Of a stretch of 64,000 nucleotides of DNA, positions 1 through 64,000 are shown piece by piece. Under the pieces are notes generated by a model, which saw only the letters and a list, made by a program, of their open reading frames with translations, was not told the origin of the DNA and made no database searches. Within the stretch, counting starts at the first letter, position 1. Each line of letters starts with the position of its first letter. The translations under genes and the position numbers were made by a program. This DNA is from Hyalella azteca. Lineage: Eukaryota; Arthropoda; Malacostraca; Amphipoda; Hyalellidae. The stretch is taken from positions 1-64,000 of the forward strand of contig NW_025944285.1 in assembly GCF_000764305.2 (NCBI RefSeq), read 5' to 3'.

Positions 1-652
1 TAGTGTGCTCACCGCCCTAATGCTGGTCACGGATGCCGCCATTGATTTTCCATCACCTACTTTGTACCAGCAGAACTCATTAATTCGATAAATGCATGGC
101 TTAGAGTAAAATTTTATTTATACATGCCCTCAATCAAAGAGTCACAGTCAAGTGTTTAGATAGTTAATTAATGACGTTTGACGACAAGGTTGCATCAGAT
201 AATAAAAGTCACCAACCTCGTCCTTCTATTTAGCTGTAATTTGTAACTTAGTTTTTAACTGTTCGGTGTTCCTGGGCTGAAGTTCTCGTCGCTTACTTTC
301 GATGTTAGAGAGAAAAGGAAAAAGCATATGAGTAAAAAAATACAATGCAAGTCTGAAAAAAATCATGATTATCATAATCGTTTCTTCTCTTCCTATACAA
401 AAACCACCACGCAAAGGACGTTGGAACAACGTTCAATAATTAACCTTGATTCAATCAAAAACTTGAATCATTCTACGTTGATTCAATGTCAGATGTTAAG
501 TTGGTTAATAACTCGTTAAAAGAAATGTTTGAAACGCGAGAACAATTACATAAAATTACCACGATATATGAATTCTACAAGTATTGAATGAGAGACTTAT
601 GAACAGATCTTGTTCAAAAAATCTGTTATTACGCATGAAAATATCATCCATC
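1..652. other. AT-rich sequence, nothing recognised
   Basis: No exon-like stretch, RNA gene or repeat was recognised here. The short open frames have no protein-like composition. Confidence 0.5.
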
Positions 653-750
653 ATGCGCTACCTACGCATGGGTCTAAATATTTTTAATGCGCTACTTACG
701 CATGGGTGTAAATACCATCCTTCATGCGCTACATACGCATGGGTCTAAAT
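653..750. repeat. Short tandem repeat, about 34-37 bp unit, 3 copies
   Basis: The core ATGCGCTA followed by a TACGCATGGGT-type segment recurs at 653, 687 and 724 with spacings of 34 and 37 bp. Each unit contains the near-palindrome ATGCGCTAC..TACGCAT, so a single unit can fold on itself. No coding potential was seen. Confidence 0.85.
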
Positions 751-3700
751 TGAATAACGTAATTTGTTGCGGAGAATCAAGCAGTCAGGAGCAGCTGATG
801 CTGCCGGCATTGCACAGCAGGAGCACAAACACGGAAAATCTGGCATAAGAAGCAGCGTTGGTGCCAGCAAAGTGCTCCCATTATTTACCTCCTGCTGCTT
901 CTCAGCACCGGGACTCCGATCTAAATGCAAATATTGTGAGCAAGCTTATTTCTTTGCTGTTTCTGATCTCAAGACAACTCTTGAAGAGCTGTTCTACTGC
1001 AGGTATTTTAAAAGCCTCGGGTCTCAAACGTCATGAAATGGTCAAATCAAGATGTGCCCGTATGGCTTAGTGAGCTGAAACGTATGGATCCCCGAACAAT
1101 TCTGTTGCATTGTCATTTTGTAAGAAAAATATTTATTGTAATAAATTGTGTTCCCGTGTATTGGTTGTGATGACCAAATGCTTTCCGCACAGGAGCAAGC
1201 TGTGTAAATGTGATCACCAACAAGGAATTATGCTTCAAATTTATTTCTATTAAGGCATTGCCCATCAGGAGATTGGCAGTTATTAAAGCGTTAGAAAGAC
1301 CAAGTGCATTGGTTGCTCACTACCTCTGCCCAGCGCGCCTGTAATAGTAAGAAGGATGTCGACGTTTTCTAGTTTCCAGAATCAAAAAGTACGGCTATTG
1401 TTTACATTAGAGTGTCTACTTAGGTTCATAATGTAAAAGAATATCTTCAATGCCGCTATTTTTCTAATCCGGTTACGAAGTATTGTCAGCGACTCAAATC
1501 AGTAAACCTTATTTATTGGCCAAATTAACAAAAAAAAAGTATTTCGATTATGCCTCCAGCTTGTGCAGAGGTAACACCTAGAAAAAATGAAGAGCACATT
1601 TTTTTATTATTTTTTTTTTTTGCTTCATTATTACCCGAGTCACATCGATTTTTCCACAATGAACTAAAAAATATGTTTTCTTGTAGTGGTAAATAATACT
1701 CATGCGCCATTTTTAGCCCGGATAACCTAACATGTAACTGCGTGATTTATATGAATAATTAATCATTATTCGAATGCTTCTTAGAATTAGAGAGTAAGAA
1801 AAATAAAGCGATCTATCGTTAGTGGTTAACTATTAAGAGAGAAGGTACTTCCTGTGCAAGAGTTTCATTAGCAGCTAAGTTGCTCAAATTATGCAAATTT
1901 GTTCCAGGAGAGATTAAATTACCGTGAGTCAGCAACTGCATAGGAATGATAACAAATTGTAACCATTGTAATGTAATGTATTTTGTTGAAAGTGACGAAT
2001 AACTTATTCACGATTAATGTGTCCGGTGTGATGACAATTATTCATTTTTGTAGGAAACTATTAGGTGTTTTAAGCAGTTATACCTATCAGAGGCATCGTA
2101 GACATAATTCATTTTCGTCGGAAGACGAATAAATTTCGCCGCACCAAAGACGCCTATTTCGCTACGCTTATGTCGCCGGCTTCCAATATAAACTTTAAAT
2201 TGTGTAATTAAATACAATCAGAACTCTTTGGTTGATACGCTCAAACGAGTTAAAGGGCCAAATGGCGACTCGAATCCTTGACGGCAGCTGGAAAAAATCA
2301 GGTGCAGCGGCACACGCGAGTGAGATCAACGCCGGCTGAAGCAAGGAGTGTGTTTTCTTCTCTTCATGTACAGGCAGGAATGCAAAAAAATAGAAGGCTT
2401 TTTATTCCATCGTCACGTCAATACCTGCAGGCGACTGCAAGCAGTTCGATTGCTACAGATTATTTCGTGCTAGAGCTGGAAATATATCGTAGTTTACCTT
2501 CAAAATAGCGTATTTTAACGCGAATCGTGATATAAGAGATCATTATATACGCAGCTTTACAACGTTTGGTAATAGGTAGCATTTTATAGGCTATGACTTC
2601 AATAATGCCTCACATTACCTGTGAGAAGCGAATATTTTCGAACCGACAGAATTTATTTAGTGATCATTTTATTAGGGGTATTGCACCAAACTCTACCTTT
2701 GAAATATCACCAAATTCTTACTACTTTGTTGTAATCGTACAATTTTAAGGATTAATGTCTCAGTTTATCTGACGTTAATGAATAAGTAGTCTCGTGCCGA
2801 GTTATAAGGTCGAGACGATCGGATCTATCAAACGAACGTTGATCGAAGCTTAAATTATGTAATTATTTATTAATTTTAACGTGAGAATACCATACCAATA
2901 CCAAAGTTATTGTGGATACAAATTCGGCGAGTTCCAGAGCAGCATCAATTAATGAAGCGAAAATACTTTTGCCCCAGTTTGTTCGTCATTGCACAAAGTC
3001 CCACGTTTACTCTGCCACGAGAATAATTTCCAAATCCATGTTGTTCGAATTTAGAGAGGCTATTTCGTACAGCCATGGACCAATGATTGCTTCAATTCAA
3101 CTAACGTCTAAAGTTCAAATGAATTTTATTCGTCACATTTTAATTATGATCCAATTTTTGTCCATTTGAAAGGATTTTCACATTTTTCCTAAATTAAGCC
3201 TCGTTTTGCTATGACTCTCGATTCCATTATTAAACTGAAATATTCAATCGCGATTATATCCCTGTTATCATAGAAACATCCCAATCTGATAGACATTGCG
3301 TAAAATTAATACTATGCTAGGCTACCAACTCACTAAGGCACGAAGATACAACCTGCCTACATGTGAGCCGGATTTTAATAGGAAGTCGATGGGATGGCTC
3401 CTCGAGTGCGTGGTCGAAATGAGGCCCTCTTTCGCCTGCGAAAAAAACGAATTGTTCGTCGACCAAATGCAATTTCCCGTAGAGAATTTCGCTAAGTCCT
3501 GCCGAGCAATGACCGCAAGGCCGAGCACACAAAGTATAAATGATACAGAGCCGATTTAGATTCCAATATCCTCGAATATTGATTTTTATGTAGTAGAATC
3601 AATATTCGTAGGATTCATTTGAGCTAGTGAGAAGTTTTTCTCATTGATATATCATCCTGAACTAGCCTGTTACTACTATAATATTCCAATTTTTTAAATA

Positions 3701-6700
3701 AAAATTAATACCATTGACTTATCCCAGTGAAAATCAACACCGATTAATTTAAATTTATACATCAAACATTGTTTTAGCCCGAGCAATTTCGGCTATACTC
3801 CCTCGGAGGCGCTGCACTGGAGACTCCAATACCAAAGCAATTAACGCACTTTAACGCTCCGACCAGGATTCTCTCCACAAATATGAATGCCCAGAGCTGC
3901 GCCGGTCTTAACATGAGTAACCAGGTTTTCAGCAACTGCATGACAAGCCGGATTGAATGTGCATGACGGGAAATCATAAAAAGAACGGCTTCTGCTCGTT
4001 CCTTGTTAAATACCTAAAATTAAATCACACTTCCTTTTCTTAAAGATTATTTTTGCGAGATCTTTATATCATTAATCTATGTATAGGACTATAGGAGGTA
4101 TAGGTCTAATGTATGTCAATAATATGCATTTGCTACTCTTCCAATGACTGTTATCTTGCTGGCTTTTTTCATGACCACGAGAATTTAAATTAAATTTTAG
4201 ATTGCAATTCAATTCATACTTAATGTCAGAAAATATTTACATCTAAAGTCAATGCCATACAATAGTCAACATACGTTATCCAGTTTATTACCGGTCGGCA
4301 TTACAATTTAGGAAAGAATAAGAATGTAGCGTATTGTTTCGCAAGTGTGTTCAAGTCCACTGAACATATATGGAGCATGCAGCAATGAAACAAGTTAATT
4401 ACGATGCAGCCATATAAAGGTGGGTGTAGCATCATTTCAATAGAAGATTGAGTGAAGGTAGAATTATATCCGATTGGATCCGATTACAATTTTAATGGAA
4501 GTTCATCGCCAATGCCTGCCATCCATATCTGAAGCCATAATTCAAAGAATAAATTTGCAAAAAAATTTTGTACTCTAAGCATTTTATGAGAGTCAATAAC
4601 TCACTTAGTCTCAACACGTGTAGGATATCTAATGCTCGAGTTTTCATATAATTCAGTAATGTAGCAAATAATAACCTGAACGCTTCAAATAAGTTTAGTT
4701 TGACCTTAATGTGCGTAAATCATGTGAGACATATTCTTATCAGTTTGTATCAAGTCACACATTCATGCTTGTTAAGTCTTGTTATGCCTAGCAATAATAG
4801 GATGGACAGAGAACGATGTTCATGAACATTACTAAAGATCCTACTCATTTTCTCATGATTGGCCGTTATAATTGGCTCCAGGTGAAGCGTGCGATCAGAA
4901 CGGTAGCCTAATGATCTCTCGTCTGTTGCTCTGCAAATACGGTAACTGGCGCGCTAATATTAGCGTCGCTTCCACTCAGTTGTAACCATATATAGTCATA
5001 AATAGACAATTCTCGATAGCCAAGCCAAGAATTTATAATTTTGTAAACCGAAGAGCAACTAGTCTGACCTTTCAGGTTGCACTTTTCGGAAAAAAAATTA
5101 AGCCTACCCCCAGCATTAAAAACATCTATTGTTGATTTATGTTGGTAATCATTTTTGTTAAAAATTATGATTATTTCTGCTAATAATAATTTTTTCATTT
5201 AATTTTCACCATAAATATAAAATGTCGTTATTGACCTGATTGTCTGCTGAGACGCAATAGTAATCAAGATAACTCAAGCGAAGAGGTTACTGTTGATCAT
5301 CTGCATGCACCTAATAACTTTCATTTGGTTCGTATGTGGTAAAAACAATAATTATTAAATTAAATACACTCATTTTAATGGCCATTATGCTGTGATGGAA
5401 AGTTCTTACTCATTTTTTACCTCCTTTCATTTCAATTATAGCAATAAAACGGGTGAATTCTGCCCCTTCGGAGCGTTTTTCCTGCAATTCCTAAGCAATA
5501 GTTATAGAATAAAAAAAATACACAGTTTTTAATACCTATGCCGCTGTGTTTGTTTATATATTTGCCTACTCCCGTTTTCAATGGGAATAAGGTTCAGTTG
5601 GGTTAATTTAGGCTATGTTTAGTTCCACCCGTTTAACCGTTTCCATTGAAAATGGTTGGAATTAATAATATGAAAATATTCTCGCCACAGCGTAATGGGC
5701 ATTAAAAACTGTATATTTAATTACATAATCATTCGTTACGGATTTCGGAAAAAAAGCGCGCCGAACTAGCACTAAGCAGTAGCCCATGCCAACGCTCACG
5801 CACTTCATGCGACATGTCTCCTAATCTATATTAAAATTTCTGCATAGCTGAAAATCTCAATGAATGTAAATGCATGGCATGCCAAAGTCTTTCGAATAGT
5901 AGAAAATAGAAATATCTGTGCCGTGATAGATCCTACATAACGTAGGGATTTTTTATTTAATTTAAATTCTAGGAGTATTGGAAACTTTTGCAAGCAGTTT
6001 TTGGACAGTGGGGTTTTGATTGTGCCTCACAGTTTAAAATGTTTCAAAATATTAGGCCTGGAATTTATTTTGGCTATTTTGGCGCCCGCTAATGCAACCA
6101 ATCCGCTTTCCGAAAGAAGTTACAATTTTTGGCGTTTATGAGCGTGTAAGATTAAACCGTTACGAAGATAAACATGAACTAAAACGACACATAGGGCAAA
6201 ATATCGTGAGTAAAGGTTAATCGTCGCTTATCGTGTCGCTGGCTTTAAATGGGCTTTCGGAATTACCTGTTACTGTTTATATCTTTTTCAAGGCAGAAAA
6301 ATTGGTAGGAAATTCAATAGATCTGGTAAACTCTTTTTGAACAAGGCTCGGCATATGTGACCTTACGAGTGTACGTATATATTTGCAGGAATTCTGATGT
6401 TAAATTGTCTTAGGACAACATGAATATGACGATGTTCCCGAGACAACGTGGATGAAGTTTTTCGGTGCCTTTCTTGCTCAGTCCTGTCGCCACAGATCGA
6501 TTTTATTAAGTTGAAAATTTCATGAATATTGTGTGTTCTGTCAACTGATGCATTTCATTATGTGCTGAGAATGGAACATGAATAAGGACCATTATAAGGA
6601 GTAGACTCTTAACTGGCTTTTCTCACCATCCACGGTTTTTTGCACGGTTAACACTGCCGTGACAATCCATTTTAATTGAACTCAATATGTAGAGTATTTT

Positions 6701-7363
6701 CGACTTTTTTACATTAAATTCGATCAAGTATGATCGATATGTTCATGTCAGCAATACTGGATTCTCCGCGAATGAGAGAAATTTCTCAAGAATTTGAAAA
6801 ATGTTATAAACAAACTGTTATAAAAAAATAATTTCTCAAATGACTTTTTGAATTGATCTTCAGTATTATTGCGCGAAATGGAATGGCAATCATGATCCCG
6901 AAGCGGTTACGCAGCACTTCTCTGCTTCAGACATTTAAGAAATATTCCTTTAGTTCGTGCAAAGTTTGGTGCATTTAAGCCGCGTAATCGAGACGAGCAG
7001 TTGGTTCACAGGCGCCAGGGGCTGGCCATTTCCAGCTTGCAATGTCAGTTCAATTTGCGTTAGGCCAAGTCGTAGTGCACACTCGTGGCCTGCAGCACTA
7101 CAAGGCCCAACATCTTATTCCGGGCATGGAAGGAAACAACGACATCTTGTCGGGGCACTTGAGAAAATTTTGATAGCCGTTACTTTATTTTACGTCAGGC
7201 AAGTTCAGTTAAGGCGAGACAAGCACGTGAGCAACGCTTCGTCCCTGGAATAAGCAATGAAGAAGCGAGGCCGTTGCGAGGCAGATGTTTGGCCGCAACA
7301 ACCTCCGAGTTTCTGCCTCTCCAGTAGACCGACAACACTCCATTATAGGCGTCGTCTCTGCAA
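751..7363. other. Long non-coding stretch, no gene recognised
   Basis: This 6.6 kb is AT-rich with scattered short open frames (for example around 2,278-2,508, 3,296-3,559 and 6,957-7,253). None has splice-site support or a recognisable motif. The slightly GC-richer islands at 3.3-3.5 kb and 6.95-7.25 kb are the only places where an unrecognised exon might hide. Confidence 0.5.
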
Positions 7364-7616
7364 TAACCCTGCCTGCACTTTGATTTACCGAGGAAACGAA
7401 AAATAAAGCTTTTGAAATTGTATCCCAATATTTCGAACGCGGTATAAAACCTTGCCTTCACTTAGATTTACGGAAGAAATGAAAAATAAAGCTTTCGAAA
7501 TTGTATCCCCATATTTCGAACGCAGTATAAAACCCTGCCTGCACTTAGAATTACTGAAGAAATGATAAATAAAGCTTTTGAAATTGTATCCCAATATTTC
7601 GAACGCGTTATAAATT
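7364..7616. repeat. 86-bp tandem repeat, about 2.9 copies
   Basis: Successive copies carry ATAAAGCTTTTGAAATTGTA, then a CCCAATATTTCGAACGC segment, then CCTGCCTGCACTT. The spacing is 86 bp (ATAAAACC at 7,444 and 7,530). Copies differ at scattered bases. Open frames across it are a product of the repeat. Confidence 0.9.
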
Positions 7617-8735
7617 TTTTTATAAAATATCTATCCATAAAATGAATTCATATTTCATGTTAAACTACTTAATGAAATTATTGCGAAAAAGTGTTAACTG
7701 GCGAAATATGATCCATATTTATTTAGATGGAACAATTAAGCATGTTTGACGGTAACAAACCCGTGATATAAAATCTTAAATTTCCTGCAGACTGTTGATT
7801 CAAAAATGTGTTCAAGTGAAACGTATTTTCTGGGAATTTATACCAGATTTAAATTTTTTGCTGTGTTGCCCTTGCTAATTTAAAGAATACAAAGTATTTA
7901 TATCACACATCAGAAGAGCATAGGCGTTATAAGAGAATAAATGTTAAATACATTATCAAGAGTTACAAATGACTAAAGTTAGCATTTACTTCAGGGTAGC
8001 AAGCGTTAATGCATGAGAAGAACTTTCCCAGAGTCTCAGTGTAGCCTCTGCTTGATTTACATATTTGAATTGAAGTCGAATTATACTTTTATTGCAGTAA
8101 ATGGCCTGGATTGTTCGACCCGGTTTGTGAATCTAAAATTATTTTATTACGATCAGGTTTAAACTTTCAAACCCTGGTAAACTTTTGAACATCGACAGAC
8201 AAATATTTATAAAGCATTTTCAGGTCCAATCGAGGTACCGTATTTGAATTTTCTTCTGAATAAATTTCGCTTTAAACTGTAGAAGATTTCAGACTTATAA
8301 GAATTGAAATTAATTTTTAATGACAGCACTTTATTTTTAACAACAAATTAAATTTAATGTTGGTGTTCAGAGATTTCATGAATAAATTTGAGAGCAACTT
8401 TTAATTAAGTGCAGACAGATTTTTGTCACCTGAAGCTGTAAAATCAACAAGATTGTACTTGAGAGTACAGAAATCATTAATGCTGTTTAGCTATGAAACG
8501 GGCATCGATTTTCTTAATAGGAAAGTTACATTATGAGCGAAGATCATCCTCTTGGAGCAAGTGACTAAAATCGCTTAGAAGTTTCATTTTAAATTCGCAC
8601 AACTGAAAAATTTTCGTAAGCACTTGATTTCTAGACGTAAAAATTTCTTGTACTGAATAAAAGTGAATAATATTGCTTCATAAATTCTTCGTTGCTTCCA
8701 TAAAAAATAATAACGATTTTTATTTCATAATAAAA
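7617..8735. other. AT-rich non-coding sequence
   Basis: Very AT-rich, with no repeat structure, exon or RNA gene that I could support. Confidence 0.5.
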
Positions 8736-9052
8736 GGTAAATTAGGTCCTAAAATATAAACAGGCAAATCATGTTTGTTCCTCATGAACAAGAACATATA
8801 AAGACAGTGAGATAAAAGGTAAATAGGTCCTAAAATATAAACAAGCAAATCATGTTTATTCTTCATGAACAAGAAGATATAAAGACAGTGAGATAAAAGG
8901 TAAATTAGGTCCTAAGATATAAACAGGCAAATCATGTTTGTTCTTCATGAACAAGAAGATATAAATGCCGTGAGATAAAAGGTAAATTAAGTCCTAAAAT
9001 ATAAACAGGCAAATCATGTTTGTTCTTCATGAACAAGAAGATATAAAGGCAG
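8736..9052. repeat. About 82-bp tandem repeat, 4 copies
   Basis: Units start with GGTAAATTAGGTCCTAAAAT at about 8,736, 8,817, 8,898 and 8,981. Each contains the inverted pair TTGTTC..TCATGAACAAG, so each copy can form a small hairpin. Copies differ by single substitutions and 1-bp indels. Confidence 0.92.
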
Positions 9053-10781
9053 TTAGAAACAAAACATTAATGAATGGAGGCTTGGAGAGGCTCCGGCACG
9101 TAGCCGTCATTAAAGGTAGACCCTTCTTGGCGAGCTCGTTAGCGCGCCTGACTTGCTATGTTCCACGCATGGCTCTGACTTCTCGGCCGAGGTCAGCAAC
9201 TTTCAAACAAAATCGTTACTTCAGGAATTCCTATAGAAAATATAGTGAAATGTACGATACAATTTTGGTTAAATAATGTTTAATCGTTCATGTTTCCAAA
9301 AATCATACTTATATAGTTTATACTAGCAAAATTTAATGGGGAATAGTGTGAATTTAATGGTCAAATAAACATGTTAAAACGTGTCAAATGTTAAACAAGA
9401 AATATTTTTCAAGAGGGGAAATCATTCTTATAGTTAAGTCAATATATGGTTCAAAATTTCGAATTGTTCGAATTAACACGACATGTACTAGTGATTGGAT
9501 CACTATGTATGGACATTAGATATGGATAGCAACAACGTGCGCTGCTATTTCACAAGAAACATCCAAGAAATTCTGTGAGTAAATAATAAAAAAAATTCTT
9601 AAAAACTCACTTATCACCATAGAACTGTTATGGTGAGGCAACGTATTATAGTCTAAAATCATGTTTGGAGTGGACAAGGCGAAGGAAAACAATTGTAAAA
9701 AAAATTCTTTATTATTTCTACCGTTCTACATATAATTATGAAGTAAAAATTACTAATACTCAACGAAACGAAATACTTTTCGATTTGTTATAATGCGAAA
9801 ATAAAAACTTTGAGGACAAGTTTTCTCGGATTTTTTTTTACATCATCGAAGCTCAGATCGTTAGCTTTGGCGTGCATCATAGCTGGAAAAAAATAATGTC
9901 TGAATAGAAATTTCGGATAATGGGGATACTATTTCTTCGAAAAATATCGCATCAACCAAACGTTTAAAAACTAATGGCCCTTGTGTTGAGGAGGAACGAG
10001 GAATATAATTCCGGATGAAAAACCGCTTAGAGAACAGGCGACAAGGGTCAACAATGAATTATCCAGTCCCTAATGCTATGCCACAATTATATATAAATAT
10101 ATCAATATATATTTACGTAATTTAGTAATCATGTCATAGGAATGCTGGTGATGATTGAGGAGCGCCACTAGGATTTAAGGACAGGGATGCTAATCCCCTA
10201 TTTTTAATGACCATTGATAAGCTTAGAACGACTGGTTGTATGATTATTTATTTAAGCTGTTATCTACGCCAAATATTGAATTTGTAGGCATTTTTTTCTT
10301 ATAAATAATAATAATTAAAAAAAAGCATACAATTTATTTGGGGGGCTGACGAATATATAGGGCAGCTGAAGATTGATTTGTGATGGTTACTTATGATAAT
10401 CATTGCATATGATACTGACTTTTGTATACCCATGCAAGCGAATAAGACAATAATCTCAAATATGTAAGCTGTAAGCGTAGGCCCCCTATTGCAGGAATGA
10501 AGGTAATGAGCTTTCATTCGTGATTATTCTTATTTGATAGACAGAAATTACTCCCATTATTTGGATGCCGAGACAAAATTCGACTGGGACTCAGGCCTCA
10601 CTGACCTATAAATATATATTCGTATTCGTCAAGGAGGTATTGGACCTCGAAGTGCGAGAAAATTCCCCCGAACCTTTTAATTTCTAACGAAGTTTTTGCA
10701 TTAATTCATTTATGTTGGCAGTCACTGACAGAACAGACATTGCGTGCGACTCTGTTCCAACATGCGGCACTCATGTTGGAG
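9053..10781. other. AT-rich non-coding sequence
   Basis: No gene, RNA or transposon recognised. A short open frame at 9,016-9,276 begins inside the preceding repeat array and has no supporting features. Confidence 0.5.
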
Positions 10782-11040
10782 GTGTATTGCCTCACAATGT
10801 TGTATTGTCTCACAATGGTGTATTGCCTCACAATAGCACAATAGTGTATTGCCTCACAATGGTGTATTGCGTCACAATGGTGTATTGCCTCACAATGGTG
10901 TATTGCGTCACAATGGTGTATTGTGTCACAATGGTGTATTGTCTCACAATGGTGTATTGCGTCACAATGGTGTATTGCGTCACAATGGTGTATTGCCTCA
11001 CAATGGTGTATTGCGTCACAATGGTGTATTGCCTCACAAT
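10782..11040. repeat. 18-bp minisatellite, about 14 units
   Basis: Near-perfect reiterations of GTGTATTGCCTCACAATG, with TGCC/TGCG/TGTC variants. An 18-bp unit is a multiple of three, so several frames on both strands stay open across it and give false repetitive ORFs. Variant units recur in a mixed order, which suggests slippage or unequal exchange. Confidence 0.95.
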
Positions 11041-11700
11041 AAAACAGTTCTGGTAGAACACTCCGCTCACATGAACGCAGACAATGAAAATGTCAGACTC
11101 TAAAAAACAAGCTCGATTACTTGTACTCAACGATGTTGGGCCACGTGTGCAAACTTTGAAGTGCCAGCATTCCTGCTTGGTTTTGTCAAGTATTGAAAAG
11201 AAGACAAGTGAGTCAGTAATGAATCAAATCCCTACATAAGAAGATCAATATAATTTCAAATGCTCCACAGTAAGTTTTTTTATCATAATAGTTTATTAAA
11301 TCATGAAGTGCAGCAATTGATGTCTCGATGCTGGGTTTCAATTTTCCAATAATCATACCTGACCACAGCAAGAAGTCGGATTTTTTTTTCAGGCAGAAAT
11401 ATGACGGATTTTCGCAGCTAATGGGGTGAAAGAAAAATGTCATGTGTTTAAAAATATCAATAAAAAATTCTGACATTTTAAAAATCATGGCATTTGCTAA
11501 GTTTTTCAAGTTTCAACGCTAGTAAGGAAGCCGGTCTCCAGAACGACGATATGGTTAACTTACTTGATGTTTTTTATTTTTATTTATACATTTTTCAAAT
11601 AATTTCGCCAATCAATATTAACGAACTAAGAACTGATGAAACATAGATTTTTTAAAAACAGAATGTATTTATTATCAGAAAATTAATTATATCTTAGCAG

Positions 11701-11790
11701 GAGCTTGACGAGGGGAATTTCGAATTGTCTCCCAGAAGTGAGCGCCTTTCTCCGACCAGCGCGCCGGAGACCCAAAGTTCCCTCAGTTAA
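11701..11790 (+). CDS. Possible 3'-terminal coding exon, unknown protein
   Basis: A good splice acceptor (pyrimidine-rich ATATCTTAGCAG ending at 11,700) is followed by an open frame of 29 codons ending in TAA. The predicted tail starts ELDEGNFELSPRSERLSP and is acidic, then Ser/Thr/Pro-rich. The stretch is more GC-rich than its surroundings. An AATAAA lies about 125 bp downstream at 11,915-11,920. A different frame (ATG at 11,705, 75 codons) is also open, so even the frame is uncertain. No upstream exon was found and no family recognised. Confidence 0.25.
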   Translation, partial: ELDEGNFELSPRSERLSPTSAPETQSSLS

Positions 11791-11914
11791 TCACAACGCC
11801 CTTGCGTGTGTCCGCAAGAAATGCATTAGAGGGAATGCGGTCCCAAGGAAACGGAATTCCTACTTTTCTCATGAGAAAAAAGTGAACAAACATAAGCCGC
11901 TAACGTTCCGTAAA

Positions 11915-11920
11915 AATAAA
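11915..11920 (+). promoter_or_regulatory. Candidate polyadenylation signal AATAAA
   Basis: AATAAA on the plus strand downstream of the possible terminal exon at 11,701-11,790. The hexamer is common in AT-rich DNA, so it matters only if the exon is real. Confidence 0.25.
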
Positions 11921-14900
11921 GCTGCTGTATAGGACGAAAAGAGATTACTGTAAGAGATTTGTCTAGTGACGCACCGACATTGAGACTCTCAGTTTCGGAA
12001 TAATTGGCAACTTCTGAATTATTGTCCCGTTATCAGACATGAATAACCAACATTTTTCACTTCCGATGCCGAATTGCGATATTTCATAACACAAGTGACA
12101 GTTGAACGTGAACAATTCTGAAATATTCTCGAATTGTTGGATGAATGTTTCAAAGTATGAGCATTAATCGAGCATAAGCATGAATTTACAAAACGCTATG
12201 GGTATGAAGTGATTTTCTGGCGTGTTAAGGTTCGCAAGTATAGCAATTCTGGGTGTAACAAATGTCAAGCCATTAATATCGTGTACAATAGGTTTTAATT
12301 ATTTAAAGGGAGAGTAGAAAAAATGAATAGCACTGCCACTAAATTCAATGCTGATCCAACTGCTTTGCTACCAACATTTTCAAAACATGCCTTAAATTAA
12401 AATAAATTCAGGGGGCTTGTAATGAATATAGATGGAATTTAAGGGTATTAACCGACGAAATATGCCTTGTAGCATATTAATATTAAAGCTAATTTATGAT
12501 GAAGATAGAGAAGTGGATTCATAGTCCTAAGCAGAATGATAATACTTCTGAATAATCATTTTAAATACAATTATTATGGCTTCAATTTTTTTAGCTCATG
12601 AGTAAAAACTCAATATTTTGCTAACAATTGCTTGCATGGCGACATTAGGCAATATGTAGAAATTTTGAAAAATTCTTAGAGAACAACGGTTGTAGAATTC
12701 GTCCAAAAAAGTGAGCACCCCACGAAATCCTGAAAAGAAATCTCTGCGCAGAAGTTGGCCATAGCATCTACATAAAAAATTCCAGTTCTGAGCCTGAATT
12801 TATTTTTTATGGAATAGTTTTAGGTATGACTGATGAAAACAACGCTCTGTGTCACAGTGAGCTATTGTAGTCACCTCTGAGCGTCTTGTTGACTTTTAAT
12901 TTAGCTCACAATCCTTACTCAAGACGTGGATATGCAAACACTCTAATAAGGAGCTGAAAGCCTGCGCTCAATGCTAACTCTGGGCTCGCTAAGTGTTTGT
13001 AGAAGGCTCAGTTGGCTGGCCAGTTTATTTCTCAGTCTCGTTTCAAATTCGACGTTTCGTTGCAATCTTGCGCTGAATATGAAACATTACGTAGGAAATT
13101 ACTGGACATTCGCGCGCGACAGAGAGCAGTAAATGAGCGAGAAAAACATTGCTCGTGTAGAGCATGACGCTATGCTCGGACGTAGTGCGTCTTGCATAAA
13201 TATTTATTTATAAAGACGAATTTATTCATTATTTATTTAAAAATTTATTTATTAATTTTTATTATTATTATTTTTATTTTTTATTTTTATTATTATTTTT
13301 TTATTTATTCTTATTAATTCTTAAATATTTATAGCGATTATTCGAACCTGTGCCCAATAACGTGCTTTCATGAAATGCATAATACGACAAAAATTGTGAA
13401 ACTGAATTAACATATTAAATAATTTTCCGATATAAGTGACCCTACTCTGATCAGCTCAGAGTCTATTTGAATTGCGATGTCTGATCTAATGACCCGTTCC
13501 GATATCAGATAGCGTAATTCAAATCGATTGCGTGAATATAAAATGCATTCTCGCAATATTTATTGGTCGTTCTTGCTTCATTGCTTGACAATCGATTACA
13601 TAAATTCACAGCATGTGCTTGGTCATCAAAATTCATCAAACACTCCCATACGTATATCAAGACTTTCACGGCTATGGTCACTTAACAATTGCATGTCACC
13701 TTGATCGGGACTAAACTGTCTGAAGAATGACAAAATCCTATGTTCAAAGCAATTTTTAGCTCATATCGGACATCAAATGGACAAGTCTTCAGATCTTTAG
13801 ACCAATTGATGCCGCTTATGACACACATTTTGTCATTGTATTTTGAGTGCAGAGGTATACATGCACCAGTGCTCACTGACAATGTCATATCCCCACTTAC
13901 TCTTACGTAAAATATCGAATGTAAAGACAGAATTGCACTAGCTTATTATTTTTAACGAATTCTTAAAACAAAGGAATGATTATTGAGTGCATAATTGATA
14001 CAATAATACATATTAAAAACAAATTTAAAGAAAATAATTTGAACTAGTTGATAATAAATAAATGATAATGTATCAAATGGCTGAAATATCTGGGGCGATG
14101 GATACCGATGAATTCGCCTGACGCCCTACAGTTTTTGTTTTGCTGAAAGAATGCATGGATCATTCGTACTCGTACACTAGAGAAAAATCGTCTAAAATTA
14201 GAAATCTTACAATGAGAATAAATATAAATATTCTATTCCTTTAAAAACATAGAAACTCAAAAGTTTCGCATTTAAGAGTGACTTCTGCAAGTACTTTATT
14301 ACCAGTCAATCAGAAGCAATTACCAGATGGTCAGCCACACTCATAAAAAGATTTGTTTTCAGTACATTTTCTTATTAAATCAATTTTTTATTCATATTAC
14401 AAATTCCAGCAACTGTTGAGCAGCTTTCTTCTGATTAGATTGGCAGTAGGCCATCTGCCATATGCATAGACCTTCATCACTCCCAATGATTTAGGATTGA
14501 CATATCAGCTTGATATATATTTCAAACGCCAAATTTGATCAAAGATTATAAGCCTGCAACAAAATATTTCAAATCTGAGCATGAATATGCAATTAAAATT
14601 ATTTTGTACCTACTGTTGCGAGGCGAGCTACAAAAATGTTGGTTCTTCGCTTACTTCAATTATTCAGTTTAGACAATTTTTCAGTTTCTTGGATAGATTG
14701 GTAGCAGCTTTTGGAAGGACCTAGATTAAGGATTTTGCTAATTATATGTTACAAATGTTTATAGTAATATTACGTACACCAAAATTTGTTTTACTTAGAT
14801 ATTCTTAACTTGAGACTCAGTTCTTGAGATTTTTTCATTAACTTTTTTATACATGGTAAAAATATTAATGGTTTATGACGCATTCTGAGTTTAGGCCGTT

Positions 14901-16758
14901 ATATTAAGACGACTTCAACAAAAGCGCTCAATGAAATCGAGTTTACTGGATGATGGAATTTTCATGCCGAGGTGTAACTGCCCGGTAGCAAATTATGAAT
15001 CCCATTAGCCCAAGTAGTCACAATGCATGTCTGAGATTTTTCTTCAATGCCAAATTATGTCCACCCCATCACAGTGTAATCACATGGGCAGGTCGTAAAA
15101 TAGTTATTCGAGACACTGAAGTGCATAGTGCTTCAAAGTGTTTAGTGCAATCAAAGCTCTCTCGTGCTTCCAACAAGCATACGGCTTTCGGTCAAGTAGT
15201 AGAGCAGAAATACAAAGTGTCAACTTCAAAATTAGAGGGCAAACTGTAAAGAATGATAACAGTATCGTGGAAGTAGTTGAATGACTCAGAGAATCGAAAC
15301 TCATTATTTTAAAACCTATTAAATATTTATTTAAACTGTAACCTGTAAAATGCAAGAATAACTGAGTATCCCGCGTAAACATCATAGGAGCTCTGCACAG
15401 CAATATGTGTGCAGAACAGAATATCTGCAGAGCTGCTCACAAAAATATGAAATCAAGTCAAATTTAAAATCTGAAGATTAAAATATATATAAAAAATCAA
15501 ATTTTGTGCTTCACACAAAAAAGAAAAGAGGATCACAATACTCTAGAGCTCTGAACGTCGGAGTTTCAACTCTTTTCAGCGGTACCAACTTCGTCTGAAT
15601 TCCGCGCTAGTAGCGCCACAAGTTTGTGAAGAAACCCTTAAATTCTTGGCTGTGTATGCAAATCTCTTCAGGACTTGTTCAAGTAATTCAGTCTTGAGCA
15701 GCAGCATAGGGAACACTGCCTTAACACTCTTGCAGAGTGCCGGACTCTTCTCAAAATGAGTGTAAACGTCTCATTTCACTACAAATTATCTAACAAATTT
15801 TTTCGGATTTGTGACATTTGAATTCATGTCTCAAAGATACAAGACATTTCACTGCAAAAGTCATTGTTTAGCGAGATGGACTCGTCATTCTCATAAGTGC
15901 ATTGTGGGGTCTCAAAACACGTCGTGTGTCGGCAACAATGCGTCGACTCAAACTTGTTCCTTGTGTTAGTGAGATGAGGTCGCCGCTAGTCAGCAGGCTG
16001 ACAAAAGCACGATTTAGCATAATGCATTTATGAATTAAAATAATGAATCAAGATATTTTACGCATGAATATGTTTGTCTTGAACAAGAAGAAGTATTCTA
16101 GAATGGTGAGTTACGCGCGATGCTTGAAATTTTTTATTATTTTGGAATTTATTGGACCGGATGTAAACAGTCAATATTGCATGACTTCCTGCTGCAGCCT
16201 AATGTTTTTAAACTTATTTAGCGCGTAAACTGATGAGCCAAAACATTTAAAACGCTAATATATACCAAGATGAAATTCATTCAAATGCATTCAGTCTGTA
16301 TATCATCTCGCGTGAAGAAAATTTACGTTCATTATACGAAGTAGAAGTCATTATCAGTCCGAAGTTCGCCATCAAATTGACGGTTCTTTGGCAAGTTGAG
16401 TGAACTTCCTTCTCCTAGACTTTGGAAGACAGAAAGTTTCTATTTGCTTCAACAGAAGGTGCACCTGCCACAGTAACGGGGACATCGCAAAAGCAGCAGC
16501 AGTACGGTTGTACTTGAAATGTTTTGACCTGTCCACTCTTTGCATAACAGCGCTTAAATAGCGTAGCAGTGTGACATCATTTTTTTTGTCAGATTGTTGA
16601 TGAATCCATGTTTAAATCTAAGCTAGCTATATGAGTCTGATTCAAGTATATACCTACTATTGTAACGAAACGAAAATGCTCGATACGACACCAGACAAGC
16701 ATAGATGAATGCAGGTAAGTTAGAATAGCTGAAAGTCACGCTGCCGGTTTTTTATGTA
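11921..16758. other. AT-rich non-coding sequence with a T/A low-complexity tract
   Basis: No gene recognised in this 4.8 kb. The interval 13,195-13,330 is an ATTT/TTA-type simple-sequence tract. Two small open frames near 15.0-15.4 kb overlap antisense to each other and look like chance frames. Confidence 0.5.
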
Positions 16759-16760
16759 TA

Positions 16761-17227
16761 GGGTAACATGGGGCAGCGAGCCCACTGCGGGTCACGGGCC
16801 CATAGCGGGTTTCTCGCTAAGTATGGCAGATATTGGATTCAAGTTATGGTCCTTATGGATATGATTTTTGAGTTGTTAATAAATGAATGTCATTTTTTAT
16901 TACATTTTTCTTATTTTTAACTGTAAAGTGTTGTTTTATCATTTTTAAACGAAAAATATGCAATTGTGGTAAAGGGACCAAGGGTGGGCGAATTGCCCCA
17001 AGCCCATGGGCCCATTGCCCCAGGGGTGGGGCAATGGGCCCATTTTGACACTTTTTACAAAATAGTGTTTCATAAAAAATTGAATAACTCTATAGGCGTC
17101 TAATTCACATCATACATTCCTCATTAGTTGCACCTTTAAACAAAACAAAGAACCACCTCGTATCAATTAAAATTTCATCAAAAATTTAGTTTAAAAAAAG
17201 TGGGGGGCGCGCTGCCCCACGTTACCC
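16761..17227. mobile_element. 467-bp non-autonomous TA-flanked DNA element (GGGTAACATGGGGCAGCG ends)
   Basis: The left end GGGTAACATGGGGCAGCG pairs with the right end CGCTGCCCCACGTTACCC as an inverted repeat, and TA dinucleotides flank both ends (16,759-60 and 17,228-29). TA duplication with inverted ends points to the Tc1/mariner/pogo superfamily. It contains no coding capacity. Outer segments are near-identical to the longer element at 35,482-36,765, so it looks like an internal-deletion derivative. The right half contains a G/C-rich CCCATGGGCCCATTGCCCC region with a nearby inverse copy that can fold. Confidence 0.9.
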
Positions 17228-17229
17228 TA

Positions 17230-17881
17230 CTAACACGCTTGTACTAACTTGATGTACTAATCAGCATATTAATGTACTAACCCTATTTTGTCTATCGCAT
17301 GTAATCAATACAAATTATGCACAAGAAAATTATTGTTGCCAGAAAATAGAAAAAGAGAAAAGTAATGCTAATCTAAAAGTTCTTTCTTCTTGTATACCCT
17401 TCGAATGCCTGCTTACGACGATAAACCTTTGTTTTAATGCATTAACAATAACACTTGTCTCCAGTTCCGGCGTTTTTTATCTAGAAATCACACGAAGAAT
17501 CTGAAAATAGATCTCTTTTCGAAAGAAGTCTCTTGTATCAGTCAGCTAGAAAGTCAAAAGGCTATTTCCGCAAGTTTCCTCTCGACTTTGACTTAAATTG
17601 CAGGTGACAAAGCTAACAAGAATTTGCATACGTTAGAAAGGCCGAACGAGACGTATCGTCGCTGGCAATTTGGCTTGCAGCTGAAGTATCGAAAGGGAAA
17701 AAGTTGAGGTTTTGGTTGATCTGCACTGTGTATCAGATACATTCCTTGACTTCTCATATTTTTCCGGGAATTATTCGAAACTTTGGAACTTATTTGAAGT
17801 TCACACTATAATGGACGTTGAAAAGGATAAAAGTAAGGAGTGAACATGATTATTGAACAATAAAATATATAGGTACATATA
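17230..17881. other. Spacer between two DNA elements
   Basis: No gene or repeat recognised between the TA-flanked element and the maT-like element. Confidence 0.5.
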
Positions 17882-17907
17882 CAGGGTCCGCCATATTTAT
17901 GGCAACG
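17882..17907 (+). repeat. Left terminal inverted repeat of the maT-like element
   Basis: Starts CAGGGTCCGCCATATTTATG, preceded by TA. It is the inverse of 19,143-19,168 with one mismatch. Confidence 0.92.
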
Positions 17908-18005
17908 CATGTTTTTTGTTATTTCTCGATGAAACAAACAGGTGCATTGTTTTTTTATTGGATGAGCTTGTAGCCAAGAAATACCTAAGCAATTCTTAGA
18001 CATAT

Positions 18006-19016
18006 TTATTCAATATGACCACCCTTATTTTTAATGACGGCCTCCAATCTACGCGGGAAAGCTTTACAGGAGACGACGCATTTCTTGAGGGATCAAGTCC
18101 CATTCTCTTTTCAATTTAGACTTCAAACTATCCAAAGAATCGTAAGGTATTCTGCAGACCCTACTCTCTAAAATAACCCACACAGAAAAGTCGAGAGAAT
18201 TCAAATCAGGGCTTCCTGAGGGCCATTCATTTTTGCTAATGAACGCTGGGATGTGACCCTGAATCCAGTTTTGAGTCATGTTTGAGCCATGTGATGGGGC
18301 AGAGTCTTGTTGAAAACTCCATGGTGAGCCGTTGAAATGTTTACGGGCCCAAGGTAACAACACAGATTCCAAAATGTCCGAAATGTATCGCTGGCTGTTC
18401 AGTTTCACTCCTGAGGGGACAAAAACGAGTAGGGACCTCCCAGTGGCGGTTAACGCGGCCCAAACCATCACGAACATGGGATTTTGACGTCTTGTTGCTG
18501 TTCTGGTTGCCCCATATCCATCCCGACCCCAAACTCTGTCATTTTGACGGTTAACGCTTTGTTCAATGTCAAATTTTTCCTCGTCACTGAACACCAAGTT
18601 GGGCAGCGTGCAATCCTCAATGAGATCCAGAATGTGCTGGCATCTTTCGAGCCTCATTCGTTCATGACGGTCTGTTAGTTCATGCATTGTTTGCATCTTG
18701 TAAGGGCAGGTTTTGAGGTCATCTTTGAGGACTCTATATACGCATTGATGTCTGACTGACTCCTGCTCTGCAGCCAATTTTGCAGCTGAGCGACGAGGGT
18801 TTCTCCTCAACTTCTTACTCGTGTTTTTGACCAATTGTTTTCTTCGGACACTTCATTTCCTTCCTTGACCAGGTTGATTGCATGTTTCACCAGTTTCCTT
18901 AAATTTTTTACTACCTTCCACTCAGTATCACGACGAATTTGGAGCTTTTCTGCAATGACTGAATTACTTTTGACCTTTTCATGAAGGGTTACAATTGCAT
19001 TTCTATCTACTGCCAT
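18006..19016 (-). pseudogene. maT-like transposase pseudogene (IS630/Tc1/mariner)
   Basis: The N-terminal part (18,807-19,016) begins MAVDRNAIVTLHEKVKSN and resembles the first helix-turn-helix of this family. After a frameshift near 18,830 the frame continues with a second DNA-binding half (RRNPRRSAAKLA) and the catalytic core: VFSDEEKFD, QQDSAPSH and SPDLNSLDF. Counting 37 residues between the second and third aspartates gives a DD37D signature, which is the maT type. A second frame break near 18,070 separates IPQEM from the typical C-terminal PRRLEAVIKNKGGHIE, ending in TAA at 18,006. With two breaks the copy is non-functional, although all catalytic aspartates remain readable. Confidence 0.92.
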
Positions 19017-19142
19017 ATGTAATAGTAGATTTAGACATCTTAGACTTCTGCAATATAAAATAGATGAATTAATAGATGATATTAAGCCTCATTATAAAAG
19101 AAAAGTCTCCTAGAAACCAATTTATTGTATATAGCAAACATC

Positions 19143-19168
19143 CGTTGCCATATATATGGCGGACCCTG
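19143..19168 (-). repeat. Right terminal inverted repeat of the maT-like element
   Basis: Ends ..ATATGGCGGACCCTG. It is the inverse of the left end with one mismatch. The following bases are AA rather than the expected TA. Confidence 0.92.
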
Positions 19169-21520
19169 AATACGAGTTTATTTTCCCCCTATTTACTATT
19201 TATTTCCCTTATTTACTATTTACAATTACTATTCAGTAATTATGCTAATTGCTTTGCTCCTATTATGAGGAAAAATCAACACTTAAGAGGTTCACCTGAC
19301 TTTCATCAATGTCAACACTGTAGCTTAGACATTCGTATACAAATTGTTAGGCGCCAAGCCCACGAAAACAGAGCACGAAGGACAATTTTAACTCTAAGCA
19401 GGACTTGTTGCATTGATTGTCAAGTAACGAATATCTGAGTCATTTTGATTATCTGAATTTTCAGCTTTTGGGCAATACTTTCTGACCAATTAAAGAATCT
19501 GTGTCGACTTCAAAATATGAAACCATTTCGTGCCGAAATGAAAGAAGCAGTCATAATAGATCAATTTAATTGAAGATTTGGAATCAATTTAAAGTTAAAC
19601 CGAAATTTTCGCTAGAGCATTTTGAACGGCCAAAAGGCAATGTTTACTTACATACAAATACAATACGAAGCAGAAGTAAGGTTCACTATTCGGTGAACCA
19701 CGCGAACAATTGCAACTAAATTGTTACATCTCCAGCCCATCTCATGCCATGGCGGCCAGTAAAGACGCCGACAGCGAGGCCATATGAGAACATGTTTCAC
19801 ACTGAGACACTGAGCTGCAGTCTCCTTCATCACAATCTCTAATGGGAAATTACGGGACCGCATTTACTGCAATCACGAATGCAGAAAGGGTGGGTGATTC
19901 TCATTGTAAACGAATGTTTATCATAGAATGTCAGCTGTTGCTAATTCTATCAAAATTGTTGACAACGAAATTATCGGTTGAATTTGATGCCACAAATTCT
20001 AAGTAAAAAGAGAAGCACGATATTCAGGACTCAGCTTTCAAATTGTCCCTTATAATTATCTATTGTTTATTTCGATAGAAGAGCCCAGCAAGACAAACAA
20101 CACGATAAGCATATGGCGCTAAATGTTACTCGGTATATAACCTCCATACAAGATAGTTAGCATTATTATGAGTCATCAGGTGTAACCTGAAATAGACTCA
20201 TGCTGCAAAACATTTAATGAATAAAATGCAAACATATTACCGCTAAATAACATTATATATGCTAAGCAAACATAATACAAATTGTTACTATTAAAAATAA
20301 CAAAATTTCGTCTCTGAAACTAATTCAGAATAATTGGAGTTTACAGTCAGCTCTCAAAATTTCAAAACCTTTGTTATAGTGGGAATGACCAGAAACAAGT
20401 TAAGCGAAAATTGTTATTACGAGAGTATTGACATGAAAAAGAGTTTCATTAATTATTTCTAGGTTTGAGATTCTTGACTTCATCAAGTATTAACTTTTTA
20501 GACTGCCTATACAATTTGTCAGTGCGTGTTTGAAGAATGTGGTTGTCATGATGTCGACAATCCATATACCGTTTTACCGTAAATTACGGAGCCCTTATCT
20601 AAATCCATGTACAAAGAAGAGGTGAAATTTCAGAAAGCTAATTCGTTTATCGGTTGTTGCTTGACAGACGATCTTCAATTTTCAATTAAATGATCAAATT
20701 TCCAGAGATGCCGTATCAAGTATATTATCGTTCGTCTTATTGCGCAAGAAAGCTATAATGCTAAGGATAAACTTATCATTCACATGTATGGTGAACCCTG
20801 ATATTCCAATAGAGATTCCACAAACAATATGAAAAAATCAATCTGCAAGAATTGTAAGGAAAATGAAAACTGAATTGGTCCGTCATTTTGCCCAGTACAT
20901 TATGGAAAAACGTAGCTCAGCAAATTTCTGAAATCAGTTTTTGATCTACGTGAGTCTAATAAATAAATAGAGTGGGGTCCTATCGAAATATTGGCCTGAC
21001 GAATATATAGGTAGTATGCTTCTGACAAATAGCTGAAATAGGTTGTGTAGGTCATGTTTTTCTTAACTTAACTAAAAGCGAGCACGTTTTCTGTATTATT
21101 CTTAGTGCCCAAATAAAAGATTATTCCAATAATTCCTGAATAAAAATCTCGTGCATGCAGCGACAAATAGTTTGGGACGTTATGTATGTAAATACTAAAT
21201 TTTCTCAGCTTGACAAAAATTAGCAAAATAAAACTACAATAATTTTTCTACTGGAAAAATTACTCAAATTCCGGAGAAGAAACGTATAGACTTTTTAAGC
21301 GTTCATTGCCGCGAAACGAAAAAAAAAACATTAGAATATATACAAACATGCCAAGATGCGCGGATGAGTTGTTTAATGCTTCACTTCTTACATCAATTTG
21401 TCGGAGCTGGGATTTTACGAGATTCGATCTTTCAGTATATTCCTGTTATCTCGTTTCCAGTTGATTAAGCGTGTTGAAAATAATCGGGCTCTTATTGAGC
21501 GGCCGCTGATATTTGGCTGT
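19169..21520. other. AT-rich non-coding sequence
   Basis: Short frames only, with no recognisable exon, RNA gene or transposon end. Confidence 0.5.
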
Positions 21521-21619
21521 GGTTGATTCACTAATGAGTGAATCATTAATTATTTCTAGGTTGATTCACTAATGAGTGAATCATTAATTATTTCTAGGTT
21601 GATTCACTAATGAGTGAAT
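21521..21619. repeat. 38-bp tandem repeat, 2.6 copies, each with a palindrome
   Basis: Units at 21,521, 21,559 and 21,597 each contain GATTCACTAATGAGTGAATC, an 8-bp inverted repeat around a 4-nt loop, followed by an ATTAATTATTTCTAGG spacer. The copies are essentially identical, so the array is recent. Confidence 0.93.
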
Positions 21620-24600
21620 ACACGACAACGCGAGCTGTGTTAATACGCAGCTAGCGGCGGCACGGAGACGTGGACATTACCGGCTTCATGTGTGGGGACT
21701 TAAGATGCGGCAGAGATGGTGGAATTCTGGTCACGAACAACCGAGGTTACCAGGAATTATAAGCGCCGAGTTATTGCACTGACAAGAATAGCCTGGCCGG
21801 TCGTTTCATCTTCCGCGCTCGTCTCATTCGTAGTGGCACCAGTTGCCTTCAAGCTTATAATACAGTGGAATAACACCATGCGGATATGTCTTTTTCTCCA
21901 GTTCATGCATCACCCCTTGATATGTATTTCTCTTCTGAGTACGCTTCATTTTTTTTATCTGCTCTTTTTACAGTCTACCACATTCCTTGGTCCCAAGCTC
22001 AGGATTCTTTACGTGATCTCAACCGTCCATGGCTCCGATGCAAACCCAGGACGAATTGGGGATAAATGCTGGGGATTTATTCGCTTTCATGTCATTCCGC
22101 ATTTCGGCCGTACTGGAAATGAGGCTTTTAGATTTGATACCTCCAATCTGATTTGTGTCCGTATGAATTTTATTATCTGTTTCAAAAACTGCAATATTCT
22201 AATTATGCAGGGAATTTTAGAATATTATTACAAAACCTACGAAAATTTGAACTCCATATTTTGTATAAGAGGCTAAGTTTACATTATGCTGAAGGACGTA
22301 ATGCTGCTTCAAATTATGATGATGAGTACAAACAACAGAAACCTATCAAGCTTGTATTTGACTACAACAACCCGCCTGATAGTTTTTTGATACGATCAAA
22401 ATTATGGCCTTCAACTTCACCAATAATTTTCTAACAAGTGGACATTATCAAGATAAATTCTCGATTTTCGACCTAAATGATTTCTGCCGCGAATTAAAGT
22501 TTAAAAAGTTATTTCATTTCTTTTCAGTTATTTTTTCTTCATTTCAAAAGAATGATAAGAAACTCGATTGAATCTAAATATGTTTTGTTGATTTCCTACT
22601 TTCGTGAAATCTAGTATGTGTTTAATGAATACTAAATAATAAAATTCTTTCCACAGCACCGCATAATGTTACAGTATAATTATGATTTAAATATAGTTAA
22701 GTTTTCTAGAATCGACATTTAGCAACCATTCATCGAAGCATCACTCGCAGTCTCTCAAAGCTTGCAGCTGAAGGGCTAATTAATTAAATGATAAATCACT
22801 TCCATCGGCAATGCTCAATTATAATATAAAGTTATTGCAGCTTTTGATAAATAACATTAATTTGATGCACCTTATCTCATCTACTAACCAAGCGTCTAAA
22901 GTGACGATGAAAGCACCTGAAAATGCCTAGAATCACAAATAACTAGAAGAATTTTGGTTGAGCGGAACATTTTTGCTTGATGGAATTGTTCTTCACAGGG
23001 AAAATGTAACATTGTTCGTCATATTTATTACGGAGAAAGTGTGTAACGTTTCAACGGATATGCTATGCCGAAGATACCTACGATCGAGATTTTGACTTCG
23101 TTTGTTTTAGTAAAGGCATTTTTAACCGTCAGTGAGTGAAAATGAATCTTTCAGGTAGGCTAATATTATTAAAAGGTTGGACGAGTTAATTGATATTTGT
23201 AATTAAAAGTTAGCGGCATGTACGAAGAGTTTTAATTCCCTTCGTCCGTAATATAAGCTTTGACAGCAAGTAAGTTAAAGCGACGGCAACGGCGACGAAA
23301 GCAAGGGAAGAGATTCTTTTGAGATAACCGCATTTGTGGGCGGTAATAAATTCTCCAGGAGGAAAGAGCCTTCTGGCGCCCAAGATTGGATTAAGATATT
23401 TTCTGGCTACTTAAGAACTCGGGCTGCTGGAAGTCGTAGAGCTCAACACGTTATGCTCTCGATAAGCAATTTTGGCCGTGTACCATTAGGCTAGAGATCA
23501 GGTAAACTTAATTTGCCAGGAAATCGAATATTTACGTCGTTATATGTAAAAAGAGTATTACTACAAGGCACTCAATATAAGAAACATATAGTATGTATGC
23601 ACTCCTGCATGGCATAAATAGCAAATATTACCAGGCACCCAGTATAACAAAACAAATATGTATGCTTGCACGAAATTCAATTGTATTTGTAATAGCTTAA
23701 ATTCAAGGTAAATATAAGTCTGGGTTTTTGACGAAATTATGGTACAGACTACTGTAACACTTATAAGTGATCTAAATTTATTAAAAGATTTTACATTCAA
23801 TGATGAAAGCCAAATTTTAAAGTTTTTGCTTGAAATCAACTCTTGTTTGAAGGCAGATACTTAAGCAACAAATAAAATTTTGCTGTTAGTTTAGAATGTT
23901 TTGCGCGAACATAAAACTTTCTCATCACGCATGTAATGAATTAACATTGCAATGTTTCATTAATACCATAAAACAATTTTGGTGAATTTTTCCTTTCTCG
24001 AAAACATAACATCATTCAGGGACGAATTTTTTCGAGTGAAGTGATTGAGGAACATGGCAGACGCCAATGAATGATGTTTTTATCGATATTTTATAAGTCT
24101 TATGCCGCATAAAATAAATAAAATAGTAACCGAAGGCCTCTAAATTACCTACAATTGAACATTATGTCAACTACTATGCGATAGATTTAAACACAGCAGC
24201 ATTACGTCAACAACTCACGAGTTTAAAACATCGACTATCATGTATCCTTCACTATTCCACTCTTCTGGGCGATTTAAGAATGCCAAACGTGTAAGATATC
24301 ATCCCCATCAGCAAAATATTTCATGATAATGCTTGATAACTGCTGGGTTCCCCATGCAAAATGATACAAATTTCAAGTTAATTTCAGAATCATTTGCCAT
24401 GGCTCAGGGTCGTCCCAGTAACTCGTTACACTCGTTTAAAATTTCTGCTTCAAATATCCTGCCATACAAGAATGGAAAGTTTGGCCATTACGTTGTCCAG
24501 GGCAGCAACCAAATGGGACAAGCGCAAATAGAGCGCGCAAAAAGTGACTACAACGACCATCTGCCGAGCCTTTTGCTTCCTAAGCGAACTCTTGTGAATA

Positions 24601-27153
24601 TTTTCATAAAAGTCAAGATCGATGCACTTACTGAAGTATTTAGATTGACAGTAAACCGTTAGTGAATATTGTTATCGTGCTATATGTTTAATCTCTCCAC
24701 ATTTTTTCTTACAAATAATGTTCAAAATTAGTTAATTTACACAAATTTTCACTGAACCTTTAACCACGATCTCTCATCCATCGCCTTATGATTACCCAGA
24801 ATAAGAGAAATGTATTAAATTTACGTAAATACATTTTGAGACCTTATCGCACAATTTTCTTACCAGATTAGTTACTATTGAAATGATGCATGTATTAATT
24901 GCACACAGCACTTACAGCTAATCAAATTTTTAGCCCGTGTTGATAATTTTTATCGCCGTTTAAACCGATAATGATTCGCTGATTGTTTAGTGAAGTGGGG
25001 AATTTCAGAAAGGATTATGAATAAATTCTGACTCAATTTCCGAATCGTATAATTTCAATTATCATATAAATGAAATTCACAAAAGGAATGAAAGAGATCG
25101 TGAGGAGAATGAAATGTGATTCATCGGTTCATTTCAACTTTATTTGAAATTTGCGTTGTTAACTACATTTAATCAATCATGTGCGGGTGAACACACGCGT
25201 GTAGTGCCAGCCTGATGCACATATATCGGTGGCAGATCCTTTGTATTTAGATCAAATGTTTTGCCTTACTAACATGACGAAATCTTCCATAATTTCCTTA
25301 TTCTACCATTACTACGAACCATTAACAAATAAGAGGCACGAATAATACACTGTGTTTGTTTTCGGGGGTATATTTATTTATGTAACTAAAAAGTACTAAA
25401 ATATGGAATTGTGGTTGAAAGCTTCTTCACCTCTGCAGCATTTGAATTATAGGCTCTACGAGCAATTTTATTCGTATAAATGCTGCTTAGCTATGGGGTG
25501 CACTGTACAGAAGCTTCCGATTTTTTCACTCCATTTTGGCATCGGTAACTAATTTGAAAATAGTGGAGGGTACGAAATCACACATCGTACAGCCGAGTAA
25601 ACGACCAATGAGATTCTTCATTGGAACATTACAACGTTGCGCACTCATGGTGCTATGTTACTGCGTTTCATAGCCTACATGAGAGTACCATTCTTTTGGT
25701 CTACGGAATTGTAGCTACAAATTTCAATATCCTTGCGAATGAGAAGATACTATTGTTGATCCATTCAAGATCATTTTCTCTAAGGGTATATATTCAAGCG
25801 CATTTGATGAAAACTTTCCCTCCTGTTTCATTGATCAATCATATTCAATGTTCAATTTGTCATAATAATACTAGAAACTTAAAAACAGAAATTAGATCGC
25901 GGTGCCATGCAATAATGCTCCCAACGTCGAAGTGGTTCAGAAACATGGGAATCTCATAACCGGCTCATAAGGAACATTATACATTATATATCCTCTCACT
26001 CTTTCAAATAAGACCAAATATGTTGAGTTGACGGTCAATCAAATAACTGATAGTTATGATTGTATAGCACACTAACTGCTGCTTCACACCTGTTGGCACA
26101 AGCTATAATCTCTCAGATAATTATATAATATTGAATATTATGGGTTTAAAACCATTTGAATATATATATTATACTACTAGTTCAACCAAGGTCAGGATGT
26201 CTTGATGCAATCCCTCACCGATCATGCAATCCGTTATTTTTCAATAATTTCATAAAGCCAGCCTTAACACTCAATCTTTTGCACAACTATTTTATAGGTA
26301 TTTTATCCAAGAGTTTCTATTCGTTAGTAACTGTTTGTTTAACAGAAATCGTCCAGTAAAGTACAAAATGCGCAGCAATTATTCAAAAGGCTAGAAGCCT
26401 ACCTTTTAAAAATTTGATTTCTCAAATATATATGTATGCTATAGCACATAAAGCAAATTACTATTAGCGGCAAGGGTTAATATATTTTTAAGCCGATTTA
26501 AATTAAATGAAGCAGGTTCAGAAATTACTGGACAGATGAGTGTGAAATCAATAATTTTCAATTAGCCGTTAGATGAAAAGTTAGGGATTCCGTGAGATTA
26601 AGACGATGAAATCAATAATTTAGTAACCTGAATTTTGTTTCCTGCTGCTATAGAAGCTGTAACACCCATCAAGTGTTGCACGCAACCCAGTATTTACAAC
26701 ACACTGTAAATGACAACCATGAATCGCGCACGTTAATTATGTGGTGATTGCAGATAACAAGTAGCAGAGGTTCCTCGCAGTACCCACACTAGCGCTAAAT
26801 CTGCCAGCTCTGTAAAATTCTACGCACCAGTAATGTCTTTTTCCCAAGATTATTCAGAAAAGAAAGTAATTTCTGTAATAGCTCTGCGGAGGTACATTAG
26901 TTTACATGCGTTGCTCGCATAGTCTGCTAGCAGTTTATTTTATAATTAGTAAGGATGAGAGACGACATGGAGTTTTCTTACAAGCTGAGCAAAGCTTAGC
27001 AAGAATACACGTTCAAGTCTCAACCGAACTAAGCTACCTGGTGAAAATTTGGTTACATTATCAAAGACTGATATGGCATATGAATCCATATATGTTGCAG
27101 TTTATCGTGATGAAACAAATTTATCCAAGTGAATGATCTTGCCGAAAAATTTG
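21620..27153. other. Mostly AT-rich non-coding sequence, one 186-codon open frame of doubtful meaning
   Basis: A plus-strand frame at 21,716-22,276 follows a GC-richer patch (21,640-21,720). It starts MVEFWSRTTEVTRNYK and includes hydrophobic stretches (around residues 50-95). It shows no family motif and no splice or polyadenylation context, so I do not call it a gene. A 109-codon frame at 24,333-24,662 is similarly unsupported. Confidence 0.4.
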
Positions 27154-27226
27154 CGCCTTCTGGGTTATATCGAGTAGTTTTAAATAACTGAAAATTATTT
27201 TAAACTACTTGATATAACCCAGATGC
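27154..27226. repeat. 73-bp hairpin-forming inverted repeat
   Basis: The left arm CTGGGTTATATCGAGTAGTT.. and the right arm ..AACTACTTGATATAACCCAG pair over about 33 bp with few mismatches around a 7-nt loop (CTGAAAA). It could be a miniature fold-back element or a miRNA-like precursor. The pairing is obvious in the sequence; its role is unknown. Confidence 0.8.
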
Positions 27227-30200
27227 GATTTCTGTGGTATTCAGCGCTATTGCAAAAAGTCTGTACAAGCGCGACCCACTAGCAACAAAAAGAATGGAGG
27301 TTTCTATAATAAATGCGGTAAAATGTTATATATGACGTTTGGTTTTGTACATTTTTATTTCCGTTTACTCGAATAAAATTATAAAAAATATTCGCATACG
27401 AAATTTATTTATGTGAAAGAATCAAATATTTTAGATTTATTACGTTGTCATTAGAAAATAGAGTTTTGGAATCAATGGGACACGAGAAACATCAATTTGA
27501 ATTTTTGTTAATAATCCATTAATGTATGCAATAGGTTCAACGTTGTTGCGAAGAACATACGTCTGCAGATCATTCCCTGTTTGTAATAAAATAGTGGCAG
27601 CAATAATTGAAAAATGATTTTGTTGGTGTCGAAGAGGTTTGGCGTGTTTAGGAATTGGCCGTCAATAATAGATCGCGATAAGCGCTATTATCCTTGTCAT
27701 ACCGCGGTGATGGAGCTGGTACAGATTTATCGTAGGTGATTATTTTTTATTAATGGAATGAATATTAAGTTTCGATGGTTTACCCGAAAAATTGAACTAT
27801 CAAAAACATTAAATTTAATTGTAAAAATACAACGGACCAGTTTTGTCTAGTTTAATATTTATCTCGCACAAAATATTATCCCACAGAATTCTATTACCTG
27901 TACAAAATTCTTACATGTGTGGCAAATTAATAATTTTAGGGACTAATGGAGTATGAAATCACACTGCAAAATAGTTTCATGCTCCAAAATATTACAAGAT
28001 TTCTTAAGAACCGCCCTGGATGTCTTCGATCTCGATCTTAACCGAAAAGCAAGTCAATCACTGAGCGAGGGTCACATGATAGACTAACGAATCTTGCCTG
28101 ACTTTAGGCTCGTCAATAATAATAATAACAGCAAACACAATAAATAATAATAATAAATTTCGATAATTGTTTGTAGGTTGTCACACAATTTCTGTCCTAT
28201 TTTGGGTAGGCCGATTCACCAATCACTCTCATTGACCCATCACTTAATTTGGGCTAAAATAAGTTGCATATATAGAACAAACTAGCCTAAATATTCAGTG
28301 TAAACTTTCCAAACTGGTTATATTGCTACTTCTAATTTCTAAAGGTCTTGATGGTTGCACTTTGATCTGAAATGCCGTTGAAATTTAGTAACATTTACTT
28401 CAGGAAATTGTCGATGATAACCTGATGCAAGAGATCAACCGTCGAGACGGTGATTTAAAGACAGAAATGTCATCGAGAGAGATCGAGAGCTGTCCGTTCG
28501 TGTCGCTAGAGAGAATTTGGAATATTGCGTGTTATAGATGAAGTTGAACTGAGATAATTTATGGAGACTGCGATGTCAAGCCCATCTTTATTGAAACCAT
28601 ACATCAAAAAGAGCTTGCTTTATTGAGGGGCTTGGGCCAGGTTTAGATGAACGGAAATTCGTACAGTAAATGATTTTATTTCAGTCCGAAAACTTACAGA
28701 TACTAATGTAGAGATAAGAGCAGTGTTAATTGTGTAATGGTAATTCTTGTCATTTATGTATTCTTTTTTCCTAAAAATTTAGGCGTATAACATCAAAACT
28801 TTTGTAATGATTTTATCATTCATATTTACTAGTAAGTTTGTTTTTAGATATATTTTCCCTAATTATAACGACTAATATTTATTTGATCCTATAAATACGA
28901 AAAACATTATCAAGTGAATTCTTCAATTTCAAACATTAACTGTAAAGTTCTACTGCTAGTGACTTTTGTTCATAATATAAACTCTTGCGCAATGAAACAG
29001 TAAGCTTGCATTTCCGGACGTTGAATGAGTAACTGTTCTATCGAAACCCTTCAAAAAATAGTTGGATGGTTTTTAGTTGATTGACATTTTGTTCTGTTTT
29101 ACTCGTGCGCAATAGCGCAAATGAAGGAACTTGTAAATGTTTGAAAAAAAAACTTTAAAATAAACTGGACAACAAATTTTTTGGATCATAAAACATTTGT
29201 GAAAAGAAATGTGAAAAGAAAAGACATCAAAAGAAACTCTGTGACAAAATGAAAATTTCTGTAAGTTATTAAATATATGACAGAATCAATTTTTATAGAT
29301 GGACATTTAGAGTGGCTTTATACTGCGATTGAAAATACCTTTAATAACCCGACTTAATTTAGGTAGTTTATTCTAACAGCAGGAAAAGCAGTACTTGAGT
29401 ACAGAGCGGCATGAGGCACGTATGAAGCTCTCCAATACGTCGTCAATACCTGACTATAGTTTAGGTAAAGTATCCTGGAACACATACCGTGAAATAATAA
29501 TATTACTACATCACGTATTTCATGATTACCTGTAGGTTCCTGAACGCGGCCCAAACTTATGTCGGAGCATGATAAGTTATAATTAAAATTTAATGACTAG
29601 AAATTTATGTATTGGAAGAAATATTCCAGGTGTTCAAATAAATATCACATATAAGTACATTTACTGCGGCTTCCAGCAAAGACAAAACAACCCGTGGTTG
29701 AAAAATTGTATAAATTTCAATTCGTCTAGGCAATGAAACGCATGCATTAAATGTCACGCATGCAGGAGATTAGAACGATATCCAACAATTTTGTTTTTGA
29801 ATAATAAAATTTGCTACGTTTCATTTTTGCTGCCATGTTATAGTAGGGAGATTGTTAGGTGTTTTTTCGTTAATTGAAGAGCGAATATTAATTTCATCTG
29901 CGTGTAAAATTGGAAAATTTTCAAACCCTATAAGAGTATTCGAATCCTTAGACGATTCATATCAACCGTCTAATGTTTGGGGCAAAAATTCCATCAATAA
30001 ATTGCGTCATTTCAAGAGTATTATGCCTGAAAAGCACACTATGCCCAAGGAAATAAGTGTTTTTTATTCATGTTGATTACACATGAAGAATTGTTCCAGC
30101 TGCAGCTGGGGGTGGCTGCGATGCTGTAACCTCGAATAAGATGAATTTAAATGAATGTTATGTATTCTCAAAAAGTTCTCATTCAATTTGTGGATAATAA

Positions 30201-33200
30201 TTCTGCATTAGTGTTTTAAAAGATGAGGGATGTACCTAGCTGGTAATTTGTTCCAATGGTACGATAGTATTTCATACAATGATCGAAGAAGTCGCCGAGT
30301 GGTCGAAATCAGCAAGATTTGATCAGTGCGTTGTAGGTCCCCTTACAATGTTGAAATGATCAATAATAGAAGAAGAGATTTCAACAGGATTGATGGAGAG
30401 ATTGATTTACCGACAAATTTTCAAGTGTCATATATTGTTGAATACTCGTAACGAACAATCAAGCAGGAAGACCTAGGGACTTAATCGCATATTGCCCGGA
30501 GCTGTCAAATTTGAATAATGATTTGAGCTATTTTTAATGTTTCACCGATTGAAATGGAAAAATTCGCCGCGAACCACAACATCGTGCATGTATATAAATA
30601 TTAATTCCAAGAATCTCAGAAATGGCAATCCAAAATTTTCGAACCGGACGATCATAAATCTTTATATATATATTTTTGTAAAACTAATTTCAAAACTCTC
30701 TTCTGATTATCGCCTGATCGAAACGCTTCCACTCCTTTGTTTCGTGTGCATCTCTATACGTACGATGCGATACATATTGCAGAAGCATGCGCTTTACATT
30801 CGAACGCTTAAAACTCGAGAAAAAAGGAACTTCTTCGGTCGAAGAGAATATTTTCAAAGCTTAAAAGTCAATTAGTCTAAATTTGTTTTAAAGAAAAATT
30901 TTTGCGCAAAACCAGAATTCATTGGAATTCTAATATGAAGTTCCTTTTCTTTTAAAGTGACAGCATTTTCATAGAGAGTAGCAGTTTTAACGATGATTAA
31001 TCTAGTATTGATGGTGCACTTATGTTATCGCCATGCTGTTATCAGTTTAATGTTTCTAATTGAATTATATTCTGATTTGTATAGCCTAGTAAGCTAATTA
31101 GCTAATGCACATGCTCTAACTGGGAACTTCTAAAGCTGTGTTCCACCACATGGTGAAACATGGCGTTCTCATTTTCTCTTGTTGTGATCTCCTAGGTTGA
31201 TCTAATACAATTTTCGGTAATATTTTTGATCACTCACCATCATGTAACATTTAAGTTTCAACTGCACCCAGTTTTTCCCTAATTAGTTGATACAATTTTG
31301 TCTTTTCGCACAGGATAAAGAATAAATCGTTTTTTAAGTGGAAGCCGTAACAATGGATGAAAAATACCTTTTATATTGATATGCATTGTTCTTATGTTTC
31401 CAAAACTCAGCGGGTTGTATTAACATGCGTATGTGTGAAATATATATTCAAGTTAACCCTCCTTACAGTCCCGTAACAGTTTGAAAGAAGAGAAATTTTC
31501 AAACGTAATTTTACGTACAATATACGACCTTACACTCGAGGGTTAGTAAATTTAAAATGAAGTAATTTCTAAAGAAGCTGGTCTCGTGTGGTTCAAATGC
31601 AAATCGTTATCATATTATCCTTTGAATCGTAAAACCGTCTAAAAAAGTAAAATGTATGAACTAAAAATTATGAAGGACCTCGAAAGCGTTTACGTAGTAC
31701 TTGAAAGGTCCTCGCGCAACTCGTGGTCCCATATAGGTTGAGAACCACAAACGGTCATTAATTTTAATGTATGACGCCTCACTTGTTTTAAATGTGAGAA
31801 GCGATGCTCCTAACGCCTATGCAAGTAGATGAAATGTTTAATAAGGAGGGAAAGATGAACTTTAGAAGTTGTTCAAAAATATTTAACTTTTGAAACCATG
31901 ATGTGAAGAAATAAAAAAGGTAGGTATATTTTCACATTTGATATTATTATTTTAGCAGTGTGACTTAAAAGATTTACACTCCATGAAAAGTGAGATACTT
32001 TTCATATCTTTAAAGTTTTTAATTTAAGATTCCCCACAGATCTCTCGTAAAAAGAAAGCAGAGATTAAACATGCAAAATAAGCAGACAATGAAGCTACTT
32101 GAGTTCATACAATTGATCTGCTGCCTGACCCGACGCTGCATTACACGAGCCTGAGACGTGTTATACAGACGATGGGGCGGCCGCGTCATGGCCCAATTAC
32201 GGAAGTTCCCCCAGAAAATCTCTTTGGTTAACTCTTCCTGCACCGCAATGGACTTCATAATGGGTGGTGGCTGCAGCCTCATCACACCAGCAAGTTTTAC
32301 CAAATGTTGCTGCCGTTGGCACTTTTTAATTACCTAACTCACTCTTGTGCAATCTTCGTGGAAAAAGTTTTATGTTCGGTTTTATTCCCTCACACCTGAA
32401 CTGAAGGTCTTATTCATGAATCTTGCCTAGAATTTAGTGATGGCCATCGAAATTAGTATTCGAGTTTTCTTGTTTACATTTTCTTGTAAATTGGCGTTCA
32501 TCATCATCCCTTTCGCGCGTGACCGATACTGAGAAAATGATGAGGAATTTATTATGGCGTGCTCCGATCGAGAATGACAGAAAAAAATGTACGGGGAATT
32601 TAGAGATTCTTATCGAACTATTTTGAAATGACGTAATTACTCTCGATATTTTATCTGGATCTCTTTCAGCGGGGCAAAATGATGCTCACGTAGAATTATC
32701 CCTATATAGAATCGAACAAGAAAAGCGTGAATTTACGGAAAAAATATGATTCTTTGCATATTGCTGATCGAGATAGATTACGAATAAACTATTTATGTCG
32801 ATGAATCATTTAAATTCTTTGCTTTGTTCTTAGCATTTCTTATGAAATTTATAAATCTTTAATTCTTCAAAACAATCGCCAATTCATCTTAAAATTATAA
32901 ACGAAAGGCAGGGACTTTTCAAAAAGCACAGCTGTGTCATTCACAGAGGAAATCGACATTTATTTAAAGGCCTAAAACAGGTGAAGCTGCTACCTTATCA
33001 TTGCTAGGTCCACAAAAAGATCGGATTTAAGCGTTACATTGATGCTGCTTTTTATTTAGAACGATTCTTATCTACACTGTTCAGGACATCAGCATAAAAT
33101 GAAGGCGAACTAATTCATACTTCATCGACTATTATCAAGGCGTTCCATTTATGTTCCCTTCACCATGTCATGATTAATATTTACAAAATACACAACTACT

Positions 33201-35481
33201 TGGGACTCGCGCGTCCTTAGAACTAATATTGTAAATTTCGTTCGCAGTTGATCACGTGGACTCACCCCTTTGCGTAGCAATGTTAGGGTAAATAAAATGT
33301 TCCTGTTAGGGTAAATCCAGTTCCTGATGAGTAACATTCCGTGGAGTTAAATTCTGATTTATAAATTGAAATTAATTTTTTATGGGTCCGCCAATTCGGG
33401 TTTTTTGCTTTTCAGACTCAATATAATTTCTGAATATTATCACCGATCTGGCCCTAGTTCCAATAGTAAGGCTTCATGCACAATTGACAGTAGCAGTTGA
33501 AGCCATTATTTGGATTCGAAATTTATCTAAATTGGACTACAGTTCCATTCCTCGAAGCTATCAAGTTAGTGGAAATAGTTGAATACCTAATAATAGTCTA
33601 TAATCTCTAAAATCCTGATACTCTTAGATAAATATAAATTCAGATTGCTGATCATAATATATAATGCAAAAAATATATATTGCATTAAATTGTTAAAAAT
33701 TGCAGTCAGTGCGAAGGATAAAAATAATTTTAGACTCACCATGACTAAGAAACATTTGCAGAATGAGTTTAATTGAACATTGTTAGCTTCACATAATTAA
33801 TTAGAATATTACTAACCAATAAAAAATTAAGCGTTATAAATAAGAAATAAAGTTTTCCTTAGTTGTAGAAGCATTGATTTAACTAATTAAGAGCCTCTTT
33901 AAATATAAGCCATGCAATTGTAGTGATATGATTTCAAAGAGGAACGATTATTAAAAATAATTATATGTTCAATTATGATAAGTTCATGAAATAATGATAA
34001 GTGCAAATTCATAGAAACACGAAATCAACAATGAATTTAATTATTTATGTGAACTAAATATTGAAAAAGGAAACGGTACTTTCAACTTCTCGTCAACGAC
34101 TGTCGTGAAATACTATTGTGAAAAGAAGAAAAATAGAAGAGGCACTGCAGACGTTATATAAATAGGAGATAGAGATCATGAGAGATAATGGAGAGATAAT
34201 AGAGAGATAATGGAGAGAGCGAGGGTTGATGTGCTCAAGTAATCGTGTTTGACACCAAGAGTGATTGCGAGCAGCCTGAGGCCGCTGCCCCCTCATCTAT
34301 CGGGTCTTTGATGTTCACAGAAGCCTGGTATTAGATCCCTTCTTGCCAGAGCCAAGTTCACTGCTTCAAATACCGCTCATACGCTAACTCTGACATAAGA
34401 TGCTGCTCTAAGGCAGTCATCTTATTGAGGGCAATATATTGACTATATGGCAATATATTGACTCAAGTGCAAGAAATAAGAAAAATAGGATAATTTCAAA
34501 AACGGGATTCGTAGGACTCTCGACATCCTTTCAACAAAAGTCATCGTTCTATTTCAATAGGGATGAAATCGCGTTCGTTCAAGACATTCAATGAAGGTTT
34601 TTATACATAGCCAGGTGCTACATACTTTATTCGGAAGAGAACAAATGGCTTTAAATTTGTTGGAGGTAAATCAAAGTACATTAGACAGGTCTCTTCTTGA
34701 GTCTAATCGATCACTCAGTTCAATATTTGGAGAGTCACCCATGCTGGAAAAAGTCACGAAGAAGCCAAAATTTTAACCAATTTTTTTACTTTCTCGCAGT
34801 ATTAAAGCTTTAACATCGTCTCATAAGACTGATTATATATTTTTTGGTCCCAAAACGGCGATGCATGACATTCGGTGACGCCTCGAAGTCATAAGGCTGC
34901 GCCCATGCATTACTTAATCACAGGGAGAGCCTTACAACTCATAGCCTCTTAATCGTTCTCTTTATGATCTTATGCGACCCGTCTTTACAGCTCCATAATT
35001 CGGCACGCCCTAGCATTAAAACTGCCACAACACTGCGCCATCAACTGATTGGCAAGAACAGAAGCTCTATCAAATAAACTTCTGACACAAGTTTTGCAGC
35101 AGATTTGTTTACATCGAGACAACAAAATGGTCAAACTTGGAACATTTTGTAAGATGAGGAGCAGTTGAGGAATTCGATTGTTTAAATGGTTCTAGGAGGT
35201 TTATTGAAGAAGAACATGCAAACTTGTGTTAAATGATGAGATGTCAAACAAAGTTCCATTGTATGCACTACCAACACATTTGAAACCCTCAGTACAATAA
35301 TTATTTTAACGAATAAAAGCATAAAGGTTGATAATTGGACAAAGCATTGCAATAATCTATTTTCATAGTATACTCAAAAACATGCAGGTCTATAGTCCTG
35401 GTTATGAAACTCTTCCGTTTGTCACATAAATTTCTTGAATTCTTGATTCTATTTCAAATAAGCTGATCGAATGTACAGGTA
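27227..35481. other. Long AT-rich non-coding stretch
   Basis: No gene recognised in 8.3 kb. It contains simple AAT-type runs near 28,108-28,160 and a GAGAGATAATG microsatellite at about 34,165-34,225. A minus-strand frame at 32,019-32,303 has a hydrophobic C-terminal part but no supporting splice sites or family match. Confidence 0.45.
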
Positions 35482-36082
35482 GGGTAACATGGGGCAGCGA
35501 GCCCACTGCGGGTCACGGGCCCATAGCGGGTTTCTCGCTAAGTATGGCAGATTTTGGTCCGTGTTCTCTACCGCCTGTCGACAGTTTCACTGGGATGAAG
35601 TGTACGGATTTACGTTTTGCTAAGTGTTTGCGTTATTAAGTTCTTTGCGAATAACTGTTTTAGTCCAGATAAAAATTTTTTTGCAGCTAAAGAAAGTTTT
35701 TTTCGATTATTATAGATGAAGCTTTTGAAATTACTGTGAATTATTTTTTCAAAGTAATATTTATAGGGATAATTTTGAGACCAAGTTTAGACTATTAGCT
35801 TTTAAAATAAAATGTTGACACGATATAAATTGAAATGATACCTATTGGGGGCAACGGGCCCACGCGTGTCACGGGGCAAAGCGCCCATGGTGAAGTCTTG
35901 TGTTATACATCATTAGATTTGGCTCAATGACCATTTCAAACTATGACTAGCTTTTTAAATTACAAATTACACTTCATATTGCATGATTTTTTTATTTGCC
36001 GCCTCAAGTCAGCAGGTTTACTTTGTAGTTATGCGTATTTATGACCACTTATCGAGTTATTGACTCTTGCCTTGCCAAAAGT

Positions 36083-36146
36083 TGATTTCAGTCAACACCA
36101 ATGAGCCAAAAGTTGATGAGAGTCTTTATGGTGTTGGCTGAAATCA
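36083..36146. repeat. 18-bp inverted repeat inside the 1.28-kb element
   Basis: TGATTTCAGTCAACACCA (36,083-36,100) and TGGTGTTGGCTGAAATCA (36,129-36,146) are inverse copies with one mismatch and a 28-nt loop. AAAAGTTGAT also occurs twice here as a direct repeat. Confidence 0.85.
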
Positions 36147-36214
36147 CGATTAGGTACGAATTCTCTGCACATAATATCTGGATTATGGACGAAACTGGAA
36201 CGAAGTTTTTTCTG

Positions 36215-36405
36215 ATCAACTAAATATATTTTTTCTAGTCAAGGATACATTTTTTTATGTCAAGGACGAATTTTTTATCGCAAGGATATATTTTCAAGTC
36301 AAGGATATATATTTTTATGTCAATTAAATATTTTTCTTCACGTCAGTGATAGATTTTTTAAGCCAAGAGTATATTTTTTTCAAGTTAAGTATATGATTTT
36401 TTGAG
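36215..36405. repeat. Degenerate ~25-30-bp direct repeats inside the 1.28-kb element
   Basis: About seven variants of a TCAAGGATATATTTTTT-like motif follow one another. Spacing and sequence have diverged, in contrast to the well-conserved element ends. Confidence 0.6.
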
Positions 36406-36767
36406 TTGTTAATGAATGAGTGAATGTCATATTTTTTATTGCATTTTCTTATTTTTAACTGTACAGTGTTGTTTTATCATTTTTAAACGAAAAATATGCA
36501 ATTGTGGTAAAGGGATCAAGGGTGGGCGCCTTGCCCCAAGCCCATGGGCCCATTGCCCCAGGAGTGGGGCATTGGGCCCATTTTGACACTTTTTACAAAA
36601 CAGTGTTTCATTAAAAATTGAATGAACATATAGGCGTCTAATTCACATCATACATTCCTCATTAGTTGTACCTTTAAACAAAACAAAGAACCACCTTGTA
36701 TCAATTAAAAGTTCATCAAAAATTTAGTTTAAAAAAAGGGGGGGGCGCGCTGCCCCATGTTGCCCTA

Positions 36768-38741
36768 ACATTGACGTGCACATTTTTCATTAAAAGGTTC
36801 GCGAAAATTTATGAGGCCAAATTGAACTGGAACTATTCAGGAAAGGTTCTTCGATTACTCTAATACTTTTCCAGAACATATGCAGTGTGTTGTACGTGTA
36901 AAGTGTCTGTGACTGACAGCCATATCAAGATAGTCGATGCCACGTCGGGTGGTTCGTATGTAAGAATGTTGGAATCCTTGTGTGTGTTTAAGCGGAAACC
37001 TGGTCTTAATTTCGCCTACAGTTCTTATCCTCTTGAAATTGTAAATAATTAGGTTTGATGTTCCTTTGTCATTTTCTTATTACATAAATTTTAATTTCTT
37101 TCGTGTATATTTGTATTTTCACTCGTTATCTTTCTTGTATTCAATAGAATTTTTTAACTGATAATGGCACTAGTTCCCGAAACTTTTTCAATGAAGGAAT
37201 GGGGAAGTTACCTGACTTTTTTATCTTTATGATCTTGCGAAAGGACAATAATGATATATAAGTACTTATAATATCAGGACTAGAAAAACTAAACTGCACG
37301 CAACATCCATGAAGATACTAAGCAAGAGTTAGTCTGACGAATAAGAACAACGATTTTGAGTAACAGATAATGACTGGCGTACATATAGGAGCGGGCGAGC
37401 GATATTTCTATGACAACCTAACAACGGACATAAAATCATCAGACTTATAGCATATGAATAATGTATATATTAAAACTTAAGTAAATTATAGTATGAAAAA
37501 TATTGTATGAAAACTTTTAGGAAATTATCAGAATCATAAGTTAAGCCGATTGCTTAATTATCAGTATGTTCCATTGGTAGTTGTTTACAGTTGAGTGAGG
37601 AATTTCCTTCCTAACTTCAATCCAAGTGCCATTCGGTTATTTGCATGTCAATACCCTATCTCTAGTTGTATGTGAAAAAAAATTCGAACCACGCTAAATT
37701 GGTTTTTCCGGTTTCTTTCTCTCTGAAGAATCTGCTCATTTATGTTTAGGTGTCTTGTATCAGTGTGAGGAAACCTCCAGTTTCTTTGGTCGAGGGTTGA
37801 AGATGATTCGATACGGAGAAAGTTTCTCTAATACAGTTCGGGATGGAAAATTGTTTTTAACGAAAGGAAAGAAATAATCATCTGCGAAGCGAGGGAATCA
37901 CTTGAAGCCTCACCGAATTATTTGAATCTCCTACCGAATGAACTGGGCCGTGCGAGAATGCAAAAGCATAAATTTAATTCCATGTTTTAGCGAACGAATC
38001 TAAGATCTGACCAGTGACTGGCTGATGATATCGAGCGTAATTCACGGACCTAACTGCTACCCACAGGCCTCAACAATTGCAAGTTAATAAATATATTGAT
38101 TGAAAAATGATAATAGAATTTTTTGTGCTCCTGTATAAGGACCTCTGATGTTTAATGGGTCATTAAAAACTAAATGGAAAAGTCCGTCTAACTTTTTATC
38201 AAATGCGTTTTGAAGTACAACCAGGGAGTTTTGCTACTAACCTAGAAAGAGGCTTGATTCGTGGAGCCATGGAGGATTGAAAACTGAGGAACCTGCTAAA
38301 ATTATAGATTAGCTCCAGAATAATTAATTTATATTATTTTTCTCATCCATGTTCGCAAATATGTCCCTTCTTCTTGTGATTCTATTGTAATCAATGTTTA
38401 AATGATTTCCCACAGCATCAAAAAGTGTGTGGAAGGTTATCCTATAGGCTCATTTACTTCCTATTTTCTCCGAAAATTTAAACAGTAAGAATACTTTTCA
38501 GGGGGTTCTCTATTGTCCACGTTTACCGACATCAAGGGCCGATATTTCGATTAATTAATTTACCCACGTAAATTAATTATGAAATACTGAGATCTACAGA
38601 CAGTACGGCGTTATCATACCAATTAAAATTTATCTCAAACTGAAGGCAATTTAAACGTCGGTACTATTGAAACGTATCGTCTCAATAGTACTGCAGTAAT
38701 TTTAATGACAATATTTCCAATGAAAATAATAACAATATTAC
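36768..38741. other. AT-rich non-coding sequence
   Basis: No gene, RNA gene or transposon recognised. Confidence 0.5.
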
Positions 38742-38885
38742 CTGCTCGTGAAGTCTCTCAATAATCTGAGCTACGTACGGATGGCCGTCCGGTCTTCTTA
38801 CATATACTTGCGTGCGTCCTGGGATGTTTTGGCGGCGAGAGAAAATGAACATCGCGTCCGGCACACGAAAAAAACGTAGATGGCT
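38742..38885 (-). CDS. Possible internal coding exon, unknown protein
   Basis: A 144-nt (48-codon) open stretch on the minus strand is bounded by a splice-like acceptor (GCATGCAG, then AGC) and a good donor (CAG then GTAATA), with both ends in the same phase. The peptide contains VPDAMFIFSRRQ and VYVRRPDGHPYVAQIIERLH, ordinary globular-protein composition, and the DNA is CpG-containing and GC-richer than its surroundings. The VYVR..PYVAQI pattern faintly recalls BAH domains, but that is too weak to name. No partner exon was found. Confidence 0.3.
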
Positions 38886-38981
38886 CTGCATGCAAGCATC
38901 AACACGATACAAGTGGTGAGTTGAGGTCGCCGATGGTCGTTAAGATTTGAGGTCGGTCGTGTAGAAAGTCATTAACGATGA

Positions 38982-39130
38982 AATGGAATAATAAATAACG
39001 ATGAGGTGGATAATAATAATGATGAGTAATAATAACGATGAATAAAAATAATGATGAGGTGGATAATAATAATGATGAGTAATAATAACGATGAATAAAA
39101 ATAATGATGAGGTGGAATAATAAATAACGA
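38982..39130. repeat. 53-bp AT-rich tandem repeat with AAT/GAT runs
   Basis: GATGAGGTGGATAATAATAA recurs with 53-bp spacing (39,000, 39,053 and, truncated, 39,106). It is a microsatellite-derived minisatellite. Confidence 0.85.
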
Positions 39131-40445
39131 TATGGTCGAATAATGTGCTAATCTGAATCGATACAATTTTGGGATCGTCATGACGTCTGAAGCTCTTTAA
39201 ATAATAGTGCCTGCGCGTCTTGCGCCATTTGACAGTCGTCGAGACGATAACCCGAATACTTTGCTTATGTTCTCTCTTTCCTTTTGAAGTAACGCATTAC
39301 TATTTACTTTTTTCATTAATGCGTAATAGTAACATGAGCGCCTTTTTTAAGAAAGCACGCGCTTGTCTTACAGAATTTGATTTAACAAGAAAAATAAAAA
39401 CTGGTGAGTTAAGTGAACTAATATACATAACAACGTACAGTAAGTAACGATGAGCACAGGTGTCAGTTGTTGGTCTCGCAGGTGCAAGTGTATTTTTCTG
39501 AAAATAATTTTTTCTGAACGATTTTTTGTGAAGCCTACACGGTCAGAGTGATCCTGGCCGCTGTCCCGATCAGATCAACAACCTGTAGAAACTTCAAATG
39601 TGACAAACTTTGTTTCCAAAGTAAAGGTTGTATACATCTTATGTTCTATGTGAAACTTTGACGCTCAGCGATCATTCATGTGAGAGAATACTCTTTCTAT
39701 TGCTCCGTGACCTAAGAGGAAAAAATTCTTAGTGAGAAGTGTACCTGCCGAAATTTTTCCGGTTCCTAATTATCGACAACAATCATTTTGATTCACTGAA
39801 GTAACATCTTCATTAGTCTGTTTATGATCGAGCCTCGCGCCATCGGTTTGTGAAGAATCCAAAACAGTGCAGATGTAACACGGCGTCATTGCGGTGTCAT
39901 ACACGACTTCCTTGATTGTAGGTCCAGAAAAATTGTGCTTGTGGCAATCGTGAAAATTTCTTAAAAGGTTTGAAATCTAGAATGAACATTGAGATACGTA
40001 AAATTAAAAATTTGTTACTAAGCGTACAATGTTCTCAGTGAAGAAAATTGAGCGCAACGTGCAAGAAATACAAATCCATGCAGGACTCGAAGTAACAATA
40101 GAAAGAGATAATTAACGACAGTAATTTGTTTCCCTAACCCTCCAATAATAATTAGGAGAAAATAACGAGGTACCTTCCTGTATTAGTGATAGGTGATTTC
40201 ATAACGCATTTGTTATTTATGTAATCTTGTATTTTACTGGGGTAATAATATGTATACTGTATCTCTCGTACGGTATCGTTCTTTTTCTTTACGTATTCTT
40301 GCATTTTACTAGCTGACGCAGCTTTGCATTTTTCTTACATAATTTTACATTTTAAGAATAAAATCTGTTACTTTCTCTCGTAATCTTGCATTTCTGTAGA
40401 AAATCATACAATTTGGTCTCGTAATCTTGCGTTTAAATTACGTAC
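39131..40445. other. AT-rich non-coding sequence with dispersed TAATCTTGCATTT motifs
   Basis: From about 40,200 a loose motif (TAATCTTGCATTT and variants) recurs every 40-60 bp. It continues on the far side of the fold-back element at 40,446-40,803 to about 40,975, suggesting an old degenerate array interrupted by that insertion. Confidence 0.4.
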
Positions 40446-40803
40446 ACTGAGAAAAATTTGTGGGTTTGGATCACCCACTTAGATGGGTCAACCGGGCCCA
40501 AATAGCGCTGAACACACTTGCCTAATTTGTGAGTAATACTGACCTATTACTGGCCCTTCAAATTTCTGATATAACTCACTTATGGCGTTAAATAGCTCTT
40601 TACGCCACCCATTTATGATTGATACGTAGGAAGCATCAGGGCGTCAGAGTGATTTAACGCCAAAAGTGAGTCATACATGAAATTTGAAGGGCCAGTAATA
40701 GGTCAGTGTAACCCACATATATGGTAAGTGAGTCAAAAAAGTGCAGCGCTATTTGTACGCAGTTGACTCATCTATAAGGGCCTGACTCACCCATTTCTCT
40801 CAT
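40446..40803. mobile_element. 358-bp fold-back (long inverted repeat) element
   Basis: The two halves are imperfect inverse copies over most of their length. Outer ends read ACTGAGAAAAATTTGTGGG and the inverse of CCCATTTCTCTCA. Matching inner blocks include CAAATAGCGCTG and CTGACCTATTACTGGCCCTT followed by CAAATTTC, and both halves meet near TTTACGCCACCC. It has no coding capacity. The structure fits a non-autonomous fold-back or MITE-type DNA element. No clear target duplication was identified. Confidence 0.85.
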
Positions 40804-41120
40804 TTCCCTCTTGCATTATTCGCTGGTAGTCTTGCAATTTCCCAGGATAATATTAGATTTTCCTTATATTTCCAATAATAATATTTTATTTTTCATACAT
40901 AACCTTGCATTTTACGTAGGCAATCCTACCTTATTTTAAGTAATTTATCATTTTCCTCACGTAATCTTGCAATCATGTGTGCTTGGTGTATTCAATCAAA
41001 AGCAAGGGAAATAAAACTCATGAGTCATTTGAAGAAACGCAGTCATATAACAAATTTCAGTCATAAAAAAAACTTCATTGTTATTGTTGAACGCTTTCGT
41101 TTGTGAGGGCTGGTCCAGTG

Positions 41121-41385
41121 GTAATAATAATATAATAATAATAATAATAGCGGTTTCAGTGTTTAGTAGGCCGTAGGCCTGTCGCCGATTCTTAACATCG
41201 CAGAACATTAACAGTATTTTGCGGTCTCAACCTCGCAACTCACTGCCACAATTCTGCTGTGCTTAACCGCCCGGCCTCCTCGCCGATTCTGACCAGAAAC
41301 TGGCGCACAGAGCTGGGATCGAACCCGCGCCTCTCTGCTCCAGTCTTGGTACTCTGAACTTTAACCACTGGGCCACCCTGCCCAG
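41121..41385 (-). mobile_element. tRNA-derived SINE, minus orientation
   Basis: Reading the minus strand, the head carries a pol III A box TGGCCCAGTGG (41,365-41,375) and a B box GGTTCGATCCC (41,315-41,325) 60 bp apart, as in a tRNA. An unrelated body follows, and the 3' end is a (TAA/TTA)n tail at 41,121-41,150. Head, body and simple-repeat tail in this order are diagnostic of a SINE. The body (GGCGAGGAGGCCGGG.. to ..TGTTCTGCGATGTT) is shared with the opposite-strand copy at 41,680-41,910. Confidence 0.85.
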
Positions 41386-41435
41386 TTTTCGTTTGTTTTG
41401 TGGACAATACACTGGACAATAGCTTTCGTTTGTGA

Positions 41436-41700
41436 GGGCTGGTCTAGTGGCAATAGTTTTCGTTTGTGAGGGCTGGTCTAGTGGTAATAGTTTTCGTTTG
41501 TAAGGGCTGGTCCAGTGGTAATAGTTTTCGTTTGTGAGGGCTGGTCCAGTGGTAATAGTTTTCGTTTGTGAGGGCTGGGCCAGTGGTAATAGTTTTCGTT
41601 TGTGAGAGTGAGGGCTGGTCCAGTGGTAATAGTTTTCGTTTGTGAGGGCTGGTCCAGTGGTAATAGTTTTCGTTGGTGAGGGCTGGTCCAGTGGTAATAG
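41436..41700. repeat. 33-bp tandem array derived from a SINE head, 8 units
   Basis: Units at about 41,436, 41,469, 41,502, 41,535, 41,568, 41,610, 41,644 and 41,678 read GAGGGCTGGTCCAGTGGTAA followed by TAGTTTTCGTTTG. TGGTCCAGTGG is the A-box segment of the adjacent SINE, so the array amplifies an A-box-containing head. One further isolated unit sits at about 41,095-41,125, left of the minus SINE, suggesting that SINE landed within or beside the array. Confidence 0.9.
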
Positions 41701-41910
41701 TTCAGAGTACCAGGATAGAGCGGTGCAGCAACGGGTTCGATCCCAGCTTCTTGCGACAGTTCTGGTCAAATCGGCGAGGAGGCCGGGTGATTAAGTAACG
41801 CAAAATTAGAGCAGTGAGTTGCGTGATCGAGGCCCGTAAGAAGATGTGATTGTTCTGCGATGTTCAGGCTTAATTAACGCTGACACTCTGTTCACCGCAA
41901 TACCGCTAAA
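41680..41910 (+). mobile_element. tRNA-derived SINE, plus orientation
   Basis: The A box TGGTCCAGTGG (41,684-41,694) and B box GGTTCGATCCC (41,734-41,744) lie 50 bp apart. Downstream comes the same body as the minus copy (TCTGGTC..CGGCGAGGAGGCCGGG.., GTGAGTTGCG.., TGTTCTGCGATGTT). It is more diverged than the minus copy and lacks a clear simple-repeat tail. Its head is the last unit of the tandem array. Confidence 0.8.
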
Positions 41911-42426
41911 CAAAACACTTTTTGTTCGCAGCGAGTGATCGTCAGGGTATAAAACAAAGGAAAAATTATTCCTTAATTTAAGCTATTTACTCACGCGTGT
42001 ACAATCATAGTTGAACTAGCATAAGGTACCCATCAGAAGCCCATTTTTGCGGATGTAGCTCGTTGTTCGCCAGTGACGGGCATTACCAAATCACCAAAAT
42101 GCTATCAAACCAGTCAACCAATTCGTCATGGGGATGACGGGTTTGTTTACGTTTCTCGATCTCAGTGACGTAACAAGAAAGCTGAACTGAAAGACGGAAC
42201 TTCTCGTGGGTCAACCTTATAGTTCAACCATGTGTACAACGAGACTTCCGAAAATATCATGCCAGCTAATACAATTAAATAATTACATTATAGCACTGAC
42301 TTATAACGAGCAAATAGGGTGCAAAACGTCCCAGAGAAATTTTTTGAGTGATTAGTTTTGTAGGACTTGTCTGTTTATCAAAAATTTCTTTAGAGTAAAC
42401 TGGGCTAACGTGCATTCATGAATACT
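41911..42426. other. Non-coding sequence between SINE pair and 36-bp array
   Basis: Nothing recognised. Confidence 0.5.
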
Positions 42427-42564
42427 TGCAGTTATTGACACGTCACTCTCACACTCCATGCATGCAGTTATTGACACGTCACTCACACACTCCGTGCATG
42501 CAGTTATTGACACGTCACTCACACACTCCGTGCATGCAGTTATTGACACGTCACTCACACACTC
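42427..42564. repeat. 36-bp minisatellite, 3.8 copies
   Basis: Units at 42,427, 42,463, 42,499 and 42,535 begin TGCAGTTATTGACACGTCAC and end CACACTCCGTGCA. Units abut directly with no spacers. The 36-bp period keeps frames open on both strands. Confidence 0.95.
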
Positions 42565-43389
42565 AGCTCCAGGAAAGCGAACGAAATCCACAGCACAACT
42601 CTGAATTTACGAGGAAGTAGAAATACAATGATGGTAGAAAACGAGGTAAGTTTGTATCTATACATAACATTTCAATCAATTATAGGGATCATAATGGCAA
42701 TTATGGAAATGTAGATCACGTATGATCATGTATGAGAGAGTGAATCTCTTGCATTTAGCACGAATTTAATCCAGAATGATGCTTGGCTTGTTTGCTAAGG
42801 TTCAAAGACACAAAATTTTCTAATCAAAGATAACCAGATCATGGATTTAAACCACAACGAAATGAGCTTGAATTCTCTGCTAATCCTTTTTAATATAAAT
42901 GAAAAGGAAAATGAATGTAGTATTATTCAAAATCTAACTTTACATTAAAATCACTGCTGTATTAAACAGTTTAATAGCACTAATGAAAAATGTAAATCCG
43001 CAAATCAAGATGCAGAGTAAAATTTTTTCGAACATGGGAAAAATTCTTTACTGTAGTGATTTCAATTCGTTGTTCGTGCCATTTTTTCTTGTGAACATCA
43101 TGAATCTCTTTGCTCACAACTAACTCGTTGATCACCAATTTCTGTACCTGCTTGCAACTTCGTTACCTCGAAGGACATAAAAACTCAATAGTTTATCTTC
43201 AAATATGGAACAGAAAACTGCGAATGAAAACGATGACTGCAATTATTTGGCTACACTCCTGTAAAAAAATTCTCCATATGACATGCGAATTGTGCGAGTA
43301 CATAAATCTGACATTCTTTCGGTAAAGACAAGCATTCTTTTGGTGAAGACTTCGATGACAATATTAATAAAAGATGGAAATGAAGGGGA
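42565..43389. other. AT-rich non-coding sequence
   Basis: No gene recognised. Confidence 0.5.
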
Positions 43390-43750
43390 AGGCTGTGTGA
43401 AAAAAAAGATAAGGAAGGCGGTGTGAAAGATAATGAAGGTGGCGTGAAAGACAGGCAAGGCGATATGAGAGATAAGGATGGCGGTGTGAAAGATAAGGAT
43501 GGCGGTGTGAAAGATAAGGAAGGCGGTGTGAAAGATAAGGATGGCGGTGTGAAAGATAAGGAAGGTGGCGTGAAAGACAGATAAGGATGGCGGTGTGAAA
43601 GATAAGGATGGCGGTGTGAAAGATAAGGAAGGTGGCGTGAAAGACAGGCAAGGCGGTATGAGAGATAAGGATGGCGGTGTGAAAGATAAGGAAAGTGGCG
43701 TGAAAGACAGGGAAGGCGATATGAGAGATAAGGAAGGCGGTGTGAAAGAT
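43390..43750. repeat. 21-bp minisatellite, about 17 units
   Basis: Purine-rich units of the type GATAAGGAAGGCGGTGTGAA, strongly strand-asymmetric (purines on plus). Variants (AAGGATGGCGGTG, AAGGAAGGTGGCG, GGCAAGGCGATATG) alternate in higher-order blocks. The 21-bp unit keeps all minus frames open and gives false Ser/Phe/Pro/Leu-repeat ORFs. Confidence 0.95.
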
Positions 43751-44227
43751 GAAGCAGACAGCGCGAGTTGAAAAAAAGACAGTGAGAAAAAGAGCGATGC
43801 TGGCAAAGCAAATTTTAATTATTACGAGAAAATATACTACGTTGTTGGTAGTTTGATGATGATCTTAAAAACAACTCTGATCAAGAGGATGATCCTAATG
43901 ATGCATATGAAATTAACATGATGGCGAATTAGACGTAAATGTAATAGCCTTCATTACAATGTTCAGTGTGACGACAGCAATGCTTATAAGTGTTCTAATT
44001 ATATTGATACGGAGAGGTTAACCTAATAGAACAAATATATGATAAGCTCTACAAACCAGTAACAAGATGTCATAGATGATAACCGGTGATGTCGAGTACC
44101 TACGATATTACCTAATGTATCGGTGATAAGTACCAGTGATTAGTATCGGTATATTATCACCAATATAAGTATCAGTGATATCAAGGATATTTTGTTCAGC
44201 ACGGTCTGAACCTCTACGCGATCAAGC
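43751..44227. other. Non-coding sequence between two minisatellites
   Basis: Nothing recognised except a short irregular GTGATAAGTACCAGTGAT-type repetition around 44,080-44,180. Confidence 0.5.
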
Positions 44228-44675
44228 CAAGCACGATCTTGAGCCCAGCACGATTTGAGCCAATTAAGCACGATCTTGAGCCCAGCACGATCTGAGCCCA
44301 GCACGATCGTGAGCCCAGCACGATCTTGAGCCCAGCACGATCTTGAGCCCAGCACGATTTGAGCCAATTAAGCACGATCTTGAGCCCAGCGCGATCTGAG
44401 CCCAGCACTATCTCGAGCCCAGCACGATCTCGAGCCCAGCACGATCGTGAGCCCAGCACGATCTTGAGCCCAGCACGATCTCGAGCCCAGCACGATCTCG
44501 AGCCCAGCACGATCACGAGCCCAGCACGATCTCGAGCCCAGCACGATCTCGAGCCCAGCACGATCTCGAGCCCAGCACGATCTCGAGCCCAGCACGATCA
44601 CGAGCCCAGCACGATCTCGAGCCCAGCACGATCTCGAGCCCAGCACGATCTGAGCCCAGCACGATCTCGAGCCCA
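44228..44675. repeat. 17/18-bp minisatellite, about 26 units
   Basis: Reiterations of CCCAGCACGATCTCGAG, with 17-bp (GATCTGAG) and 18-bp (GATCTCGAG, GATCTTGAG, GATCACGAG) variants. It is much more GC-rich than its surroundings. Mixed unit lengths shift the frame, so the long open frames through it are not genes. Confidence 0.95.
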
Positions 44676-45732
44676 TTACCTTCTCGGGCTCTCGATTGTG
44701 AGGCCGGCTTCACCTCCGACACGAAATTGTATCTCATCGAAAGAAGTTGGAGCACCAGAGCCTATCCATGGGTGACATTGAAAAAGCCTCTTAATGCGAG
44801 CTCCATGAAATCGGGATAACTTCGTGTATGCTTGAACAGTGAATAAAAGACCAGAAGATTAATGTAAAAAGATTAATTAATTCCGTGTTTAAACCGAAAA
44901 TATGGCGACCTCAAGACGGGCGAAAACGCCCGTAATCTAAAATTTTTTACATGCGACTGTGGATAAAGAAAGGCAGATTCACCCATCTCATGCAGGTTCC
45001 ATTATTGAGAGTTAATATCAAGAACTATTTATTTAATATAAACTTTTAAACAATTTAGATACATGAAAGTAGCTGCAATATCAACTTGATCAGGAAGCTA
45101 CGTCCTAGCATTATTTGTGGCATTTTTATATTATTTATGTTTCTAGATAATGCAGCATTATTTCATTCTAACTTTATAATTGTACAATATTCTCTCACGT
45201 CTCATGCTAAAAAAAACGAAATACCGACAAACTCAGCGCGTTTGCATAGATTTCTCTAGTACTGAAACTCATTAATGGTGAACATATATTATTAGTGCCG
45301 CCTCGACTCTAACCTACGCCACCTCAGACTAAAATCTTAACTAATATTCTTTACTACTAATTTATTGCAACCAGTCGAGATAAAAATATAGTACTTAACG
45401 AGAACTGTGCAAACTATTGACTAAATAGTACAAGCGAACAATGGTTTTTCCAACAATCTTAGTGGGCTACAAACAAATCAAATTATAGCTCGCATTTCGT
45501 AATTAACCCAGTCGCTCATCACAATAATTCATGGTAAGCTCCTGTAAAACTGCTAAGCTGCTACTTATTTATGCCGTGACTATCCCACAAAACTTTTCTA
45601 TCAAATGTTCCCAAAAGTCTTTCAATTGTTTAAGAAAAAAGCAACAAGTTATATATCAAAAACAATCTATTTCACTTTAAAATCACAAGAAACATAATGT
45701 ATTTATGAAATTATAAGATAGATACAATGGTT
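44676..45732. other. AT-rich non-coding sequence
   Basis: No gene or repeat recognised. It lies 3' of the recoded open frame and contains no ciliate-type telomere repeat that I could see. Confidence 0.5.
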
Positions 45733-45738
45733 TTTATT
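45733..45738 (-). promoter_or_regulatory. Candidate polyadenylation signal of the recoded ORF
   Basis: AATAAA on the minus strand, about 177 nt beyond the TGA at 45,915-45,917. Such a hexamer is common in AT-rich DNA. If used, it would indicate a transcribed gene. Confidence 0.3.
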
Positions 45739-45914
45739 TCCATTTGGACTTTCTTCTAGAAGATGCCTCTCCTAAAATTTTCTCCGCCGAAATGCTGTCT
45801 AAAAACATCAATCATGGCATGGTTTCCTTCGCCTAACGGCCAGCACGCGACGCTGATACATATTAAATTTTCAGTGACTGTTCACCACTCGAAACTTCTA
45901 TGAGTCCGACTCGG

Positions 45915-48900
45915 TCACTCGATGTTCGGGTAGAGCTGCACCAGACAGGGGTGCAGAGCGCGTAAAGCTTCGTGGTAATCGGCATGTATCCGCGCACTGG
46001 GGCCCTCATGTCGAAGTCTGGCCAGGAAGCCTCTTCTGATGGCGGCCACTGATCTATCCAATATTTAAGGCGGTAGGTTCTGTGTCTGCGTCATTTAGCC
46101 AGGATTGATTGGGACGCACGCTCTCCAAGCCCCTTAAACTATCTTATAGGCTTGCCTTGTTTAATTTTTTGGGTACGTACAATATTCGAATCGCTGAGTC
46201 TACTGCATAACAGGTTGGCCAGCAATAACTGGCAATTGACCAGAACAGCAATCGCCATTAAAAAGCTGGTTTTGCCGGCATTATTACAGTGGAATGCCGT
46301 TACCTCTGACAGGATTGTACATCGCGCGTCCGCAAGCTCCATGATAGTAAGTAGGAGGATCTTGTCCTGCAGCCCAGCAACACGAACGAAGGCAGGGAAA
46401 TCCAGATCCTGCCTACTCTCTTCGAGATTACGATGAACTTGGTTCTTCATTTGCCGAGCTTATCCGAGAGCTTCGCTATGTTTCAGAATCACTGGATGAT
46501 GGAATAGAAATACGCGGAAATTACACGCCCGAGTTAAAATCGTCCGATGTTGATTAAGAGCGCCTGACGTCCTGTCTTTCGGGACTAGATCGAATCATTA
46601 TCATTTGTCCTTGGTTTCCATTTCTACCATTTCCCATCACATTTTGACTCTATCCGGAATGACCTAATGGGTTGATCACAATATTGATTTGTTGCTATCC
46701 TGAAAGGTCACTGACGGCGATGGAAGTTGGAGATGATATAGGTTTTGCGTCCTTGTCACAGTTGCGCTTACTCTCTGAGACATGCGAGGAGCATCTTAGT
46801 TAATCGGTAGATTGGTAAGTCATATCCCTATTAGAATTATTCGTCTCATTCAGTTGAAGACCAGACTCACTGCTGTGCTACTGATGTGCTACAGTATGAC
46901 CTGAGTAACTCGACATAGGGCCACTTGACAGGTGGTGACTTGACTCACATTGACTCGTCATTGATCGACATGGAACGGTTCCTTTTTCGTACGGGGCTTC
47001 CTCCGCGTGGCTCGTTCTCAAATCTGTCCGTTGTTTATTCTCAATCGTTGTGCCCGAGTTTCTACGCTACTAGTTTGAATATTATGTAGAAACATCTTCA
47101 GTGATGACTGAATATTCTTAGGGTTTAGTCCTTAGAATCAGCTCATCGGTACGAATTCGGGAGGCTTGGTGCTGTTCAATTTCCTCCGCCCTGAATTATT
47201 CAGTTTCCTCTTTAATCTGTTGGAGATCAGACTTGTTGGAACGAGAAATCTAAGAAACCCGTGTTCTACGTGGCTCATCACTGCCAATCCGATTTTCACT
47301 AGTTTGATTTTAAATTTATTCTGTGTAGTATGATTAACGAGAATTTAAACTTGTACGCATTTCTGTATTTTCAGCATTCGTTTCATAGGCCGTCCTTGTG
47401 CCGTCAGTAGCACCACCCTCAAGACTAGATGTTAAATGCGATTATGGCAAATCTGATTAATTAGTTCTTCCCAATATCTAATCTTCGTCACTTCCTCGAG
47501 CTCCAGGGTGGGTAGAATGCAATTGTTGAACAAAATTACCAGTTGAAATATAATTTCTTGAAGCACCTGAACCATTTTGGGAGATTTTTAATTCCTGAGC
47601 TCTTCCAAAGTTAGTGACTCCCGTATCAGGGATCACTTGAGGAAACGAAGTCGATGAATTGGAATTGGCCGGTTGCGCAGATTGGTCATGTTACATGCTT
47701 TATCGAGTTTTAGAGAAAGTGTTGGGGTCTCTTGCTTGGATCAGTTCACTGCCCTCAGAATGCGGAGGAAAAAAATGCGGAATTCCGGCAGACGCTGACG
47801 AAAACTTTTAATTTTCTCTGGATTGCGGAATCAAATTTTCCGACTGATGGCTGAGAAGAGATCGTTAAGCCGTACCAGATATGCCTCCTCCTTGATATTA
47901 TGGATGAATTACCGAAGAATAAATTTCTTTCGTCGGTACAAGCTCGGTTGAATGTACTTCTCGTCTGCTGTCTCTACTCTCAGGTTTTTGCAGAGGGAAA
48001 GTACTCTACGAAATAGTTTTCTACACTCGTTGTTGAGATTCACTGCCATTCTGGTCCTCATTATGTAAATATTGATGATATTTAGGCTGCAGAGCCTTGT
48101 CTTATGAAACAGTTGGGGCAATTGTCCTCTAACTTCCGGATTGACTTGTTCTCGTTATTTCAGTTTAGCTGGGAGCATGTTAATAAAGAATCGGTTCTGA
48201 CGACGTTGACTACTACGTTTTCGATGGTTCGAAACTTTGTGAAACATGGGACGGATTGCTGTAGTACCTGTTAAATTGATCACTGCTCGTGCTCGAATTT
48301 GATGCATATTCTGGGGCAACAAACTAGGATGTCGAAGTTGAATGAGATGGCAACGAATTTATAGAAGGGTTGACGCGGACAAAAGGCTAAGACGGATTAC
48401 CGTAGAGTTCTTCTAAGTTTGCAGGTTATATTTATGGATTAAAATTATTTGTCTTAGTATTAGCTTCTTAGTTGTCTGGAACAGCCGTATACCTCTGAGC
48501 TTGGGAAGCTTAAATAACCTGAGTAGGTAGAGAATTTCCATTGACACTCGAACGTCCGGCAAAACTCATAGGGTCCATCAATGAGTTTTAAATCAATGTC
48601 TATTGCGGAATAATGAAGTTATTGTCAGGCTCTGTTTGATTTGTGTGCATCTGGGGTCCACTCGTAAAACGATTTCTTGATTTTTAAGAGGCAGAGTTTC
48701 CAATCGAAAATTCTGGTTGAGCATTGAAGTTTTGATTTTGAGATTAAGAACCGACAATTGTTGCCTAACTCGGGCGTTCCTTCATCGTGTCTTGAATTTA
48801 AGTCTCATCTTTGGTGGCATAGTTATTGCCAGACTAAAGATGATTTCTGTTTTCCATGGAAGAGCTGAAAGGAACGTGTGCTGGTCTCTGAGACGAAAAG

Positions 48901-50102
48901 TTGACAAGTTATGGACGAGGGCCGTTGACTTCTTAATTTTGAGATCTAATCCCACTTGTCCGCGTTTGTTTTTCTGTACCGTACAGCCCAGGAGTGTTTT
49001 GGCCATAGGTTTCACCGGATGCATTTTTTGAGCGTATTTATTGGTCCTGTTGATTTTCATACATTGTTTGGTCTTTGCTCCTTCGATTAAAATCGGGTTA
49101 ACTTTGGTATGTACCAACTGAAGAATCGGACTAGACGGAAGTCCACTAAATCTGGTCGTTTTGACCTCTCTGTGCATTTGTTTGAACAGCATTAACTTCA
49201 GATGTGGGAACCCTCCCTTATGACAAACGGTCATCAGTGGCGTAATCAATAGGTCTATTTTGCAGAGTAGCCGTTTAAACTTCAGGTATTCGTGCTTTCT
49301 GGACATGACGCCTCTAACGAGGTTCCTTGTTTCTGAGGAAGAGTGCATGGTCATTTCTTCTGTGTTTTTTCTTAGCGCCTCGTCTCGTTTATGCCATCAT
49401 CGCGTTTGGTTTAGTCGGCTGTAATGAGGGCGGTTGGAACTCATAGGAGCAGGACTTTCGATCATGATGGTTTCGTTGCATAGAATGCGGCAACGGTAAC
49501 TTCTCGCGCACTCCGCGGATGTCAAGCTCTCTTTGATTGCTATGAACTCCACTTTGAATCGTTGCGTAGTTGTTATTCACCGAGATGTTACCTGAGATGT
49601 GACTTTATAGATCATCTGATGATCTCTCTTGCGGCTCTATCGCCTTCTCCTGTAAAGTCTCTTGCAAACCTTGACATGTTTCATGTAACAATTTTAATAA
49701 CACCATTTTTTTCTCAACATCCATATTTCCAGTTGAAAGATAATCCTCAATCTATTATAGATCTCTCAGGTCGTTTCTTGTTCTATTAAACCCATCAATG
49801 TGAGTTTAAAAAGGCAGGCTTTACGAACGTTCCTCTTCATGGGGGAGTACGCCCTCGTTCAGCAGGTGATGGTCTTCGATATTTGCACGGGTTTCGTCTT
49901 TTGCCTTGAGTTACTTCGCACATAATGACTTAATGAAGGCCAATTTTTCTTAAATCTGGTCTCTAGGATAGGTTGCATTATTATCATTGCAGTTCAATGC
50001 TGATGGTGTCAATGGACCTTGTCGAGCAGCTGGCCGAATATTATCTTCGAATCGGCGGAGATTTCCGATGGGCGCATTTGCGGAGAAAGTTTCACTCATC
50101 AT
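45915..50102 (-). CDS. 1,395-codon open frame with 71 in-frame TAA/TAG and no TGA (TAR-recoded gene)
   Basis: From ATG at 50,102 to TGA at 45,915 I checked every codon of this frame: TAA occurs 47 times, TAG 24 times, TGA never before the end. Another TGA follows in frame at 45,882. Reading TAA/TAG as Gln gives about 153 Gln (11%), roughly 82 of them CAA/CAG. The protein starts MMSETFSANAPIGNLRRFED and has a charged helical stretch around residues 115-155 (KKMVLLKLLHETCQGLQETL). A long disordered Q/S/T/N-rich middle follows. The C-terminal ~160 residues are Cys-containing (CLRSCCWAAGQ, NGDCCSGQ) and carry an IQ-like VAAIRRGFLARLR near the end. I recognise no family. Recoded TAR could alternatively be Glu or Tyr, as in some ciliates. 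An earlier in-frame start is possible, since the frame is open up to the TGA at 50,442. Under the standard code this region would be called non-coding. Confidence 0.8.
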
Positions 50103-52225
50103 GGCATTCGAGAGGGGTAAATAATTCCTAGTACTTTCCTTGGCCCGAATAAAATTTATTATCCGAGATTTTAGTTCAAAACATGAGGCGCTGAACTCTG
50201 GTTATGTCTCGTGCTAGAGTATCTGGTATACAGAACAGCAGAAAAAGAAATAATCTTCCATTTGACTTGTCAATAAAAACTTGTGAAATGCACTTCTGTT
50301 CCGATTATTCAAGTGTTGTCTAATGCCTGACTGTATCCATGATTTCTCAGGCCTGACTATATCCATGATACGCGTTCTAGGGAATTGAATTCTTTGAGAC
50401 TTTGCAACTATATTTGAGATTTAGTAGCTGTTTATTTTCTTTCACCTTAGGAAACCAAAATTATTATGCATGACATTATGAGTTTATTATTATATCATGC
50501 AACCGTTTTATTTCATTCCTGCTCGAAACTATTTCGTGTATCTTGAGTAGCCGCCAATTAGCAATGACGGTTATTCAGCGGCTATTATCAATTTAATCAT
50601 ATTACGATTGAAAATAAATTGAGATATTTAATTCATGTTCTTCTTCCCTGATAATTTTCGCATTATGCATCCCGAATGCCGGCTGGTGATAGGCATCGGT
50701 GTTCAATTGTTCAGCGAACATTCTTAGTTTTTCGATTAAGAAGGAACGTAACTCGTATTTTATCCGTGTTCTGGCGATTTAGGATATTTAGATTGATGAA
50801 ATTTTTAGTCATGTTACAAAAACGGAACAAAATAATACAACGTAATGCAAGTCATTAACCTGAAATACAAATGAATATGATATATCATGCGATGCAGCTC
50901 ACCAATCGTTTCCCATTTTTTAAACTTGACCATCCCCGAATATGATAAAATCATCGTGCTATAATTTTGGGCTCTATGATATTTTCGGCTAATTCTTTCA
51001 TTGTACGCATTTACGTTGCTTTCATTTTATCTTCCAAGCATTTAATGATGATGGTTCCTACGAAATATTTTAAAACTTCGAATTCATTCATTGATTTTCT
51101 ACAGCGATTACCTACTTTATGCACGTGCTTCACTTTAATCATGTGAATCAATAATGAATGCAAGTGTATTGCCTTCATTGATTCTTCCAACGCAGTAGCA
51201 GTCGTTCAACCCTAAAATTCTATTCGAATCATTTTTAGCAAACCGAACTTTAAAAATTTGAGACTATAAGAATTGCAGATGGTAATATTTCACTATCAGT
51301 TATCCTCAAATCCCATTTAATTCAACAAAATCTATCACCAATAATTATTCAAATGAAATTGCCAAAAAAATAAAAACCAACTGAAAAAATAAAACTTAAA
51401 CTTCATATACTAAAAGGTCTTCTAGTAAGCGAATCCTCCTGTATAATGTATAGTTCTTAAAAAACGAGGAATGAAATATTTAAATTATTTATTTACTACC
51501 AAACAGCTTCCTCGGCCAGACGTGATGAAAAACGCGATCTATATAATTAGTTATCGACTGCATTAATTGTATGGAAGGATTTTAACTACGTCTAAAAGAA
51601 GCGTCCATATTTTTACGCAAAGAATATATAATTATCATATATATTTTAAAATAAGCGAATATTTCAAAAACTTTACGTGATGGGTAAAAAATGCAAATCC
51701 AATTTTGTAATCAGTAGCAAAAATGCTTTCACACCACACAAAACGATCCCACAATCATTTCTCTATTGGTCAATGTTATAATATATATAATATGATAGGC
51801 TGAATATAGCTAGAAAAATACATTTATTAGTTTGCGTTGTAAAATAAAAGTTAAATTGTCAATGAGTTCTGTTCATCAACTGGTTTTTGTTCATTCTATA
51901 TTTGTACAAAAAATTTTCACATTTATGGAAAAAAGGCGCTATTGTGCTCGCCATGTCCGTCCGTCCGTCCGTCTGTCTGTCAGTCCGTCTGTGACTTCAC
52001 GTTTTCGTCGACGAGAAAATGCGCTCCCTGTCACTCACTGCAGTGAGTACAGAGTTATATTTTTTAGGTGCAGTGACACTCGTGGGTAAACTAATCGAAA
52101 CAATTTGGACTTGTCTTGTGCGAACTTGACAGCTAACATTGAAGGTATAGTATAATAATTCAGAAAGCTCCAATTATTGCTATTTCTTTGTCTTCTTCGA
52201 CATTGAACAACCATTGCAGTCAGCC
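50103..52225. other. AT-rich non-coding sequence upstream of the recoded ORF
   Basis: The first ~340 bp (to 50,441) stay free of TGA in the recoded frame but lack its Q/S/T-rich character, so I treat them as 5' flank. No telomere repeat, transposon end or target duplication was seen at the boundary. A GTCC/GTCT simple repeat lies at 51,955-51,992. Confidence 0.45.
51955..51992. repeat. (GTCC)n/(GTCT)n microsatellite
   Basis: GTCCGTCCGTCCGTCCGTCT and then GTCTGTCAGTCC is a tetranucleotide run. Confidence 0.9.
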
Positions 52226-52647
52226 AGTATCGAACAGTGAAAATTCCATTAAAAGAGCTGTATAATTTCTTGCAGTTTAAATTACGACAACATCCTACTA
52301 AAGCGACGTTTAGTGCCATATTATTTTGTTTCCAGTATGGCTGAAAATATTTGTAGAGCCTCTTTCCGTAGGTACCATTCAAAACTTATTCTACAGCATA
52401 ATAATTGTTCTTTTCGAAGAAGCAAGGTCCAGTAATGCTGGACAGCCTTTACCGGTTGCCGATCCGTAAACTGTTACTCTTTCCCTGTGTTGAGGTCATT
52501 CACGAATTGGCCTAATGCTTAATATTAAATAGTAATGCATATTAGGCCTATTTACATCTTCATTAATATAGAAGCAGGCCACGTAACACAGCAAAACTTA
52601 TTGACATATTAGTTGTTGAACGAATCTATCGAATTTAGAAGGTCATA
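52226..52647. repeat. Left part of the outer copy of a 1.14-kb duplicated block
   Basis: Starts AGTATCGAACAGTGAAAATT and matches 52,805-53,221 closely throughout, then is interrupted after the TA at 52,646-47 by the inserted element. The remainder of this copy resumes at 54,135. Confidence 0.92.
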
Positions 52648-54132
52648 CAGGGTGCGGCGTGGGAACTTACTCTTTTAAAAAAATCACAAAGTAAAAAGTA
52701 TTAAAGATAGCGTTTTAATTCTTTCTTTTTTACAAAGAGCTACATTTAAAGTTTCGTTGGGTTTACTTACAAGTTTAATTCTTGAATATTACATCTTGTA
52801 GGTAAGTATCGAACAGTGAAAATTCCACTAAAACAGCTGTATAATTTCTTGCTGTTTAAACTGTGACAGCATCCTACTGAAACGACAATTAGTGCCATAT
52901 TTTTTGTTTCAAGTATGGCTGAAAATGTTTGCAGAGCCTGTTTACGTACCACTCAGAACTTATTGTATAGCATAATAATAGTCCTTCTCGAAGAAGCAAG
53001 GTCCAGTAATGCTGGACAACCTTTACTGGTTGTCGATCCGTAAACTGTTACTCTTTCCCTGTGTTGAGGTCTTTCCCTAATTGGCCTAATGCTTAGCATT
53101 AACTTAGTAAAGCATAAAAGGCCTATTTACATCTCCATTAATATAGAAGTAGGCTCGAAACACTGCAAAACTTATTGACATGTTAGTTGTTGAACGAATC
53201 TATCGAATTTAGAAGGCCATACAAGAATTTTATGTGTGTTGATATAATTCCAAGACGACTACGTCATTAAAGCTTATTTCCACACCTTCAATCTGGTACC
53301 CGCTTATTTCTACGCCACTTCAAAGATGAGTTACGTCTCTGTCCAACGCTGATCCTTGCAAGATATTTGAGAAACAGCTCTGAAATGGCACAATCGAACC
53401 AAAAGCAAGCACTCTCCAATATGTTCCAGCAAAATAAATTCATTAGAGATTAATTTTGTATGGTTTTGCTATCTACACGTCCGTTCTTAGCTCTAGCAGC
53501 GAATTTCAATTTCTGAATCCGGATAACGATCACTGACGCGAGATCTCACACCACAGTTGTCAGCTTAGATGTTTTGGATCAGGGAAACACTTACCGCTTC
53601 ACAAAACCTTAATATTTCATTTACTGGATAAAACCCCTTAGTAAACTATTCATAATTCAATCAAACGCTTATTAACACCGCGTTTCTGTTGCAAAATCGC
53701 TAAAACAATATTAAATTAAGTAAACGAGCAGAAGGAATTAAGTAAAGAAGTAAACGACATCAAATTAAAAGGTTCTTAGATCTAATGCATTAGGAGTACG
53801 ATTTATTTCTAAAATTATGCCAAATTTCAATGAAATAGCGTTTAATCCGAACATCATGTTCGCACAGGGGTTATATATACTTTCTTGTCACGATAATTCA
53901 ACTACTCTATTATCAATTTTCCAACCACAGATCGTTAAAACTTAAACTAGAAAAGTACACAGAGACTGCGAACGCGCGCTCCTCTCTCGACCACTGCATG
54001 GTCGCAACTGAACTGAGTGGACGAAAAACTTCATAGCCCGCGCACCATATTGCGCATGGCGCCACCTTCCTAGGACTAATGGCCGCCACGTGGCGCGCAA
54101 TTCAAATAAGTAAGTTCCCGCGCCGCACCCTG
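52648..54132. mobile_element. 1,485-bp TA-flanked element with ~32-bp inverted ends, carrying a copy of its own target block
   Basis: The left end CAGGGTGCGGCGTGGGAACT.. and the inverse right end CAGGGTGCGGCGCGGGAACT.. match over about 32 bp. TA flanks both ends (52,646-47 and 54,133-34). Unique element sequence is only ~157 bp on the left and ~190 bp on the right, so the original element was a ~350-bp MITE-like unit of Tc1/mariner type. The interior 1,138 bp is a second copy of the block into which the element is inserted. No transposase is present. Confidence 0.92.
52805..53942. repeat. Inner copy of the 1.14-kb duplicated block
   Basis: Begins AGTATCGAACAGTG and ends ..CAGATCGTTAAAACT, flanked on both sides by TA (52,803-04 and 53,943-44), suggesting it entered the element at a TA target. 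It is continuous at 53,220-53,221 (..GGCCATACAAGAAT), which is exactly where the outer copy is split. Both copies are about 1,137 bp. No convincing terminal inverted repeats or coding frame were found, so the nature of the block is unknown. Confidence 0.9.
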
Positions 54133-54134
54133 TA

Positions 54135-54848
54135 CAAGAATTGTATGTATGTTCATACAATTCCAAGACGACTACGTCATTAAAGCTCCACTACGTCCCT
54201 ATCTTCAAAGATAGGGTTACCTCTCTGTTCAACGCTGTTCCTTTCAGGATATTTGAGAAACAGCTCTGAAATGGTGCAATCGAACAAAAAGCAAGCACTC
54301 TTCAATATGTCCCAGCAAAATAAATTCATTTGAGACTCATTTTTCATGGTTTTGCTATCTACACGTCCGTTCTTAGCTCTAGCTACGGATTTAAATTTCT
54401 GAATCTAGATAACGATCACTGATGCGAGATCTCACACCACAGTTGTCAGCTTAGATGTTTTGGACTAGGGAAATACTTGCCGTTTCACAATACCTTAATA
54501 TTTCATGTGCTGGATAAAACCCATTAGTAAACTATTCATCATTCAATCGAACGCTTATTAACACCGCCTTTCTATTGCAAAATCGCAAAACAATATTATA
54601 TGAGGTAAACGAGCAGAAAGAATGAACTAAAGAAGTAAACGGCATAAAATTTAATGGTTCTTAGATCTAATGCATTAGGAGTACGATTTATTGTTACGCG
54701 AGTACGATTTATTTCTAAAATTATGCCAAATTTCAATGAAATAGCGTTTAATCCGAACATCATGTTCGCACAGGGGTTAACTATACTTTCTTGTCACGAT
54801 AATTCAACTACTCTATTATCAATTTTCCAACCACAGATCGTTAAAACT
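54135..54848. repeat. Right part of the outer copy of the 1.14-kb duplicated block
   Basis: Resumes with CAAGAATTGTATG after the TA duplication and matches 53,222-53,942. It contains a small extra duplication of GAGTACGATTTATT near 54,680-54,715 that the inner copy lacks. Confidence 0.92.
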
Positions 54849-56714
54849 CAGATATTGTAATTATCGAATCTTATATCTTCATGTGCATGATTCACGATGT
54901 CACTACACCTCTGACACCGTCAACCTTCGACCTGAAGTGACAGCACCATCAGGCACTAGAACTCGGTAAGTGTTGGCCATTGTCCTCTAATGAGATTTTT
55001 TTTCCTACAAGCATGGATCAAAAGCGAATCAGTCAGCCTAATGAATATAGCGTTCGGGGGCATTCAGCAATCTTTAATGAAGACTAATTTATGACCTTCA
55101 ATCAGCTGTATCGATCATGAACTTGAAAGTTGTACCTGCAACACCGACCACTATATATGCTACATATATTCAGTTTTGTGCTGGAGTCCGTTGGCAAGTT
55201 CATGGGTGAGTTCGAAGTGTCGATTCGGACAAACGGTCGCTTGTTTCAACCAAGCGTGCCTAGCATGTCTGACAAGAAAGCCGAAAAAATATTTTTACAA
55301 GGATTTTCATTGTCTTGCGAGAATGATGTTGCAGAAGAATGCACCGGTTTAAGGGAATTGCGAAAAATACCATGATATGGATAGGTAAGCGCGTAGATAT
55401 TAAAAAAGGCAGGTATTCAATGAATGAATACGGCCACAACATTAATTAGTACACAACACAATTCACTTTCACTCAACAATTTATATGAGCTAGGTTCATT
55501 CACGAATGAAGGGAAGCAAAAATTAATTGGTGGCAAGAATTCGTTACTGATAGACAAGAATTTATTCAAACGAATTGTTAAATTTCATAACGAAAAACTA
55601 ACTATTGCCGTAATAACCATCAAAACTATTCAAAGATGCTTGTCGAAAACTAAATTTTTTTGGACAAAATTTCACCAATTATACCAATGGTTTCAAACTT
55701 TCAATATGTGATTGCTTTCGCTGTTCCGAGCATTCGATTCTATCGCTGTAAGGGTCGAGAAACCATTTTCGCATGAAGTGGTTTAAAATGAATAGGAACC
55801 TACGGCGCGAATTCGTTAAACGCAATTAAATCTGCAGAACTGCTTTGTGCCGGATCTCATTTCAGTTGTGATGTTGTTAGGCCCAATGCTCAAGGTAAAA
55901 TCATTACAGAAAATTTCAAGACTTCAAAAGACCAGCCAATCGTCGAAAACCGAGAGCAACAGCAAGAAACGGTGTTCTGTATCGAATCGTTTGATGGCGT
56001 TATACAGTAAATGCTATCGAGTTAATTTTAAGTGCCGCAGTAGTCAAAAGCCTCAAAGAGTAAAGAGTCTTTGCTCTTCTTGTGCCTAATTCTAGGTACC
56101 AACATTTTCTTTTCAGAAACCATTTCTTTGACGCATTCCTCGCTTTTGCGCCCCTTAAGTACACGTCGTTCATCAAACTGCCGTTGACCAAAAAAAAACT
56201 TGTTCTCACTACAGGACGAGACGAAAGAGACAAGGGTCAAATGGGGTATGGTATGACCCATATAACAAGGGTATGGTCAAATATTGCCGTATCTGGCTCG
56301 CGAGCCCACTCTCCTGCTCTAGAGTCTAGAACTCTAGACAACTGAATTGTGCCCTGCATTCAATTTTGCTCCTGTGCTAATCAACTCGAATTCGCAATAG
56401 CCGAACTGGTCAAGCAAGCGGCTCGTCCGTCTCTTGTGTTGATGCCTACCTCAACGAATAACTGATAAGTTTGTCCAACAACATAATGCTGATTCGCTAA
56501 CTGATTTAATCTTGGGTCGTTGCGTTCAATAAGATCGACGCAAATCGTCAATTTTACCTAGAGTCGTGATTGTGAGCATCAACGATCAGCACATCATTCT
56601 ATTTACGGAAATACATAAAAAAACATCAAGGACTCAAAGCGTTTACTAACCAAACAAATAGCAAAAAACAAACTTCCTGTTCTAAACGTCAACTCAAGCT
56701 CAAACAAGTACAAG
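54849..56714. other. AT-rich non-coding sequence
   Basis: Short antisense-overlapping frames around 56.0-56.35 kb have no gene support. Nothing else recognised. Confidence 0.45.
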
Positions 56715-56900
56715 CAAACGAATATAGCAAATGAGGCCTTAGACTAACCTCGGATGATATGCAACTTGAGTTGCAAAGCGCCAAAAAACTTGGGTCCAAA
56801 TGTAATTCAAACGAATATAGCAAATGAGGCCTTAGACTAACCTCGGATGATATGCAACTTGAGTTGCAAAACGCCAAAAAAATTAGGTCCAAATTTAATT
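56715..56900. repeat. 93-bp tandem duplication plus degenerate third copy
   Basis: CAAACGAATATAGCAAATGA recurs at 56,715 and 56,808 with the following GGCCTTAGACTAACCTCGGA segment. A decayed third copy (AACTAACCTCGGATG) follows at about 56,965. Confidence 0.9.
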
Positions 56901-57714
56901 CAAACACGTTATTTGAAGTTCCTTATGTGAATAAACTTAGAAATCAAAAACAGCCGAGGCTCTCAACTAACCTCGGATGTGTAACTCTGTTGCAAAACGA
57001 AGAACAAAATGAAAAAATTCAGCTCACTGTGGGGAAAAAGCTCGAACAAGTTTATAAGTACCGAACAAGTATAAACGTATGATTTTGAAGCAAGTGGAGC
57101 TTAAACTTTGTCGAATGAAATTCAGCTCGGTTGCAAAAAAAAAAAACTAAAAAAATGCCCAATATTCCTACCGGATAAAGAAAGAAAATAAGGCGTCAGA
57201 TTTCCTATTAAAGAAAAATCTACTTCTCATCGCATTGAGCTCCGTGAGCAAAAATTAAAGCAGTAGTTAATCAACAGTTATAATAAACAAAGAAATTAGG
57301 ATATCCCAGCCAAAAACTGGCACGGAACACGGGACAAGCAGATTAAATTCTCCTCCACCTTCTTGTGATCATGAGCGACGATGGTTATACTTGAAGACTG
57401 CTCTCAGAAAGTCGTTTCGGCAACTTAGATGAACCTGAAAACGAGTAAAAAAAATTAACTTCCTAAGATGTTAGTGTTCAAAATCACGTTGAAAGAAACA
57501 TTTGCTCAATTCAACATACGAGCAAATGTAGAAATTAATTTGCAAGAGTCATGGCAGTGATATATGTAGTCGAGTCAGTACGAATCACAGCGGTCGTAGT
57601 TCTTACCAAGAAATTTTCCTACTCCGATTTGACGGAGAAAGGAATATCAATAAGAAATCACCACTGATACCGACTGAAAAACTTTGGAAACGAGTAGGCG
57701 CAATCTCGGAAACA
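56901..57714. other. Non-coding sequence downstream of piwi
   Basis: Probably intergenic or distal 3' region of the minus-strand piwi gene. I saw no clear AATAAA on the minus strand near the stop codon. Confidence 0.45.
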
Positions 57715-57978
57715 GGACATTTGCTCACCAAAGCTTGTCAGCAACCCTTGGTGAAGGCTGGCTGTGGGTGCCTGTGTTCGAGGACATCATAACGATAGTA
57801 ACGTGTAAAATGAATGGACATTTGCTCACCAAAGCTTGTCAGCAACCCTGCGTGAAGGCTGGCTGTGGGTGCCTGTGTTCGAGGACATCATAACGATAGT
57901 AACGTGTACAATGACTGGACATTTGCTCACCAAAGCTTGTCAGCAACCCGGGGTGAAGGCTGGCTGTGGGTGCCTGTA
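57715..57978 (-). repeat. 101-bp tandem repeat containing the piwi C-terminal codons, about 2.6 copies
   Basis: GGACATTTGCTCACCAAAGC starts units at 57,715, 57,816 and 57,917. The unit nearest the gene contains the piwi stop codon and the last 17 codons (through ..GVADKLW-type sequence). The two further units repeat that coding tail with small changes, together with about 50 bp of 3' flank (CGAGGACATCATAACGATAG). The array was therefore created by duplicating the end of the gene. Confidence 0.93.
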
Positions 57979-58037
57979 CCCGTCATGTAGGCGAGCTTGT
58001 GGGCGTAGAGACACGGCGCAGGAACGCGCACCGTCCC
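57927..58037 (-). CDS. piwi: piwi last exon (catalytic His, stop TGA)
   Basis: 36 codons plus TGA, acceptor GATTGCAG in phase 0. It encodes [20 protein letters not shown], with the fourth slicer residue His in YAHKLA, then [14 protein letters not shown] and stop. The last 17 codons lie within the 101-bp tandem array. The end is about two residues shorter than usual and lacks the common hydrophobic terminal tripeptide. Confidence 0.95.
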
Positions 58038-61000
58038 CTGCAATCAATTCCAGACGACTCGACAAATTGTTTTTAATGCATTTTGCCTATCCTCAACAAG
58101 CTAAAATAACGCGTCATTTGAATGTACTTAATGAGGTACTTTGAAAACTGACTCTTCAGTTCTTCTAATAATTTTTGAAGAAATACACTAGGCAGTTTAA
58201 AATGTTGACAAAAGCGTCAGCAGTTTCACTACTGCATTTTCTTCAAAAATATTTAGAGAACTCGCGTTTTCGCAAAAAAGGGAAATAAAGGAAAATAGAC
58301 TCGAAAAAAGGCTCTCAGTACCTGTCATCAGCCTGTGTTTATAGAATACCATTTTAATTCATTTCTCGAGGTTTTACAGACTTAAAAGACCAAAGTCCAA
58401 GGTTTTTACTGTTCATTTCAGCCATTTGATCGTGAGAAAACCTAACAAAAACACAAAAATAAGTTAATAAGAACAAAATAAGTTTGGTGCTAGCAACACA
58501 CACCTGCCAGTTAAAGTAGAGATGCGTGAGCTTGTACGTGAAGCACTGCAGCATGTCGACTGAGAAGTTAGAGCCGTCCTCCAAAATACTGTAAGATGTA
58601 GGCGAGACAGTTCCTTCTCTTACTTTCTGGGACACCAGGAAGAAGTCGTAACTGCAAAATGTACATTAAATCAACGCATTTCCAATGGTTAACGAAATTA
58701 ACAAGTTTAGAAACTAGACAAATTTCTCACTAACACAATGCCAGTATCAGTAGGAATATGGTTGGCGGCATATAAAAAGAACTTTCTTACATACGCATTA
58801 TTTTCAATTGAAGAAAACTGAACAAACCAATAAGGCAGCGTGATAGTCTTGTCGACTACGGTGCCAGGCGGTGGGTTGGCGAGTCCACCGCTACCCATGT
58901 CACGGAAAATTCGCGTGTTGATACGCTTGCAGACCACAACGAACACAAGGCATATCCCAGGGTTGATCTTGGCTAGTTCGCTCTGCCCAAACAGTGACGA
59001 GCGTCACCAATGCAAAGAATACACCACAACAAATGGATGTTGAGTTAACTAAACACTACGTCAATTGGTCAACTGACAACTATTCTACAACAGATATCAA
59101 GTTATATCAAGAAAAAAATTTCACACCAAAAAACCATTTACAAAATGTTTGTTTTACAAAATGAATAAAAAATACAAAATGTTTTACAAAATTACATTTG
59201 AATGATCGATAACGGTAACGGATCGATACGAATTTAGACACCTTTATTCAGCGTCAGAGTTTTAGGTATTGGTCCGAGTCTCAAACGATAGTTGAGACTG
59301 GTTGAATTTCTAATAATAAATAGTTATCATTCTTGCATTTTAAAATCAAGCATTATAATACCTTTATGGCTGGAATTTCCTGTTGCTTGACGTACTCGAT
59401 TTGACCTTCGCCAACACCGTCTCGGTAGACGACAACGTTGCGGGGATGGCATTTGTTGCGCTCATGATAGGCCTTCACAGCTTCTGTGGACACGCCATCA
59501 CAAGCATTTACATCTTGCCACCATATTATGATCAGAAAACATAACTATTGGATGTAGCCATTCAATAGCCATCTTTCCCTTAAATAGGACAGCCGGTTAT
59601 GTCTAGATAGTTGACAATTTTCCCCTCAATTGCACAATTCGGTTAAGGTCAGCAATTCAACGTACAAGCAACGGAATATCAAGAACTGGCAACCAACTCT
59701 GAATGCAGACAGCGAAGTTATTGCTGAGCTCTTCTTTGTTGTTGTGCTCGGTGACCTGGCCATAGTAATTAGTCAGCTGGGGATTAACCGACGAAACCAC
59801 AGCACCATAAGATTTGCTGGCCGTCACAGTGTCGTGGTACACGTCGTATCCGATCACCATGGTCGTCTGGAAATAGCGTGCAGATTTTTTTGAACGATGT
59901 GTGCTTCTCCAAAGTAGAAAAATGAATTGGATTACAAAAACATGGTTATTTGCGCATCCTAAAAAAGTAAGTCAAAGAGATTATGCGAGTGTATACGGGA
60001 AAAAATGAATACTGAGAAATTTTTATCAAATATGTACACACTTGTGCAGCTAATATGAAGGTGATAAGTTCATAAATTATCGGAAATCACCTATCAACTG
60101 CCTGTACCACAAGAACCATAAAAGAATATTTACTCAAATGAAAAAATTAAAACGTGCAGCCAAAGTATCACTTTTTACTTGAGATTCATGTTACAAGTCT
60201 CGATACCCTGATGAATAATCTAACCTTGGCTGGTTGCTTGACTTGCCATGGCTCGCCACCAAGTTTGGCATTCATTTGGATGGCGATTTTGGTTGCAATG
60301 GACATCAGTCCCTTCTTTGCAGGATTCACATTGGAAGCAAGCACGAACTGTAGGGATGAGTTAATATTGTACAGAAGTCAGATGACACTTAGAATTTCGA
60401 ACGGCTTTTTCCACTAGAGCGCCGTTGTGCGAAACAACGATGGAGAAAGATTCAGTTGAAACATCAAATTATATGCCGGTCGAGGCCAAGCCTTTTATTT
60501 CTGTTAATACACATCCAATATAAAAGAAACAAACCTTGGTATTCCATACAGACTTTACTTGCTTATATCACTACGTGATTCTGTTTCTAACACTTTATTT
60601 GTTTACGAGTGAAGCTTATGACCTTAATTAATGGTGAAATTTATAAATGCTGAAACCGCTATATTAGAAGCGACACGATAAATAATACTTGCCTGGCTGA
60701 GCACGCCGATGCTACAAGCGAGTTTCTTCTTCAGCATCCCGTACTTGTTCTGCAACTGGCGGTCCAAGATGATCATGATCATCTGGCAGCCCTGATGCTT
60801 CATGATCTCCTGCTCCGTCTCGTGCATTCCACTCGCCTGAACCATCTCCGGAGGCCTGATCTGTCCACATATCAGGCAACATATAAAACCATCGAAAATC
60901 TCTCTTAGAGAACATTAAGTAATTGCATCATTACGACGGCACAACTTACTATCATTACGACGACGGCTTAATTAGTGTAACTAACCATCATGCCGACGCT

Positions 61001-63090
61001 ACGGGCGGCTTGCTGAAGCATTTGGATGAAAGCGCTCACATCAGCGACGTTAATCCGTCCACCGACAAGAACCACCCAGTTGTTCAGAGGAATCGACACC
61101 ATCATTGACTTGTCTACAAAATTAATCAACAAGTTAGAGATTCGACAGGGAGTGTAATCTGACAACAGTCCGATACTTCTAATAGAAAAAATATCTACCG
61201 AATAGATGATGGCTCTTGATTACTGTACTCTTACCACTAATTTCCCTTATATGCGAGCTAATTACTCTTATATGTGAGAACTATTTGCTCAAAATTGCAA
61301 ACAGATACATGTAATACATTGAAAATTTAACGCTTCATTGTGAATCGTTTACTGAAATTTAAAATTCACATCTTTTCTTACTCCGATTCCCGGCCCCCGT
61401 GTTTTTACGATTGCATCATTGATGAAATAAAATTATCTAATCATATTACATCGACGGGTCAAGTATGCGCTCGATGATAAAAAAAAAACAATAATTATTC
61501 AACACACGCACGCTTCTTAAGCAAATCTAATAAATTACTGGGTTCAATCCGTTAACTAAGGGTTCTAAACCTGTTCCGTTATGCCTTCATCTCGGACGAA
61601 TAACTTATTCGTAATAATGCTTGCGGTCAGACACTTGCCAACGAGTAACGTCAGTTCAGAAACTCGTCAGTCCAATTGCACCCAGTGTATCAATTCACTT
61701 ACTTCGGCAGCCGAAAGTCCAGTCCGCATCATCAGCTTTGTACTGCGCAGACATTCCCCCAGCCAGCAAAATCTCCTCTTGGTTCATAACTCCTGAAGTC
61801 AGGCTCACCAAGTTGGTGTTCAGCTTTAGACCCCATAGCTCTAGATCCTTGCGCACCTGGATGTAAAATCACGGATGAGCATAGAGTAAGAGGCACCAAG
61901 CTCCTTATAGGAAAATTATTCTTCCTCATTCACTAAGCCAAAATTTTCAACAGCTGATCATAATATTAATTAGCCACAGGGTTTTTAGTAGCAATTACCT
62001 TATCTTCTTGCAAATCTTGGTTGAACTTTTTGAGAGCTGCAACTCGCCGATCGACACCCATCTTCGTGTAGTCAACGAGCCTTTTCATTTTGTGGAAATT
62101 CGTGCGGATGTCATCAGGTATGCCAGTCAACCTCATCAGCTCGGGCACCAGATAGATTTCCGTCATGCCACTTCTTAGCTGACGACCAGTAGGCTTGCTG
62201 TAGATCAGCGGTTGCGTCAGGTCCGTCACGATTCGTCGATGTTTCTGCACGAACCAAACATCATATCCTAATTTGGATGGGCACCGAAATTCTAGTGTTG
62301 CATGAACCAATACTAAATGATAATGATCACGGCTTAACAATGTGAACAAGACACAACTTGACATTGGGATACCACGCATATGAATTGACATTAAAGGTTA
62401 GAAAGCAAAGACGTTATAAAAAGAAATAGCACATAGACTGACATCTTCAAAGTATTTCTTGAAAGTGACCGTCTCGCCGCGGTGCTGGAAAGTCGACATA
62501 GGATTCTTGGTATCATCGAAGTGGTCGATGCGGTATGTGAGGTGGTTGTATTCAGCCATGGCGATCTGTCCTATCAGTAGGCGATCGCGATCGTCATTCC
62601 TCATCTGCAGACATTAATAACTCGATCATAAATTATAGCTGTAGCTCGCAGACGTCCTGGCATATTATGTCTACAAACCACTAATGAAGCAAGATTAGTT
62701 TTATAAGTGTTTATAAGTGTTCACCGTCGTGAAGATCTGAGGATAACGTTCTTACACATAACACTCTGTAGATATTTCGATACTCGAAAAAATAACTAGA
62801 CTTGCCACACGATACTACTTGTAAATAATACTCTGGGGTACTGAAAATAATTCCCATTTATCGCGAGACTACCTGAAAATCAAAAATATGCATCTAATAT
62901 TGATTAATCGTAGTTTATCACTCTTTAAATCATCTGATTTTATTAAAAAGCTGTCATCATATAATATACCGTTCTAATGTGATCCAGAATTGAAGTCTGT
63001 TGCTGGAACTTGTGAACTATATCCACATTCAAAAGTATTTTGTCCTCGTGCTGCCTGATGCTGGTCTGGACGCCAGGATACACGCGCATC
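57927..63090 (-). CDS. piwi: PIWI-clade Argonaute, 12 exons, 5' part outside the window
   Basis: Twelve phase-consistent exons (listed separately) encode about 601 residues: PAZ (fragment residues ~15-170), linker, MID (~240-330) and PIWI (~330-601). Slicer residues are present: D375 in VIGYDVYHD, the glutamate finger in KEEL (~412), D445 in VYRDGVGEG and H578 in LYAHKLAY. The MID 5'-phosphate pocket pattern Y..K..K and SQ is present in [14 protein letters not shown]. Known family role: germline piRNA-guided cleavage of transposon RNA, in nuage or nucleus depending on paralogue; I cannot tell Piwi from Aubergine type. About 250-300 N-terminal residues (Arg/Gly tail and N domain) must lie beyond 64,000 or in an exon I did not recognise. 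Glutamine is encoded only by CAA/CAG. The C-terminus ends KLW, shorter than the usual hydrophobic ..LYYL/FYL. Confidence 0.95.
58504..58651 (-). CDS. piwi: piwi exon (PIWI, VSQ..R.GTVSPT)
   Basis: 1 nt plus 49 codons, acceptor TTTTGCAG, donor CAG|GTGTGT. It encodes [20 protein letters not shown] and [13 protein letters not shown], conserved across Piwi proteins. Confidence 0.96.
58828..58982 (-). CDS. piwi: piwi exon (PIWI core, KRINTR motif)
   Basis: 51 codons plus 2 nt, acceptor TTTGGGCAG. It encodes [15 protein letters not shown] and [15 protein letters not shown]. The phase-consistent donor TATTG|GTTTGT joins to the next exon as Y-C-Y-D-F-F, whereas Piwi proteins normally have W at that point. 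The alternative donor TTT|GTTCAG would break the frame. Confidence 0.92.
59362..59483 (-). CDS. piwi: piwi exon (second catalytic Asp)
   Basis: 2 nt plus 40 codons, acceptor GTCCACAG, donor AAG|GTATTA. It encodes [20 protein letters not shown] then DGVGEGQ, the invariant YRDGV.(D/E)GQ motif. Confidence 0.97.
59698..59866 (-). CDS. piwi: piwi exon (first catalytic Asp and Glu finger)
   Basis: 56 codons plus 1 nt, acceptor TATTTCCAG, donor CAG A|GTTGGT. It encodes [20 protein letters not shown] and [15 protein letters not shown]. The Asp of GYDVYHD is the first slicer residue, and Glu in KEEL is the expected glutamate finger. Confidence 0.95.
60225..60347 (-). CDS. piwi: piwi exon (MID-PIWI boundary)
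   Basis: 41 codons in phase 0, acceptor CCCTACAG, donor AAG|GTTAGA. It encodes [20 protein letters not shown], the highly conserved I.TKI.LQMN.KLGGE.W motif. Confidence 0.96.
60693..60860 (-). CDS. piwi: piwi exon (MID, 5'-end pocket), followed by a GC donor
   Basis: 56 codons in phase 0, acceptor TGTGGACAG. It encodes [20 protein letters not shown] and [11 protein letters not shown]. The exon must end at CAG because the next exon starts in phase 0 with FVLAS. The intron then begins GCAAGT, a consensus GC donor. The nearby GT (CAGGCAA|GT) would break the frame. Confidence 0.92.
60986..61113 (-). CDS. piwi: piwi exon (start of MID)
   Basis: 2 nt plus 42 codons, acceptor TTTTGTAG, donor ATG|GTTAGT. 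It encodes [20 protein letters not shown].., matching the TPL.NW...Y.. motif that opens MID. Confidence 0.93.
61703..61856 (-). CDS. piwi: piwi exon (linker 2)
   Basis: 51 codons plus 1 nt, acceptor ACATCCAG, donor CGA A|GTAAGT. It encodes [19 protein letters not shown].. and [10 protein letters not shown], matching WGL.L..N.V...GRVL..E.I and the ADW motif. Confidence 0.93.
61999..62244 (-). CDS. piwi: piwi exon (PAZ end and linker 2)
   Basis: 82 codons in phase 0, acceptor TTCGTGCAG, donor AAG|GTAATT. It includes [34 protein letters not shown] and [20 protein letters not shown], characteristic of Piwi proteins (QPLL.S.P..R, LVPEL...TG, DYT...P..R...L..F). Confidence 0.95.
62443..62604 (-). 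CDS. piwi: piwi exon (PAZ core)
   Basis: 54 codons in phase 0, acceptor CTGCAG, donor GAT|GTCAGT. It encodes [20 protein letters not shown] and ..[17 protein letters not shown], the LVIG..V.T.YNN.TYRIDD region of PAZ. Confidence 0.93.
62970..63090 (-). CDS. piwi: piwi exon (N-terminal side of PAZ)
   Basis: An acceptor ATTACAG precedes G|ATG CGC, and donor ACG|GTATAT ends it in phase 0. It encodes [18 protein letters not shown].., matching the conserved WPG.VTSI segment of Piwi proteins just before PAZ. The first base completes a codon from an upstream exon not seen here. Confidence 0.9.
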
Positions 63091-64000
63091 CTGTAATCAG
63101 TCACGGTATCACACTCAATGAATTCTTATCATGGATACTTTGTGGCTAAAGTTAAAATTAGTTGAGTTCGCTCCTCAGCACGATGAAGTCGTCTACACTG
63201 TTGGAAACCATATACCGAAGATTTATCCACAATTTTTCATTTTTAGGAGGAACGCAATACACCAGTGTACCAACAAGAGAAAGCCTGTAACAGTACTACA
63301 TTTTCACATTAAAAGAGGTCATAGAAATCGTAAGTACACTTCATCACCACAGCCATTCTTTCTAACCTCTCATCAGACAGACCAGCATTCAATGCACCTC
63401 AACTACTACTCGGAGGTGGGAGGCGCACGTAAACATAACTGATTCGAATCGCAAGGTATCTCTCTCAGAGACGCTGAGATTAAGAGTATGATCTTATCAA
63501 GACTTATCTGCACTTCAATTCCAGCAAAAGAGGTTCTACACAGACGCATTATTTTAAGCAAGACAATCGGCACTTTACTTTGGATCGGATAGACATGAAA
63601 CCAACCTTTCATTTAAAAATGGATCGGATAGACATGAAACCTACCATTCATTTTAAAACCTTTGCTCTACATCAGACAACGACTAATAACAATCACAGTC
63701 TCAATACGAATTTCTTTGAAAGAGAATGCCTAGTCCTGGAATACTTTACTCGTACTCTAGGTGTCACATATCCCACAGGAGAGGATATCGACAGGTGTGG
63801 ATATAAGATTTTTATTTAATGTTGATTTTCCCCCCATAATAGGCAGAAACGAACTTGTCACATCAGCAATTCACAGAAGCGTCGCACAGTTCATAAAAAA
63901 ATCAACATCTCGAGGTAAAGCAAGCAAAAAACACCGTACAAACAAGTTTGGGAAGACGCAACACCATCTAAGTTATTTAGCTTTTGCATAGAATACCGAG
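63091..64000. other. Upstream piwi intron or 5' region, no exon recognised
   Basis: The next upstream piwi exon (the region before the VYPGVQTS segment) was searched for on the minus strand and not found here, so this is probably intron. Confidence 0.5.
63581..63657. repeat. 39-bp direct duplication
   Basis: TGGATCGGATAGACATGAAA followed by CC(A/T)ACC.TTCATTT occurs at 63,581 and 63,620. Confidence 0.9.

Follow-up and report, generated by a model that had tools for sequence, protein, structure and literature searches.

The window analysed here, a 64,000-nucleotide stretch of the Hyalella azteca genome, contains one long minus-strand frame (copy A; Table 1) whose 1,395 sense codons include 47 TAA and 24 TAG triplets (collectively TAR) but no internal TGA; a second in-frame TGA, ending at 45,882, lies 11 codons past the terminator. 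These features were noted in a preliminary description of the same DNA, which held that the absence of TGA among 71 stop triplets was not random, and a recount confirms both the frame and that judgement. Across the window as a whole, 36% of all stop triplets are TGA, giving P ~2e-14 for none in 71; the TGA-free stretch around copy A covers 1,508 codons (45,918-50,441) and belongs to the only TGA-free frame of at least 450 codons in the window, and the longest in 200 order-3 Markov windows was 646 codons. Chance is rejected as the origin of this frame.

Table 1. Features in and around copy A, and tRNA genes elsewhere in the assembly
Feature	Position	Strand	Remarks
TAR-coded ORF, copy A	45915..50102	minus	ATG to TGA, 1,395 codons; no Pfam or NCBIfam profile match
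TGA terminator of copy A	45915..45917	minus	Copy B and the C3229 paralogue terminate with TGA at the corresponding position
Upstream stretch	50103..50246	minus	Conserved and free of indels in copies A, B, C and D; in frame with the ORF
AATAAA	45733..45738	minus	177 nt past the TGA; possible poly(A) signal, may be chance
Span with homologous pieces on contig C1345	44197..53008	minus	Flanks included
Span homologous to a decaying copy on contig C2822	47839..51593	minus	Sequence match
Intron-rich, standard-code Piwi gene	57927..63104	minus	Nearest: Hyalella azteca HAZT_HAZT007226
Predicted tRNA genes, UUA and CUA anticodons	C4613:69,560-69,631 and 68,614-68,684		Sequence search and ARAGORN

The frame has the statistical signature of coding sequence over most of its length. 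Three-base periodicity is 18.1 for copy A against a maximum of 4.2 among 51 other pieces; by equal fifths it is 2.7, 6.6, 6.4, 6.9 and 1.4, so the two ends are weak. When stop triplets are left out of the score, the frame outscores the other five in 12 of the 16 segments overlapping the ORF, with an unbroken run from codon 260 to codon 1375; the six frames are not separated in codons 1-259 or in the last 20. A codon model trained on copy A scores the ORF at 238 and the rest of the window at 30 or less, and identifies no second TAR-coded gene there. At 600 four-fold sites, the silent positions of the frame agree in composition with host noncoding DNA (P 0.09), and TAR use is somewhat lower than the neutral expectation (0.46 vs 0.56, P 0.015). 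Differences between copies A and B in the upstream stretch number 7, 5 and 14 by frame position, which hints that coding may start upstream of the ATG, possibly in an exon following a CAG at about 50,223; between 50,163 and 50,441, however, the codon model gives no sign of coding. A long periodic frame in L023 was rejected, as it consists of low-complexity repeats and contains a run of N.

The predicted protein has a middle region rich in Q, S, T and N, as well as what we take, by eye, to be a Cys-rich segment and an IQ-like C-terminal end. No homologue was found in a protein library rich in animal proteins, and searches of viral and prokaryote contigs returned no relative. The best match to a solved structure has an E-value of 0.63, and single-sequence AlphaFold models are poor (mean pLDDT 43 and 47).

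Copy A is one of a family. The 519-Mb assembly from which the window comes holds 19 matching stretches on six contigs, the window's own included, and 17 of the 19 carry in-frame TAR. The paralogues lie on five further contigs of 69-494 kb, two of which (C1345 and C2822) share the flanks of the window, and since homology to the C1345 copy extends into those flanks, copy A lies within a host segmental duplication. Copy B (C3772:115,870-119,355, minus strand) is TGA-free over 1,162 codons, containing 36 TAA and 24 TAG (60 TAR) with no internal TGA, and has the same end followed by TGA. Copies C and D are decaying, accumulating frameshifts and all three stops, whereas A and B are not. Divergence ranges from 4% of DNA (B vs C3570) to 62% of protein (A vs C3229), and even the old C3229 paralogue, at 38% identity, retains in-frame TAR and a TGA end.

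These observations bear directly on where the gene came from. A protist gene with TAR as glutamine, most obviously from a ciliate, might have entered through chimeric assembly or a very recent insertion: the combination of TAR=Gln with a TGA stop is described for part of the ciliates and for a small number of further protists (PMC5304391), the protein lacks a homologue in our library, and genes of epibionts (rotifers, in the case described) contaminate gammarid transcriptomes (PMC10597677). However, this is contradicted by the paralogues in the same assembly, with the flanks that two of them share and their wide range of divergence, and it fits poorly with the host-like composition of the flanks near the frame, the lack of another TAR-coded gene in the window and the suppressor-type tRNAs described below; nor does any CCCCAA, CCCCAAAA or TTTTGGGG ciliate telomere motif occur at 42-54 kb. 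We consider such an origin very improbable. Phyllopharyngean ciliates were dropped as donors because those reported mostly use TAA as a stop (PMC6920121). The motif TTGGGG occurs twice, both times within the ORF of copy A.

An older acquisition is harder to dismiss, although we still think it unlikely. Here, a mobile element or captured TAR-coded gene would have multiplied in the amphipod, read by suppressor tRNAs of the host or of the element itself. The several copies, two of which (C3570 and C3229) match only in their 3' part while another begins at window position 50,246, and the lack of any known homologue are what such an element might leave behind. Yet the protein has no transposase or reverse transcriptase profile, copies C and D carry additional flank, as in segmental duplication, and a search for terminal repeats around the ORF returned a single 26-nt inverted pair of 73% identity (45,328 and 50,150), which we take to be chance. 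This reading shares its decoding claim with the one that we prefer, and differs from it in origin.

Comparison of the copies shows that the frames of A and B have been maintained through both substitutions and indels. Over 1,076 aligned codons they are 69.5% identical, with dS of 0.31 and dN of 0.17 (dN/dS ~0.55), and all 16 indels between them are multiples of three; in the decaying copy D only 3 of 15 are, the other 12 are not, and three TGA are present (Fisher 3e-6 for the indel contrast). B and C share 12 indels relative to A, each of them a multiple of three in length. TAR codons have been gained along the way: four among codons private to B (three from CAR, one from Lys) and at least 12 among those private to A (5 Lys, 2 CAR, 5 others), where the direction of change on the A branch is unrooted. 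Since its split from copy D, A has changed at 28, 33 and 30 sites by codon position, which is flat, with 11 synonymous against 27 nonsynonymous changes and one unexplained 4-nt indel; the absence of TGA over this short time is not significant alone. A pseudogene reading, which does fit C and D, is rejected for A and B, which have no internal TGA and between which all 16 indels preserve the frame. A particular form of it, a dead glutamine-rich gene whose CAR codons became TAR through C-to-T decay (RIP-like or by deamination), would account for the mixture of CAR and TAR along copy A, but it is contradicted by the indels, by CpA that is not depleted (o/e 1.04) and by 19 CGA kept with no TGA (P 8e-6), and TAR also exchanges with Lys and Ser codons; we regard it as barely credible.

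If TAR is sense, the residue that it specifies may be sought in the aligned paralogues, a check that the preliminary description had proposed. The 57 TAR codons of A that align to B face 38 TAR, 6 Lys, 4 CAR, 3 Ser and 6 others, so that Lys is the sense residue most often found opposite A's own TAR codons. Among the 38 pairs of TAR and sense codons between A and B, the order is Gln 9 and Lys 8; against C3229, 5 of 14 such columns are Gln. Over the 52 pairs together Gln scores highest of the 20 residues, with Lys almost its equal in the A-B comparison. TAR exchanges with CAR (9/99) at a rate close to that seen between T and C at the third position of two-fold codons (23/171). Of the proposal that TAR encodes glutamine, therefore, TAR as sense stands and Gln is the best-scoring residue, but Lys is close behind between A and B. 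That TAR is instead Lys or Glu, or is read by a mixture of near-cognate tRNAs, would suit the Lys counterparts and the within-protein context, which leaned to Glu, though without power and with Gln, Glu and Tyr not separable; it seems to us a rather improbable alternative, given that Gln comes first in both paralogue comparisons and that, among the tRNAs compared, those with UUA and CUA anticodons resemble tRNA-Gln most, by a small margin.

The preliminary description proposed a search for such tRNA genes, and candidates with both anticodons are present. A tRNA-Gln-like query of the assembly recovers 14 genes (4 UUG, 7 CUG, 1 UUA, 1 CUA and 1 UCA), and a query with the UUA gene recovers three, all on contig C4613; the genes on this contig carry the anticodons UUA, CUA and UCA. 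ARAGORN calls a tRNA for each of the three, and TTTT then follows each. They match tRNA-Gln best, at 54-56 positions, with a tRNA called Ile(GAU), also on C4613, close at 52-54, in a comparison covering the tRNAs in the retrieved stretches. Folded to its energy minimum, the slice with the CUA gene does not form a cloverleaf. The UCA anticodon is unexplained, as it would read UGA, copy A's own stop codon.

Several copies in the host genome, two of them with shared flanks, two intact and their sisters decaying, co-occur with three suppressor-type tRNA genes. Among the origins offered in the preliminary description (horizontal transfer, a mobile or viral element, a locally decoded host gene, a chimeric assembly), this combination supports the locally decoded host gene, while chimeric assembly and recent ciliate insertion fall away. 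Our explanation, which we hold to be probable, is that copy A belongs to a duplicated amphipod nuclear gene in which UAA and UAG are sense and UGA is the stop, with suppressor tRNAs of the same genome likely inserting glutamine at UAR. An intact, TAR-rich duplicated frame and three tRNA genes predicted to match stop codons, all in one genome, suggest a likely second code; we infer the decoding, the expression and any role of a second eRF1 from sequence.

Points against such decoding are a canonical eRF1 in the assembly and the level of readthrough that would be needed. At 99% readthrough of each of 71 UAR codons, 49% of ribosomes would pass; at 90%, 0.06% would. Programmed readthrough was rejected for copy A since its TAR codons have no stimulatory context, their flanking positions being no different from those of CAR at 7 of 7 positions (P 0.12-0.88). 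The proposed decoding would require the C4613 tRNAs to be expressed, to carry glutamine and to act on copy A mRNA. The assembly encodes a canonical eRF1 with TASNIKS and a second one (contig C4694), intronless and divergent, with changes around TASNIKS. Speculatively, this second eRF1, or expression in a limited cell type, might lower normal UAR termination, so that ordinary genes ending in UAR would be spared. A bolder proposal, to which we give slightly less than even odds, is that one animal has two nuclear codes, in which suppressor tRNAs (UUA, CUA and perhaps UCA) and a UGA-only second eRF1 switch some cells to a ciliate-like code for a set of UAA/UAG-rich genes; its use is known here from one gene family.

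To our knowledge, no animal has stop codons reassigned in nuclear genes, and no title or abstract opening retrieved in full-text searches of open-licence papers (preprints excluded) reports it. If true, a second code can coexist with the standard one in a single genome, the onset of codon reassignment becomes directly testable in a crustacean amenable to rearing, and ordinary annotation would overlook TAR-coded genes, because it reads them as broken.

The proposed code has analogues in other organisms. In Condylostoma and Blastocrithidia stops are context-dependent, position in the mRNA deciding their meaning genome-wide; PMC5304391 describes such stops for Blastocrithidia. In both, as apparently here, one codon can be stop or sense within one organism, but in the amphipod the difference lies between a single gene family and the ordinary genes that we looked at. 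In phage genetic code 15, as presented in PMC9523058, a set of genes also uses another code (TAG=Gln) inside a standard-code cell; ours is a nuclear animal gene involving both UAA and UAG, with no relative in viral contigs. Programmed readthrough as described in animals, for instance in Drosophila genes, similarly involves translation of stop codons in animal mRNA, as would occur here, but copy A has 71 in one frame, with no TAR context and with matching tRNA genes. There is a further likeness to NCBI table 6, attributed in PMC5304391 to ciliates and also to hexamitin diplomonads, some ulvophyte algae and some oxymonads: in copies A and B, UAA and UAG lie inside the frames as apparent sense codons with UGA as the only stop, Gln is the best-scoring residue, with Lys close to it between A and B, and tRNA-Gln-like UUA and CUA genes are predicted. 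Unlike the ciliate nuclear code, the proposed one lies in an animal with a canonical eRF1 and is not genome-wide: in the exon pieces of the Piwi gene that were aligned (525 codons), all 30 Gln codons are CAR, and the second eRF1 has no TAR in 435 codons.

The minus-strand frame at window positions 45,915-50,102, described in the preliminary description as open only if TAA and TAG are sense codons, is borne out; this frame, copy A, runs from ATG through 1,395 codons to TGA, with 47 TAA, 24 TAG and no internal TGA. The surrounding TGA-free frame extends over 1,508 codons and is the only one of at least 450 codons in the window, the longest in 200 Markov windows being 646 codons. Three-base periodicity reaches 18.1, and none of 51 other pieces exceeds 4.2; it is strong in the middle of the ORF and weak at both ends. 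The ORF is overlapped by 16 scored segments, and with all stop triplets excluded this frame outranks the other five in 12 of them, unbroken from codon 260 to 1375; across codons 1-259 and the last 20 this scoring does not separate the six frames. TAR (TAA or TAG) codons are placed along the gene as at random, and their A:G ratio (47:24) is like that in other AR boxes, such as 58:25 in CAR (CAA or CAG).

We consider it likely, from sequence comparison, that copy A belongs to an amphipod gene family in which TAA and TAG are read as glutamine by suppressor tRNAs of the same genome. A chimeric assembly, one of the options first entertained, is ruled against by matches of the copy A protein on other contigs: 19 places on six contigs, including the window's own, across the 518,993,365 bases and 4,890 contigs of that assembly. 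The intact copy B, on C3772, stays free of TGA for 1,162 codons, among them 36 TAA and 24 TAG, and its final residues before TGA are those of copy A; the remaining copies and pieces are listed in the table. There are no Ns in the window, and Ns are present in other stretches of the assembly. Standard-code frames near copies B, C and the C3570 fragment are, we presume by eye, reverse-transcriptase-like and MADF-like. A 17-bp minisatellite in the flank of copy A (44225-44675) recurs in the flank of copy C. Two large protein searches (3,481 and 488 candidates) returned no homologue of copy A, but such a search detects only proteins of similar length that have five-residue words in common with the query, and it may overlook relatives that are distant or fragmented. 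No convincing new TAR-coded gene was found in 111,608 bases of fetched stretches of the assembly.

Features of the window and of other contigs of its assembly
Feature	Location	Remarks
Piwi gene, intron-rich	window 57.9-63.1 kb	standard code
Copy C	C1345	piecewise homology to window 53,008-44,197, flanks included
Copy D	C2822	homologous to window 51,593-47,839, flanks included
3' part of gene	C3570	96% identical to copy B
Old relative of C-terminal part	C3229	
tRNA gene, anticodon UUA	C4613:69,560-69,631	
tRNA gene, anticodon CUA	C4613:68,614-68,684	
tRNA gene, anticodon UCA	C4613:82,826-82,896	1 base shorter than UUA gene
eRF1-like gene, intronless, 435 codons, TGA stop	C4694 about 42,818-44,125	intact, divergent; GGQ and NIKS present
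Canonical eRF1, multi-exon	C1960	TASNIKS

The Piwi gene of the window has its best match in Hyalella azteca among 1,452 proteins at E up to 0.001 (the 120 best listed), from a search that scored only the 7,993 candidates with most words in common. Identity is 85-100% in ten of the 13 aligned stretches and 67, 75 and 83% in the other three, and by this nearness the host is an amphipod close to H. azteca. All 30 Piwi glutamine codons, in 525 codons, are CAR. At 600 four-fold sites the silent positions of copy A are consistent with the noncoding DNA of the host (P 0.09), and so are the flanks of copy A; the silent sites of Piwi are not (P 1e-9). At 57715-57977 a tandem repeat (101-bp unit) is formed from the end of a late Piwi exon, with a splice-donor-like GGTGAGC after copies of the repeat.

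The TAR codons could instead be CAR codons decayed by C-to-T change, but this would likewise make TGA from CGA, and copy A retains 19 CGA with no TGA (P 8e-6), leading us to reject it; nor is CpA depleted. Stop-codon readthrough promoted by context has no sign in its favour, since the bases at the seven positions flanking TAR and CAR in copy A are alike at every one.

Frame maintenance is evident between copies A and B (1,076 codons, 69.5% identity, dS 0.31, dN 0.17), where each of the 16 indels has a length divisible by three (753 and 117 among them), and difference is 14-20% by codon position in the ORF against 25% in the stretch 3' of the stop. The 12 indels that set B and C together apart from A are likewise all divisible by three in length. 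The decaying copies have out-of-frame indels (12 of 15 in D, 10 of 27 in C) and TGA codons (3 in 734 and 1 in 1,156 aligned codons, respectively). Codons private to B include four TAR gains, and those private to A, whose branch is unrooted, at least 12 gains and at least nine losses. Single-step private changes (synonymous:nonsynonymous) are 56:126 in A, 34:55 in B and 32:73 in C, ratios that indicate rapid evolution of the gene under mild constraint. In the time since A and D diverged (702 codons, B and C as outgroup), D has acquired nine indels, all out of frame, and two Arg-to-TGA changes; A has acquired indels of 3, 3 and 3 and an unexplained one of 4, no TGA, two TAR gains and three losses, and two indels of 8 are not assignable to a branch. 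Substitutions in A are flat across codon positions, so residue constraint is not visible over this interval.

Glutamine as the meaning of TAR, which the preliminary description proposed to check by aligning homologues, fared well in part: it scores highest of 20 residues at TAR columns in both the A-B and C3229 sets, but the lysine count is close and the method rough, the true residue ranking 3-7 for five control codon classes with their own residue withheld. The 38 A-B counterparts of TAR comprise 9 Gln, 8 Lys, 6 Ser, 5 Leu and 10 others, and 5 of 14 are Gln against C3229. TAR-CAR exchange (9/99) is near the two-fold third-position rate (23/171).

Suppressor tRNAs with UUA and CUA anticodons, suggested at the outset as something to look for, have gene candidates of both kinds on C4613. 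A tRNA-Gln-like query of the assembly found 14 genes (4 UUG, 7 CUG, 1 UUA, 1 CUA, 1 UCA), and with the UUA gene as query the hits at E up to 0.001 were the three C4613 genes alone. Identity to the UUA gene is 94% for the CUA gene and 96% for the UCA gene, and TTTT lies 3' of each of the three. Among tRNAs in the fetched stretches all three are nearest tRNA-Gln (54-56 matching positions), with an Ile(GAU) gene as runner-up (52-54); because this margin is small, we hold the suppressor reading a shade less firmly. Local comparison with the UUA gene gave two weaker pieces on C4613, one of them Ile(GAU) by ARAGORN (about 77,927-78,000; 76% identical over 66 nt) and possibly another member of the set that is drifting. 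The UCA anticodon would read UGA. A pattern search for tRNA-Gln with suppressor anticodons gave 11 sites, four ordinary tRNA-Gln(UUG) and seven non-tRNA; a reversed control pattern gave 13, making this search uninformative by itself.

We propose that UUA and CUA tRNAs would insert glutamine at UAA and UAG in mRNA of the family, in cells expressing them, with UGA terminating the frame. At a per-codon efficiency of 0.9 just 0.06% of products would be full length, so efficiency has to be high, which might be achieved by very abundant tRNAs or by weakened UAR termination in those cells. The second eRF1, on C4694, would be a candidate for the latter. Among solved structures it matches eukaryotic eRF1 best (E 4e-85), and around NIKS Thr, Ala and Arg, at what we take to be positions 58, 59 and 65 of human eRF1, are replaced by Arg, Ser and Asp, respectively. 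It is a candidate for changed stop specificity; eRF1 motif changes of this type typically accompany altered codes, as described in parts of PMC5304391. A third eRF1-related locus, on C339, appears pelota-like by eye.

Elsewhere in the window, an element with 34-bp inverted ends of GGGTGCGGCGTGGGAACTTA type (52646-54134) overlaps a 0.7-kb direct repeat pair, and at 41191-41867 two tRNA-derived SINE-like units, recognised by eye, lie in inverted orientation on either side of a 34-bp tandem array. A palindrome of 295 bp is present at 40480-40774. A standard-code mariner-like transposase (18064-18834) has a weak DDE_3 match and an apparent frameshift near its end.
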